Assembly (NCBI GenBank): GCA_902774265.1
Contig: CACYHR010000010.1
Span: 1 to 44,485, forward strand
Length of the DNA: 44,485 bases
Source of the DNA: an uncultured Eubacteriales bacterium
GTDB taxonomy: Bacteria > Bacillota > Clostridia > Peptostreptococcales > Anaerovoracaceae
Direction of reading: 5' to 3'
Below, in pieces: positions 1-44,485 of this stretch (positions are counted from its first letter, which is position 1; each line of letters opens with the position of its first letter). A program made the translations under genes and the position numbers. The notes below the pieces were generated by a model that was not told the DNA's origin, made no database searches, and saw nothing but the letters and a program-made list of their open reading frames with translations.

Positions 1-55
1 TGCTCAACTACTCCTTTTCGGATGACTGAGATCTTGAAACGAAGGCTCTTTCAAG

Positions 56-91
56 CCCCCGCTTCAAGATGCATCAGCATCTAAGCGGGGG
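56..91 (-). repeat. Strong hairpin resembling an IS200/IS605-type end
   Basis: Seen directly: CCCCCGCTT (56-64) pairs with AAGCGGGGG (83-91), and inside it AGATGC (67-72) pairs with GCATCT (77-82) around an ATCA loop, with a two-base bulge. On the minus strand the hairpin is preceded by GTCAACTA and followed by CTTG. From memory, this pattern (CAACTA, C-rich arm, G-rich arm, CTTG) is common at the tnpB-side end of IS200/IS605 elements. No tnpA or tnpB lies nearby in the window, and neither side has a T-run, so an ordinary terminator is unlikely. The gene fragment on the minus strand runs into it and stops in its first arm. Confidence 0.5.
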
Positions 92-366
92 TAGTTGACA
101 CTCGATCATCGTCCCCATAAATCATCAACTTTAATATTCTTGCTGTCAGTCCCCATATGCCGTGACCTTCATATTCGATATAGTCTGTTTCTCCGGTATT
201 GCGAAAGTCACCGTAATGCGACAGATATCCGCGTAATTTCTGCGGCAGCTCTTCATCCGTCGTATCAGCAAGATCATAGTGCATCATTTCGTTCTCTTCG
301 AGCCATACGATCGGCAGCAGAAAGACTTCTTCGACTTCAGCATCTGAAATCGTGAGTTCCTATCAA
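81..366 (-). pseudogene. C-terminal fragment of an unrecognised gene (family X)
   Basis: The minus strand reads an open frame of about 90 codons beginning near ISDAEVEEVF and continuing through MMHYDLADTTDEELPQ and ETDYIEYEGHGIWGLTARIL, with no proper start. It ends inside the hairpin at 56-91. A shorter copy of the same protein tail lies at 27883-27990, so this is a real sequence family and not a chance frame. I do not recognise the family. The upstream side abuts a DUF4300 fragment in another frame, so two unrelated gene pieces have been joined here. Confidence 0.5.
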
Positions 367-545
367 CATGTATTCTGCTGTTACCGATAAATATCTGATC
401 GAAATCCGGATCGTAGACTACTATGTTCAGAAGTGCCGCTCTGTCATCTTGTATGCTGAAACCGTATTCGCTCCATATGCGTCCGAACACTGCCGATGGT
501 TCTTCCACTTCCGCGTCCTCTGTCTCAGTAAATCAGCAAAACAAT
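366..545 (-). pseudogene. DUF4300 gene fragment
   Basis: The frame ending at about 366 reads EEPSAVFGRIWSEYGFSIQ and VYDPDFDQIFIG. This closely matches the central/C-terminal part of the intact DUF4300 lipoprotein at 5789-6691 (EEPSAVFGSIWGEYGFSIQ, FYDPDFDQIFVG). It is cut off by a stop codon just upstream of the match (around 545) and switches to unrelated sequence near 360. It lacks the signal peptide, the N-terminal half and the C-terminus, so it is a decayed duplicate and not a functional gene. Confidence 0.7.
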
Positions 546-570
546 TATCATTCGGCTTTATCAGCAATCA

Positions 571-630
571 AACATGTGTTAGGATTATACCATAATTAAA
601 ATATGAACAGCATAAAAGAAAAGGACAGTA
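571..630 (+). promoter_or_regulatory. Leader/promoter segment shared with 15437-15495
   Basis: GATTATACCAT followed by an A-rich stretch and AAAAGGACA precedes the start codon at 635. Nearly the same arrangement occurs on the plus strand at 15437-15495. TATACCAT and TATAAT-like sequences could serve as a -10 element, and AAAGGACA could be the Shine-Dalgarno. Conservation between the two sites is visible; promoter function is inferred. Confidence 0.4.
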
Positions 631-634
631 ATCC

Positions 635-2266
635 ATGGCAAAGGTTTTTACCACTACAGGAATATGCAATCCTGATGAAAACTATATGGTCAATCTTGAT
701 GAGCGTGTCAGTCAGATCAGAGCGATGGTAGATGCCGGACATTACTTCACCATCAACCGTGCCCGCCAGTATGGCAAGACTACCACACTCAGTCTTCTTG
801 CTGCTTCTTTACGCGATGAATACTGCGTACTCAGTCTGGATTTCCAGGCAATCAGCAACGCTAATTTCACCACGGAAGAAAGATTCGTAAAGGCTTTTTG
901 CAGGCAGCTCAGGAAAAAAGGGCCAAAAGCAGGAATGCCGGACATAATACTCGAACAAATAAACGAGCTGATTGACCGCAAAGAAGAGCAGGCTGCTCTG
1001 GACGAACTGTTTGATGTGCTGAACGAATGGTGCAGTATTTCGGATCTGCCGATAGTCATGCTGATAGATGAAGTAGATTCAGCTACCAATAATCAGGTAT
1101 TTCTTGATTTTCTGGCACAGCTGCGCCTGCAGTATATAGAAAGAAAAGCCGATCCTGAATACCATGCATTCCGGTCCGTGATACTAGCCGGAGTAACAGA
1201 TATCAAAAATCTCAGACGAAAGATCAGACCCGATGAGAGCCATAAAACCAACAGTCCGTGGAACATTGCTGCAGATTTCAACATAGATATGAGCCTGTCT
1301 GAATCAGGCATAAAAGAAATGCTCGATGAGTACGAAGCGGACCATCATAAAGGAATGCAGACCGCTGACATTGCCCGTGAAATACGCGATTACACCGGCG
1401 GATACCCTTTCCTCGTCAGCCGTATCTGCCAGATAATAGACAATGGCCTGATAAGCACACAGACAAGCATTCAGACAAATACTCAAGGGAATGATTCCGG
1501 CAGCAGTATCGAAAATGCCTGGACAATTTCAGGTGTAAGCGAGGCAGTCAGGATCCTCCTTTCGGAGAGCAACACCCTGTTCGACTCACTCATGGGAAAA
1601 GTCCGTGACAACGCCGGGCTCAGCAGTATCCTCAAAAAAATACTGTTCTCAGGTGAAGTCGTTACTTATAATGCATACAATACCGATATTGCTGATGCAG
1701 CGATGTATGGATTCGTCTTCAATGACAACGGCCGGGTTTCCATATCCAACAGGATATTTGAGACTTTGCTGTATAACTACTATCTGAGTATCAGTGAACT
1801 TGAAGGTTCTGAATTATTCAGGCAAGGCACCACTCAAAGGTCAAAGCTGATCAGCGGCGGCCGCCTGAACATGGACGAAGTCATGCGCCAATACATGAGA
1901 GTATTCGATGATATATACGTTGATCAGGACACCGTTTTCGATGAAGCAGAAGGCAGACGAAGATTCCTTCTCTTCCTGAGGCCAATAATAAACGGAACCG
2001 GCAACTACTATATAGAATCACATACACGAAATGACAGACGCATGGATCTGGTAGTTGACTACCTCGGAGAGCGCCATGTTGTAGAACTCAAGATATGGAG
2101 AGGCAGCAGATACCACGCAGACGGAGAAATACAGCTCTCCGATTACCTCAGCTATCTGCACCTCGACAAAGGCTATCTCCTCACCTACAGCTTTAACAAA
2201 AACAAACAGCAGCAAATCATAAACACCACAGTAAACGACAAAACAATCGCAGAAGTGACGGTATAG
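635..2266 (+). CDS. AAA-ATPase-like protein with C-terminal PD-(D/E)XK nuclease-like domain
   Basis: A 543-residue protein of the AAA-ATPase-like / PDDEXK_9 family. The N-terminal part has the family's compact nucleotide-binding loop RQYGKTTTL (about residues 45-53) and a Walker B strand IVMLIDEVDS (about 139-148). The C-terminal 80 residues hold the nuclease-like core: RRMDLVVDYLG followed by HVVELKIWRG, which supplies the D...ExK signature. Family members are often present in many copies in anaerobic gut bacteria; their role is not established, and defence, mobile-element biology or regulation have been suggested. A paralogue on the other strand (13745-15331) is alignable along its whole length. 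The start is preceded by AAAGGACAGTAATCC. Nothing suggests it is in an operon. Confidence 0.85.
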   Translation: MAKVFTTTGICNPDENYMVNLDERVSQIRAMVDAGHYFTINRARQYGKTTTLSLLAASLRDEYCVLSLDFQAISNANFTTEERFVKAFCRQLRKKGPKAGMPDIILEQINELIDRKEEQAALDELFDVLNEWCSISDLPIVMLIDEVDSATNNQVFLDFLAQLRLQYIERKADPEYHAFRSVILAGVTDIKNLRRKIRPDESHKTNSPWNIAADFNIDMSLSESGIKEMLDEYEADHHKGMQTADIAREIRDYTGGYPFLVSRICQIIDNGLISTQTSIQTNTQGNDSGSSIENAWTISGVSEAVRILLSESNTLFDSLMGKVRDNAGLSSILKKILFSGEVVTYNAYNTDIADAAMYGFVFNDNGRVSISNRIFETLLYNYYLSISELEGSELFRQGTTQRSKLISGGRLNMDEVMRQYMRVFDDIYVDQDTVFDEAEGRRRFLLFLRPIINGTGNYYIESHTRNDRRMDLVVDYLGERHVVELKIWRGSRYHADGEIQLSDYLSYLHLDKGYLLTYSFNKNKQQQIINTTVNDKTIAEVTV

Positions 2267-2395
2267 ACTCTATACACCTTAAACTATATTATCGTGATGT
2301 ATCATTTCATCCGTATATCTGCATATACACACACCCTTGTCAGTAATACTTCCATGTTATTCACTCTGCTTCCGGCAATGGATTGATTCTCATAT

Positions 2396-4312
2396 CTATA
2401 CATTATTGCAGTCATTATTGCTGTCGTTATCGAGATCATCTGTTTCCGACAGGAAGTCATACAGCGCATCCTGTGACAGGACTCCTCTTTTAATATCATC
2501 AGGCAGTTTTCCCTGCTCATCAGCTTCATAGTCTTCACGCCACTGCCCGGAGCTGTAGTATTCATCCAGCATTCTGCGCTTCTGATCGAAATCGGCTGTA
2601 TGAGAATCTCCGGCAGATCTTATCTCATCAAACAGTCTTTCATAAAACGCAACTCTATCTATCAGATCCATCTCTAGATGACTAAACTCCTCCGGATCCG
2701 GATCTAAATGACTCAACTCAGTCGGATCCATCTCCAAATGATCAGTCTCTGTCTGACTTAACTCTGCCTGATCCAAGCGCTCTATTCTTATCCTCCGAAG
2801 ATCGAGGCTGCCGGTCCCCCTATATGTGAGATATAGCGCATGAATACCGTCAGGTATCGGCGCATTGCCGCTGAATTCTTCCCATTCATTGCCTCTGCAC
2901 GCTACACTAATCTCTGCAATGACTTCACCGGACAGCGAATTTCTGATCTGCATGACACCTTCTGCATTTCCCCTAATCTCCACACAAAGCACACTGGTAT
3001 TTTTAAAGTCAAAATACTTATATCCAGCAGTGCTGCCATCCCGCATATTGCAGATATACTGCACGGGTTCCTCACGATCGTATATCATTCTCTCAGCAGA
3101 AGGTTCTATATCGCCCGTATCCTGTGTCAGAAACGGATAGTCCATCTGCATTATATACGGGAGCGAGAATGCAGCGCCCTCCGCTGAAGTCAGATGGCAG
3201 CAGATGTTCGCAGGATATGTGCCCTCTCCTTCAAGCGCTCCGTAATTAAGGCCGCAGGATGTAACTTCCGCCTGTGCTATCCTGCCGTTTTCATCGAAAA
3301 ATATCTTTTCCGCGCAGCTTTGTCTGCTGAAATTGCTCCTGTTAGTCTGGCGGTGGTAAAACACATACCATTGCCCGTTGCAGCACTCAATACCTCCGTG
3401 CGTATTACCGAGAGCATTGACGGACTCAGCCTCAGTCCTGCCATCAAGATAAATATCGCCTATATCCACAATCGTCCCGCCGAACTCATATCCTCCATCC
3501 GGCCTGTCACTTATGCAGTAGCAAAGTTCGTGACTGTTTACAGAACTGTATACGAAGTAGTACTTGTCGCCAATATGGCGGATCGAACTCGCTTCATAGA
3601 ATTCGTGGCCTTCAAATCCGCTGCCTTTGCTCTCGGATAATGCCGGCAGCAGCTGCCTCGGTTCTTCCCTGAGTGTGAGCATATCCTCTTCAAGCGTCAT
3701 CACCTGCGATCTGTGACGGCCATCGTCAACTTCGTCCTCTCGCGGTGAATTGCCAGAATACAGGTATATCGTTCCGTCTGTATCTATGAAAACTCCAGGA
3801 TCGAACTGAATATAATCGTCCTCGCTCTGCCCAAGCGGCGTCCCGTCCTTATGACAGACCATGCCGAGATACTCATATCTGCCTGCCGGAGTATCGCATA
3901 CGGCCACTCTTATCTCAGGCAGAAAGTCCATACAATAGTACAGATAATATTTCCCGTCCGGCCCGCATACAGTATCCGGCGCCCACATCGCATGCATGCC
4001 TTTAGGATTGCCGTCTTCCGGCTTTTCCGGATATATCCCGTATATTGCCGGCAGCTCCGGTGCATCTTCAGGTATATTCTGATTCACCGGATCCTGCTCC
4101 TTGCGAAATATAACGCCCTCATATCTCCATTCGGTCAGGTCATTCACATCAGCTGACCAGCACACATAGTCGTTGAGACAGAATCCTGCCCCGTTAAAGC
4201 GGTCATGACTGCCATACAGATACAGCCTGTCTCCGAACACATGCGCTTCACCATCCGGTACGTATTCATATGAAGGTAAATACGGATTAAACGCCTGTTT
4301 TATGCTCTTCAT
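2396..4312 (-). CDS. GH43 glycosidase with carbohydrate-binding-like region, acidic linker and DUF4298 domain
   Basis: A 638-residue protein. The N-terminal ~320 residues are a GH43 five-bladed propeller, the family of beta-xylosidases and arabinofuranosidases. The likely catalytic base is the Asp of EYVPDGEAHVFG (residue 20), the pKa-modulating Asp lies in IQFDPGVFIDTDG, and the general acid is the Glu of HEFYEASSIR. Residues ~400-520 resemble a CBM6-like beta-sandwich (ADGVMQIR-type strands, IPDGIHALYLTYRGTGSLDL). Then comes an acidic linker with repeated LEMDPTELSHLDPD-like units. The last ~90 residues match DUF4298 (LDEYYSSGQWREDYEADEQG, GKLPDDIKRGVLSQDALYDF), which is normally a free-standing small protein. 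No signal peptide, so it probably acts on oligosaccharides in the cytoplasm. AGAGGTTAATGAA precedes the start. Exact substrate is unknown. Confidence 0.9.
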   Translation of the reverse strand: MKSIKQAFNPYLPSYEYVPDGEAHVFGDRLYLYGSHDRFNGAGFCLNDYVCWSADVNDLTEWRYEGVIFRKEQDPVNQNIPEDAPELPAIYGIYPEKPEDGNPKGMHAMWAPDTVCGPDGKYYLYYCMDFLPEIRVAVCDTPAGRYEYLGMVCHKDGTPLGQSEDDYIQFDPGVFIDTDGTIYLYSGNSPREDEVDDGRHRSQVMTLEEDMLTLREEPRQLLPALSESKGSGFEGHEFYEASSIRHIGDKYYFVYSSVNSHELCYCISDRPDGGYEFGGTIVDIGDIYLDGRTEAESVNALGNTHGGIECCNGQWYVFYHRQTNRSNFSRQSCAEKIFFDENGRIAQAEVTSCGLNYGALEGEGTYPANICCHLTSAEGAAFSLPYIMQMDYPFLTQDTGDIEPSAERMIYDREEPVQYICNMRDGSTAGYKYFDFKNTSVLCVEIRGNAEGVMQIRNSLSGEVIAEISVACRGNEWEEFSGNAPIPDGIHALYLTYRGTGSLDLRRIRIERLDQAELSQTETDHLEMDPTELSHLDPDPEEFSHLEMDLIDRVAFYERLFDEIRSAGDSHTADFDQKRRMLDEYYSSGQWREDYEADEQGKLPDDIKRGVLSQDALYDFLSETDDLDNDSNNDCNNV

Positions 4313-4333
4313 TTCATTAACCTCTAACCCTTC

Positions 4334-4778
4334 TCATACTATTACTACGAAATTGCTCGGATCAGAGTGACAGACGGGGCATTGATCCGGAGGCATTTCT
4401 CCTTCGCCGATATAGCCGCAAATGGTGCATCTCCATTTCTTTGATGCGGAATCAGACAAATACTGCTCATTTTCTTCTTCGGTCCCAAACACCGAAGCGA
4501 TGTCCGCAGTGATTGATCCGTCTATTTTCCCTTCCTCAACCATGCTGTTCATGATAGACATGGTTTTAGTATGGCTCAGGCCGGCCTTGTATGGCCATGA
4601 CGGAATACTCCCATTCATTCAGTTTCCCCGGTTTCTCCAGGATCTGATTCCCGACCACTACTTTCCCGATATCATGCAACGAACCTGCGATATAGAAACG
4701 GATCGCCTTATCAGCATTCCACCCATCCGTATATCTGCGTATGCTCCGCCTCGTAATCATCACTTCCATCAGTTCCAT
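4334..4778 (-). pseudogene. Broken chimera: nitroreductase-like start, HD-type core, rubredoxin-like tail
   Basis: Two overlapping frames make up a damaged gene. The upstream frame (4566-4778) starts with MELMEVMITRRSIRRYTDG, which resembles a nitroreductase N-terminus, then passes into AGSLHDIGKVVVGNQILEK, a typical HD-GYP-type phosphohydrolase motif (His-Asp). A frameshift leads into 4334-4618, which reads SHTKTMSIMNSMVEEGKID and then a rubredoxin-like zinc/iron knuckle, WRCTICGYIGEG and CPVCHSDP (four Cys). Most of the HD domain between these parts is missing. The original gene was probably an HD-domain protein with a rubredoxin tail; the nitroreductase-like start would come from a deletion or recombination joint. 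A functional product is unlikely. Confidence 0.6.
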
Positions 4779-4865
4779 ATCAACACTTTTTCTTTCGCAA
4801 ATTCATCATGTAATCTTGCAGCTTTCTCATTACAAAGCCAGCAGCCATGTCACTATGTATGCTAA

Positions 4866-4887
4866 CGAAAAGCCCCCTGACGGGAGC
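4866..4887 (-). terminator. Rho-independent terminator of the YoeB/RelB operon
   Basis: On the minus strand GCTCCC (4887-4882) pairs with GGGGGC (4877-4872) around a GTCA loop and is followed directly by TTTTCGTT. It lies nine bases after the toxin stop codon, the expected position for the end of this two-gene transcript. Confidence 0.7.
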
Positions 4888-4895
4888 ATTCGTGA

Positions 4896-5162
4896 TCAAT
4901 CATCATAATGGCCTTTACAGGAGACGATATATAATCTATCGTCCTCCAAATGATAGACGAGCCGATCCTTTTCATTGATCCTGCGGCTGAATTCACCATG
5001 AAGATTGTTCTTCAGAGGCTCCGGTTCTCCAATCCCGGTCAATGGACCGTTCCGCTCGATGTCTTTAATCAACAGATTAATGCGCTTAAGGGTCTTCTTG
5101 TCCTGCTTCTGCCAGTACAGGTAATCCTCCCACGCGTCATCTGACCATATCTTCTCACTCAT
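4896..5162 (-). CDS. yoeB: YoeB-family toxin (mRNA interferase)
   Basis: An 88-residue Txe/YoeB toxin, which cleaves mRNA at the ribosomal A site when not bound by its antitoxin. The whole length matches the family: KIWSDDAWEDYLYWQKQD, LIKDIERNGPLTGIGEPEPL, LHGEFSRRINEKDRLVYHL and the C-terminal HY. The family's catalytic Glu (in GEPEPL), Arg (SRRI) and His (GHY) are all visible. I chose the ATG at 5162 because it places MSEKIW where family proteins begin; ATG codons at 5165 and 5174 are possible alternatives. The start overlaps the end of the antitoxin gene, a sign of translational coupling. A terminator follows at 4866-4887. Confidence 0.92.
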   Translation of the reverse strand: MSEKIWSDDAWEDYLYWQKQDKKTLKRINLLIKDIERNGPLTGIGEPEPLKNNLHGEFSRRINEKDRLVYHLEDDRLYIVSCKGHYDD

Positions 5163-5421
5163 CATAATCCTCAATCAACTCATGAGGCGTACCGTTCCCA
5201 TCCCTAAGTTGCTGAATAGATTTCATGAGGTGCTGTTGGTTTGATGCGCTATAGAACGGATCATCCAGTCTGATTTCAAACGGAATACGTCTTTCACGGA
5301 CAACAGTTTTCACAAACAAGTTAATGGCGGCAGAAGTCGTGAGTCCTACAGAATCACAAAACGATATGAAAGAGGCTTTATCCCCTTCATCAACACGCGA
5401 TGTTAATGTTGCAAGAGCCAT
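5155..5421 (-). CDS. RelB/DinJ-type antitoxin paired with YoeB
   Basis: An 88-residue ribbon-helix-helix antitoxin. The N-terminal DNA-binding part reads TLTSRVDEGDKASFISFC and GLTTSAAINLFVKTVV, the classic RelB/DinJ fold; the C-terminal acidic tail would wrap around the toxin. It starts just after an AGGAGGAGTATAAT-like leader. It overlaps the toxin gene by a few bases, and antitoxin-first order is the usual layout. YoeB is most often paired with a YefM-type antitoxin, so a RelB/DinJ partner is a less usual combination. It probably represses its own promoter. Confidence 0.88.
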   Translation of the reverse strand: MALATLTSRVDEGDKASFISFCDSVGLTTSAAINLFVKTVVRERRIPFEIRLDDPFYSASNQQHLMKSIQQLRDGNGTPHELIEDYDE

Positions 5422-5649
5422 ATTATACTCCTCCTTTCCTTAGTATGGCTACATTATATCGCTATATGCACACGATTACAAGCTGTAAGAACACCTTTAA
5501 CTACATATTGTCATTTATTGAATCAAAATATGGAGTCACCATCACCGGTAGCTTCCATTCAAAGCGTCCATCCTCTGCGCAATAATCCTAGAACTTATAG
5601 TCGCTCTATCCGATACTCCATCATTTTATCCTTCTTGCACATCCCTCCT

Positions 5650-5770
5650 CTACACAAACAGTCCTTCACCGGATGCTATCAGCTTTACAAGTTCCAGCAG
5701 CTCGTCATCCGGATTAAATAATGTCATATATGTATCATCAGGCTCGGATAAAATCATGGAATCTCCCATG
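5650..5770 (-). pseudogene. Tail fragment of the hypothetical protein family seen at 32094-32489
   Basis: The minus-strand frame reads GDSMILSEPDDTYMTLFNPD then ELLELVKLIASGEGLFV. This is nearly identical to the C-terminal third of the complete gene at 32094-32489 (GDSMILSEPDDTHMTLFNPD). Upstream of about 5770 the frame runs into the antisense of the DUF4300 gene tail, so only the tail survives. It sits directly after the DUF4300 stop codon. Confidence 0.65.
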
Positions 5771-5788
5771 GTATCAGCACTGCATACA

Positions 5789-6691
5789 CTACTCTTCACT
5801 CTCATTCTGCAGTTCACACAGATACTCACCATTTCTGTATACGAATGGTCCCGCTTTGCCTTCTTCTCCGAAATACTCAGATCTCTTGGCAAGTACACCC
5901 AGCAATTGTTCCATATCCCTCGCTTTAGTAGCTTGATACGGCTGTTCAAATGCCAGTTTCTCTACGAACAGCAAGCCCTGATCTGTCTCTACGAGAATTC
6001 CGCTGTGGCCAACAAATATCTGATCAAAGTCCGGATCATAGAATACTATGTTCAGAAGCGATGCTTTGTCATTTTGTATACTGAAACCGTATTCACCCCA
6101 TATGCTCCCGAACACTGCCGATGGTTCTTCTCCTTCTGCCGGTGTCCTTTCGCCAAATAGTGTCGTGAAAAGATCAATGTTCTTTTTGATCACATCATAT
6201 TTGCTAACATTATTAAACGCATCAACATCGAACATAAGTTGCGTTCCGTCATATTCTGTATCTTTCTTTGCAGAAGTAATCAGCCCATCCATCAGCAGGA
6301 ATGCTGTCATCCGGCAGTCTGCATCGGAATAATCGTAGTGTCGTTCCCAGCCATCCATGCACTTTGAAATATCAGGCTGCAGCGATCCTGAAGGGATCCA
6401 TTCATCAGAAAGCCCGGCTTCAGTTCCGGCTGCCCCTGCAAAATCGAGTACCCAGTCGTTGAATACGACTACATTTGAAAGACCTGCTTCCGCAAGTGTA
6501 TTACACACCTCCGATGAAGTCACATTTCCGGACATATTTGCGGATAACGGCAGTTCAGCTGATGCACTCGGTGAGTCATCCGTATCATGTCCGCATCCGC
6601 TCACTATCATGCTGATCCAGATCAGCATCAGTATTATTATCGCATTAGAAAGATATACTACTGATCTGCAATTCTTTAATATTCTATTCAT
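5789..6691 (-). CDS. DUF4300 family lipoprotein
   Basis: A 300-residue exported protein. The first ~32 residues are a lipoprotein signal peptide: positive MNRILKNCR, a hydrophobic stretch (IIILMLIWISMIVS) and the lipobox SGC, so it should be anchored to the outer face of the membrane. The remainder resembles DUF4300, a family of unknown function in Bacillota: CRMTAFLLMDGLI, LMFDVDAFNN, LFTTLFGERTPAEG and DFDQIFVGHSGILVE are the visible conserved blocks. AGGAAAT lies just before the start codon. A decayed duplicate is present at 366-545. No function can be given. Confidence 0.75.
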   Translation of the reverse strand: MNRILKNCRSVVYLSNAIIILMLIWISMIVSGCGHDTDDSPSASAELPLSANMSGNVTSSEVCNTLAEAGLSNVVVFNDWVLDFAGAAGTEAGLSDEWIPSGSLQPDISKCMDGWERHYDYSDADCRMTAFLLMDGLITSAKKDTEYDGTQLMFDVDAFNNVSKYDVIKKNIDLFTTLFGERTPAEGEEPSAVFGSIWGEYGFSIQNDKASLLNIVFYDPDFDQIFVGHSGILVETDQGLLFVEKLAFEQPYQATKARDMEQLLGVLAKRSEYFGEEGKAGPFVYRNGEYLCELQNESEE

Positions 6692-6744
6692 ATTTCCTGT
6701 TGCAACAATTATTTCGATAAATCGTTGACTACTTCGCTATCAGT

Positions 6745-6957
6745 TTATTTTCCCACATTTGACCTGCAATAATCATGCACGGAAAGGCACACGAAAGTGT
6801 GATGCCTGTATCCGCGCCATTCAGGTTGCGCCGCCTTGATCATGGTATCCTGATAGCTTTCCTTTATGAATCTTTTACATGTTACTCCTAAGATACCTGC
6901 GGCTATAATTATCCCTGACGTCAATGACCACACCGGTCCGTAACCGTGTTTCTGCAT
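6745..6957 (-). CDS. Small hypothetical membrane protein
   Basis: A 70-codon frame 28 bases downstream of the MFS transporter stop codon, with GGGGACGGGATCC before the ATG. Its first half could form one membrane helix (SLTSGIIIAAGILGVTC); the second half is polar. I do not recognise it. It may be a short gene cotranscribed with the transporter or the remnant of a longer membrane protein. Confidence 0.35.
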   Translation of the reverse strand: MQKHGYGPVWSLTSGIIIAAGILGVTCKRFIKESYQDTMIKAAQPEWRGYRHHTFVCLSVHDYCRSNVGK

Positions 6958-6984
6958 CAGGATCCCGTCCCCTTATTCTATTTC

Positions 6985-8190
6985 TCATTCGTTTTCACGG
7001 ATTTGTTTTCCCGTCCTGATCGTAGCCGCGTATGCGCTGTTGCACAGTCCCAGAATCGCCGAAAAAGTAAACAAGGTCTCGATACCCAGCACCTTCCATA
7101 TCCATCCGCCGAAAAGCGCGACAAGTATCGTTATAAAGTGGTTTACGGACACTCCTGTGGATATCGTCGCACGTACTTCATCAGTATTATCTGCCAGATC
7201 CTGCACATATACATTGGATGCCATTGAGGCAAGTGAAATCACTGAGTCCAGTACATAATTCGCACAGCATACCAGAAAAGCTGTATGCATCGGAAAGATG
7301 TGATGTGCAAATCCGTAGAAGAAACAAACTATCACTAAAATCAGGGTATCGCTTATCATTACTATCTTATAGCCGAATCTGTCTATGATGCGTCCGATAA
7401 TCGGTGATGCGAAATACGAACAGATCGAAGATATCGCGAACAGTATGCTTATATCCATCGCACTTGCGCCGTAGAACAGCACCAGTACATACGGGCCGAA
7501 TGTAAAGAATATCTGCTTTCTCGCTCCGTAGAAAAGCTCCAGCATATAGTACTTGGTATATTTCTTATGAAAGAAGAATCTCCTTTTCGACGGATCCGGT
7601 CTGCTTTCTCCCCTGATCCTAAGAGAAGACAGAAAGCCGAGGAATATTATCGCCGCGCTCAGCAGAAATACAGGTCTGTACAGCGTCTGCTTGTTACCCA
7701 GAAAGTAGAACAGCCCTATGACCACAAAGTATCCCGCCAGCATACCTATCTGATATACCGCACTCTGTCTGCCCAGAGCTACACCGCTCTTGCCTTCTCT
7801 CGCATAATTCAGCGTCAGCGTATTTCTCATTCCGAGCTGAATATGTTCGCCGAGTGAGTAAATGAATATGGCTATTATAACGAGAACTTTGGTCGATGGG
7901 ATGACAGCCTGCATACTCATACCAGCCAGCATGATCAATGCTCCTATCTGATAGATCCTCTCTGCCGTGAATTCATAAAGTGCAGCCAGAACAAATATAA
8001 GCGCAAGCCCCGGCAACTCCCTGAAAAATTCCGAAACACCTTTATCAAACTCTGACATACCGGCAACTTCAGCCAGATAATTGTCAATTATTCCCTTATA
8101 CAGACCGTAAGCTAATGCAAACGTGATTATAGACAGAAAAAACGCTCTGTAGCTCGAATCCGGTCTGAACGCCTCCCTAATACTCTTCAT
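6985..8190 (-). CDS. MFS transporter
   Basis: A 401-residue polytopic membrane protein with about twelve hydrophobic segments. Features of the major facilitator superfamily include a polar loop after the second helix region (TAERIYQIGALIMLAG) and the matching second-half loop IIGRIIDRFGYKIVMI. A long hydrophilic loop between helices 6 and 7 contains RIRGESRPDPSKRRFFFHKK. The substrate cannot be told from sequence. I prefer the ATG at 8190 (MKSIREAF) since GAGGGATA lies directly before it; an upstream in-frame ATG is at 8208. It follows the truncated nitroreductase gene closely on the same strand. Confidence 0.85.
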   Translation of the reverse strand: MKSIREAFRPDSSYRAFFLSIITFALAYGLYKGIIDNYLAEVAGMSEFDKGVSEFFRELPGLALIFVLAALYEFTAERIYQIGALIMLAGMSMQAVIPSTKVLVIIAIFIYSLGEHIQLGMRNTLTLNYAREGKSGVALGRQSAVYQIGMLAGYFVVIGLFYFLGNKQTLYRPVFLLSAAIIFLGFLSSLRIRGESRPDPSKRRFFFHKKYTKYYMLELFYGARKQIFFTFGPYVLVLFYGASAMDISILFAISSICSYFASPIIGRIIDRFGYKIVMISDTLILVIVCFFYGFAHHIFPMHTAFLVCCANYVLDSVISLASMASNVYVQDLADNTDEVRATISTGVSVNHFITILVALFGGWIWKVLGIETLFTFSAILGLCNSAYAATIRTGKQIRENE

Positions 8191-8208
8191 TATCCCTCGC
8201 TTTTGCAA

Positions 8209-8622
8209 TCAATTCTCATTATCTATTCTAAGGATTTTAGAGTAGTCGAGTTCTTCAGGCTTCTTGCCTGATTTGCTTTCTGCAGGGATACCAAGTGAAA
8301 GAATCCCCAGTATCCTATATCGATCCGGAAGTGAAAGGATATTGCGAGTATTTTCCTCGGCATCAACCCCGTCTGCAGACTGTCTCATATGAAGCTGTAT
8401 CCAGCAAGAACCCATGCCCTGATCTGCAACCATAAGGTGAATGTAAGTCAGTGCGATCGAGGAGTCCGCTATCCATGTATCAGCTTTATCCGGATCTGCT
8501 GCAACAACTACTGCAGTTGCTGATCCTTCAAGCATAGCTGCACCGGCCTTCTTTACCGAAGCCAGATTTCTCAGGATCTCTTTGTCTGTAACTGCATAGA
8601 ACTCGCATGGTCTGCGATCCAT
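8209..8622 (-). pseudogene. Nitroreductase-family protein lacking its N-terminus
   Basis: The 137-codon frame begins inside the nitroreductase fold at RRPCEFYAVTDKEILRNL, a block that in full-length members follows ~40 residues carrying the RRSxRxY phosphate/FMN contacts and the APSARNRQPW turn. The rest is well kept: SSIALTYIHLMVADQGMGSC and RYRILGILSLGIPAESK. The missing N-terminal segment would supply key FMN ligands and part of the dimer interface, so the product is probably inactive. The upstream frame stays open toward the divergent helicase gene but no longer resembles the family. A short nitroreductase-like N-terminus is found 4 kb away at 4778. Confidence 0.7.
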
Positions 8623-8690
8623 GTTTAAATGCGTATCTTCAGCGACAAATTGCGAATGCAGCTCAACATGTGCTAAGATTATAACATATT

Positions 8691-10229
8691 ATGAGCAGAA
8701 GCATTTACAGTTGGCAAAAAGAGTGCCTGTCTGCGTGGCAGGATAATAAATGCAGAGGCATCGTATCGGCAGTTACGGGCTCCGGCAAGACTTTTCTTGC
8801 GCTCTGTGCGGCAGCTTCTTTACTGAAGCAGCATCCGGAGCTCAGGATAAGGATCGTTGCACCTACTATTGCTCTTGCCAATCAATGGCGTCAGGCAGTC
8901 ATCAGAACTCCCGATTTAAAGAATATCCGTCCCGGTTTCTACGGGGATGGAATACGCGACGATGTTGACTGTCAGATAATGATATATGTAATCAATTCAG
9001 CCCGCAGCGGTCTGGCTAAACATGTCCGCACCGATTTCGCGCTTGGCAGACATGTTCTCCTTATATGCGATGAATGCCACCGCTATAAAAGCAAAGAAAA
9101 CCACCGTATATTCAGCTTTATCGAAGAGAATATCGACAGTCTCCCGTTGTACTCATGCCTGGGTCTTTCAGCCACCCCATTTAACGGAGACAGGGATGAC
9201 AGGCTGACCGCCGTACTTGGCCGGGAAATTTATAGTTATAACATCGAGAGTGCTATACTCGATGAAACAATAGCACCATTTACCGTATGTCAGATCGCAG
9301 CGGATTTTTTACCTGATGAACTCGAAGAATACAGGATGCTCAGCCACCGCATCGGCCTCACTCTGAAAAAGCTGAAAAATACATATCCATATCTCATAGA
9401 TCTCTCTGAGTCTGCATTTATGAAAGAAGTGAAACGACTCGCCTCCTTATCCGATATGGATCCCGAAGATCCGGCTGCAGCTTTCCTGATGCTGAGTTAT
9501 CAGCGCAAAGACATAACTGTCATGGCGGAAACAAGGATAAGATGCTGTATGAAGCTGCTCGAATCAATGAAAAGCAGCGACCGGATAATCATTTTTTCCG
9601 AAAGAATCGAACAGGCAGAAGGTCTGTACAGACTGATATCCCGCAGATACGGAAACATCGCCGGCATATATCATTCGCAGATGACACGAGATGCCAGAAT
9701 CAGAGTGCTCGGCGATTTCAGAGAAAACCGGGCGAGAATACTCGTCAGCTGCCGCTGTCTTGATGAAGGTTTGGATGTACCTGACGCGAACATAGGCATA
9801 GTTCTTTCTTCGAGTGCTGTCCCAAGACAGAGGATACAGCGTCTGGGCCGCATCGTCAGATGCAGTACAAATAAGGACTCTGCGGTTCTGTATTATATCT
9901 ATGTCAGGGAATCTACAGACGACAGAGCTTATCTTCCGGGTGCAGACAGCAGGAGGGTCTACGACCTCAGGTATTACAGCCGCGAAGATGTATTCTCAAA
10001 TGATATGTACGAATACGCAGCTGCCGGTATGCTCGCAGCCGCAAGATCAGCCGGCATGAATTCATCCGAGCAAAGAGAACTCAGGCTTTGTATAAACGAA
10101 GGATTATGTATGCCCGACTGTCTGCTGGAACCTGCTGTTCTTAAAAAACGCATACGACAGGCGCGATCAGTTCACGAAAAAAACTACTACAACATTATGT
10201 ATAAACTCTCACAGAAATTTATTCGCTGA
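8691..10229 (+). CDS. DEAD/DEAH-type superfamily 2 helicase (DECH)
   Basis: A 512-residue SF2 helicase with all core motifs in order: I AVTGSGKTFLAL (about residues 28-39), Ia IVAPTIALANQWR, II LLICDECHRY, III LGLSATPF, IV RIIIFSERIEQAE, V ILVSCRCLDEGLDVPDAN and VI QRIQRLGRIVR. It resembles the XPB/type III-Res branch, but has no added nuclease domain. It uses ATP to move on or unwind DNA. The start is odd: TTATAACATATT runs straight into the ATG without a ribosome binding site, suggesting a very short or absent leader. It converges with the BrxD-like ATPase gene, only 71 bases separating the two stop codons, which suggests a shared module; this is inference. Confidence 0.9.
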   Translation: MSRSIYSWQKECLSAWQDNKCRGIVSAVTGSGKTFLALCAAASLLKQHPELRIRIVAPTIALANQWRQAVIRTPDLKNIRPGFYGDGIRDDVDCQIMIYVINSARSGLAKHVRTDFALGRHVLLICDECHRYKSKENHRIFSFIEENIDSLPLYSCLGLSATPFNGDRDDRLTAVLGREIYSYNIESAILDETIAPFTVCQIAADFLPDELEEYRMLSHRIGLTLKKLKNTYPYLIDLSESAFMKEVKRLASLSDMDPEDPAAAFLMLSYQRKDITVMAETRIRCCMKLLESMKSSDRIIIFSERIEQAEGLYRLISRRYGNIAGIYHSQMTRDARIRVLGDFRENRARILVSCRCLDEGLDVPDANIGIVLSSSAVPRQRIQRLGRIVRCSTNKDSAVLYYIYVRESTDDRAYLPGADSRRVYDLRYYSREDVFSNDMYEYAAAGMLAAARSAGMNSSEQRELRLCINEGLCMPDCLLEPAVLKKRIRQARSVHEKNYYNIMYKLSQKFIR

Positions 10230-10245
10230 AATATGTATTTCAAAA

Positions 10246-10277
10246 CAGATGCATCGCCTGTCACGGCAGTGCATCTG
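10246..10277. terminator. Hairpin between convergent helicase and ATPase genes
   Basis: CAGATGCA (10246-10253) pairs with TGCATCTG (10270-10277), and the outer bases GAAATAT and ATATTTC can extend the pairing. It lies in the 71-base gap between two converging genes, where a bidirectional terminator is expected. No strong T-run follows in either direction, so efficiency is uncertain. Confidence 0.5.
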
Positions 10278-10300
10278 CTTCATGTTCTGAGATATTTCTC

Positions 10301-11512
10301 TCACAGCTCGTCTATCGAGCTTATATCCGGTGTTTCATCCTCTTCGTAGCTCTCTGTTCCAAGTTCCGAAATTTTTGTGTTTCCGGCCTCCCCGTACTGA
10401 TACAGCTGATCCAGGAATTCGATTGCTGCTCTTATCTTCGTGCGAAGCAGATATCCTCCCGCCTCTGTCTCGCGATACAGCGTTTCCGGGAGCACCGAAG
10501 GAGTCCAGTCATATGCCTTTCCATGGAAATTCTGTATTTCTGCAAGTATCCTGATAACTTCGTCCCTGCTCAGCGGGGCAAGCTCCGGCGCTTCTATTAT
10601 ACTATTCAGCACCATCTCCGCATTTCTGAGCATCTCCGGTTCTTCGTTGAAGATCTCCTGTACATTCTGAAACTCGTGTTTCTTATCTATAACATCCTCA
10701 GTATATGAGGAGCTCATCGCGAAAAATGAGTATGTACTCTCAAGTCTCGGATCCGGTTTGAGAAAGCGTGACATTTCGACATAGCATTTCGCCCTGGTCT
10801 TCTTTCCCAGACGCCCAAGCAGTTCAGCTTCATCAAACAGCAGTATCCATCCGCTGTAACCCAGCTGCCTGAAAAAGTGGCTCATGAAATAAAAGTAATC
10901 CATCGAATGCTTTGTCTTGCTGAAATTCTGATTGAATTTCGCGGCACTGCCGCTGGTCCTGCGATAGCTCTTCCTGACAAGTGAATTAGTCGTAAAGTCC
11001 CCTTCGAGATCCTGCAGAAAAGAATATCTGTCGTCCTCTTCCTGGGTATGGAAAAACGCAGAAAGCATGTAATAGAGTTTATCAGTGTCGAGAGTCTTGG
11101 CAGTATAGCCGAGCAGTTCGCCTGCAACACTGCTTCCCGCAGTCAGCCCTTCTATCTGCTCCCTGAATCCCGGCTGGCGTGCTCCCGGAAGATATGTATT
11201 TGCAATGATCTTAGGATAGAGTATATGAAGTCTGTTCAAAGGAGTCTCCTTGCCAAGAGACACCATCGAAACAACCATATTCTCCGAAGCCGCTATACTC
11301 ATTATCGTATTAAGGAGATGAGTCTTGCCCTCTCCGTATCTGCCCTTGAAGATCATACCGCCGGACCTGCCGCTGTCGCGTACATCATCTATTTTTGACT
11401 GTATCCTTCTGTGCATTTTAGGTCTTGCTTCCGTAAAATATGCACCGACAGCTCTCGAAGGTACGCCGGACCGCAGCGCCTCAACGATCTGCATCGAATT
11501 GAAATCAGACAT
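10301..11512 (-). CDS. BrxD-like P-loop ATPase (DUF2791-type)
   Basis: A 403-residue ATPase. Family marks: IVEALRSGVPSRAVGAYFTE at the N-terminus, Walker A GRYGEGKTHLLNTIM (about residues 57-71), the block VVSMVSLGKETPLNRLHILY, and Walker B GWILLFDEAELLGRLGKKTR. These match the BREX-associated BrxD/DUF2791 ATP-binding proteins as I remember them. In Pgl/BREX loci this family works beside a helicase. The start at 11512 is supported by GGAGGTGCCGATA; it overlaps the end of the upstream ATPase gene by eight bases (ATGTCTGA), showing tight translational coupling. It is the last gene of a three-gene operon and faces the helicase gene. Role inferred: loading or regulating DNA-processing partners. 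Confidence 0.8.
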   Translation of the reverse strand: MSDFNSMQIVEALRSGVPSRAVGAYFTEARPKMHRRIQSKIDDVRDSGRSGGMIFKGRYGEGKTHLLNTIMSIAASENMVVSMVSLGKETPLNRLHILYPKIIANTYLPGARQPGFREQIEGLTAGSSVAGELLGYTAKTLDTDKLYYMLSAFFHTQEEDDRYSFLQDLEGDFTTNSLVRKSYRRTSGSAAKFNQNFSKTKHSMDYFYFMSHFFRQLGYSGWILLFDEAELLGRLGKKTRAKCYVEMSRFLKPDPRLESTYSFFAMSSSYTEDVIDKKHEFQNVQEIFNEEPEMLRNAEMVLNSIIEAPELAPLSRDEVIRILAEIQNFHGKAYDWTPSVLPETLYRETEAGGYLLRTKIRAAIEFLDQLYQYGEAGNTKISELGTESYEEDETPDISSIDEL

Positions 11513-12740
11513 TATCGGCACCTCCATCTTCGGTCATATACTTTATTACAAGATACGGCAGCCCCAGACTTCCGTATTCAGATCTCCTGATAAGCTCAGC
11601 TGCCGCAGCCTCATCTACCGGCTTCAGCTGGTCATCATACCCGAGCGCACCGGCAACTTTTTCGGAAAGCTCCATCAGAGCATCCGGCGTGAATATCTCA
11701 TCCGAAAGCCTGTCGAGATCGATGATATCGGCAAATCTGTTGAATCTGCTGCTGACTACCTCCGACTGCATCCTGAACCACAGCGCCTGATATGACTTTA
11801 AGCCATAGCTCTCGTTGTCCATAAGATCGCGTCTGAACGACATCACAAACATGATATATCTCATGCTGTCTATATCATCGATCAGCTGCCTTATATTCTC
11901 ATATGCATCATCCCGCCGTGTTTTTGTATAACGTATCGCAGCCTCTGATTTCGGCTGCTGCAGGATCTCAAGGTCATCTATAGAAACGAGGATGCCGCTG
12001 AATCCTGCGATATGCACGACCTCTGCAAGAGATCTGAGTAAATGCCTGGCGTTATGCTTTGTAACTCGTGAAGGCGAAAGTCCAATAGCTCTGAGCTGAG
12101 ACAATTTGACCGTCTTGTCTCCATGCATATATGCATTTATCATATCCACATTAGCCTTCTCCATCACGGGATGACCGAGGATATTCCCTGTCAGGAGCGA
12201 GCAGCACGCAGCAAAGGAATTGTCCAGCAGCGGATTGCGGGTGAACTTTTGTCTCAGTGCAGCTCTGATCTCGCTTCTGGTAAAAGCATCTGCAGCGCCC
12301 TCTTCCGAAAGATAATCCATCAGAGTCTGTCCTTCTCTGACAGCCGACGGGTCATATCCGAGTTCCCGGATGATCGTATCCGCACATCTGCGAATCAGAT
12401 TCTCAAGATCACATTGTCTGAGGATCTCAAGATAAACCTCACGAAAATCATGAAGCCATATTTCTTTTGCTGAAAAAGACACCGTAATATAAGCGCTCTG
12501 CTCAGCTCTGTCCAGAAGAAGCCCGGAAAAGTGAGTTTTTCCGGTACCCGGTCTTCCAGTGATGAATTTGATCTTGCTGCCGCCGTTCTTTATATAGAAA
12601 TCAAAATAATGCTTAGATATAAATCCGACAAGATCATCAAGCCCGACTGTAATATCGCTGAGAAGATGTCCTCTCTCAGGAGGCATGGCCTTTCTCAGCA
12701 GTACTGTATCCGACTGTCTGTATGCTAAAGTGTTCGTCAT
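11505..12740 (-). CDS. Second P-loop ATPase of the BrxD-like operon
   Basis: A 411-residue AAA-type ATPase with Walker A FITGRPGTGKTHFSGLLL (about residues 60-77) and a Walker B-like strand SGILVSIDDLEIL (about 245-257), followed by a sensor-like strand MRYIMFVMSFRRDLMDN. The middle of the protein is helical and shows no known enzymatic domain. It is clearly distinct from the downstream BrxD-like gene, yet the general layout (N-terminal P-loop, C-terminal helical part ending in a winged-helix-like GSLGLPYLVIKYM) is similar, so the two may form a mixed complex. It starts two bases after the stop codon of the coiled-coil gene and overlaps the next gene by eight bases. Confidence 0.75.
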   Translation of the reverse strand: MTNTLAYRQSDTVLLRKAMPPERGHLLSDITVGLDDLVGFISKHYFDFYIKNGGSKIKFITGRPGTGKTHFSGLLLDRAEQSAYITVSFSAKEIWLHDFREVYLEILRQCDLENLIRRCADTIIRELGYDPSAVREGQTLMDYLSEEGAADAFTRSEIRAALRQKFTRNPLLDNSFAACCSLLTGNILGHPVMEKANVDMINAYMHGDKTVKLSQLRAIGLSPSRVTKHNARHLLRSLAEVVHIAGFSGILVSIDDLEILQQPKSEAAIRYTKTRRDDAYENIRQLIDDIDSMRYIMFVMSFRRDLMDNESYGLKSYQALWFRMQSEVVSSRFNRFADIIDLDRLSDEIFTPDALMELSEKVAGALGYDDQLKPVDEAAAAELIRRSEYGSLGLPYLVIKYMTEDGGADNV

Positions 12741-12742
12741 TT

Positions 12743-13534
12743 CTATTCCTCAGTTGTAAGTGAACTAAGTGTCGTTATATATGATTCTACGCCTGTGCGG
12801 CTGAGCACACGTATCCCGGTCTTACCATCCCTGCTTGTACCGAATGTGAAAATGCGTCCGTTCTTTGTGACCCATGCGTCCGGACCAGCCTCATAAATTC
12901 TCGCAAGATCAAACGAGAACGCCTGCATATCATACTCTTTTCTGGCACGCGCCATCGGTGTAAGGGCCTTATAAATCTTTGTCAGGGCAACAGCAGAACC
13001 TACACGTGATCCATTCTTGAAACAGGTCGTATCATATGCTTCTGCCAGCTCATTCATAAAAGTGAGTTCATTGAAATTGGCCTTATACAGCTTTTCCTGT
13101 CCCTGTTTTATCGTATCAGCTACTGCAGACGGACGGAAACTTGCAGCCTTCTTACGGTTGATCCAGACCTCTTCAGGATGCTCATCGTCTCCGTATATCC
13201 TTACTCTATACGGGAACATCTCATAGACGCCCTTTTCCCCGATAACATCAATCCCTTTCGCAGAGCATGCCTCGAGCAGCTGCTCTGTAAAATCACCGCT
13301 GCTGAAATACTCCTTCGTATCAAACGAGTTAACCGCCTCGTCGAACGCCGCCGTCCTCTCCTTAAGAAGATCCGCAGCACTCAGGAATTGCTGAAGATCT
13401 TTCTTCATATCTGTCAGAGCGCCGGACTCCATCTCCTTCACCACTCTTTTGTTAAGTCTTGTAACAGTCCCGACAGAATCCTTCAGATCCTTTTCAAGTT
13501 CAAGCAACTCAGCATACAGTTCCTCGTAATTCAT
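12743..13534 (-). CDS. Coiled-coil protein of unknown function, first gene of the ATPase operon
   Basis: A 263-residue protein; I do not recognise its family. The first ~90 residues are charged and heptad-like (ELLELEKDLKDSVGTVTRLN, DMKKDLQQFLSAADLLKERT), suggesting a coiled coil. The second half looks globular, with EEVWINRKKAASFRPSAVAD and TFGTSRDGKTGIRVLSRTGV. No catalytic motif is evident, so it may be an adaptor. The ATG at 13534 follows AAGGGATTTAGACAAT; a longer frame upstream (to 13606) has a hydrophobic but poorly supported extension. Two bases separate its stop from the next start, so the three genes are certainly cotranscribed. Confidence 0.75.
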   Translation of the reverse strand: MNYEELYAELLELEKDLKDSVGTVTRLNKRVVKEMESGALTDMKKDLQQFLSAADLLKERTAAFDEAVNSFDTKEYFSSGDFTEQLLEACSAKGIDVIGEKGVYEMFPYRVRIYGDDEHPEEVWINRKKAASFRPSAVADTIKQGQEKLYKANFNELTFMNELAEAYDTTCFKNGSRVGSAVALTKIYKALTPMARARKEYDMQAFSFDLARIYEAGPDAWVTKNGRIFTFGTSRDGKTGIRVLSRTGVESYITTLSSLTTEE

Positions 13535-13744
13535 ATTGTCTAAATCCCTTCTTTTGAAAATATAAAACAGTGTAAAAAATCTTGTTAATTCTATCACAAA
13601 ACACAAAACATATACAGTACTAAAATATTCTGTTTTTTGTATTCAATATTATTACTCATAATGCTTACTAAGCTCTGTAATCATCTGTGTTAAATTGTGC
13701 AAGGCATCTTTTTTAGCAATTACACTTATGCCAGAGGATATAAC

Positions 13745-15331
13745 TTAGAGCATGCCCTCGAACAGGACTTTGCTGCCGAAGGTCTTTCTTTTGACGCCGG
13801 TCTCTTTTTTTCTGTTGAAATTAAAGCTCAACATATAACCTGAATCCAGTCCGAAGTAGTCAAGATATTCGCAGATCTGCTGTTCTCCCTTTTCATTGTA
13901 GCTGTTTCCATGCCATATCTTCAGTTCGATAATATACTGTTTGCCCAAATAATCAATTATCACATCTGTTCTTCGCTGATCACGGGTTTGCGCTTCAATA
14001 TAGTAGTTGCCTGTCCCATTGATGATAGGCTTCAGATACAATAGAAATAACTCTCTTCCATCCTTTTCTCTGAATTTATCCACAAGCGGGCCGCAGACCT
14101 CTGTATATGTTTTGATAAAATGATCCATGATCAATGGCACATCAAGCACATCGTCATGTATAAAAATACTTCGTCCTAAATCTCCGTTTCGGCCGAAAAC
14201 ATTATCTTTAAAATCAGCATCTGAAAGAAAAAGATTGTACAGCAAGGTTTCAAAAATACGATTTGAAACAGCTATGACGCCGCCGTCATTCACTATAAAC
14301 CCATACATCTCCATCTGCAGAATAGACTCCTGCATCGGATTATATGTGATTCGGGTACCCTCCATCAGAACGCTGTAAAGAGCATCTCTGAGCTCCGGAT
14401 AGTTGATAAGCTTTCCGGTCAGGGAATCAAACAGAGTATTTTTTTCAGTAAGAATCAGCTTTATCGCTTCATCAAAGCCATCTTTAGTCCACGCTTTTGA
14501 GAGGCCAAATCCGTTTACCACCTCACCGTCTATCAATTGGCATATCCTGCTGACAAGAAACGGATATCCGTTCGTGTAATCCCTTAGCAGCTTTGCTATC
14601 TCCTCAATATTCATCCCTGTTTTATGATCTGCTTCATATTCCTCAAGCATACCGGCAATACCTTCAGAGGAAAGACTCATGTCGATATTGAAGTCAACAG
14701 CAATATTCCACGGGCTGTTCAATTGATGAAGCTTTTCATCCCTAATCTTGCTTCTCAAATGTTTTACATCAGTGACACCCGCCAGAATGACCGATTTAAA
14801 CGCAGGATAACCCTCTGAATCTCTCTTTATATATCCCGACCTCAATTGAGCCAGAAAATCAAGAAACACCTGATTGTTTGTAGCGCTGTCAACCTCATCA
14901 ATAATTAGAACAATATCCTTTCCCACTGAGGCGCACCAGTCTGTCAGCAGCTCGAACAGTTCCTGCAGCTTCGCCTTTTCCTTTGATCTTCCTATGTACT
15001 CATCAAGAGTTTCAACTATTTCCTTCGGGATAAAGAGTCCGGTTCTGGTTTTGCTCTTTATAATGCGGCAAAACGCCTGAACAAACATTCCCTCCGTCTT
15101 AAAGTCAGCCGCCGAGATGTCCTGAAAATCCAGACTTATTACTTCATGATTCGGAATCAGCATCCTTCTGAGCATAGTAAGAGTAGTCGTCTTTCCATAT
15201 TGTCGGGCACGATTGATGCAAAAATATTCACCGTCATCAATCATTGCCTTGATCCTGGCAAGACGGCTGCTGATATCCACCATATAGTGTTTTTCCGGTA
15301 TACAAACCCCCGTTGTATTAAATCTCTTCAT
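13745..15331 (-). CDS. AAA-ATPase-like protein with C-terminal PD-(D/E)XK nuclease-like domain
   Basis: A 528-residue paralogue of the protein at 635-2266. Shared blocks include RARQYGKTTTLTMLRRML (nucleotide loop), DIVLIIDEVDSATNNQVFLD (Walker B), LNSPWNIAVDFNIDMSLS and, near the C-terminus, INGTGNYYIEAQTR, RRTDVIIDYLG and YIIELKIWHG with the D...ExK nuclease signature. The start follows AGGTGATAGTCATAA. It lies 138 bases upstream of the BrxD-like operon on the same strand, but the gap is AT-rich and could hold a promoter, so joint function with that operon is open. Function of the family is not established. Confidence 0.85.
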   Translation of the reverse strand: MKRFNTTGVCIPEKHYMVDISSRLARIKAMIDDGEYFCINRARQYGKTTTLTMLRRMLIPNHEVISLDFQDISAADFKTEGMFVQAFCRIIKSKTRTGLFIPKEIVETLDEYIGRSKEKAKLQELFELLTDWCASVGKDIVLIIDEVDSATNNQVFLDFLAQLRSGYIKRDSEGYPAFKSVILAGVTDVKHLRSKIRDEKLHQLNSPWNIAVDFNIDMSLSSEGIAGMLEEYEADHKTGMNIEEIAKLLRDYTNGYPFLVSRICQLIDGEVVNGFGLSKAWTKDGFDEAIKLILTEKNTLFDSLTGKLINYPELRDALYSVLMEGTRITYNPMQESILQMEMYGFIVNDGGVIAVSNRIFETLLYNLFLSDADFKDNVFGRNGDLGRSIFIHDDVLDVPLIMDHFIKTYTEVCGPLVDKFREKDGRELFLLYLKPIINGTGNYYIEAQTRDQRRTDVIIDYLGKQYIIELKIWHGNSYNEKGEQQICEYLDYFGLDSGYMLSFNFNRKKETGVKRKTFGSKVLFEGML

Positions 15332-15436
15332 TTATGACTATCACCTCGTGCAGCTATCATAAATATCACTCTCATAATACATGAACAGCCAATCACTCTC
15401 TTCTAACCTCTTCAGCGTTTCCTGAACCATTCGAAA

Positions 15437-15495
15437 AGATTATACCATTAATAAAATACGATTAAAATAAAGGAAAAGGACATTATCAAGGCGAA
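15437..15495 (+). repeat. Orphan copy of the leader seen before the gene at 635
   Basis: GATTATACCATTAATAAAAT and AAAGGAAAAGGACATT match the plus-strand leader at 571-630, but no coding sequence follows here. It lies just upstream of, and pointing away from, the AAA-ATPase gene at 13745-15331. It probably marks where a third family member once started. Confidence 0.45.
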
Positions 15496-15909
15496 TGAAA
15501 ACCATCTTAAGAAATATAAGTCTGCTCACTTAGCCCTATCCGAATCACTATATTCACTATGAGCAAATGCAAAGAATCGCTGCCCTTAAATATCACCTTT
15601 GTGTCTGAACGTAAACCACTTATTAAGAATATAGCTCAGAATACTGGTAAAAATATAGTTCATAAATTTCATTCATGTTACTTTATTATAATGCAGACAG
15701 AGCTCAAATTGTTTCATTTTCCTGGTAAACCTTATTTTCTGCCTCATTTGAATGCACATTTGCATGCACAGCTCAATCAGTTCACAGATGGCTGGGCTTT
15801 TCGATTTTTTGTGTTATTATAAAGGCGTATTCTATCTGCTGTCCCGTAGTTACAGTGAGTGGAGATACAGATCATTAAAGAGCGATTTATAAAAGAAGGG
15901 GCTGTCTTT
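15496..15909. other. AT-rich intergenic region before corA
   Basis: No convincing gene. A plus-strand frame at 15559-15822 lacks a ribosome binding site and recognisable content. The last hundred bases, ending in TTTTTTGTGTTATTATAAAG, are AT-rich and may contain the corA promoter. Confidence 0.4.
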
Positions 15910-16830
15910 ATGAGTTATTATCTTTTGGCTGACATCATGCAGCCGTGCACAGAGAAGGAACTGCATGCCCAGACAAAATATAAATACGTGGCTGTTCTTA
16001 CGACGTCCGAATGGGTCAGGGAGCGCGACCGCTTTGACATGGGCATTGAGCTGGAGCCTCTTGCCGGAGATATCCACAATACAAAGGCGGAGGTAAATTA
16101 TGACTCTCTTACCGGAACATTCCGTATCCCTGACCGCGATAATATCGGAGAGAATGACTACCGCTTCGCATTCGCTTTGGATGAAAAGGGTATCGTATTC
16201 ATCGACGACAGCGGCATGGCGGAGCAGATGATCGATTCTATAAGGAGGACGAAACGCTGGCGCAGACCGAGCCTGGAACGCTTCCTCCATGATTTTTTGG
16301 AGCAGATAGTGGAAAAGGATCTTTCACTGCTCGAGCGATATGAAAATGAGCTGAGTCGTATCGAAGATGCGATCATGAACTATGAGCAGGAAGACCTCGG
16401 ACGGGTCCATGAGATACATAACGATGTCCGAAAGATTCTGGTCCACTATGAGCAGATGATCGATATGACACAGGAGTTCGAAGAGAATGAGAACGGGTTT
16501 TTCAGCGAAGAGAATCTGCGATACATCCATCTGTTCATGACGCTCATATCGAGACGGCGCGATTACGCCGTTTCTATCCGGGACTATACGAAGCAGGTGC
16601 ATGATCTCTATCACGCACATCTGGAGATGAAGCAAAACAGAATAATGACGATCCTTACCGTAGTCACTACTATCTTCATGCCTCTGACGCTGATAGTCGG
16701 CTGGTATGGAATGAACTTCCGCTATATGCCGGAGCTTGAATGGCGATACGGATATCCCGTGGTGATCGCTGTAAGCCTTGTGATTGTGATATCATGTCTG
16801 ATATTTTTTAAAAAGAAAAAATGGCTGTAG
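15910..16830 (+). CDS. corA: CorA-family divalent cation transporter
   Basis: A 306-residue CorA-type channel protein for Mg2+ or related ions. The N-terminal ~150 residues form the cytoplasmic alpha/beta domain, followed by long helices (SLLERYENELSRIEDAIMNY, DVRKILVHYEQMIDMTQEF). Near the C-terminus are two membrane segments, with the signature YGMNF directly after the first (TILTVVTTIFMPLTLIVGW) and a positive KKKKWL tail. The ATG at 15910 is chosen because AGAAGGGG precedes it; an upstream in-frame ATG exists at 15859. It stands alone on the plus strand. Confidence 0.88.
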   Translation: MSYYLLADIMQPCTEKELHAQTKYKYVAVLTTSEWVRERDRFDMGIELEPLAGDIHNTKAEVNYDSLTGTFRIPDRDNIGENDYRFAFALDEKGIVFIDDSGMAEQMIDSIRRTKRWRRPSLERFLHDFLEQIVEKDLSLLERYENELSRIEDAIMNYEQEDLGRVHEIHNDVRKILVHYEQMIDMTQEFEENENGFFSEENLRYIHLFMTLISRRRDYAVSIRDYTKQVHDLYHAHLEMKQNRIMTILTVVTTIFMPLTLIVGWYGMNFRYMPELEWRYGYPVVIAVSLVIVISCLIFFKKKKWL

Positions 16831-16856
16831 AAAAAGTTTAGAAGTTCATGAATCTG

Positions 16857-16949
16857 TCAGAACACCTTCTGAACAAGTATCCTGGTAGCAAGTGTCATAA
16901 GTCCCATTACCAGAATGATGATCATTGCATGTCTCAGATCAGGCATCAT
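16857..16949 (-). pseudogene. Remnant of azlD
   Basis: A 30-codon frame starting MMPDLRHAMIIILVMGLMTL and ending TRILVQKVF. It matches the first helix of AzlD, the small subunit of the AzlCD branched-chain amino-acid exporter, which is normally about 100 residues. It overlaps the end of the azlC remnant by eleven bases, the usual azlC-azlD arrangement, so a once complete pair has decayed. Confidence 0.6.
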
Positions 16950-17337
16950 CATCACCTCCGTTCTCTATCCTGCTTCGCATCACAGTCAGGACTGCTATTA
17001 TTATAATCATCGACGGGATGAGGAACAGATCCCGCCCGAAAACGATCCTGCAGGCAAGTGTCGCAGTGATACCAAGAACTGCAGGTATGTGGCATTTCGA
17101 ATCTATCCATTGCTGTATAAATACGGTAATGAAAAGTGCTGTCATCGCGAAATCTATTCCCGTAGAATCGAAGGTCAGCATAGATCCGATCCAGCCTCCG
17201 AGAAATGAACCTGTTACCCATGCACTCTGATCGAACAATGTAACCAATAAGCGGTATGCGCTGATGTTCACGCCATCCGGCTCATCATCCCTGCTCAGCA
17301 TCGCATATGTTTCATCGCATAATGCATAAAACAGATC
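16939..17337 (-). pseudogene. N-terminally truncated azlC
   Basis: The open frame reads ADLFYALCDETYAM, then SRDDEPDGVN, SAWVTGSFLGGWIG and DFAMTALFITVFIQQW. These are the middle and C-terminal parts of AzlC (branched-chain amino-acid exporter, large subunit). The N-terminal ~100 residues are missing: an in-frame stop lies just upstream, next to the end of the carbonic anhydrase gene. With azlD reduced to its first helix, transport function is lost. Confidence 0.7.
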
Positions 17338-17363
17338 TGCAATTATTTTTTATGTATGAATCC

Positions 17364-17927
17364 TTAACAATCAAAAAATTCTACCTTTCCGCTTTCTATA
17401 TCATAAATTGCTCCTGTCACCTCGAGTCCTTTCGAATCATGTACAGGATGTATCTCGAGTTCATGTCTGATGGTCTCGACTCCATGGCGTATATTCAGGC
17501 AGCTGGCCTTGTAATCATCTTTCTCATCGCCGATAGCAAGTGAGATCTCTTTAAGAATAGATCCTATGAAACCACCTGTGTGTCCTTCGATGGCTGCATC
17601 CACTGCGCCGCATCTTGTATGTCCGAGCACGACTATCAGCTTAGTATGTAGGTGATCAGCCGCATATTCGATGCTTCCGAGCTGATGATCATCTATAACA
17701 TTTCCTGCTACTCGTATTACAAAAAGTTCTCCAATACCAGCTGAGAAAATATTCTCCGGTATGACACGCGAATCTGAACAAGTGATGATTATCGCATATG
17801 GATTTTGTCCGTTCTCAGCGGTTTCCTTGCGTATATTCGGTGAAATATCACCGGTGCTTGTCCTTGAATCAATGTATCTGTTATTACCATCTGTTAGCCT
17901 TTGTTTAGCTTCCCCTGCAATTAGCAT
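17364..17927 (-). CDS. Beta-class carbonic anhydrase
   Basis: A 187-residue cytoplasmic zinc enzyme that interconverts CO2 and bicarbonate. Zinc ligands are visible: Cys and the catalytic Asp/Arg pair in IITCSDSRVIPE, then His and Cys in VVLGHTRCGAVDAA. LFVIRVAGNVIDDHQLGSIE is the conserved strand between them. The length is typical of the shorter (plant/bacterial beta) type. AGGAGACGAT lies just before the start. It faces the corA gene and seems to be transcribed alone. Confidence 0.92.
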   Translation of the reverse strand: MLIAGEAKQRLTDGNNRYIDSRTSTGDISPNIRKETAENGQNPYAIIITCSDSRVIPENIFSAGIGELFVIRVAGNVIDDHQLGSIEYAADHLHTKLIVVLGHTRCGAVDAAIEGHTGGFIGSILKEISLAIGDEKDDYKASCLNIRHGVETIRHELEIHPVHDSKGLEVTGAIYDIESGKVEFFDC

Positions 17928-18023
17928 ATCGTCTCCTTCTGATTATTGCCTGAACCATTTGCTATGCTATACGAAAAACATTGATGCATCTGTCATAATG
18001 TTACATTTACCCAGCAAATCGGG

Positions 18024-18285
18024 TTACTCTGAATACCTTATCCCATTTTCTTTACACCAATTTCGGGCTATTTGTTTATAAGTGTCATTAAGAAAATCAT
18101 ACCAATCCTGTTGGATCCCATAATCATTTATATTGTTTTTGAATCTGCGGAATGCTCCTTTGCCATGTATCGCGTTTTCCAGATGATTCCGCATTTCACC
18201 ATCAGGCAACGTCCAAACAAAATTTTCCATAATGCTGTGCTCATGGATATCGTACTGGTCCGGCAGTCTGAAGAACCTGATGCTT
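18024..18285 (-). pseudogene. C-terminal fragment of a UPF0158-type gene
   Basis: The frame reads DQYDIHEHSIMENFVW, RNHLENAIHGKGAFRRFKNN and QDWYDFLNDTYKQIARNW. It is nearly identical to the C-terminal 80 residues of the complete protein at 32501-33199. The 5' end stops matching near 18285. Only the tail of the duplicate remains, directly downstream of the large secreted-protein gene. Confidence 0.7.
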
Positions 18286-18310
18286 TCAGAACCGGCATAT
18301 GTTATCCTGC

Positions 18311-20617
18311 TTATCTTACACGTACTTTTTTGCCGCAGTTTTTCTTTGTAAAGACCTTCTTATACTTCTTCACGTACTGTTTATTGACCTTTTTCCTGCC
18401 AGCCCTGACCTTCACGGTCCTGATCTTTGATCCCCTGAGAGAACCTTTGACGGATGCCTTAGTCAGTCCTTTAGTCTTTACGGTCAGAGTCTTCACTTTC
18501 GTTCCTGTAAAGGCCCTGGCATTTATACCGGTGACATTGAAGATCGCTCCTTCGATCTTTACTGTGGCAGGGACATTGAACGTCGTCTTGTTTTTAGCAG
18601 GTTTTTCGAGCCAGACCGTTTCCGCAGACTTCACGACATATGTGCCGGCGCCGACCTTGTGCGTCGTACCGATCGCTGCCGCTTTATCCTCTCCCCTGCC
18701 GGATGAGCCGGTCTCGGGGATCATTCTGGTCTCTGTTTCATTGCAGCGGCTGCATATACGCGTCTCTTTGCCGGCTTCAGTCTCCGAAGCATTTTTCGTC
18801 ACTTTCCATTCGCTCCAGTCATGGCCGAGCGCAGGCTGATCCTGGATCCTTTTAGTGTTTATTGCCTCATTACAGACTGTGCAGCGGACGACTGAATCGT
18901 AATAACCCGCCTCTGTGCATGTTGGATCCGTCCTGTTCTCAGTGGCTTCATCACCGGATGTATGTCCCAGGCGGTCGATCTCTTCTGTTTTTGTATGACT
19001 TCCATCGTTCCTGCAGGTATACGTCTTCACGCCTTTCTCTGTGCATGTAGCTTTCTTCGTGATCGCGCCTTCATTCCAGTCGTGAAGGTCAGGATCGATC
19101 GGTACTGTCACACGTTCCACGTTCAGCACCTTCTTGCAGTTCTCGCATCGTGTTGTAAGAGTATATCCGCCTACCGAGCCACAGGTTGCCGCAGTTTCAG
19201 CCCCCTTCTCCGGAGTTCCTGCTTTATGCCCCCTGGCCGGGATCAGCACATCTGAACCGGTCACCTGCTTTGTTCCGGCTTCATCTTCATACCATGCATG
19301 ACAGCCGCTGCACTCATAGTAAGCTTTATTTCCACTTTCTTCACAGGATGCTTCTTTCGCAGCTACAGGAGTCATCGTGTGCTTATGTTTCTTCGGCGGT
19401 ATCACCACGGTCTCGGTATGACTTTTGTCCCGTCCGCATGTCCTCGTTTTCGATCCCGGTTCATCATCAGTAGCTTCCTGCGTGATCACAAAGCCATCTT
19501 CATCAGTTTCATCATTGACAATCCAATCATGGCCGAGAGCTTCACCGTTTTCGACCGTCTTTGTCTGTTCGCTGAAGGCTTCTTTATTGAACACCGCTTT
19601 ATAGGTTATCTCCCCCGCATGCTCGCATTCTGCCGGTTTTGTCCCGGATATCGTCGTGGAAACGGTTTCTGCTTCGTAATGGGATCTCGGTTCACGCCGG
19701 CACACACGCTTTGCAGTGACATGACTGTTATCCGCACTCCATTCGTATGTAATGGCTCCCCAGTTGTGTCCGTATGCAGGGATGTCCGTCACGGTCCTCT
19801 CCTGCGGTTTGAACACGGGGTCCCTGAATACAACCTTGTAGGTGGTTGCTCCTTCCCGCTCACAAAACGGAGACGTCGTTACTGTTGATGTCGTATTGAC
19901 AGTCTCTGTTACAGCCGTCATGTCTTTAAGCAAACGCGTCGCCGTTACGCTGGAATTGTCTTCCGCCCATGTGTAATATGGCCTCGTATCCACAGCATAT
20001 GTATATGTATAAGTCGTTTCTCCGCGGATATCCTTATTTGTGTTAGGAGTTATATCCCATTTCCCTTCCATGTATTTATCATTGGGCCTGTTCCCGACCG
20101 CAGGGATATCCGATCCTGTGAGCCTTGCTTTTTTTCCCTCATATTCGTATACAGTCACTGTCTTGTCTTCTGTTGTCCCGTCATTCCAGGACCCGTTTAC
20201 TACCTTGAATGTGACTTTATGCTTCCTGGCAACATATACCGTAAGTGTCACATTTCCTCTGGGCGGACGCGAATAATCATACGGTCCGTAGCTGACCGTG
20301 AACGAGGTCCCCTGCTCAGGCGTCAGATCCTTTGCTATGATCGTTCTGTTCGAGCGGCTGATGTATCTGTTATTACTAAGGCTCACATCATAATACAGGC
20401 CGCTATTATTATAGTCGCAATAAATATCGACAGTCTGACCGGGTTCAAGTGTCACATGTGTCGCGTACCCTTCCTTCTCTACATTGTACCTGCCAAAGCC
20501 GACGTAACTGCTGTATCCGTCTGCTGCCGCATACGTCTGTATGCTCATTCCCAGCACCGGCATCATAGCCAAAAACAGCGCGAAGATGAGCAGGATCCCT
20601 GATAATCTTTTCTTCAT
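18311..20617 (-). CDS. Large secreted protein with repeated Cys-pair modules
   Basis: A 768-residue exported protein. MKKRLSGILLIFALFLAMMP starts a signal peptide cleaved near AYAAA; GAGGATAAGAGGAAAATT supports this start (20617). Residues ~30-330 are beta-rich, with repeated WAEDNSSVTATRL / WSADNSHVTAKRV units. From ~330 to 620 come repeated modules built on GHDW, CTEKGVKTYTC and CxxC pairs such as CENCKK, CTVCNE and CSRCNE, each ending in LGH or a similar turn; such modules occur in surface proteins of Bacillota. The C-terminal ~100 residues (GINARAFTGTKVKTLTVKTK, LRGSKIRTVKVR) resemble the last turns of a BspA-type leucine-rich domain and are strongly basic. No LPXTG anchor. Ligand unknown. 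Confidence 0.8.
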   Translation of the reverse strand: MKKRLSGILLIFALFLAMMPVLGMSIQTYAAADGYSSYVGFGRYNVEKEGYATHVTLEPGQTVDIYCDYNNSGLYYDVSLSNNRYISRSNRTIIAKDLTPEQGTSFTVSYGPYDYSRPPRGNVTLTVYVARKHKVTFKVVNGSWNDGTTEDKTVTVYEYEGKKARLTGSDIPAVGNRPNDKYMEGKWDITPNTNKDIRGETTYTYTYAVDTRPYYTWAEDNSSVTATRLLKDMTAVTETVNTTSTVTTSPFCEREGATTYKVVFRDPVFKPQERTVTDIPAYGHNWGAITYEWSADNSHVTAKRVCRREPRSHYEAETVSTTISGTKPAECEHAGEITYKAVFNKEAFSEQTKTVENGEALGHDWIVNDETDEDGFVITQEATDDEPGSKTRTCGRDKSHTETVVIPPKKHKHTMTPVAAKEASCEESGNKAYYECSGCHAWYEDEAGTKQVTGSDVLIPARGHKAGTPEKGAETAATCGSVGGYTLTTRCENCKKVLNVERVTVPIDPDLHDWNEGAITKKATCTEKGVKTYTCRNDGSHTKTEEIDRLGHTSGDEATENRTDPTCTEAGYYDSVVRCTVCNEAINTKRIQDQPALGHDWSEWKVTKNASETEAGKETRICSRCNETETRMIPETGSSGRGEDKAAAIGTTHKVGAGTYVVKSAETVWLEKPAKNKTTFNVPATVKIEGAIFNVTGINARAFTGTKVKTLTVKTKGLTKASVKGSLRGSKIRTVKVRAGRKKVNKQYVKKYKKVFTKKNCGKKVRVR

Positions 20618-20703
20618 AATTTTCCTCTTATCCTCATATATGCGGCTTCCATGAAAGCCGCATTGCCACGATGTACATATTAGTATGATTTTACCACACA
20701 ATC

Positions 20704-21519
20704 TTAGCGGATCAAGCTCCACTTATCATCCCATATCGCGTGTATTTCTGCTCTCTTTGCAGGGCGGAGAAGATACAGCCCCCAGATGCCGGCTATTACG
20801 TCAACTGCTACTGCAGGTATCAGTGCGCTCACAGCTACATCATTGGCCATGATCCCGTTTACCAGTGTAGGGTCCGTTGTAAAGCACATGTAGTCAAATA
20901 TGCCGTGCATGAAGATCGGGATCAGTATGTTTCCGGTCCTGAGATATACAGCTATGAAAAATATTCCAGCGAAGGTCGTAGCGATGCCCTGAACAATTCC
21001 CATCCGTATGCTCGCACCGTTCACAATATTTCCGATGTGCATAAGCCCGAATACCAGAGCTGATATGATCACAAGAATGCCCACTCTATTTTCACTCCTG
21101 AAATATCTCATTCCGATAGGAACAGTAACTCCTCTGAATATCGTCTCTTCATAAAAGCCTGCGGCAATTGCCATGGCAAGAGCGACTGCGGTAGGTTTGA
21201 AATAAAAGCCGCTGCCTGCAAGGCCCACGAAATACGCTCCGAAGAATTTAAATGCAAAAGCTAACCATACGAAAACGAGTCCTGTCGCAAGATGACTTGT
21301 CCTGAATACACCTTTGAACTCAGGAGCAAACCACCTTGTGTAGGCTATCATGAATAGCACAGCGAGAACGCTGGATGCCAGGCTTTCTGCTACCTTGGTA
21401 ATGCCCAGCAGTCCGGGTATTGATAATAATACCAATGCGAGAACTGCTGCCAGGAACATTGCAATAAGCGGCGCTTTCTCGCACAATGTGTGTTTTCTTG
21501 ATTTTGCTTCCTTTTTCAT
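20704..21519 (-). CDS. CPBP-family intramembrane metalloprotease
   Basis: A 271-residue membrane protein of the CPBP (Abi/CAAX protease) family. Motif 1 is FYEETIFRGV (Glu-Glu and Arg), motif 2 is FGLMHIGNIVNG (metal-binding His) and motif 3 is FMHGIFDYM (second His); at least seven hydrophobic segments surround them. The ATG at 21519 follows GAGAGGAAATATCATA. Family members process prenylated or signal-type peptides, or give bacteriocin self-immunity; the substrate here is unknown. Confidence 0.88.
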   Translation of the reverse strand: MKKEAKSRKHTLCEKAPLIAMFLAAVLALVLLSIPGLLGITKVAESLASSVLAVLFMIAYTRWFAPEFKGVFRTSHLATGLVFVWLAFAFKFFGAYFVGLAGSGFYFKPTAVALAMAIAAGFYEETIFRGVTVPIGMRYFRSENRVGILVIISALVFGLMHIGNIVNGASIRMGIVQGIATTFAGIFFIAVYLRTGNILIPIFMHGIFDYMCFTTDPTLVNGIMANDVAVSALIPAVAVDVIAGIWGLYLLRPAKRAEIHAIWDDKWSLIR

Positions 21520-21544
21520 TATGATATTTCCTCTCTGTGATCCA

Positions 21545-21655
21545 GTATTCTGGAGCCAGCGCATCATATTCAGATTTTAGTTCAGAATCGTTTTTAAGAG
21601 CTTCATTGCGGTACTTTACATCATTCTGATTTACTTTCAGAAAGCTAAAAGACAT
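21545..21655 (-). pseudogene. Possible N-terminal remnant of an XRE-type antitoxin
   Basis: The frame begins MSFSFLKVNQNDVKYRNEAL and contains DSELKSEYDALAPEY. This resembles the opening of HigA/XRE antitoxins, where a similar motif precedes the helix-turn-helix. After that the match ends and the frame runs into the CPBP gene. The assignment rests on a short stretch. Confidence 0.35.
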
Positions 21656-21712
21656 CCAATCACAATTGCTTGATGACCAGATGTCTTTTAATCCGATTTG
21701 TAGTCACCTCAA

Positions 21713-22051
21713 CTATAATCTGAGTCCGCGGTCAGACACCTGCTTTTCCTGGTCTCGACCAACATATATTACGGCAGTGATCTTAACCGCCATTTCATTA
21801 TCGTCTACGATAAAGTAGATATAGTAGTTTTTGACCCGAATCTTTCTCACACCTTGGCTACCCCATGGCTCCTCATCAATAGGTTTAATCCTCTTTGGTA
21901 TGTACGAAAGTTTCTGAATTTCTTCTTGAAAAGCATCCTGAAGATTGAGTGCTGCTTGTGGTGAAAATAATTCCTGCACAATATACAGCACTATCCCTCT
22001 GATATCTTCCTGGGCTTCCGGCAGGATAATCGGTGTATAATAGTCAGACAT
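21713..22051 (-). CDS. RelE/ParE-family toxin
   Basis: A 112-residue type II toxin: ILPEAQEDIRGIVLYIVQEL is the first helical pair, then PKRIKPIDEEPWGSQGVRKI and RVKNYYIYFIVDDNEMAVKI for the central sheet, and VIYVGRDQEKQ near the end. This matches RelE/ParE proteins and is closer to ParE-like members with a conserved YVGRD end. It would cut mRNA at the ribosome or inhibit gyrase; the target cannot be told. It overlaps the antitoxin gene by eight bases. Confidence 0.85.
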   Translation of the reverse strand: MSDYYTPIILPEAQEDIRGIVLYIVQELFSPQAALNLQDAFQEEIQKLSYIPKRIKPIDEEPWGSQGVRKIRVKNYYIYFIVDDNEMAVKITAVIYVGRDQEKQVSDRGLRL

Positions 22052-22361
22052 TAGATTTCATAATCTCCTGTTTCAGTGAATCAAAGAACTCGTCTGCCGG
22101 GATTCCCTCTCCAGCTTTCGCCTGCGCAATTCCTTTTGCCATTTTGGCATCAAATTCTTCACGTGTCATTTCGTTCAGAGCAACAGGTCGGGAAGTTGGA
22201 ATTGACGGTCTGAACGGAAGACCATTCCACATTATAATCTGTCGATAAAACATATTTATTCCATTAGAAGCGGATATCCCTAAACTTGAAAGAATGGCCT
22301 CTGCTCTTTCTTTAATATCAGGCTCAACTCTTGCTGTAACATTTGAACTTTTGAGTGCCAT
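22044..22361 (-). CDS. RelB/DinJ-family antitoxin
   Basis: A 105-residue antitoxin. NVTARVEPDIKERAEAILSS followed by LGISASNGINMFYRQIIM is the RelB/DinJ ribbon-helix-helix, and the C-terminal part (MTREEFDAKMAKGIAQAKAG) is a toxin-binding helix. The ATG at 22361 follows GGCGGTGGATGCT; a longer frame begins at 22385. It is the second RelB-type module in the window, unrelated in sequence to the one at 5155. Confidence 0.87.
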   Translation of the reverse strand: MALKSSNVTARVEPDIKERAEAILSSLGISASNGINMFYRQIIMWNGLPFRPSIPTSRPVALNEMTREEFDAKMAKGIAQAKAGEGIPADEFFDSLKQEIMKSNV

Positions 22362-22385
22362 AGCATCCACCGCCTTTCTCTTCAT

Positions 22386-23086
22386 CCTTCTCCATCTTCT
22401 CCATCACTATCATAGCACGATGTATGTCAGAGTGCAATACATTACTCGATATACAAATCAAGATAAATCTCTCCAGTCTTATCTAGTCAGATTCGTCTTT
22501 CTTTATATTGCTATTTCCTTGTTCTTTCGATCTCGTTGTCCTGCAGCAGTTCCTGCGGCCGTACTGGTATTGATCCTTGCCTCACTTCGGTTTGCTTCTC
22601 CTGCAGGCGTTCCAGTACTGATCTCCTTTGAATGCGGTTATTACCTGCATACTTCCTTGCATGCTTCTCTGTCTGTATCCCTGCATACTTCCTGGTCCGT
22701 CAACCATATCCTCTTCCCGGCACACTTCCCTGCAATCCCATTTCCAGCCTCTCACGGAGCATTTTCGCATGCGCTGATGCCTTGGTCAGAATCCATGCAG
22801 GAGGCTTGCGGCAAGTAGCCAGAAACATCAAATTGTATCTAACTCAGAGCGGTGTTCACAAGGCACCGTATTATTATGCACTTACACATATTCCACAATT
22901 CTGTATGAAATCCGAGCTTTTTATACCTTTAGACTGGACCGGTTTAAGTTTTTGGCATAAAAAAAGAGCTCACGATTTCTCGAAAGCTCTGTGATTGCCA
23001 TCACGAATTATATTTTATCGATATCCGCAAGCGTATTTCATATTCATTTCTGAATTAATAATAATGTTCTCAGGAAATGTGGCGTT
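22386..23086. other. Gene-free, compositionally biased stretch
   Basis: No convincing gene. 22540-22760 is rich in C and T on the plus strand and has short direct repeats (CCTGCATACTTCCT near 22649 and 22682; CCTGCAG near 22540 and 22600). A 174-codon plus-strand frame (22294-22818) begins inside the antitoxin gene and has no recognisable content or start signal. Near 22965-22990 AGAGCT and AGCTCT could form a weak hairpin. Confidence 0.4.
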
Positions 23087-23164
23087 TCAATTGTCCCATA
23101 GTTTGACACGATAACCATTCTGAATGAAATCACTGAAAGGTTCTGGCGGCATAGTGATCCACAT
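23087..23164 (-). pseudogene. Short gene tail after endonuclease IV
   Basis: A 25-codon frame, MWITMPPEPFSDFIQNGYRV then KLWDN and a stop. It looks like the C-terminus of a real protein and not random translation, but I do not recognise it. It follows the endonuclease IV stop codon by about ten bases. Confidence 0.3.
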
Positions 23165-23174
23165 GCTTTCAAGA

Positions 23175-24056
23175 TCATAATGTGTTGTATCTCATCCACT
23201 TTCTTACAATACTGATCTCTTTACGGTATCCTTCGTCATCATTTGGAGTTTCCAGTATGAATGGTTTGCCCTGCAGAAGCGGATGCAGCACAACAGCTCT
23301 GAGCGCATCTGCACCGATCATGCCCTGACCGAGTTTTTCATGTCGATCCTTCTTTGATCCACAAACATTTTTGCTGTCATTGAGATGTACGGCGCACAGC
23401 TTATCCATTCCTATCACTGTGTCGAATTCACGCAAAACACCGTCAAGATCAGCAGCTATATCGTAGCCTCCATCCCATATGTGGCATGTATCCAGACATA
23501 CACCGAGTTTATTACAAACGAACCCTTCCATGATTATTCCTGTCATATCAATGATCTGTCTGAGTTCTTCAAATCTTCCGCCGATCTCGCTCCCTTTGCC
23601 TGTCATAGTTTCAAGAAGTATTGTGTTGGCGATCGGTCGTCCTGAAAGATGTTCTACAGATTTGATGATTTCTGCCAGCCCTTCCGCGATCTGTCTGATA
23701 CCTGTCTCAGTTCCCTGCCCGGTATGGCTTCCCGGATGGAAGTTATAGTAATTCCCGGGAAGCGCCTGCAGTAACAACAGATCGTCACGCATCATCTCTC
23801 TGGAGTTGGTCCTTACATCTTCCCTGGCTGAACACAGATTCATCGTATATGCCCCATGGATTACGAGTGGTCCGAAATGTTCCTGATCCATCAGAGTCTT
23901 TAAATCTTCTATATCCTCAGGTGCGACCGGTTTGGATCTCCCTCCTCTCGGATTGCGCGGAAAGAAAGCGAAAGTATCTCCGCCGAGAGATATTTCTGCC
24001 CTGCCCATAGCATTATAGCCGTCTGATACAGATACATGATTTCCTATATATATCAT
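23175..24056 (-). CDS. nfo: Endonuclease IV family AP endonuclease
   Basis: A 293-residue TIM-barrel DNA repair enzyme that cuts at abasic sites using three zinc ions. Zinc-binding blocks are visible: GPLVIHGAYTMNLCS, YNFHPGSHTGQG, ILLETMTGKGSEIG, GVCLDTCHIWDGGYD, LCAVHLNDSKN and KKDRHEKLGQGMIG, ending in FILETPND. The length is normal. It overlaps the upstream reductase gene by four bases (ATGA) and is therefore cotranscribed with it. Confidence 0.93.
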   Translation of the reverse strand: MIYIGNHVSVSDGYNAMGRAEISLGGDTFAFFPRNPRGGRSKPVAPEDIEDLKTLMDQEHFGPLVIHGAYTMNLCSAREDVRTNSREMMRDDLLLLQALPGNYYNFHPGSHTGQGTETGIRQIAEGLAEIIKSVEHLSGRPIANTILLETMTGKGSEIGGRFEELRQIIDMTGIIMEGFVCNKLGVCLDTCHIWDGGYDIAADLDGVLREFDTVIGMDKLCAVHLNDSKNVCGSKKDRHEKLGQGMIGADALRAVVLHPLLQGKPFILETPNDDEGYRKEISIVRKWMRYNTL

Positions 24057-25054
24057 TCCAGTCCTCTTGCTCTTAGTTCGATGCTTATCTTCTCGTACAT
24101 CGGGACGTCTACTCCGTATTTCTTTCCCAGACGAACCACTTCATATATCAGTCCGTCTATTTCGGATGCTTTGCCAGATGCGACATCACGCTGCAGCGAT
24201 GTCGTCATCTCAGGCAGCAGTCCATCTGTTATCTCAAGATTTACCGGGACTATATCCTCACCGAAACCTATTCCCATGGCATCAGCAAGCGCTGATATCT
24301 CTCTGACAAGCTCAGCGAAGCATTCCCTTATCTCTCCGGGCTGCTGAACGCCTCCTACCGGCACTCCGTAATACAGACCGCATGCGCCCTGCGGGGATAC
24401 ATACGAGAACTTTCTCATCGCATCTCTCTCGATGTTGTCTGATAAGATGCCTTCGATCCCGCTGTCACAGAGATCATCTCTGATCTGTTCCAGCAGAGGA
24501 TCAAGCTTTTGATGGAGATCTTCCTGATCCTTCCGGAGGCCGAACACAACCCTCAGAATGGTCCCATTCATCCGGATATATCCCGGTTCTGCTATTTCCG
24601 AAGCAACATATATACAGCCATCAGTCACGGTGATATCAGGAAGTGATTTTTGCATCGATGATCCCGTCCCGAAGATATTGAGTATAGGTATCACGATTGT
24701 ATCAGGCTTTGAGACCGCTTTTATGAAATCTAACATATCATCAGCAGAATATCCTTTGACACATACAAAGATCACGTCCGGCCTGATATCTCTCACTGAG
24801 CTATTTGGCTTCTCGTTCCCGCCATGATCCGACATTCTCTTCAGGAATCCATCGGATGTATATGCACTGACCTTTTCTATCCTGAACTCCCCGTCCGGAC
24901 GCCTTACCTTGAGACCGTTTTCCTTCATCGCCTCCAGATGCCTGCCGCGGGCTATGAAAGTGACATCGTGACCCGCACGAGCCATATGTGAACCGATCGC
25001 ACCACCTGTTCCTCCGGTGCCAATGATCATATATTTCAGTTTTTTATCTCTCAT
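24053..25054 (-). CDS. 2-dehydropantoate 2-reductase (ketopantoate reductase) family protein
   Basis: A 333-residue NADPH-dependent reductase. It opens with the Rossmann motif MIIGTGGTGGAIGSHMARAG, followed by VIFVCVKGYSADDM. The substrate-binding C-terminal half has the family's Lys/Asn/Ser region in modified form (IERDAMRKFSYVSPQGA, where members usually read WxKLxxN) and ends with the Glu-rich DVASGKASEIDGLIYEVVRL. The replacement of the usual motif suggests a substrate other than ketopantoate. It is cotranscribed with endonuclease IV, an unrelated function. Confidence 0.82.
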   Translation of the reverse strand: MRDKKLKYMIIGTGGTGGAIGSHMARAGHDVTFIARGRHLEAMKENGLKVRRPDGEFRIEKVSAYTSDGFLKRMSDHGGNEKPNSSVRDIRPDVIFVCVKGYSADDMLDFIKAVSKPDTIVIPILNIFGTGSSMQKSLPDITVTDGCIYVASEIAEPGYIRMNGTILRVVFGLRKDQEDLHQKLDPLLEQIRDDLCDSGIEGILSDNIERDAMRKFSYVSPQGACGLYYGVPVGGVQQPGEIRECFAELVREISALADAMGIGFGEDIVPVNLEITDGLLPEMTTSLQRDVASGKASEIDGLIYEVVRLGKKYGVDVPMYEKISIELRARGLE

Positions 25055-25075
25055 GTCTGCATTTCTCCCCGTGTT

Positions 25076-26257
25076 TCAATATCCGAATATTGATTCCGCT
25101 CTCTTCATGTTTTCACGGATACTGACTTCAAAAGGACATCTCGACTCACAGAGCCCGCACTGCAGACATTCACCGGCATGATGTGTCAATGCTTTGTAAT
25201 GCCCGCCTTCTGTATCCGGGACTTTAAATTCAGCCGAGCCTTCCCTGATACCATTTGATTCGTTATGAGCAACAGCAAGATTCAGGAATTTTGTAACATC
25301 CGCAATGTTTATCTCTGCAGGACAAGGGTGGCAGTGTGTGCAGTACATACAGTGCCCGCTCCAGCTGACTCTCGGGAAATCAGCAAAAGCCTCTGCGTAA
25401 TCGCGTTCTTCCGTTGAAGCATCACAGTATGCTATGCTTTGAGCCAGCTGCTCCTCATTCCTTGCACCAGAGCACACCGTTGCTACAGCAGGCCTTGAAA
25501 GCGCATAACTTATGCATTGAGTAACTGTAAGAGCAGCACCTGCAGGAGACATCTCAGCGCTCAGTATGTCACCGCCCGCAAAAGCTTTCATAACTGTTAT
25601 TCCAATACCTTTGCTCTCACATAATTCATACAGTCTTTGTCTGTCAGGATCCATGTTTCGGAATCCGCCCTCATATACTTCGTCCGCCCAGAGATCATCA
25701 ACATTCTCAGTTCCCGGAAGCATGTCATAAACATAGTTCACGCTAAACATCAGGACCTCGATGTCCCCTTCTGCGATGGCTCTCATCGCTACCTTTGGAT
25801 TATGTGATGATAATCCAATGTGTTTTATCTTACCTTCTGCTTTGAGCTGACGAGCGTATTCCACTATTCCGTTATCCTTGATAGTCTGCCAGTCGCTGTC
25901 AGAATCGCAGTAATGGATCATACCAACATCGATATAGTCAGTTCCGAGTCTCTGCAGAGAGTCTTCAAATGCAGCCTTCACATCATCAATGTCACGGCTG
26001 CGTTCATACTGTCCGTTTTTCCACACCGATGATATATGAGACTGTATAATGAACTTCTCTCTTCTCCCTTTAAGAGCCTCACCAAGTGCAGATCTCGCTG
26101 CCGGATCCGGAGAGAACAGATCAAAATAATTGATCCCCGCTTCTTCTGCCATATCGAGAAACTTCTTCGCATTACTGTTGTCTTCAACAAATGCCTCACA
26201 GCCCAAAGCTATAACACTTACCTCAAGTCCTGTATTTCCAAGTCTTCTGTATTCCAT
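25076..26257 (-). CDS. Aldo/keto reductase with C-terminal 4Fe-4S domain
   Basis: A 393-residue protein. The N-terminal ~280 residues form an aldo/keto reductase barrel: MEYRRLGNTGLEVSVIALGC, the active-site Asp in AGINYFDLFSPDP (the usual Tyr is replaced), the Lys in EKFIIQSHI-like context and the His in IDVGMIHYCD. The C-terminal part carries cysteine clusters, CMYCTHCHPCP and CLQCGLCESRCPFEV, expected to bind iron-sulfur clusters. Such ferredoxin-linked reductases are typical of anaerobes. AGGAGAAAGAGG precedes the start. Confidence 0.88.
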   Translation of the reverse strand: MEYRRLGNTGLEVSVIALGCEAFVEDNSNAKKFLDMAEEAGINYFDLFSPDPAARSALGEALKGRREKFIIQSHISSVWKNGQYERSRDIDDVKAAFEDSLQRLGTDYIDVGMIHYCDSDSDWQTIKDNGIVEYARQLKAEGKIKHIGLSSHNPKVAMRAIAEGDIEVLMFSVNYVYDMLPGTENVDDLWADEVYEGGFRNMDPDRQRLYELCESKGIGITVMKAFAGGDILSAEMSPAGAALTVTQCISYALSRPAVATVCSGARNEEQLAQSIAYCDASTEERDYAEAFADFPRVSWSGHCMYCTHCHPCPAEINIADVTKFLNLAVAHNESNGIREGSAEFKVPDTEGGHYKALTHHAGECLQCGLCESRCPFEVSIRENMKRAESIFGY

Positions 26258-26353
26258 CCTCTTTCTCCTGATTTTTGATTTGTACTAAGCCATTACATCC
26301 TTTTTCCCTATACTTTTCAAATCCCTTTCCCCTCGTGATAATTGATCAGATCT

Positions 26354-26854
26354 TCAGTCGCTGTTTTTTTCATTAAGATATGAGATAAGAAAGAATTCTG
26401 CAAGACTGTCCGGCCGAATGTTCGCTCTTGCTTCTTCACGCGTAAACCATGCATATGAATCGATCTCGTAATTCGGAGCAAGCTCGCTATCGTCTTTTAC
26501 AAAAGCCGTAAAATTGCACATCAGTGTATCTGATTTCTCGAAGAACTGCGTACGGTTGAATTTTATACGAGAAACTGTCATCCCGGTCTCTTCTTTGACT
26601 TCCCTCGCCACAGCATCCTCCAAAGACTCGCCTCTGCTCACATAGCCTGCGACCAATATATATGTCGGTCTGCCATATTGCTGTATCAACAGTATCTCAT
26701 CCTTCTCTTCATTCACAACGATCATGCTGACAGCCACGTTATATTGCGGAAATCTGTATTGCCCGCAGGACGGACAATACGGTACTATGCCTTCGTTTTC
26801 AAGCTCTTTCGGTACCAGTTTCGTTCCGCATTCTCTGCAATAATTGCTGCTCAT
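26354..26854 (-). CDS. Nudix hydrolase with N-terminal zinc ribbon (NudC-like)
   Basis: A 166-residue protein. The N-terminus has two Cys pairs, YCRECGTKL and YCPSCGQYRFPQYN, forming a zinc ribbon as in NADH pyrophosphatases. The Nudix box is complete: GYVSRGESLEDAVAREVKEE then TGM. It hydrolyses nucleoside diphosphate compounds; NAD(H) or capped RNA is possible but unproved. GAAAGGGACTATA precedes the start. Confidence 0.9.
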   Translation of the reverse strand: MSSNYCRECGTKLVPKELENEGIVPYCPSCGQYRFPQYNVAVSMIVVNEEKDEILLIQQYGRPTYILVAGYVSRGESLEDAVAREVKEETGMTVSRIKFNRTQFFEKSDTLMCNFTAFVKDDSELAPNYEIDSYAWFTREEARANIRPDSLAEFFLISYLNEKNSD

Positions 26855-26875
26855 TATAGTCCCTTTCTATCGTTT

Positions 26876-26908
26876 CAACCAGGAGCAAAGCTCCAACAAG
26901 CTCGTTTG
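26876..26908. repeat. 33-bp dispersed repeat, copy 1
   Basis: CAACCAGGAGCAAAGCTCCA begins a 33-base unit that occurs again at 29170-29202 with 26 of 33 positions identical. Both contain a small palindrome (AGCT, six bases, AGCT). Both lie between genes. Confidence 0.5.
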
Positions 26909-26928
26909 ATTGTAGCTCCCGGCGTATG

Positions 26929-27825
26929 TTATATGTATCTAAGCAGGACAGATCTGACCGAATAAAGATATCCTCCGCCGAACAGGTTCAGATGGTTCAG
27001 TAGATGATACAGGTTGTACAGATCCTTTCTATCCCTGTAGCCGGGATCGATGCCGGCTGTGTCTTTGTAAGCATCGTAGAAATACCTGTCAAACCCGCCA
27101 AACAGTTCGGTCATTGCCAGATCAGCCTCAGCATGTCCAACATATGCCGCAGGATCGATCAGCCATGGATGACCTTCACTGTCAATCATGTAGTTTCCGT
27201 TCCACAGATCACCGTGCAATAGCGACGGATGCTCAGGCTCGGTCAGATACCGGTCTATCCTGCTTAGGAATATATCGATGTTCCTGCGCTCATCCCTGTC
27301 AAAGTACTTCGATGCACGCTCGAACTGCGGGATAAGCCTACACTCGATAAAGAAATTGATCCATGACTGCTTTGGAGTGTTTATCTGTTCTCCCGCACCT
27401 ATGTAGTTATCCGCTGTGAATCCGAACAGTCCGTTCTTCACAAACGAACTTGTATCGGCCATATGCATACGAGCAAGGCTTTCGCCCAGTTCTGCAGAAG
27501 AAGCTCGGCTGTTTCTGCCGGATTCAATATGTTCAAGCAGCAGAAATGCATCATTACCGTCTGTTCCGATGGCAATAACGGCAGGTGTCCTCACTGTGCC
27601 GGTCGATCTTATTGCTGCCAGCCCTTCAGCCTCTGCTGTAAAATATCCCAGGTTCTCCTTCCGGTTGACCTTCATGAATAGTTTGCTGCCATCTATAGAA
27701 AGTTCAAGTGCATATGCTCTGTTTATATCTCCGCCAGATACCGGGATCCGTCTCGAAACAGTAATACTATTACCATAGTTATTTGCGACTGCCCCAGCCA
27801 GGCTTCGTTCAATCCGATACTCCAT
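26929..27825 (-). CDS. Fructosamine kinase family protein
   Basis: A 298-residue kinase-fold protein. SKLFMKVNRKENLGYFTAEA gives the ATP-binding Lys, DAFLLLEHIESG is the hinge, and LHGDLWNGNYMIDSEGHPWL then LIDPAAYVGHAEADLAM hold the catalytic HGDxWxGN loop and the metal-binding Asp. Family members phosphorylate ketosamines (protein- or amino-acid-bound fructosamine) as part of deglycation. The 5' end and leader are duplicated at 30854-30917. Confidence 0.88.
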   Translation of the reverse strand: MEYRIERSLAGAVANNYGNSITVSRRIPVSGGDINRAYALELSIDGSKLFMKVNRKENLGYFTAEAEGLAAIRSTGTVRTPAVIAIGTDGNDAFLLLEHIESGRNSRASSAELGESLARMHMADTSSFVKNGLFGFTADNYIGAGEQINTPKQSWINFFIECRLIPQFERASKYFDRDERRNIDIFLSRIDRYLTEPEHPSLLHGDLWNGNYMIDSEGHPWLIDPAAYVGHAEADLAMTELFGGFDRYFYDAYKDTAGIDPGYRDRKDLYNLYHLLNHLNLFGGGYLYSVRSVLLRYI

Positions 27826-27880
27826 TACAAAAGTCCTCCCGGCAGTAATTATATCAGTTTTACTACCGGAAGAGCTTCTA
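27818..27880. repeat. 63-bp duplicated leader, copy 1
   Basis: Covers the first codons and leader of the fructosamine kinase gene. TACTCCATTACAAAAG, CTCCCGGCAGTAATTATATC and AGTTTTA are repeated at 30854-30917. TGGGAG-type ribosome binding bases lie inside it (CCGGGAGGACTTTTGTA before ATG on the minus strand). Confidence 0.6.
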
Positions 27881-27882
27881 TT

Positions 27883-27990
27883 TCATGTTGTAAATATCTC
27901 CATTTTTAGTATTCTTGCTGTCAGTCCCCAAATGCCGTGACCTTCATATTCGATATAGTCCGTTTCACCGGTATTGCGATAATCACCGTA
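27883..27990 (-). pseudogene. Tail fragment of family X
   Basis: The 35-codon frame reads YGDYRNTGETDYIEYEGHGI and WGLTARIL, matching the tail of the fragment at 81-366, and then ends MEIFTT and a stop. No upstream part of the gene remains. Confidence 0.6.
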
Positions 27991-28018
27991 CTCGGATTAT
28001 TCCATTGTATCATAAATC

Positions 28019-28327
28019 TTGATTTCCACCAGTCATGCTACAGATAAGCTGTTTCTTACACTGCATATATTTCTGATCGATATCAATGAAGTAGATCCAG
28101 ACTCGCTACCTGAATTCGCAAAAATCCGGATTGACACTTCACTTCCGCCGGAAGAGCGAGTGAACTCATTGCTCCGGCAGGTCGAAAACTCTTATTTCTA
28201 TAAATGCGGAGATATAGTGGTAAAGATAGGTTTTGCCAATAAAGGAAAAACTCTTCAGTCCTGTATGGAGGAATACCTCAAATCAGAGATACGAATGAAA
28301 GGCAATATCCGACTTGGTACTATCTAA
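28019..28327 (+). CDS. Small hypothetical protein, possibly DUF6870-like
   Basis: A 102-codon frame. From about residue 25 it reads like a real small cytoplasmic protein: INEVDPDSLPEFAKIRIDTS, LPPEERVNSLLRQVENSYFY and CGDIVVKIGFANKGKTLQSC. From memory this resembles DUF6870, found in Bacillota mobile elements; the match is tentative. The first ~20 residues and the region upstream seem unrelated to the family and adjoin another gene fragment, so the original start may have been lost. A strong terminator follows. Function unknown. Confidence 0.55.
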   Translation: MISTSHATDKLFLTLHIFLIDINEVDPDSLPEFAKIRIDTSLPPEERVNSLLRQVENSYFYKCGDIVVKIGFANKGKTLQSCMEEYLKSEIRMKGNIRLGTI

Positions 28328-28342
28328 AACTGCATCGTATAT

Positions 28343-28390
28343 ATCAGTGCCCCGCTCTACCTTATAGTAGCAGCGGGGCTGATTCTTTTC
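28343..28390 (+). terminator. Rho-independent terminator
   Basis: ATCAGTGCCCCGCT (28343-28356) pairs with AGCGGGGCTGAT (28372-28383), followed by TCTTTTC on the plus strand. It ends the small gene at 28019-28327 and may also serve the converging lipoprotein gene. Confidence 0.75.
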
Positions 28391-28415
28391 GCATCACGTT
28401 TCTTATGTAAGATGC

Positions 28416-29117
28416 TTATTCCGCGTTGAATACGGCGATGTACTCGACGTCTTCGCTTACTTCGACCGTGATATCAGGCTCAGTTGAGAAATCCTCGCCG
28501 TTCTTTGTCCACTTGACGAACTTCCAGCCTTCGTCAGGCTTCGCCTTGATCACAAAGGTCTTAGGCTCCTCGAGGTTCTCGGCTGCCGACTGTGTCGGGA
28601 ACTCGTCATCGAATTTGACCTCCTCACCCTCAGGAGCGTACGCAAAGCTTCCGAGTCCATCGGTGTTGATCTTGAGGAGGGCTATATAATCATGATCCTC
28701 TTCCTTTACGAAATGATAGGTCTCGCCGCCTTCGACCTCCATCATCAGGCCATCGTCGCCCTCTTCGCTGATGGTGACGATATAATCATCGTCATTTTCG
28801 TCAATTTCCGAATTAAGGTTGCCGTAAAGGGTCTCTCCCTTTGGTTCGAGGAACCATCCGTGGACATCTCCGTTGCTGAGCAATACCGAGACTGCCCACA
28901 TTCCGTCATGTTCGCCGTCATCCGGCTTGGTGATGATCACGTAGTTCTTGTTCTCATCAGCAAAGGTGCCTTCCCTGCTCCAGGTAAAGCTGCTGTCACC
29001 GCTGTCACCGCTGTCACTGCTTTCGCCGCTGCCGCCGCTGCCTGAAGTGCCGCATCCGGCAAATCCTGCCGCCAGGACAAACGCCAGTAAGATAATTGTC
29101 AGTTTTTTTATACTCAT
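28416..29117 (-). CDS. Lipoprotein with C-terminal InlB-type repeat
   Basis: A 233-residue surface lipoprotein. MSIKKLTIILLAFVLAAGFA then GC forms the lipoprotein signal, and a Gly/Ser/Asp linker (SGGSGESSDSGDSGDSS) follows. The middle is acidic beta-structure. The C-terminal 50 residues (KPDEGWKFVKWTKNGEDFST, DVEYIAVF) resemble the InlB B-repeat / Listeria-Bacteroides repeat, seen in adhesion proteins. GAGGAGGAAAAGT directly before 29117 supports this start. No known binding partner. Confidence 0.8.
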   Translation of the reverse strand: MSIKKLTIILLAFVLAAGFAGCGTSGSGGSGESSDSGDSGDSSFTWSREGTFADENKNYVIITKPDDGEHDGMWAVSVLLSNGDVHGWFLEPKGETLYGNLNSEIDENDDDYIVTISEEGDDGLMMEVEGGETYHFVKEEDHDYIALLKINTDGLGSFAYAPEGEEVKFDDEFPTQSAAENLEEPKTFVIKAKPDEGWKFVKWTKNGEDFSTEPDITVEVSEDVEYIAVFNAE

Positions 29118-29169
29118 ACTTTTCCTCCTCATTACACATCTTCAAAATATTTTTTAGTTTATACCCGTT

Positions 29170-29202
29170 CAACCGGAATCAAAGCTTCGACAAGCTCACT
29201 TG
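29170..29202. repeat. 33-bp dispersed repeat, copy 2
   Basis: CAACCGGAATCAAAGCTTCG begins a unit 26/33 identical to 26876-26908. It lies between the lipoprotein and nitroreductase genes. Confidence 0.5.
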
Positions 29203-29275
29203 CGCTGAGCGAGAGACATCCGGCATCTCTTATGCTCTGTTGAATTTTTCCTTAGGCTATGTATACTGTATCCGA

Positions 29276-29821
29276 TCATTTGATCCTGCTTATATTCTCT
29301 ATTCGAATATCATGCGGCTCCTTCTGATCAGTTGCATATCCGAGAGCTAGTGCTATCACGAAGTCATAGCTTTCAGGGCATCCGAGTCTGGCTCTCAGCT
29401 CATCCGCCTTTGCTCCTGAGAATGCAGGGCGTGGGAGTCCGAGTATAACGCTACCTATACCAAGGCTTTCTGCAGCAAGAGCCATGTTCTCTACTGCTAT
29501 CCCGCAGTCCACATGCGACCAGTAGAAATCCTTTTCACCAAATATAAAGATTACTGTAGGTGCATGATAAAACATCTGAAAGTCCGGATCCCTGAAGCGT
29601 GGACTTCCGGTATCTGCCGTCCTGTTTTTTGCTGCCTCATCATGTACTTCCTGTATAAGCTCAGGATCCTGAACAACAGAAAAATGCCACGGCTGCCTGT
29701 TCCTTGCACTCGGTGCTTCAAGACCGGCTTTCAGTATAGCTGACAGAACATCCTCTGCCAGTTGCTCCTTCTTATACGCTCTGTGTGATCTGCGATTTGA
29801 GATCGCCTGTAATACTTCCAT
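29276..29821 (-). CDS. Nitroreductase-family flavoprotein
   Basis: A 181-residue FMN enzyme reducing nitro or related compounds with NAD(P)H. Full-length family features: EVLQAISNRRSHRAYKKEQL, EAPSARNRQPWHFSVVQDPE, DCGIAVENMALAAESLGIGS and VIALALGYATDQKEP. This is the intact counterpart of the truncated gene at 8209. AGGAGAACAAAGAAAC lies before the start. It is followed upstream by the acyl hydrolase gene on the same strand and may be cotranscribed with it. Confidence 0.9.
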   Translation of the reverse strand: MEVLQAISNRRSHRAYKKEQLAEDVLSAILKAGLEAPSARNRQPWHFSVVQDPELIQEVHDEAAKNRTADTGSPRFRDPDFQMFYHAPTVIFIFGEKDFYWSHVDCGIAVENMALAAESLGIGSVILGLPRPAFSGAKADELRARLGCPESYDFVIALALGYATDQKEPHDIRIENISRIK

Positions 29822-29852
29822 GTTTCTTTGTTCTCCTTCCTATTATTTCAGT

Positions 29853-30770
29853 TTACCATTCGCTGATAGCAGTTCGTAATTTACTGTCGATATCTTCTCT
29901 GACCGCTCTGCACTCTTTCGGATGTTCTCTGCCGGCTTTGAACACTCTTGACATGAGGTCTCCGAATAACGGCAGCATGATCTTCAGCATCGATTCCGGG
30001 AAAACGAAGTGCGTCCCGTGTTCGTACATCAGTGACAGATACTCGCAATCATGAGGCTTTTCTTCGAGACGTTTCTCCATCCTCCGTATGTATTTACAGG
30101 TATCCCAAAGCACATCGTCCTCAGCTCCGACAAATATTATCTTTCCTTTGATGTTCTCGATCCTGATCAGTTCCTCTTCCTGGAGCATATGTCTTCTCTC
30201 TGATTCATCGAACATCTTTCTCGAAGCAATCATGTCCTTCCCTGCTCTGGATTCTTCTTTTATTCTCTGCCAGTATTCCGGGTGTCTGTATGCGAATGGC
30301 AGATACGGAAGCGGTTTTCCCTGCCAAGAAACAGTAGACTCGTTATCTCCGGGTCTTTCGTGCATTCCATCCTTACCATCCTGATAAAATCCTTCCATGA
30401 TAAAATCGCATGGCGACATTGCTATCGTTAGCGTGATATCGGGATAGTATGATGCCGCGACGAGAGCCAGCATTCCGGTCGTCGACGCGCCGGCGATACC
30501 GATCTTTCTTACTCCGCGGCTTTTCAGGAAATTGATAGCTGCGCCAAATCTCTCGAGAGGATAATCATGATGTCCATAATCTTTCTTGTCAGGAGACATG
30601 CAAAGTGCGTGGCACCCAATACCATGTATCCATTTCGCGCCACTCTTAGCCATCCTGTCATCGGAGCTGTCTCCCAACATCAGTATCATAGCCTTATCTG
30701 ATGCTTTTCTGTTAGGATAATATGCCCCGTAAAATCCATCGATTTCCGGGATCATTGATTGTTTCTGCAT
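29853..30770 (-). CDS. Alpha/beta hydrolase of the acyl-CoA thioester hydrolase (BAAT C-terminal) type
   Basis: A 305-residue alpha/beta hydrolase. The nucleophile elbow is IAGASTTGMLALVA (GxSxxG), the acid Asp lies in IIFVGAEDDVLWDT and the His in MYEHGTHFVFPES. The block LTIAMSPCDFIMEGFYQDG is typical of the dienelactone/BAAT-C group. It probably splits thioesters or esters; the substrate is not known. GAGGAAAAGA lies before the start. Confidence 0.8.
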   Translation of the reverse strand: MQKQSMIPEIDGFYGAYYPNRKASDKAMILMLGDSSDDRMAKSGAKWIHGIGCHALCMSPDKKDYGHHDYPLERFGAAINFLKSRGVRKIGIAGASTTGMLALVAASYYPDITLTIAMSPCDFIMEGFYQDGKDGMHERPGDNESTVSWQGKPLPYLPFAYRHPEYWQRIKEESRAGKDMIASRKMFDESERRHMLQEEELIRIENIKGKIIFVGAEDDVLWDTCKYIRRMEKRLEEKPHDCEYLSLMYEHGTHFVFPESMLKIMLPLFGDLMSRVFKAGREHPKECRAVREDIDSKLRTAISEW

Positions 30771-30853
30771 TCTTTTCCTCGTTTCATTATGATTGATTGT
30801 TCAGGGTATATTCCGCGGCAGATTTCAGCCGATGTGTTTTTCGTTAAGATCGG

Positions 30854-30917
30854 TACTCCATTACAAAAGCCCTCCCGGCAGTAATTATATCAGTTTTAAA
30901 CTACCCGGAGAGCTTCT
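30854..30917. repeat. 64-bp duplicated leader, copy 2
   Basis: Repeats the start and leader of the fructosamine kinase gene (27818-27880). Here the coding part stops after ATGGAGTACCGATC, because a TAA follows, so no gene is attached. It marks a decayed duplication. Confidence 0.6.
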
Positions 30918-30937
30918 AATTTGTAATGACAGGAAGC

Positions 30938-31240
30938 TTATTTCCTGTTCTTGTTCAGAGTATATCCTGCTGCAGCGCCTACTATCCCGCCTATGATATG
31001 TCCCATATTCGATATATTATCCTGTACGAATAGTCCGTCATACACCTGCTGTCCTATATATAGAATCGCAACCAGGATCACTGTCAGCGGAATCTCTCCT
31101 TCCCGGAAGCTGGTGAAAGAAGTCATCATGATGAATGCAAATACCACTCCGCTTGCTCCGCACAGAGCCACGCCCGGAAAGAATATCCAGTTTATCAGAC
31201 CAGTTACAAGACCTGTAGCAGGATAACTTCTGTATAATTT
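30938..31240 (-). pseudogene. C-terminal part of a rhomboid protease gene
   Basis: The open frame reads YRSYPATGLVTGLINWIFFP, GVALCGASGVVFAFIMMTSF and SNMGHIIGGIVGAAAGYTLN. GASG contains the catalytic Ser and GHIIGG the catalytic His of rhomboid intramembrane proteases. The first three membrane segments are missing: the frame begins within the end of the phosphoesterase gene. A product starting at the internal ATG near 31171 would lack part of the fold. Confidence 0.65.
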
Positions 31241-32097
31241 TACATCGGTTCGATATACACGATCTCTGTCGGATTGAATATCCGAGGTATCGGAGCCGTA
31301 TTCGATAACCCTCGCGAGACGACCATCCTTGATCCCTGTTTCTCATACACTCCTGAACTGTACTTTGGGAACACCCCCTGTCCGGGAGCAAATACCCCTT
31401 CCCATCGTCTTGTAAACGGCGACCAATAGTTCCATTGACCGCCATGACTGTGTCCACTCAATACCAATTCTATGTTCGGATCTATGTGATCAAAATACTC
31501 AGGATGATGCGATAGGAGTATATGATATCCCGAGGTTCTGCTGAATTCTTCGAGCCAGCCCATATCAGGTAGGCTTCGGTCATGCCTTACTGACCTCGTT
31601 TTCTTACCTGTTATTTCATTCATAAAGGATAATTTGGGATAACGATCCGTTACTTTGCCTGCATCCTTCAAAGATGATCTTAAGCGTCTGTAGCTTGCGG
31701 CGTTTTCTGAAGACAAACCGCCTATAATAATATTGCCACTGCCTGTACACCGGCCGGTATCGACCCAGCTATTGTCCAGAATAATGACCCCGGATCCTCT
31801 AATCGTCTCCTCATCTCCTTCGTCTATCATCCACTCGTGATTTCCCAGACTGAAATATGTAGGCGCCAGGCCGGCGCAAGCCTCGAGCAACGGCATCACA
31901 TTACTTTGCGAAACCAGCGGAGATACATCATCACGCGGTGATGTACCATATAATATATCTCCGGCTATACAAATAAAATCCGGTTTATGATTTTTCAGAC
32001 TTTCAATGATCCTATCTGCCGGCCGACCATGAAGATCAGAAAGTAAGGCAATACGCGGAGCATCCGGGATTCTGTATACGGTCTCTACCATATTCAC
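31240..32097 (-). CDS. Metallophosphoesterase (YkuE-like)
   Basis: A 285-residue calcineurin-like phosphoesterase. All metal-binding motifs are present: IALLSDLHG, ICIAGDILYG, FSLGNHEW, LLSHHPEY and LVLSGHSHGGQW. The length and HGGQW context resemble YkuE/LpxH-like membrane-associated enzymes, although no clear membrane helix is visible. It overlaps the upstream hypothetical gene by four bases and its end touches the rhomboid remnant. Confidence 0.9.
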   Translation of the reverse strand: MNMVETVYRIPDAPRIALLSDLHGRPADRIIESLKNHKPDFICIAGDILYGTSPRDDVSPLVSQSNVMPLLEACAGLAPTYFSLGNHEWMIDEGDEETIRGSGVIILDNSWVDTGRCTGSGNIIIGGLSSENAASYRRLRSSLKDAGKVTDRYPKLSFMNEITGKKTRSVRHDRSLPDMGWLEEFSRTSGYHILLSHHPEYFDHIDPNIELVLSGHSHGGQWNYWSPFTRRWEGVFAPGQGVFPKYSSGVYEKQGSRMVVSRGLSNTAPIPRIFNPTEIVYIEPM

Positions 32098-32489
32098 TGC
32101 TCATCCCCTCTCCAAACGAACAGTCCCTCTCCGGATGCTATGAGCTTTACAAGCTCCAGCAGCTCGTAATCAGGATTAAATAATGTCATATGCGTATCAT
32201 CAGGCTCGGATAATATCATGGAATCTCCTGTCATGATATATACATATCCGGCCTTCATGATCTCTGCAGTCTTCGCCGGCTCAGGATCAGATTCTCCCTC
32301 AATACTTATCTCCCGATAGCAGTTCAGCTTAAGGATCAGATTGATATGTTTCTTCTTGATGGATTCGATTTCTTCACTCAGAAAATGTTTTTCGACAGCA
32401 AAATACTGGCCGGGACTGTTATACGGTACCCGTTTCGGAAGGATATCTATGATCCAGTATTCAGTATTAAGCAGCTTATCTGTTTCCAT
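32094..32489 (-). CDS. Conserved hypothetical protein
   Basis: A 131-residue cytoplasmic protein; I do not recognise a named domain. Visible blocks: NTEYWIIDILPKRVPYNSPG, QYFAVEKHFLSEE, IKKKHINLILKLNCYREISI and the tail SMILSEPDDTHMTLFNPD. A copy of the tail is found at 5650-5770, so the family has been duplicated here. It sits eleven bases after the DUF1653-UPF0158 gene and overlaps the phosphoesterase gene by four bases, forming a three-gene transcript. Confidence 0.7.
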   Translation of the reverse strand: METDKLLNTEYWIIDILPKRVPYNSPGQYFAVEKHFLSEEIESIKKKHINLILKLNCYREISIEGESDPEPAKTAEIMKAGYVYIMTGDSMILSEPDDTHMTLFNPDYELLELVKLIASGEGLFVWRGDEQ

Positions 32490-32500
32490 TTGTGACTACC

Positions 32501-33199
32501 TTATTCTGAATACCTTATACCATTTTCTTTACACCAGTCTCTGGCTATCTGTTTATATGCGTCATTAAGATAATCGTACCAATCCTGTTGGATCCCATAA
32601 TCATATATACTGTCCTTGAATCTGCGGAATGCTCCTTTGCGATGTATCGCATTGTCAAGGTGATCCCGCATTTCACCGGCAGGCAGTTCCCACACAAAGT
32701 GTTCCATAATGCTGTGTTCATGGATATCATACTGGTCCGGCAGTCTGAAGAACCTGACGCGGTATTCCGCATCGATCAATTCAGTCAGTTCTTCATAGGC
32801 TTCTCTGCCCTCATAATACATATACGGATCATCCGGAACAGAAACAATCTCCATTTTTTCTATGTCCAGATACTGCTGCCATTCGTCCATTGTCATTTCT
32901 ATCGCATCCTCTATAAGTTTTATAGGTACAGTCTTGATCTTCTCGAATCTGTATTTCTGCACTATATCCGGATATTTCTCATGATCCACTTCGCTCAGGA
33001 ACATCTCAAGAGGACGGACATACATACCGCCATCATCATAAAGAGCCCTATAAACCATCATTGGTTCTCCTGTCTCGCTGTGTTTAGCCACACCGATGAT
33101 CTCATAGAGGTACTTATCTGTACGTGCGTCTTTATATGAAAGCATCTCACGCTTGAAATGCTGGACTATATCTCCCGGTTTGAATCTGTTTTCCATCAT
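32501..33199 (-). CDS. DUF1653 - UPF0158 fusion protein
   Basis: A 232-residue protein. Residues 1-80 match DUF1653 (FKPGDIVQHFKREM, YEIIGVAKHSETGEPMMVYR, LYDDGGMYVRPLEMF). Residues ~92-232 match UPF0158 (PIKLIEDAIEMTMDEWQQYL, EEELTE-like acid stretch, FVWELPAGEMRDHLDNAIHR, KGAFRRFKDSIYDYGIQQDW). The functions of both domains are unknown. The tail of a duplicate remains at 18024-18285. GGAGAGACTATG lies at the start. It heads a transcript with the next two genes. Confidence 0.85.
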   Translation of the reverse strand: MMENRFKPGDIVQHFKREMLSYKDARTDKYLYEIIGVAKHSETGEPMMVYRALYDDGGMYVRPLEMFLSEVDHEKYPDIVQKYRFEKIKTVPIKLIEDAIEMTMDEWQQYLDIEKMEIVSVPDDPYMYYEGREAYEELTELIDAEYRVRFFRLPDQYDIHEHSIMEHFVWELPAGEMRDHLDNAIHRKGAFRRFKDSIYDYGIQQDWYDYLNDAYKQIARDWCKENGIRYSE

Positions 33200-33293
33200 A
33201 GTCTCTCCATATCTTCAGTATCATTTCTTCTAATCCAAGGATATACCCAAAAAATAGCGGCTTTCAAGGAAAAAGACATTTTTCAGACTTAAG

Positions 33294-33440
33294 TCAATTT
33301 GCAGTCAATTCCAGGTCATTGACTATTAATAAGGAATGTGTATCAATCAGTTTTTGATTAACTTCAAATTTGGATTTATCTTGTGTTGGAACCGAGTACC
33401 CGTTTCGTCGAAGTACATCCTGGAGAAAATCGCGCTTCAT
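33294..33440 (-). CDS. Small hypothetical ORF (48 aa)
   Basis: The frame reads MKRDFLQDVLRRNGYSVPTQ, then KFEVNQKLIDTHSLLIVND. The composition looks protein-like and the frame is open further upstream toward 33516, but no ribosome binding site lies before the ATG. It may be the tail of a decayed gene. No family recognised. Confidence 0.3.
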   Translation of the reverse strand: MKRDFLQDVLRRNGYSVPTQDKSKFEVNQKLIDTHSLLIVNDLELTAN

Positions 33441-33515
33441 TGTCAGCTGGCCTATAGTCTTAAGCAGTAGAATAAATAATGTCCTCCGGATAGTTATTCC
33501 GAAATGTCCTGTAAT

Positions 33516-33677
33516 TTAAGATATTTCCTCAATACTTCCGGCATCCCATTCTTTCACAGAGAGATACTTCAACAGATCCTTTCCATGCCTGAATACTACA
33601 TGCATATTATTGAACTCAAACTTAGTATATCTGCCCTGGCAGCTAAGTATTCCATAATTAGTCTGATCTACACTCAT
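33516..33677 (-). CDS. Small hypothetical protein (53 aa)
   Basis: MSVDQTNYGILSCQGRYTKF then EFNNMHVVFRHGKDLLKYLS and VKEWDAGSIEEIS. GGTGATATT precedes the ATG. The end looks frameshifted: another frame continues KYLKLQDISE with a stop, which could be the true C-terminus. No named family recognised; the content looks like a real small protein. Confidence 0.45.
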   Translation of the reverse strand: MSVDQTNYGILSCQGRYTKFEFNNMHVVFRHGKDLLKYLSVKEWDAGSIEEIS

Positions 33678-33733
33678 AATATCACCACGCCAATACATGA
33701 AATTTTAATGTTTCATCTTTTCCACTTCATCGT

Positions 33734-34708
33734 CTATTCTTCTTTCAATTTCTGAAGTTTATCACGTTTTGACCTATATTCGATGATCGGTTTGTCGGCT
33801 TTGACAAGCTTTTCTCCGATCATCAGGCCGGATTTCTTGGGAAGCTGAGTCTCTACTATGCGCTTGTCCTGCTTTTCCACTACCCTGTTTGCACGGCTGC
33901 CAAGCCACGCGATACATTTGTCTATCGACTTTTTACCGGTGATTTTGTTGTAAAAACGAAGCGCTATTATAGAGTGTTCATCATCTACCGGGATGAAGAA
34001 TGCCAGTATCTGTATCCTGTCAGATACGTGGTTGAGCCACATGTTCGGGAATTTGAAGTTGAGGTTGGTATCTTTGATGATGCTGTCCTTGCCGGCAAGT
34101 GGAGTCTGTCCTGTATCGACAGCATTATTGGCACTGGTCTGCAAAGTGTTGTCATCGAGCCAGACTACTTTCGGCCCGTTGCACAGAGTCTTATTGCCGC
34201 GACCTATAGTTGTCCTGTGTATGAATGGCAGATGCGATACATCAAGCTGGTTCTCTATGACACGTGAATAATCCACACCCCATGTATCCTCGGTGTGGTC
34301 ATATGTGTATGACGGATCCGTTATGATGTCGAAATAGTCAGGTTCACCGACTGGTTCAGCATCACCGTACCATGCGAAAATGATGTCTCCTATCTCACGA
34401 ACTGCATAATGCCTGAGGTTGAACCTGCTGAGGTCTGCTGTTGATGCTCGGCCGTCAGATGGTACATGAACACATTTACCGGTAACATCATATTCTATTC
34501 CATGGAATGGACAGCGGATATTTCCGTTTTTGACGCAGCCCTTAGCAAGCGATGCCCCACGGTGCGCGCAGCGGCTGCTCACGCAGCCGAGGCCTCCGGC
34601 CTCCGTTCGGAAGAACACAAGGTTCTCTCCGAACCTGCGCGCCCCAGTCACCTTGCCCTTCTTAACATCATGCGATGACATCACTGCATACCATTGATTA
34701 CTTATCAT
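33734..34708 (-). CDS. Rieske non-heme iron oxygenase, alpha subunit type
   Basis: A 324-residue oxygenase-like protein. The N-terminal Rieske 2Fe-2S motif has both halves: SSRCAHRGASLAKG (Cys, His) and IRCPFHGIEYD (Cys, His). The catalytic domain has the mononuclear iron ligands in ENQLDVSHLPFIH (two His), followed by a later acidic position. Such enzymes hydroxylate or demethylate aromatic or sterol-like substrates using O2 and a partner reductase. No reductase gene is next to it, so electrons must come from elsewhere. An O2-dependent enzyme in an otherwise anaerobe-like gene set is unexpected. AGGAGAAATGTATG precedes the start. Confidence 0.88.
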   Translation of the reverse strand: MISNQWYAVMSSHDVKKGKVTGARRFGENLVFFRTEAGGLGCVSSRCAHRGASLAKGCVKNGNIRCPFHGIEYDVTGKCVHVPSDGRASTADLSRFNLRHYAVREIGDIIFAWYGDAEPVGEPDYFDIITDPSYTYDHTEDTWGVDYSRVIENQLDVSHLPFIHRTTIGRGNKTLCNGPKVVWLDDNTLQTSANNAVDTGQTPLAGKDSIIKDTNLNFKFPNMWLNHVSDRIQILAFFIPVDDEHSIIALRFYNKITGKKSIDKCIAWLGSRANRVVEKQDKRIVETQLPKKSGLMIGEKLVKADKPIIEYRSKRDKLQKLKEE

Positions 34709-34850
34709 ACATTTCTCCTGTGTTATCCAGATGTGTTCCTTCGTTATAGCCCGCCCCTGCCACCTTGCTGTCTATGCTTAAACCTAACGTTACCGCTTCG
34801 GCTCTAAGACTCGCAACTGGTGGTTTGGTTTTTCCTTTACAGATGGCATT

Positions 34851-34943
34851 TCACCCATTATCTAAAGCGCCCTCTCCGGACGCACGAACAGTCCCATATC
34901 CCAATTCTATGAATTCAAATTCAAAATGCTTGTATGTCAGCAT
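34851..34943 (-). CDS. Possible 30-aa ORF overlapping the TOPRIM-like gene
   Basis: ATGCTGA contains both the stop of the upstream gene and this start. The frame reads MLTYKHFEFEFIELGYGTVR then ASGEGALDNG and a stop. The overlap is the only support; it may be chance or a decayed gene. The rest of 34709-34850 has no clear gene. Confidence 0.2.
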   Translation of the reverse strand: MLTYKHFEFEFIELGYGTVRASGEGALDNG

Positions 34944-35452
34944 CGGTTCAAATGTTTGTCCAGCACTTCCAATATATTACTATAATGCCTGACATATTCC
35001 TTCCTGCATAATGAAGCCTCTGGAATATCGTTGATTCTATTACCGCTTCTGAATTGTGCCGCTTTCCTAGTTTTCTCATCTTTTGGGATCTGTTCACCCC
35101 AGTAGACATCCTCTACATCTCTGCAAAACCAAACAAACTCATATCCCATATCCTGACAAAATAGAATTATCTTTTCGAGTTCTCGTTTCTGTTCCGGGTC
35201 CGAATCATGTTTGTCTGTATCTATGCAATATATGACCGTCGTCCCACCATTGGGTTTGTACTGTTTGGTTTGCTTTTCAATATCCTTTCGAATAGAAGTC
35301 TTGTTGTAATTATTCTTTCCACCCAGATATATATAACGTTTTCTTATGCCGTTGGTTATCTTGTAGAATCTTTTGATTGTCTCATCGATATATACAGAAT
35401 CCGTTTTAGCATTTCGGGTAGTCTCTACACAAAACAATATTTGCTTGCCCAT
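34937..35452 (-). CDS. TOPRIM/RloB-like protein paired with an ATPase
   Basis: A 171-residue protein. An early Glu in ILFCVETTRN and a DxD in TTVIYCIDTDKHD fit a TOPRIM-type metal site as in RloB, AbiL-ii and AriB-like proteins; the C-terminal part, WFCRDVEDVYWGEQIPKDEK, looks like the RloB family. It would be a nuclease-like effector released or activated by its ATPase partner. The start at 35452 follows GGAGGGGTGATC, with a GTG at 35458 as an alternative; it lies directly after the ATPase stop codon. Confidence 0.7.
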   Translation of the reverse strand: MGKQILFCVETTRNAKTDSVYIDETIKRFYKITNGIRKRYIYLGGKNNYNKTSIRKDIEKQTKQYKPNGGTTVIYCIDTDKHDSDPEQKRELEKIILFCQDMGYEFVWFCRDVEDVYWGEQIPKDEKTRKAAQFRSGNRINDIPEASLCRKEYVRHYSNILEVLDKHLNRC

Positions 35453-35454
35453 GA

Positions 35455-36792
35455 TCACCCCTCCAAAACTCCAATAAAATCTTCTGGCTCAACGTTGAAC
35501 GGCAAGTACTCTATCATTCCCTGTCTGTACAGACTCTCCGGTGCAAAGTTACCATTACTTACCCAGTTGATGATTCTGTTATCAGTAGAAATAAAATCAA
35601 TAGACTTTTTGTTCTTCCTTAGCACTGACATGGGACTTGTATTGTGTGTAGTGAAGCACAATTGCCCTCTACCGTATTCCACTATGAATTCAATTATTAT
35701 TGCCAGATAAACATCATTAATATTTGAATCCATTTCATCAATGAAAACGATTCCTCCGGAAGCTGCATAATTCAAGTAGTTAAACAACCTTATCAGCTTT
35801 TTTATACCTGTACTCTCGAATTCAGAATCAATAGAGTATTCGCCATAATTCATCACCAGTGATGTTTCATAAAAGAGGCCATTTTCTTTTTTATCGATTT
35901 CTATGGATATCAAATCACGTTTAAACAGTTTGATGAAGTTTTCAAGCTTTGCTACCTCATCCTTATAGCCGTCATACAAATCTTTATATAAAGATTTACG
36001 ACCATTTTTTATCTTTAGATCCATCTGCCTCAGCATTTTTCTATATGATGCTTCAACATCACTGTTGGATTTGACAAGTTCGAATTCTTTATTAATAAAA
36101 TATTCCTCATGCTGATCTGATTCTTCTAGACTTACATTTATGTTGAATGAAACATACAGAAGATCAAGAACACTTTTGTAAAAATCTGCAGCACCTTTCA
36201 ATTTCAAGTTGTCTGCTATTCTATCTAAACATATTCTTGTAAGCGATTTTGAAGTAAGCAAGTTAGCAGATTGTTTTAAGATAACATTATACGCGTCATC
36301 CTCCATAGCTGCGCTAATAATAATTCCATTCCTGCATTCATATATTATCCTGAATTTAGATGCCGAATACTCTCCAGTTTTTGCAAGCAGCGTTTCTTTA
36401 ACGATTTCGTACTTACCACAATCGTTAGGTTCTATCTCTATCTCAAACCTATACACAATTGAGTTCTCATCAGTTTCGTAAGAATGTCTTTTAATAAAGT
36501 CCATACTCATTTCAACTTTATTTGTATGAATATTTACTATTTTATGCAGTTTAGCCTGATTGATTGAGTCAGTTAAATAATCATCGCTGAGTATAAGCTC
36601 CTTCATAATCTTAACAGCAGTGATGATTGCAGTTTTTCCGGAACCATTTTCACCATAAATTGCTTTGACCCTATATTTTTCAGGGTCAAACGTTTTATCG
36701 ATTGTTTTTTTGTAGAATTCCAATTCGATTCTGTTTTCTATATTCTTTATCCCATTGAACGCAAAGCGAAGCAAATAATAATACGATTTCAT
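35455..36792 (-). CDS. AAA/ABC-type ATPase of an abortive-infection-like pair
   Basis: A 445-residue OLD-like ATPase (AAA15/AAA21 group). Walker A is VKAIYGENGSGKTAIITAVK, followed by a long helical insertion. The signature region FESTGIKKLIRLFNYLNYA, Walker B GIVFIDEMDSNI and the switch His in CFTTHNTSPM are present near the C-terminus. The ATG at 36792 follows GGAGGAAATCAGAA. Paired with a TOPRIM-like gene, this gives the general plan of PARIS, AbiL and RloAB systems: the ATPase senses infection and the second protein acts as effector. The exact system type cannot be settled by eye. Confidence 0.82.
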   Translation of the reverse strand: MKSYYYLLRFAFNGIKNIENRIELEFYKKTIDKTFDPEKYRVKAIYGENGSGKTAIITAVKIMKELILSDDYLTDSINQAKLHKIVNIHTNKVEMSMDFIKRHSYETDENSIVYRFEIEIEPNDCGKYEIVKETLLAKTGEYSASKFRIIYECRNGIIISAAMEDDAYNVILKQSANLLTSKSLTRICLDRIADNLKLKGAADFYKSVLDLLYVSFNINVSLEESDQHEEYFINKEFELVKSNSDVEASYRKMLRQMDLKIKNGRKSLYKDLYDGYKDEVAKLENFIKLFKRDLISIEIDKKENGLFYETSLVMNYGEYSIDSEFESTGIKKLIRLFNYLNYAASGGIVFIDEMDSNINDVYLAIIIEFIVEYGRGQLCFTTHNTSPMSVLRKNKKSIDFISTDNRIINWVSNGNFAPESLYRQGMIEYLPFNVEPEDFIGVLEG

Positions 36793-36822
36793 TTCTGATT
36801 TCCTCCAAAAAAATAATATCAC

Positions 36823-37089
36823 GCCCGAGTATTAATATCAAGCAATATACATTATGTATATTTTTATACTTAAACTATACTTAAAGCGTAACATTATTAG
36901 GCTATCAATATCGTTTGAATTTATTCCTCCACTGCTCCATGGAATAAAGATAATAATCCTCTGAGCCTTGATTTTACAGGCTTTGCGGCACTTCTGCCAC
37001 CGTAATTTTGGAGCCAGAATCTCGTTTAGTCTGAAATCCTTAGGAAGTTAAGGATAGAATTCCGTTTAGCGCATCATTTGAGGGGATTA
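36823..37089. other. Intergenic region with a composite repeat
   Basis: No gene seen. It holds the promoter of the ATPase gene and, at 37017-37070, two 14-base direct copies (GAATCTCGTTTAGT, GAATTCCGTTTAGC) enclosing an inverted repeat (ATCCTT at 37036, AAGGAT at 37050). It could be an operator or recombination site; function unproved. Confidence 0.4.
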
Positions 37090-37632
37090 TCATTCATCCT
37101 CATCAGGTTCGTCATAGTACCCGAGTTCTAAGCGAACATCCTCTAACATGTCATCCAGGGAGTCTGCTATGCCATACCCTAACGAGTCTGTATCAGAAAT
37201 GAGTTTTTCGAATTCCGCTTCGTGAAGGCTAAAGAAATCTGCGTGCTGCCCTGCATAAGCCAAGAACGTTTTAGCTGATGCTTCTAGGTTATCGTAAAAT
37301 TTTTCGCCAAAATCGCCGTAAGCTGCGCTAAGTTCTGCAGCCTCGGCAGCGAAAGCAAGATGCATAAGAGCCTTCAACTCCTCGTCTATCGTTCTGCTCA
37401 GATATTCGTTCAACACACTTTTGCACTCACTAAAGGAGAACTGCTCCTTCCAGAAGACCTTTCTCAAGCGTTTCTTCAGAACATCCAGCAATTCTTCTCT
37501 GGACTCCTTGCTCCAGCAGCTGCTTTCAAGATCTCTGAACACTTCTGAAGATTTGAACAATTCAATTAAATGCGTCTCCAACTCGTTTCTGGATAAAGAT
37601 TTTATTGCTCTTTTGTACTGTGTCAGTGTCAT
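37090..37632 (-). CDS. DUF6155-family protein
   Basis: A 180-residue acidic helical protein. TLTQYKRAIKSLSRNELETH at the N-terminus and LMHLAFAAEAAELSAAYGDF then GEKFYDNLEASAKTFLAYAG resemble DUF6155. No catalytic motif. It lies between two ATPase/TOPRIM-like pairs on the same strand, but with sizeable gaps on both sides, so it has its own promoter. Its role is unknown. Confidence 0.65.
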   Translation of the reverse strand: MTLTQYKRAIKSLSRNELETHLIELFKSSEVFRDLESSCWSKESREELLDVLKKRLRKVFWKEQFSFSECKSVLNEYLSRTIDEELKALMHLAFAAEAAELSAAYGDFGEKFYDNLEASAKTFLAYAGQHADFFSLHEAEFEKLISDTDSLGYGIADSLDDMLEDVRLELGYYDEPDEDE

Positions 37633-38016
37633 TTTTCTCTTATTCTCAACTTACTCGCTTTGCTCCTTTTCAAAAATCCCAATGCCAGAATGTACTCTGC
37701 ATCATCTTCTCCCGATAAAGTTTTGAGTTCAACTAGTTTTTTTCGGCTAAGTCGAAATTTCTTTTTCGTATGGCCTTATTAACAGTTTTCACAAGATTTT
37801 TTTGATACCGCTCTCTGAAGAAGTGCCCATGCATGTTATTTCTTTTGATCTGCTTGATTGCTGCCAATTCTTGTCATTTGGGCTTGTCAAGGCCTTGCGC
37901 CTTTACTAGAACGAATGACAAGAATACCATTTTTACAGCTGATAAGAGTTCTTATCCGGCTTGCTCAACATAGCGGCATGCCTGCTCTAAACCGCCGTGC
38001 ACTATGCTCTAAGTGA

Positions 38017-38184
38017 TCGGCATATACAAACCTGCCTGACCTGGATCGTGATCCGGTTTTATGTAACTTCCTCGCATTCAACAGAATAAGCATCGAAGAA
38101 TGGCGAGACAATGTAGAGCAACACCTGAACGAGCTTGACGCCTGTGTCAATGGTGTTGAGGTGATAGCAACCGATATTCTATAA
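38017..38184 (+). pseudogene. Plus-strand protein tail
   Basis: A 55-codon frame without a start reads LDRDPVLCNFLAFNRISIEE, then WRDNVEQHLNELDACVNGVE and VIATDIL. Its helix-like pattern suggests a genuine C-terminus. I do not recognise the family. Its strand is opposite to the surrounding genes. Confidence 0.4.
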
Positions 38185-38192
38185 CTACCATA

Positions 38193-38222
38193 CTCAAGGG
38201 TGTGCGGCAGCACACTCTTGAG
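38193..38222. repeat. 13-bp-stem hairpin
   Basis: CTCAAGGGTGTGC (38193-38205) pairs along its full length, with one G-U pair, with GCACACTCTTGAG (38210-38222) across the four-base loop GGCA. No T-run follows on either strand. Possibly a mobile-element remnant. Confidence 0.55.
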
Positions 38223-38371
38223 TGCACCTGATGATTGACAGCAATTTGAGCAGTTCAGCGACAACGAACCAGAGCAGATCTGTGTCAATTTAGGAGATCA
38301 TTAACACATCTTACTTCTGCCTTATTCATACTGAATATCCTTCTCAGGATGCAATATGTATAAATTCCCGG

Positions 38372-38878
38372 TCATTCTAATTTGATTTTTTCACTTTCGT
38401 TATTTATCATGCTAAAGGCTCCGCCAGGTTCTTTGCTCCAGAACTTGTGGATATCGAATGAATGCTTTTGAAGTTTTTTGCCAAGATTTTTTTCATTGTT
38501 TAATGCTTTCTTATAATCGGACAAAGTCTCACTTCCCGTTAACTCTTTTACATCCCTGATGCAGCAGCTACGGATCAATTCATCTTCCAGATTCTTGACT
38601 TGGGTCACACATAAGAGTTTCTTGATATAATTTTGCTTCTTTATGAAATCAATGTTCTTTAATAGAGTATCAGCATTATCAGTATCTGTGTCAAAAACAA
38701 GAACGATTACAGTATTCTTCTTTAGTCTCATAAGCCGAGCTTTTGTGATCTCTTCCTTCACTGCATCGAACACTGTGACTTTTCCCGGTTGTATTAGCCT
38801 AAGCTCTGTTTTTAAGGCTTTAACTATTCGTTCTTCGTTTTCTCCCTCAACATAGTATTGGTAAATATTCTCTGCCAT
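38372..38878 (-). CDS. TOPRIM-like effector of the second ATPase pair
   Basis: A 168-residue protein with an early Glu in YYVEGENEERIVKALK and a DxDxD strand in TVIVLVFDTDTDN, the metal-binding set of TOPRIM folds. Later blocks CVTQVKNLEDELIRSC and FDIHKFWSKEPGGAFSMI are typical of small RloB/DUF4276-like partners. It starts eleven bases after the ATPase stop codon. It differs from the TOPRIM-like protein at 34937, so the two pairs are not a recent duplication. Confidence 0.72.
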   Translation of the reverse strand: MAENIYQYYVEGENEERIVKALKTELRLIQPGKVTVFDAVKEEITKARLMRLKKNTVIVLVFDTDTDNADTLLKNIDFIKKQNYIKKLLCVTQVKNLEDELIRSCCIRDVKELTGSETLSDYKKALNNEKNLGKKLQKHSFDIHKFWSKEPGGAFSMINNESEKIKLE

Positions 38879-38889
38879 GATTGAGTCTC

Positions 38890-40017
38890 CTAAAGATTAT
38901 CCAACTCATCCAATAATTCCACTGACGGTGCACTTGAAAACAAATCATTTTCCACGGCATTCCTAACAGAGTCAGTGTTTTTCTTAAGATAATCTCCTAC
39001 ATTTACCATCGTAATAATTTGCTCATCTTCTGACACCTCTTTGCGCATCAGGTTGAAGCTGTGTTTTGGCAGAGGCATATCCAGGATGTCATAATTATGT
39101 GTTGTGAAGAATAATTGTGTATCCGGCTTAAGCTTGTCAATCATAGTAGCGAAAATCGCCCTTTCTATATCACTGTTTACGTAGGAGAATTTTTCATCAC
39201 AATAGTAGAAACCAAAATCATCTACACACATAGAAGTGAGCATTGCAGCAATTTCAATACCAGCAACGGTTCCAGTAGAAAGGACGTCTTTTTTTGCAGG
39301 GACTCCATCCTGAATAATAACATCTTGATCTTTCATCCTGACAACGAATGATTTTTCAACAGAATCAAGTTTATCTACTGTAATAATTGCAGGATCAAGT
39401 ATTCTTAGAATTGTATTCAATACTTTGAAATATACTTCCTCATCATTCGATTTATATTTTCTCAGTTTTGGTCCATCTGCCGGAAAAATAAAGAACCAAG
39501 TCAATCCTTTTATCTTTTCAAGTTCAGTAACATAGTTACCTATTTCATTATTGTCTGCAATACTATCTAATCTTGCTGCACATGATTCATAGCTGTCTTT
39601 TTTCCTAATATTTACGAACTTAACCTTTACAATTGTATTTTCCGAAGAATACTCATTATTTTCAGATGGTAAGAACAATGATTCTATTCTGTAAAGACAG
39701 TACTTTCCTTCCCATAGAACAACAATATCTACTGAAAAATAAGCATTTCTCGTTTTATCTGTTATATAACGTGTGATTCCATCCAGATTTTTGTGCATCG
39801 AAAAGTTTAGTATAGCCATAATAAGGCGACCCATTGACGTTTTGCCCGTTGCATTTGATCCCATCACAACATTAACCTTACGATATCTGAAATTAGGCCT
39901 ATCCTTCAGGAACTCATTTTCGATACTAGAATCTACAATTCTTTTTGGATAAGAGAAATTAGCATGAAAATTATTGAAGCAAACAAAATTGTCTGCCTTG
40001 AAATCCATCAAAACCAT
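38890..40017 (-). CDS. AAA/ABC-type ATPase of the second pair
   Basis: A 375-residue OLD-like ATPase. It starts MVLMDFKADNFVCFNNFHAN, then Walker A VMGSNATGKTSMGRL (about residues 51-65), a signature-like VLSTGTVAGIEIAAML, Walker B FGFYYCDEKFSYVN and the switch His in FFTTHNYDIL. AAAGGAGTACGCA supports the start. The order ATPase then TOPRIM-like gene is the same as in the pair at 34937-36792. It lies 146 bases inside the proposed end of the transposon on its right, with no intervening gene. Confidence 0.8.
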   Translation of the reverse strand: MVLMDFKADNFVCFNNFHANFSYPKRIVDSSIENEFLKDRPNFRYRKVNVVMGSNATGKTSMGRLIMAILNFSMHKNLDGITRYITDKTRNAYFSVDIVVLWEGKYCLYRIESLFLPSENNEYSSENTIVKVKFVNIRKKDSYESCAARLDSIADNNEIGNYVTELEKIKGLTWFFIFPADGPKLRKYKSNDEEVYFKVLNTILRILDPAIITVDKLDSVEKSFVVRMKDQDVIIQDGVPAKKDVLSTGTVAGIEIAAMLTSMCVDDFGFYYCDEKFSYVNSDIERAIFATMIDKLKPDTQLFFTTHNYDILDMPLPKHSFNLMRKEVSEDEQIITMVNVGDYLKKNTDSVRNAVENDLFSSAPSVELLDELDNL

Positions 40018-40179
40018 TGCGTACTCCTTTCAGTCATATTACTTCTATTTTAAGGAAATAATACGACATAAGTATACGTCATATTTAAATTACTTACAAG
40101 AGATCGTGTGAAAAAACAGGACTAACCATAACGGTACAAGAAAAAAGGCTAAACCGGTTCGCTTGTCAAGGACAAATTT

Positions 40180-40327
40180 CAGACAGATATGGAGTTCAGA
40201 TCAGACAGATCGGGACTCCTTTTAAACATAAGTGGAATCAGTGCAGACAGGCAGGGACTCCATGCAGACAATTCGGGACATTGAGCAGACAGCAAGGGAC
40301 TTTATACAGACATAACGGGACCTTTAC
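40180..40327 (+). repeat. Seven 21-bp direct repeats (CAGACA-N4-GGGACT-N5)
   Basis: CAGACA or a close variant begins at 40180, 40202, 40223 (TAAACA), 40244, 40265, 40286 and 40307, a spacing of 21 bases (22 for the first). Each is followed ten bases later by GGGACT, GGGACA, GGGACC or a variant. There are no unique spacers. A spacing of two helical turns suits protein binding on one face. The most likely use is a transposase-binding terminus for the adjacent genes. Confidence 0.8.
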
Positions 40328-40386
40328 TAAACAGAAATCGTTATTATCTTTGAAATGACAGGGATAGCCGTCGCCGAGGCTGTGGG

Positions 40387-40511
40387 TACTGTGGAAAACA
40401 GACACAAAAAGCAGGGCTGTGGATAAGTATGTTGGAAGGATGTGGGCAGCCTCCGCTGTCCACGTGCTTTCAACATACTTATCCATGGCTCTGCGTCTGT
40501 TTTCCATAGTA
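40387..40511. repeat. Long inverted repeat with DnaA-box-like motifs
   Basis: The left arm (40387-40443: TACTGTGGAAAACAGAC, then TGTGGATAAGTATGTT) pairs with the right arm (40461-40511: AACATACTTATCCATGG, then GTCTGTTTTCCATAGTA). TGTGGATAA is the reverse of the DnaA box TTATCCACA. The 16-mer TGTGGATAAGTATGTT (40418-40433) occurs once more inside transposase B at 40728-40743. Confidence 0.7.
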
Positions 40512-40527
40512 TCCATGGCCCTAACAG

Positions 40528-41961
40528 TCAGGCTGCATATCCTCTATGTGGTCTGCCGTATATCCAACCAATCTCTTCATGGAATTGCCTGAGCGGATCG
40601 TTGTCATAGAGTCCTGCCATTTCATGACGGTAGTCGAGTTCAGAGTATTTCGCCCAGTTCTCAGCCTGCTTGAGTGCCTGTAGTTCTTCTGAAGACAGGG
40701 TGTGAAGGAACTTCCAGGCATCTTCTATGTGGATAAGTATGTTTTTGAGGTCATCTATTGCTTCCTGTGCCGATCGGATCTCCTCATTGTTCTTTTCTAT
40801 CCAGGCTCTTGCTTCAGTCTGTATGCCTTCGTATCTTCTGATCAGCTTCTGTACGAGCATTATGTCTGCAGTAACTCTGCCAACAGCAGTGCCGTGTATC
40901 TCGCCGTTATCCTGCCGGGTTCTCTTAGCCGCCCGGCGCTCACGTCTCTTCGCTTCCTTCACCGCAGCATATGCCATGCGCTGCTCCACAAGCTTGCTGA
41001 CAGTCATCATCTCTTCCGGCTTGACTCCATAGTAATCCTCGCAAGGGTAGATTCCTGTAGTTACATATATGTAATACTCTGCCGGAGTCAGTCCGGCCAG
41101 CTCATATCTGTAGTGTCTGCGGTTGTACGCATCGAGATAGTTCATGACCAGTTTTTCAGCCGACTCGTATGTCGTGCAGAGCGCCACCAGATCCATTATG
41201 CGGCACTTCATTCTTCCGAAGAAGGATTCCATCGGTGCGTTATCCAGCGAATTGCCGCGTCTTGAACAAGACTGGATGAATCCGTCGTCGCTGAGGATCT
41301 GCCTGAATGTAGTCGAAAGGTACTGACTGCCCTGGTCATGATGGATCAGAACACCCGGCTCATGCAGTTCGTTTCCATGTTTTCTCATCATCTGCGCATA
41401 AGCATCCTTCACAAGAGAGACTCCCATGCTCCGGCCGACGGCAGCACCGAGTACTTCGGTGGTATATGCGTCCTTGAACACGCATAGATAAAACAATTCT
41501 CGTAACGATCCGAAGTATAGATATGTTATGTCTGTAAGGATCACCTGCCTCGGAACAACTTTGAAGTCCTGTTTGACCTTGTTTTCCGGCGCTGTGGTCT
41601 CATGATCGTGCGTCGCTCTGTTCTTGTAAGCATCCTTTTTAGGTTTGTTGGCAACAAGATGCATCAGGTTCATTATCCTGCGGCACTTCTTGACTGAAAT
41701 GGATATCCCGTATTCACGCCAGAGGAAGGTCCGGAAGGTTCGCTTGCCAGGCACATAGCAGAGCTTTTTCACTATCTCCCGAAATTTCCTCATCAGCTCC
41801 TGCTCCTCGAGATCCTTAGCAGCCTTTATCTCTGCCAGTTTTTCCCTATTTCTTTTCCATGCATAGTAGCCCGAGCGGGAGACCCCGAATATTTTACAAC
41901 ACTTAGCGGTCTTGTAATTCAGACCTTTCTCCCCCTGGTGGCTCATGAATGTCTCTACCAT
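40528..41961 (-). CDS. IS3-like DDE transposase B with C-terminal extension
   Basis: A 477-residue transposase. The N-terminal helix-turn-helix region reads KCCKIFGVSRSGYYAWKRNR. The rve integrase core has the DDE residues in VILTDITYLYFG, GVLIHHDQGSQYLS and NAPMESFFGRMKCRI (second Asp to Glu spacing typical of IS3). IS3 OrfB proteins usually end near residue 300; here ~170 extra residues follow, basic and helical (EAKRRERRAAKRTRQ, then LIRRYEGIQTEARAWIEKNN). It starts 17 bases after the small protein gene and contains a copy of the 16-mer found in the inverted repeat. Confidence 0.85.
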   Translation of the reverse strand: MVETFMSHQGEKGLNYKTAKCCKIFGVSRSGYYAWKRNREKLAEIKAAKDLEEQELMRKFREIVKKLCYVPGKRTFRTFLWREYGISISVKKCRRIMNLMHLVANKPKKDAYKNRATHDHETTAPENKVKQDFKVVPRQVILTDITYLYFGSLRELFYLCVFKDAYTTEVLGAAVGRSMGVSLVKDAYAQMMRKHGNELHEPGVLIHHDQGSQYLSTTFRQILSDDGFIQSCSRRGNSLDNAPMESFFGRMKCRIMDLVALCTTYESAEKLVMNYLDAYNRRHYRYELAGLTPAEYYIYVTTGIYPCEDYYGVKPEEMMTVSKLVEQRMAYAAVKEAKRRERRAAKRTRQDNGEIHGTAVGRVTADIMLVQKLIRRYEGIQTEARAWIEKNNEEIRSAQEAIDDLKNILIHIEDAWKFLHTLSSEELQALKQAENWAKYSELDYRHEMAGLYDNDPLRQFHEEIGWIYGRPHRGYAA

Positions 41962-41978
41962 CAGGAAGCGATCCGCTG

Positions 41979-42497
41979 TTACTGTTTGACTTTCGATGAT
42001 GTAAGTATGTCCGCCAATACTGATCGTGTTTTTTTTTGAGCCTCGACAAGTTCCTCCAGATAATAATTCCTTGCCTGAAGATATGCGATCAGTTCCTCGC
42101 CTGTGAGATTCGCCATCTCTATCATCTGCTCAGGCGGTATCGACCCGTCATAACTTGAAGGATCCACCGTATACAGCTTGTTTGACGCCGCCTTCTCTCT
42201 TGCCCGCTTCGCTGCCTGATATGCTCGCTCGACACCTGTGACCTTCGTGTCGAAGCCGAGGGACTCATACGCCTCGACTGAACCCATCCCGGCTTCCAGC
42301 TTCTTGTACATAGCGACATAGAAGTCGTGTGTATATACGAGCCTGCCGTTTTCCGGGAGATCCGTGATCATACCGTTGTCCAGTGCTTTGTAATATGCCT
42401 CGTCCGGCATCTCCGTTCCGTCTACCATCTCAGGCTCATCAGTGATGAAATCCAGATCGTCTGTCCTGTATATGCCGCTCTTTATTCTCTCTGCCAT
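41979..42497 (-). CDS. Small transposon-encoded protein between the two transposases
   Basis: A 172-residue acidic protein. Blocks include DDLDFITDEPEMVDGTEMPD, HDFYVAMYKKLEAGMGSVEA and YESLGFDTKVTGVERAYQAA, the last resembling a helix-turn-helix of transposon accessory proteins. The C-terminus is a helix that could mediate pairing (LQARNYYLEELVEAQKKTRS). The ATG at 42497 follows AGGATACAGAA; a GTG at 42536 would overlap the upstream gene. Its position between two DDE proteins suggests a targeting or assembly role; this is inference. Confidence 0.65.
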   Translation of the reverse strand: MAERIKSGIYRTDDLDFITDEPEMVDGTEMPDEAYYKALDNGMITDLPENGRLVYTHDFYVAMYKKLEAGMGSVEAYESLGFDTKVTGVERAYQAAKRAREKAASNKLYTVDPSSYDGSIPPEQMIEMANLTGEELIAYLQARNYYLEELVEAQKKTRSVLADILTSSKVKQ

Positions 42498-42513
42498 TTC
42501 TGTATCCTGTGTC

Positions 42514-44367
42514 CTAAACTCCGAGCGTTTTTGCACGCTCGATCGCTTTTTCTTCCGCTTTCTTTTTCATATTAGCATATTTAGCGCGTTCAGCTTCCAT
42601 ATATGCTTCAAATTCCTCTTCTGTCATCGCATCCATGTATGCTTCGTATTCCTTTGGAGTCATTCTGTTCCTGCTCCATTGATGACGCTCATGGTTGTAA
42701 TAATATGCATATTCTTCGATCATCGCCTGCAGCTGCTCGAAAGTCTCGCACTCCTCGTAATGGCACTCGTCCTTGAAGTGACCGAAGAAGGACTCCTGCG
42801 GTGCATTATCCCAGCAATTGCCCCTTTTGGACATCGACTGCATCATCCCCATCTCTGCTACCTTCGCCTGGAATTCGTCTGTCAGGTAAAGTATTCCCTG
42901 ATCCGAATGGAGTAGAGCGCCGATCATGGTCGGATGTTCGGACAGTTTTTCGAGTGTCTCCATCGCCAGCTGGACATCATTGTTTTCGCTGATGTTGAAT
43001 GCCAGCAGTTTGCCCGTGACCGGATCGATGCATGATGAACCATAGGCCCTTTTCTTCCCGCCCTCATCTGTATGGCCATAGTCCAGATATGTTACATCCG
43101 TCAGACGCACTTCGTTCGGCCTGTGAAGCCTAAACTCTCTTTTTAGGATATTCGGTTTTGTGTTACGGTCATGGAATTCCCTGGCTCTCTGCCGGGCCGG
43201 ATTCTCTCCGCGTACCTTAGTCTTTATTCCCGCACTGCGAAGGAGCCTTCTGATCTTACTGATCGCAAACTGCTCTCCTGTCAGTTCTGGCATCATCATA
43301 TATATCTGCCGGATCCCTTTCTCGAAGCCTTTATAGCCGGCGACTTTCATAACGACCGCCAGATCACGCTCATCCCTCTCTTTCCGTATCTCCTCACTCA
43401 TCCCATATCCCCGGCTGTTCAGGGCTTTGTAGTATGTGGTCTTCGAAACGCCTGACTTTTTCAGGATCTCACGAAGACTGTAGCCGCATGGATGATTCAG
43501 CGACGTTGGGTATTCAGACAGCTCCCTGCACAGATGTTTTTTCTGTTTCGGACTTAGCTTTACTGCATCCGCTTTGATTCCGGAAAATAATTTTTCTGCA
43601 TATTTCTGCATTGCGTTCATGCGATTTATCTGCATCCGGATCATATGCTCACTCACTATTCTCTGCACTTCACCATTCTTTTTCCATTCCATCAGTTCCT
43701 GCTGTATCTGAGAGATGTTTGTCCTCTTCAGAAGCGAAGCATCTATCTCATATATTTGCAGCAGCTTTTCTATGGGCAGTTCCTGAAGAATTTTCATTTC
43801 ATTGAAAAAACTCTCTTTCATTATTATCCGTCCTTTTCCTGCGACTTCAAGCACGTACGGATGTTTAATATACATGTAGGCATCATGATCTCCGTATTCT
43901 TTCTCCTGATGATCAGCCTCTTTTCTGATCATCTCCTCTGCCTCCGCTTCTCTCCGAATCTTATTTCTTACTGTCTGCTTAAGAGAATTCAGCCTTGATG
44001 TACCAACTATCTCTGGTGTAAGTCCTAATTTCAGGATCCCTTCCTCGAATGTTTGCTCCGGATAATTTTCTATTAGATTCTTTCTTATCTCCGGTATCCA
44101 TGATACAGATGATCTGCTGAGTCTGAACACACCGCTTGCAGCCAATGCTGCATTGATCGCATTTTCTGCATTTCCCCTGAATCTATTATGATAGCATGTT
44201 ATGAATTCTGTCTGCAGTGCATCTGTATAACCTGTATTTTCGAGTATTTCATAGAGCCCATATTCTTCGAGCTTTTGGATGATACCTATACTGCCTTCTT
44301 CCTGCCAACAACTGTATATGGATGTATATGCGATCTCATCTAAGACGATCGTAACCTCTGAAACCAT
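42514..44367 (-). CDS. DDE transposase A with long N-terminal domain
   Basis: A 617-residue protein. The C-terminal ~270 residues are an IS3-type rve integrase: DDE residues in VRLTDVTYLDYGHTDEGG, ALLHSDQGILYLTDEF and APQESFFGHFKDECH. HTH-like segments appear at SLREILKKSGVSKTTYYKAL. The first ~300 residues have no counterpart in IS3 OrfB and include charged helices (EKLLQIYEIDASLLKRTNIS). The C-terminal tail is Glu/Lys-rich. The ATG at 44367 (MVSEVTIVLD) is the first good start; a TTG at 44418 is possible. With two further minus-strand genes it forms the transposition operon. Confidence 0.85.
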   Translation of the reverse strand: MVSEVTIVLDEIAYTSIYSCWQEEGSIGIIQKLEEYGLYEILENTGYTDALQTEFITCYHNRFRGNAENAINAALAASGVFRLSRSSVSWIPEIRKNLIENYPEQTFEEGILKLGLTPEIVGTSRLNSLKQTVRNKIRREAEAEEMIRKEADHQEKEYGDHDAYMYIKHPYVLEVAGKGRIIMKESFFNEMKILQELPIEKLLQIYEIDASLLKRTNISQIQQELMEWKKNGEVQRIVSEHMIRMQINRMNAMQKYAEKLFSGIKADAVKLSPKQKKHLCRELSEYPTSLNHPCGYSLREILKKSGVSKTTYYKALNSRGYGMSEEIRKERDERDLAVVMKVAGYKGFEKGIRQIYMMMPELTGEQFAISKIRRLLRSAGIKTKVRGENPARQRAREFHDRNTKPNILKREFRLHRPNEVRLTDVTYLDYGHTDEGGKKRAYGSSCIDPVTGKLLAFNISENNDVQLAMETLEKLSEHPTMIGALLHSDQGILYLTDEFQAKVAEMGMMQSMSKRGNCWDNAPQESFFGHFKDECHYEECETFEQLQAMIEEYAYYYNHERHQWSRNRMTPKEYEAYMDAMTEEEFEAYMEAERAKYANMKKKAEEKAIERAKTLGV

Positions 44368-44421
44368 TCTTACAGCCGGGTTATTCGTAAGCGCCAAGTG
44401 ATGGGGTGGGGTAATCAACTT

Positions 44422-44448
44422 GGAGTTGGCGCATTTTACTCCAACTCC
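44422..44448. repeat. Inverted repeat upstream of transposase A
   Basis: GGAGTTGG (44422-44429) and CCAACTCC (44441-44448) are perfect inverted copies with an eleven-base spacer. It lies in the leader of transposase A and could be an operator or part of the element's other end, but the CAGACA array does not recur here. Confidence 0.5.
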
Positions 44449-44485
44449 GTTGCCTCACTGTTCTTAGCGCAGGCTGCTTGAACAT

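Follow-up and report, generated by a model that had tools for sequence, protein, structure and literature searches.

A unit of three genes, encoding a coiled-coil adaptor and two ATPases of the BrxC/BrxD family (PF10923), is kept whole across bacterial loci while the DNA motor encoded with it varies among unrelated helicase classes and, in some relatives, is the Cas3 of type I CRISPR-Cas systems. The pairing of this trio with swappable motors, CRISPR systems included, points to a control module, so far without a name, that would turn DNA motors on. We put the probability at roughly 55% that it is a reusable AAA+ helicase-loading or licensing module of the ORC/Cdc6 kind, probably serving defence, that has been re-used with different motors. 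Elements of this picture were known before: BrxD has been proposed to load the helicase BrxHI in type 2 BREX (PMC12839542, as excerpted), and in Shango an ATPase occurs together with a helicase. The new element is the constancy of one trio against a changing motor; our literature search found no earlier report of the trio paired with other motors or with CRISPR-Cas, and the earlier note on this DNA did not foresee its re-use with several motor classes, Cas3 among them.

The locus and its products

The window, i.e., the whole stretch of DNA analysed, comprises 44,485 nt of contig CACYHR010000010.1 (assembly GCA_902774265.1) from an uncultured Eubacteriales bacterium of the Anaerovoracaceae. Within it, an XPB-like SF2 helicase gene on the forward strand converges with a reverse-strand operon, whose transcription order is adaptor, ATPase-a and ATPase-b:

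8691..10229, + strand: SF2 DNA helicase/translocase with an XPB-like helicase core, 512 aa (PF04851, 1.1e-19; PF00271, 1.7e-18)
10301..11527, - strand: ATPase-b, a PF10923 ATPase, 408 aa (PF10923, 3.7e-21)
11505..12740, - strand: ATPase-a, a PF10923 ATPase, 411 aa (PF10923, 6e-29)
12743..13534, - strand: adaptor, a helical hairpin followed by an alpha/beta domain in the predicted model (ATG at 13534, end at 12743)

The earlier note had described three touching or overlapping operon genes and a convergent SF2 helicase, and an open-frame check of the window bears this out, all four genes being intact at these coordinates. The frames of ATPase-a and ATPase-b overlap by 23 bp when the first start codon is taken, the conserved start of ATPase-b probably lying at 11512, and 2 bp separate the adaptor from ATPase-a. 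Genes named nearby by Pfam code for MFS, nitroreductase and CorA proteins, one more neighbour is presumably a carbonic anhydrase, and the named genes form no obvious defence island around the trio.

Both ATPases pass the PF10923 gathering score of 22.2 bits (ATPase-a 101.6 bits, ATPase-b 76.0 bits), a profile that the earlier note had named for checking. Since they share this family and their family profiles align at 99% probability, they look like paralogues; thus, the earlier description of one BrxD-like ATPase joined by a second, dissimilar one holds for the presence of the second but not for its dissimilarity. ATPase-b of the window displays an intact P-loop (GRYGEGKT) and a DE Walker B motif (alignment A5), and the GKT/GKS is kept wherever the region is present: a strict pattern recovers it in 47 of 51 homologous loci, the remainder being three in which the first glycine alone is changed and the truncated L050. 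ATPase-a of the window likewise has an intact P-loop (GRPGTGKT), which some relatives lack (alignment A7); a P-loop survey found it lost in 13 of 48 scoreable loci, with L060 keeping one as YGYGKT.

An AlphaFold model of ATPase-b (pLDDT 87.7) yields weak fold matches to RdrA, BrxC, TnsC and ORC/Cdc6 (TM about 0.2–0.4). That RdrA ranks first (E 7.7e-4) might point to a stress or phage sensor that, like the RADAR protein RdrA, works through abortive infection; the helicase would sense DNA ends or replication and a separate effector would carry out the response, and helicase-linked sensing has a precedent in Hachiman (PMC12278908, in the excerpts available). However, the similarity to RdrA is weak at TM 0.31, and among the neighbours scanned it is a DNA motor that recurs from clade to clade, with no recurrent effector seen, so that we regard such a sensor as quite unlikely.

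The predicted adaptor model (pLDDT 92.1) displays a long helical hairpin at residues 3–69 ahead of the alpha/beta domain and matches no PDB fold at E <= 0.001. Profile scans, begun one codon past the ATG, found no family above cut-off in Pfam or NCBIfam and none in PADLOC at E 0.5, in keeping with the unrecognised adaptor of the earlier note; the adaptor alignment (A6) comprises 23 sequences.

By sequence inspection, the window helicase has the motifs GSGKT, DECH, SATP and QRLGR, and in a search from alignment A4 its nearest solved sequences are RAD25/XPB (6e-36). Its best PADLOC match is PbeA (4.3e-63), covering the helicase part only (profile positions 252–634 against residues 4–408), and Pfam detects no nuclease domain in it, PLD/HKD included. 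Against the Dnd phosphorothioate restriction enzyme profile TIGR04095 it scores 150.8 bits, under the NCBIfam cut-off of 600 bits. An identity with PbeABCD or Dnd restriction, hinted at by these top profiles, was hence rejected.

Conservation of the trio

The order adaptor, ATPase-a, ATPase-b on a single strand is found in 48 of the 51 homologous loci, window counted, though these are not independent samples because the loci were found via the ATPases and some come from one genus. The exceptions are L050 and L133, which are truncated and have no adaptor, and L100, which has ATPase-b alone. The trio is therefore a conserved unit whose order is beyond chance. One 27-hit set contributed 25 examined neighbourhoods (all but those of G613 and G639, which lie at contig ends), the survey also leaves out the neighbourhoods of G518 and G799, and a genome-contig scan with one protein as query gave two loci. 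Profile searches identified the partner genes of representative loci, and the others were assigned by phmmer similarity.

Weak single-ATPase matches, making up six of ten family matches (E 2.5e-12 to 9e-4), were set aside and lie outside the 51 loci; the four examined (G029, G056, G099 and G016, i.e., L014–L017) have no adaptor, and G007 and G146 were left out of the neighbourhood check. Three of four distant order-level matches (L141–L143), also outside the 51, carry one ATPase only. As a candidate fifth member we considered and rejected the AAA + PD-(D/E)XK gene at 13745–15331, which has no relative at E <= 1e-10 in loci up to L162, the sole exception, L001, being the same window DNA. With a second copy within the window at 635–2266 and no relatives at those other loci, it looks like a repeated gene of the genome.

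Linkage and replacement of the motor

A window-type helicase adjoins the trio in 13 of the 51 loci. The convergent arrangement is unique to the window; in the other 12 the helicase is transcribed divergently from the operon, facing the adaptor head-to-head at 10 loci and, in L050 and L133, what remains of ATPase-a. At E <= 1e-25, such a helicase turned up in 12 of the 13 genomes that have a window-type trio and in none of the 11 that have other trio types. Across 12 loci, its distances correlate with those of each operon protein (Mantel r 0.916, 0.947 and 0.934; p 1e-4), which, together with the fixed trio order, upholds the earlier note's view that the genes belong together as a unit. The G122 helicase lies on a separate contig and has the same branching position as the G122 trio, at modest support values (68 and 78). 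G058 (87% complete) has a trio and no helicase match, while G039 and G061, two family genomes, have a helicase match without a trio match. The earlier note had taken an unlinked helicase in other genomes as evidence against its reading: within the window's clade the linkage fails only in L011 and L012, while outside the clade the place is taken by other motors.

Overall, the trio has a DNA motor gene next to it or in its own gene run in 40 of 51 loci: 13 XPB-type, 15 SF1 (AAA_11/AAA_12 with a Top1-type zinc ribbon), 4 SNF2 (the partner in L059 being confirmed at 2.5e-286), 5 Cas3 or Cas3-like, 2 BrxL and 1 other SF2. Partner type tracks clades with support of 99–100, and the SNF2 locus L098 is nested inside the CRISPR clade, indicating a motor swap. 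No motor was recognised beside the trio in seven loci with context (L011, L012 and L053–L057, the neighbours of the last five having been scanned in part).

XPB-like, SF1 and SNF2 motors have repair roles too. These partner families, and the L012 operon lying directly before polC, would suit a DNA repair or replication-restart module in which the AAA+ pair would place an XPB-, Dna2- or SNF2-like motor at sites of chromosomal DNA damage, its CRISPR and BREX neighbourhoods reflecting shared DNA-processing needs. Against this, the occurrence is patchy: 5 of 198 genomes of the order (four of those being distant matches), 20 of 398 in a phylum sample and neither of the two same-genus genomes examined. 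Moreover, trios occur within cas clusters, next to BrxL, and in the vicinity of DUF6079 (BrxC) and methylase genes. Hence, we consider a repair function unlikely.

Trios within type I CRISPR-Cas loci

Six of the 51 trio loci lie inside type I cas clusters, in relatives from other classes of the same phylum, where the trio shares a gene run with cas3, cas5, cas7 and cas1. ATPase-b is 2 bp from cas1 in L097 and 8 bp in L099, and the fetched DNA of three of the six contains a CRISPR array as detected by a simple exact-repeat script. Subtypes are those of the closest profile, and some cas genes were named by position, with a profile score below cut-off or none (cas5 and cas8 in L046, cas8 in L048, csc3 in L049 and a 692-aa gene in L097). 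Four of the six loci have an unambiguous Cas3 and a fifth has a Cas3-like gene, while the contig ends in the sixth; the helicase of L097/L140 is Cas3-like only. In the window itself the exact-repeat script found no array-like repeat, and its genome (G000) has no match to Cas1 (PF01867).

The presence of some trios in type I loci, and a fold match of ATPase-b to TnsC from a type I-B Cascade-TniQ-TnsC complex (rank 13, E 0.013), could be accommodated by ATPases that form polymers along DNA and bring an effector to Cascade- or helicase-chosen sites, as does TnsC in CRISPR-associated transposons. To our knowledge, those transposons are without Cas3, which is at odds with its presence in most of the CRISPR-linked loci and makes TnsC-like targeting improbable.

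By the licensing reading, the adaptor and the two PF10923 ATPases would form a heteromeric AAA+ module of the ORC/Cdc6 kind, with ATPase-b as the ATP-driven subunit, ATPase-a as a partner subunit whose P-loop is gone in some lineages, and the coiled-coil adaptor either holding the complex together or reading the target. We infer that this module may assemble on DNA and load, license or restrain the co-encoded motor, i.e., the XPB-like SF2 translocase in the window and SF1, SNF2, BrxL or type I Cas3 in relatives, and that this might activate the motor; its most likely purpose would be defence against invading DNA. We tentatively extend this, at slightly less than even odds, to a portable licensing module adopted by different immune systems for DNA-motor control. 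It would have joined type I CRISPR-Cas of more than one subtype in some lineages, where interference by Cas3, or the uptake of spacers beside Cas1, would depend on an ORC/Cdc6-like loader, the window representing a stand-alone version with an XPB-like translocase. If some type I systems do need a loader for Cas3, current models of interference would have to account for it. As the trio stays intact with differing motors, the module stands out as separate from its motor, and the loader idea becomes testable via motor swaps.

Comparison with known systems

A close parallel is the BrxD-BrxHI dyad of type 2 BREX (Pgl), in which a PF10923 ORC/Cdc6-like ATPase is tightly linked to an SF2 helicase. 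However, the window has two paralogous ATPases, a conserved adaptor and an XPB-like helicase, whereas BrxHI is Ski2-like. Both ATPases miss the 350-bit cut-off of the BrxD equivalog NF033438 (ATPase-a 77.5 bits, ATPase-b 43.4 bits). The best PglZ (PF08665) score in the 91% complete genome is 21.4 bits, under the 25-bit cut-off, agreeing with the absence given in the earlier note, and none of eight window proteins scanned (6985–16830) passes the Pfam cut-off for DUF6079 or a methylase. A BREX identity was rejected on the PglZ and BrxD scores, and the label of a BREX-related minimal system reduces to a shared PF10923 family.

Shango (SngABC), with tested anti-phage activity (PMC10250203, from the part seen), is likewise a compact operon that combines an ATPase with a helicase. 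The PADLOC SngB model finds both window ATPases (1.7e-12 and 2.4e-12), the BrxD model scoring higher than SngB for ATPase-a and equally for ATPase-b. Shango, however, has a TerB-like protein and one ATPase, as against two ATPases and an adaptor without a family match. TerB has no match in the adaptor in Pfam, PADLOC or NCBIfam, nor does a TerB-like SngA in the neighbours scanned, which leaves the TerB-linked modules that the earlier note had named for checking without a counterpart among these proteins. PbeABCD, which also includes a DndE-like PbeD, resembles the window in the helicase region of PbeA but differs in two components, the HKD nuclease fused to the PbeA helicase and the CxC-type ABC ATPase PbeC (excerpts of PMC10853773); the four window genes have neither, and the linked ATPases are of PF10923. 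Type I CRISPR-Cas operons carry a homologous trio in relatives; the window's motor is a stand-alone XPB-like helicase. None of the systems tested thus fits, although the earlier note had allowed that the operon might be an already named one. In terms of evolutionary mode, the recurrently acquired nuclease-protease pairs of immunity (PMC12799240, in extract) are comparable as a small gene module adopted by several unrelated immune systems; the proteins differ, the present case being an ATPase trio with DNA motors.

Occurrence on mobile elements

ATPase-a had no match in 50,697 phage records, and the window copy of ATPase-b had none in plasmids and, by peptide-pattern scans, none in viral contigs; phage or plasmid carriage of the window type was rejected for these sets. 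For the CRISPR-type ATPase-b there were four matching plasmid records, all distant, and for the helicase by itself 45, all under 60% identity. A related trio is found on the Desulfomonile tiedjei plasmid pDESTI.01, which has adaptor, ATPase, ATPase and helicase genes in a single run (DESTI_RS28080-28095) and also carries AbiE genes.

Four genes in the window

Four genes with intact frames are confirmed at 8691-13534:

8691..10229 (+), XPB-like SF2 helicase
10301..11527 (-), ATPase-b
11505..12740 (-), ATPase-a
12743..13534 (-), coiled-coil adaptor

Their GC content (0.47-0.48) is near the window's 0.445. The core SF2 motifs are present in the helicase, whose closest solved relatives are RAD25/XPB (6e-36). 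The earlier note had described one BrxD-like and one dissimilar ATPase; the former description stands, but the latter does not, as both match PF10923 (BrxC/BrxD family; 6e-29 and 3.7e-21) and their profiles align with an hhalign probability of 99%. Judged by sequence, they look like paralogues. The adaptor, previously unrecognised, remains so, with no family above the cut-off in Pfam/NCBIfam and none in PADLOC at E 0.5. Its AlphaFold model, of high confidence (pLDDT 92.1), consists of a long helical hairpin and, after it, an alpha/beta domain; the PDB offers no match to the model at E <= 0.001.

Nearby, a nitroreductase-like frame (8209-8622) covers just the second half of its family profile (positions 84-166 of 167) and is perhaps a remnant. 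A gene combining AAA and PD-(D/E)XK-like domains occurs twice, at 635-2266 (+) and 13745-15331 (-); no relative was recovered at E <= 1e-10 in the fetched loci up to L162 save in L001, which is the window's own DNA.

A conserved trio and its XPB-like helicase

Genomes with matches numbered 10/148 in the family sample (four strong), 5/198 in the order sample (four distant), 20/398 in the phylum sample, and 27/113, 4/20, 6/63 and 2/15 in four class samples; there is overlap among the samples. These samples and one contig scan furnished 51 loci from 50 genomes. Of these, 48/51 carry the complete trio on one strand in the order adaptor, ATPase-a, ATPase-b, the genes mostly overlapping or standing a few tens of bases apart. 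The exceptions are L100, with ATPase-b alone, and two helicase-type loci, L050 (885-2488) and L133 (7137-10017), in which the adaptor is missing along with those ends of ATPase-a and the helicase that face each other, seemingly through a deletion across the shared promoter region.

Thirteen of the 51 loci have the XPB-like helicase next to the trio. Only in the window do helicase and operon converge; in the other 12 the helicase is transcribed away from the operon, standing head-to-head with the adaptor (10 loci) or with what is left of ATPase-a (L050 and L133). The linkage has therefore outlasted a rearrangement. In a search of 24 trio genomes at E <= 1e-25, it was found in 12 of the 13 window-type genomes (the miss being G058) and in none of the 11 of other types. 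In genome G122 it lies on a separate contig, branching in the same place as the G122 trio (supports 68 and 78). Across 12 loci its pairwise distances correlate with the distances of each of the three operon proteins (r 0.916-0.947, p 1e-4). Within the family sample, five of 148 genomes encode the helicase, three with the trio, while two (G039 and G061) have no trio match. The XPB-like helicase belongs with the trio in the window's type, and the earlier proposal of a four-gene unit is borne out by both adjacency and tracking distances.

Alternative motors and neighbours

Partners were named by profile search for representatives and by similarity to these for the remainder.

Partners of the trio
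XPB-like SF2 helicase: window, L013, L018, L019, L042-L045, L050, L095, L131-L133
SF1 helicase (AAA_11/AAA_12, Top1-type zinc ribbon): 15 loci, 3' of ATPase-b in 14 and ahead of the adaptor in L135
SNF2 helicase: four loci (L058, L059, L134, L098)
BrxL: two loci (L051, L136)
Other SF2 helicase: one locus (L060)
Type I cas cluster: six loci (L046-L049, L097, L099)
No motor recognised adjoining the trio: L011, L012, L053-L057

L052 and L096 end at contig ends, and in L100 a Cas3-like helicase lies ~4 kb away. In L011 (3762-6426) and L012 (5632-7988), from the two genomes that lack a neighbouring helicase, the trio is preceded by two additional, mutually related ATPase-like genes. L055 (6205-18646) combines the trio and an HTH gene with a full-length DUF6079 (BrxC) gene, placed two genes away from the adaptor, and an N6/N4 methylase on the opposite side, 1.2 kb from ATPase-b; its genome, G320, holds the CRISPR-linked L048 as well. 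A D12-class adenine methylase follows ATPase-b in L056. In L053 (624-10509) ATPase-b is divided between two frames, and Hsp70-like and metallo-beta-lactamase-like genes follow the trio on the same strand.

Trios within type I cas clusters

The closest cas profiles are I-B in L048, which L099 resembles, and I-D in L049; the cas7 of L046 is nearest I-A, that of L097 is barely over the I-D Csc2 cut-off, and L047 shows only cas6 before the contig end. Cas3 is clear in L046, L048, L049 and L099, and a Cas3-like protein is found in L097/L140. The cas1 gene is separated from ATPase-b by 2 bp (L097) or 8 bp (L099). Three of the six loci have CRISPR arrays within the DNA fetched: L049 (two stretches with a slight overlap, of 65 and 22 repeats), L099 (46 repeats) and L097 (adjoined by 7 repeats). 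L046 (12280-12648) and L097 (12270-12674) share a small hydrophobic protein adjoining the adaptor, and L049 has a DUF4282 gene (8390-8749) 3' of ATPase-b.

Phylogeny and P-loops

The tree covers 48 loci (L045, L050 and L060, too short or too distant, were omitted); in it, partner type follows the clades with support of 99-100. L098 is nested within the CRISPR clade beside L099 (support 100); given this position, its SNF2 partner reads as a motor exchange. ATPase-b retains a strict P-loop in 47/51 loci; in L051, L052 and L136 GKT is intact and the first glycine altered, and L050 is truncated. The ATPase-a P-loop is lost in 13 of 48 scoreable loci: all eight CRISPR-clade loci having ATPase-a, three loci with an SNF2 partner, and two of the window type, where arginine replaces lysine. 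Heteromeric ORC-like and clamp-loader-like assemblies likewise pair an active with an eroded subunit.

Predicted mechanism and relation to known systems

ATPase-b shows weak fold matches to RdrA, BrxC, Hda/DnaA, TnsC and ORC/Cdc6, and sequence profiles reach DnaI and DnaA near the P-loop at the detection limit. The simplest mechanism is probably that the ATPases and the adaptor form an AAA+ assembly on DNA that would load or license a DNA motor, the trio staying constant and the motor varying. BrxD has been proposed to load the BrxHI helicase (PMC12839542). A defence role is inferred because occurrence is patchy, because some trios neighbour cas, BrxL or BrxC genes, and because the ATPases are akin to those of Shango and BREX.

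The earlier label of a BREX-related minimal system is not supported as worded: by the two tests made (PglZ, below its cut-off in the window's genome, and the BrxD equivalog score, which neither ATPase reaches) the locus is not BREX. Comparison drew on PMC12839542, PMC10853773, PMC6459918, PMC10250203 and PMC10910872. By domain and profile comparison of the helicase and ATPases the locus is not PbeABCD (PMC10853773), and it differs from Shango, defined by TerB and one ATPase (PMC10250203). Nor does it belong to a CRISPR system in the window's genome, where Cas1 gave no match. Among 30 non-CRISPR-type trio genomes, PglZ exceeds the cut-off in 15 and Cas1 in 20; among the matches listed, these lie on contigs separate from the trio, save one Cas1 ~36 kb away in G570. 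Among the papers that the searches listed, from a mostly open-access library without bioRxiv preprints, none describes the trio or PF10923 ATPases in cas operons.

Outside the phylum, the Desulfomonile tiedjei plasmid pDESTI.01 encodes a relative in a single run (DESTI_RS28080-28095) comprising the adaptor (3.4e-16), two ATPases and a 701-aa helicase. A Deinococcus psychrotolerans plasmid (L164, 3984-16936) has two consecutive ATPase-helicase pairs, both helicases bearing one protein accession.
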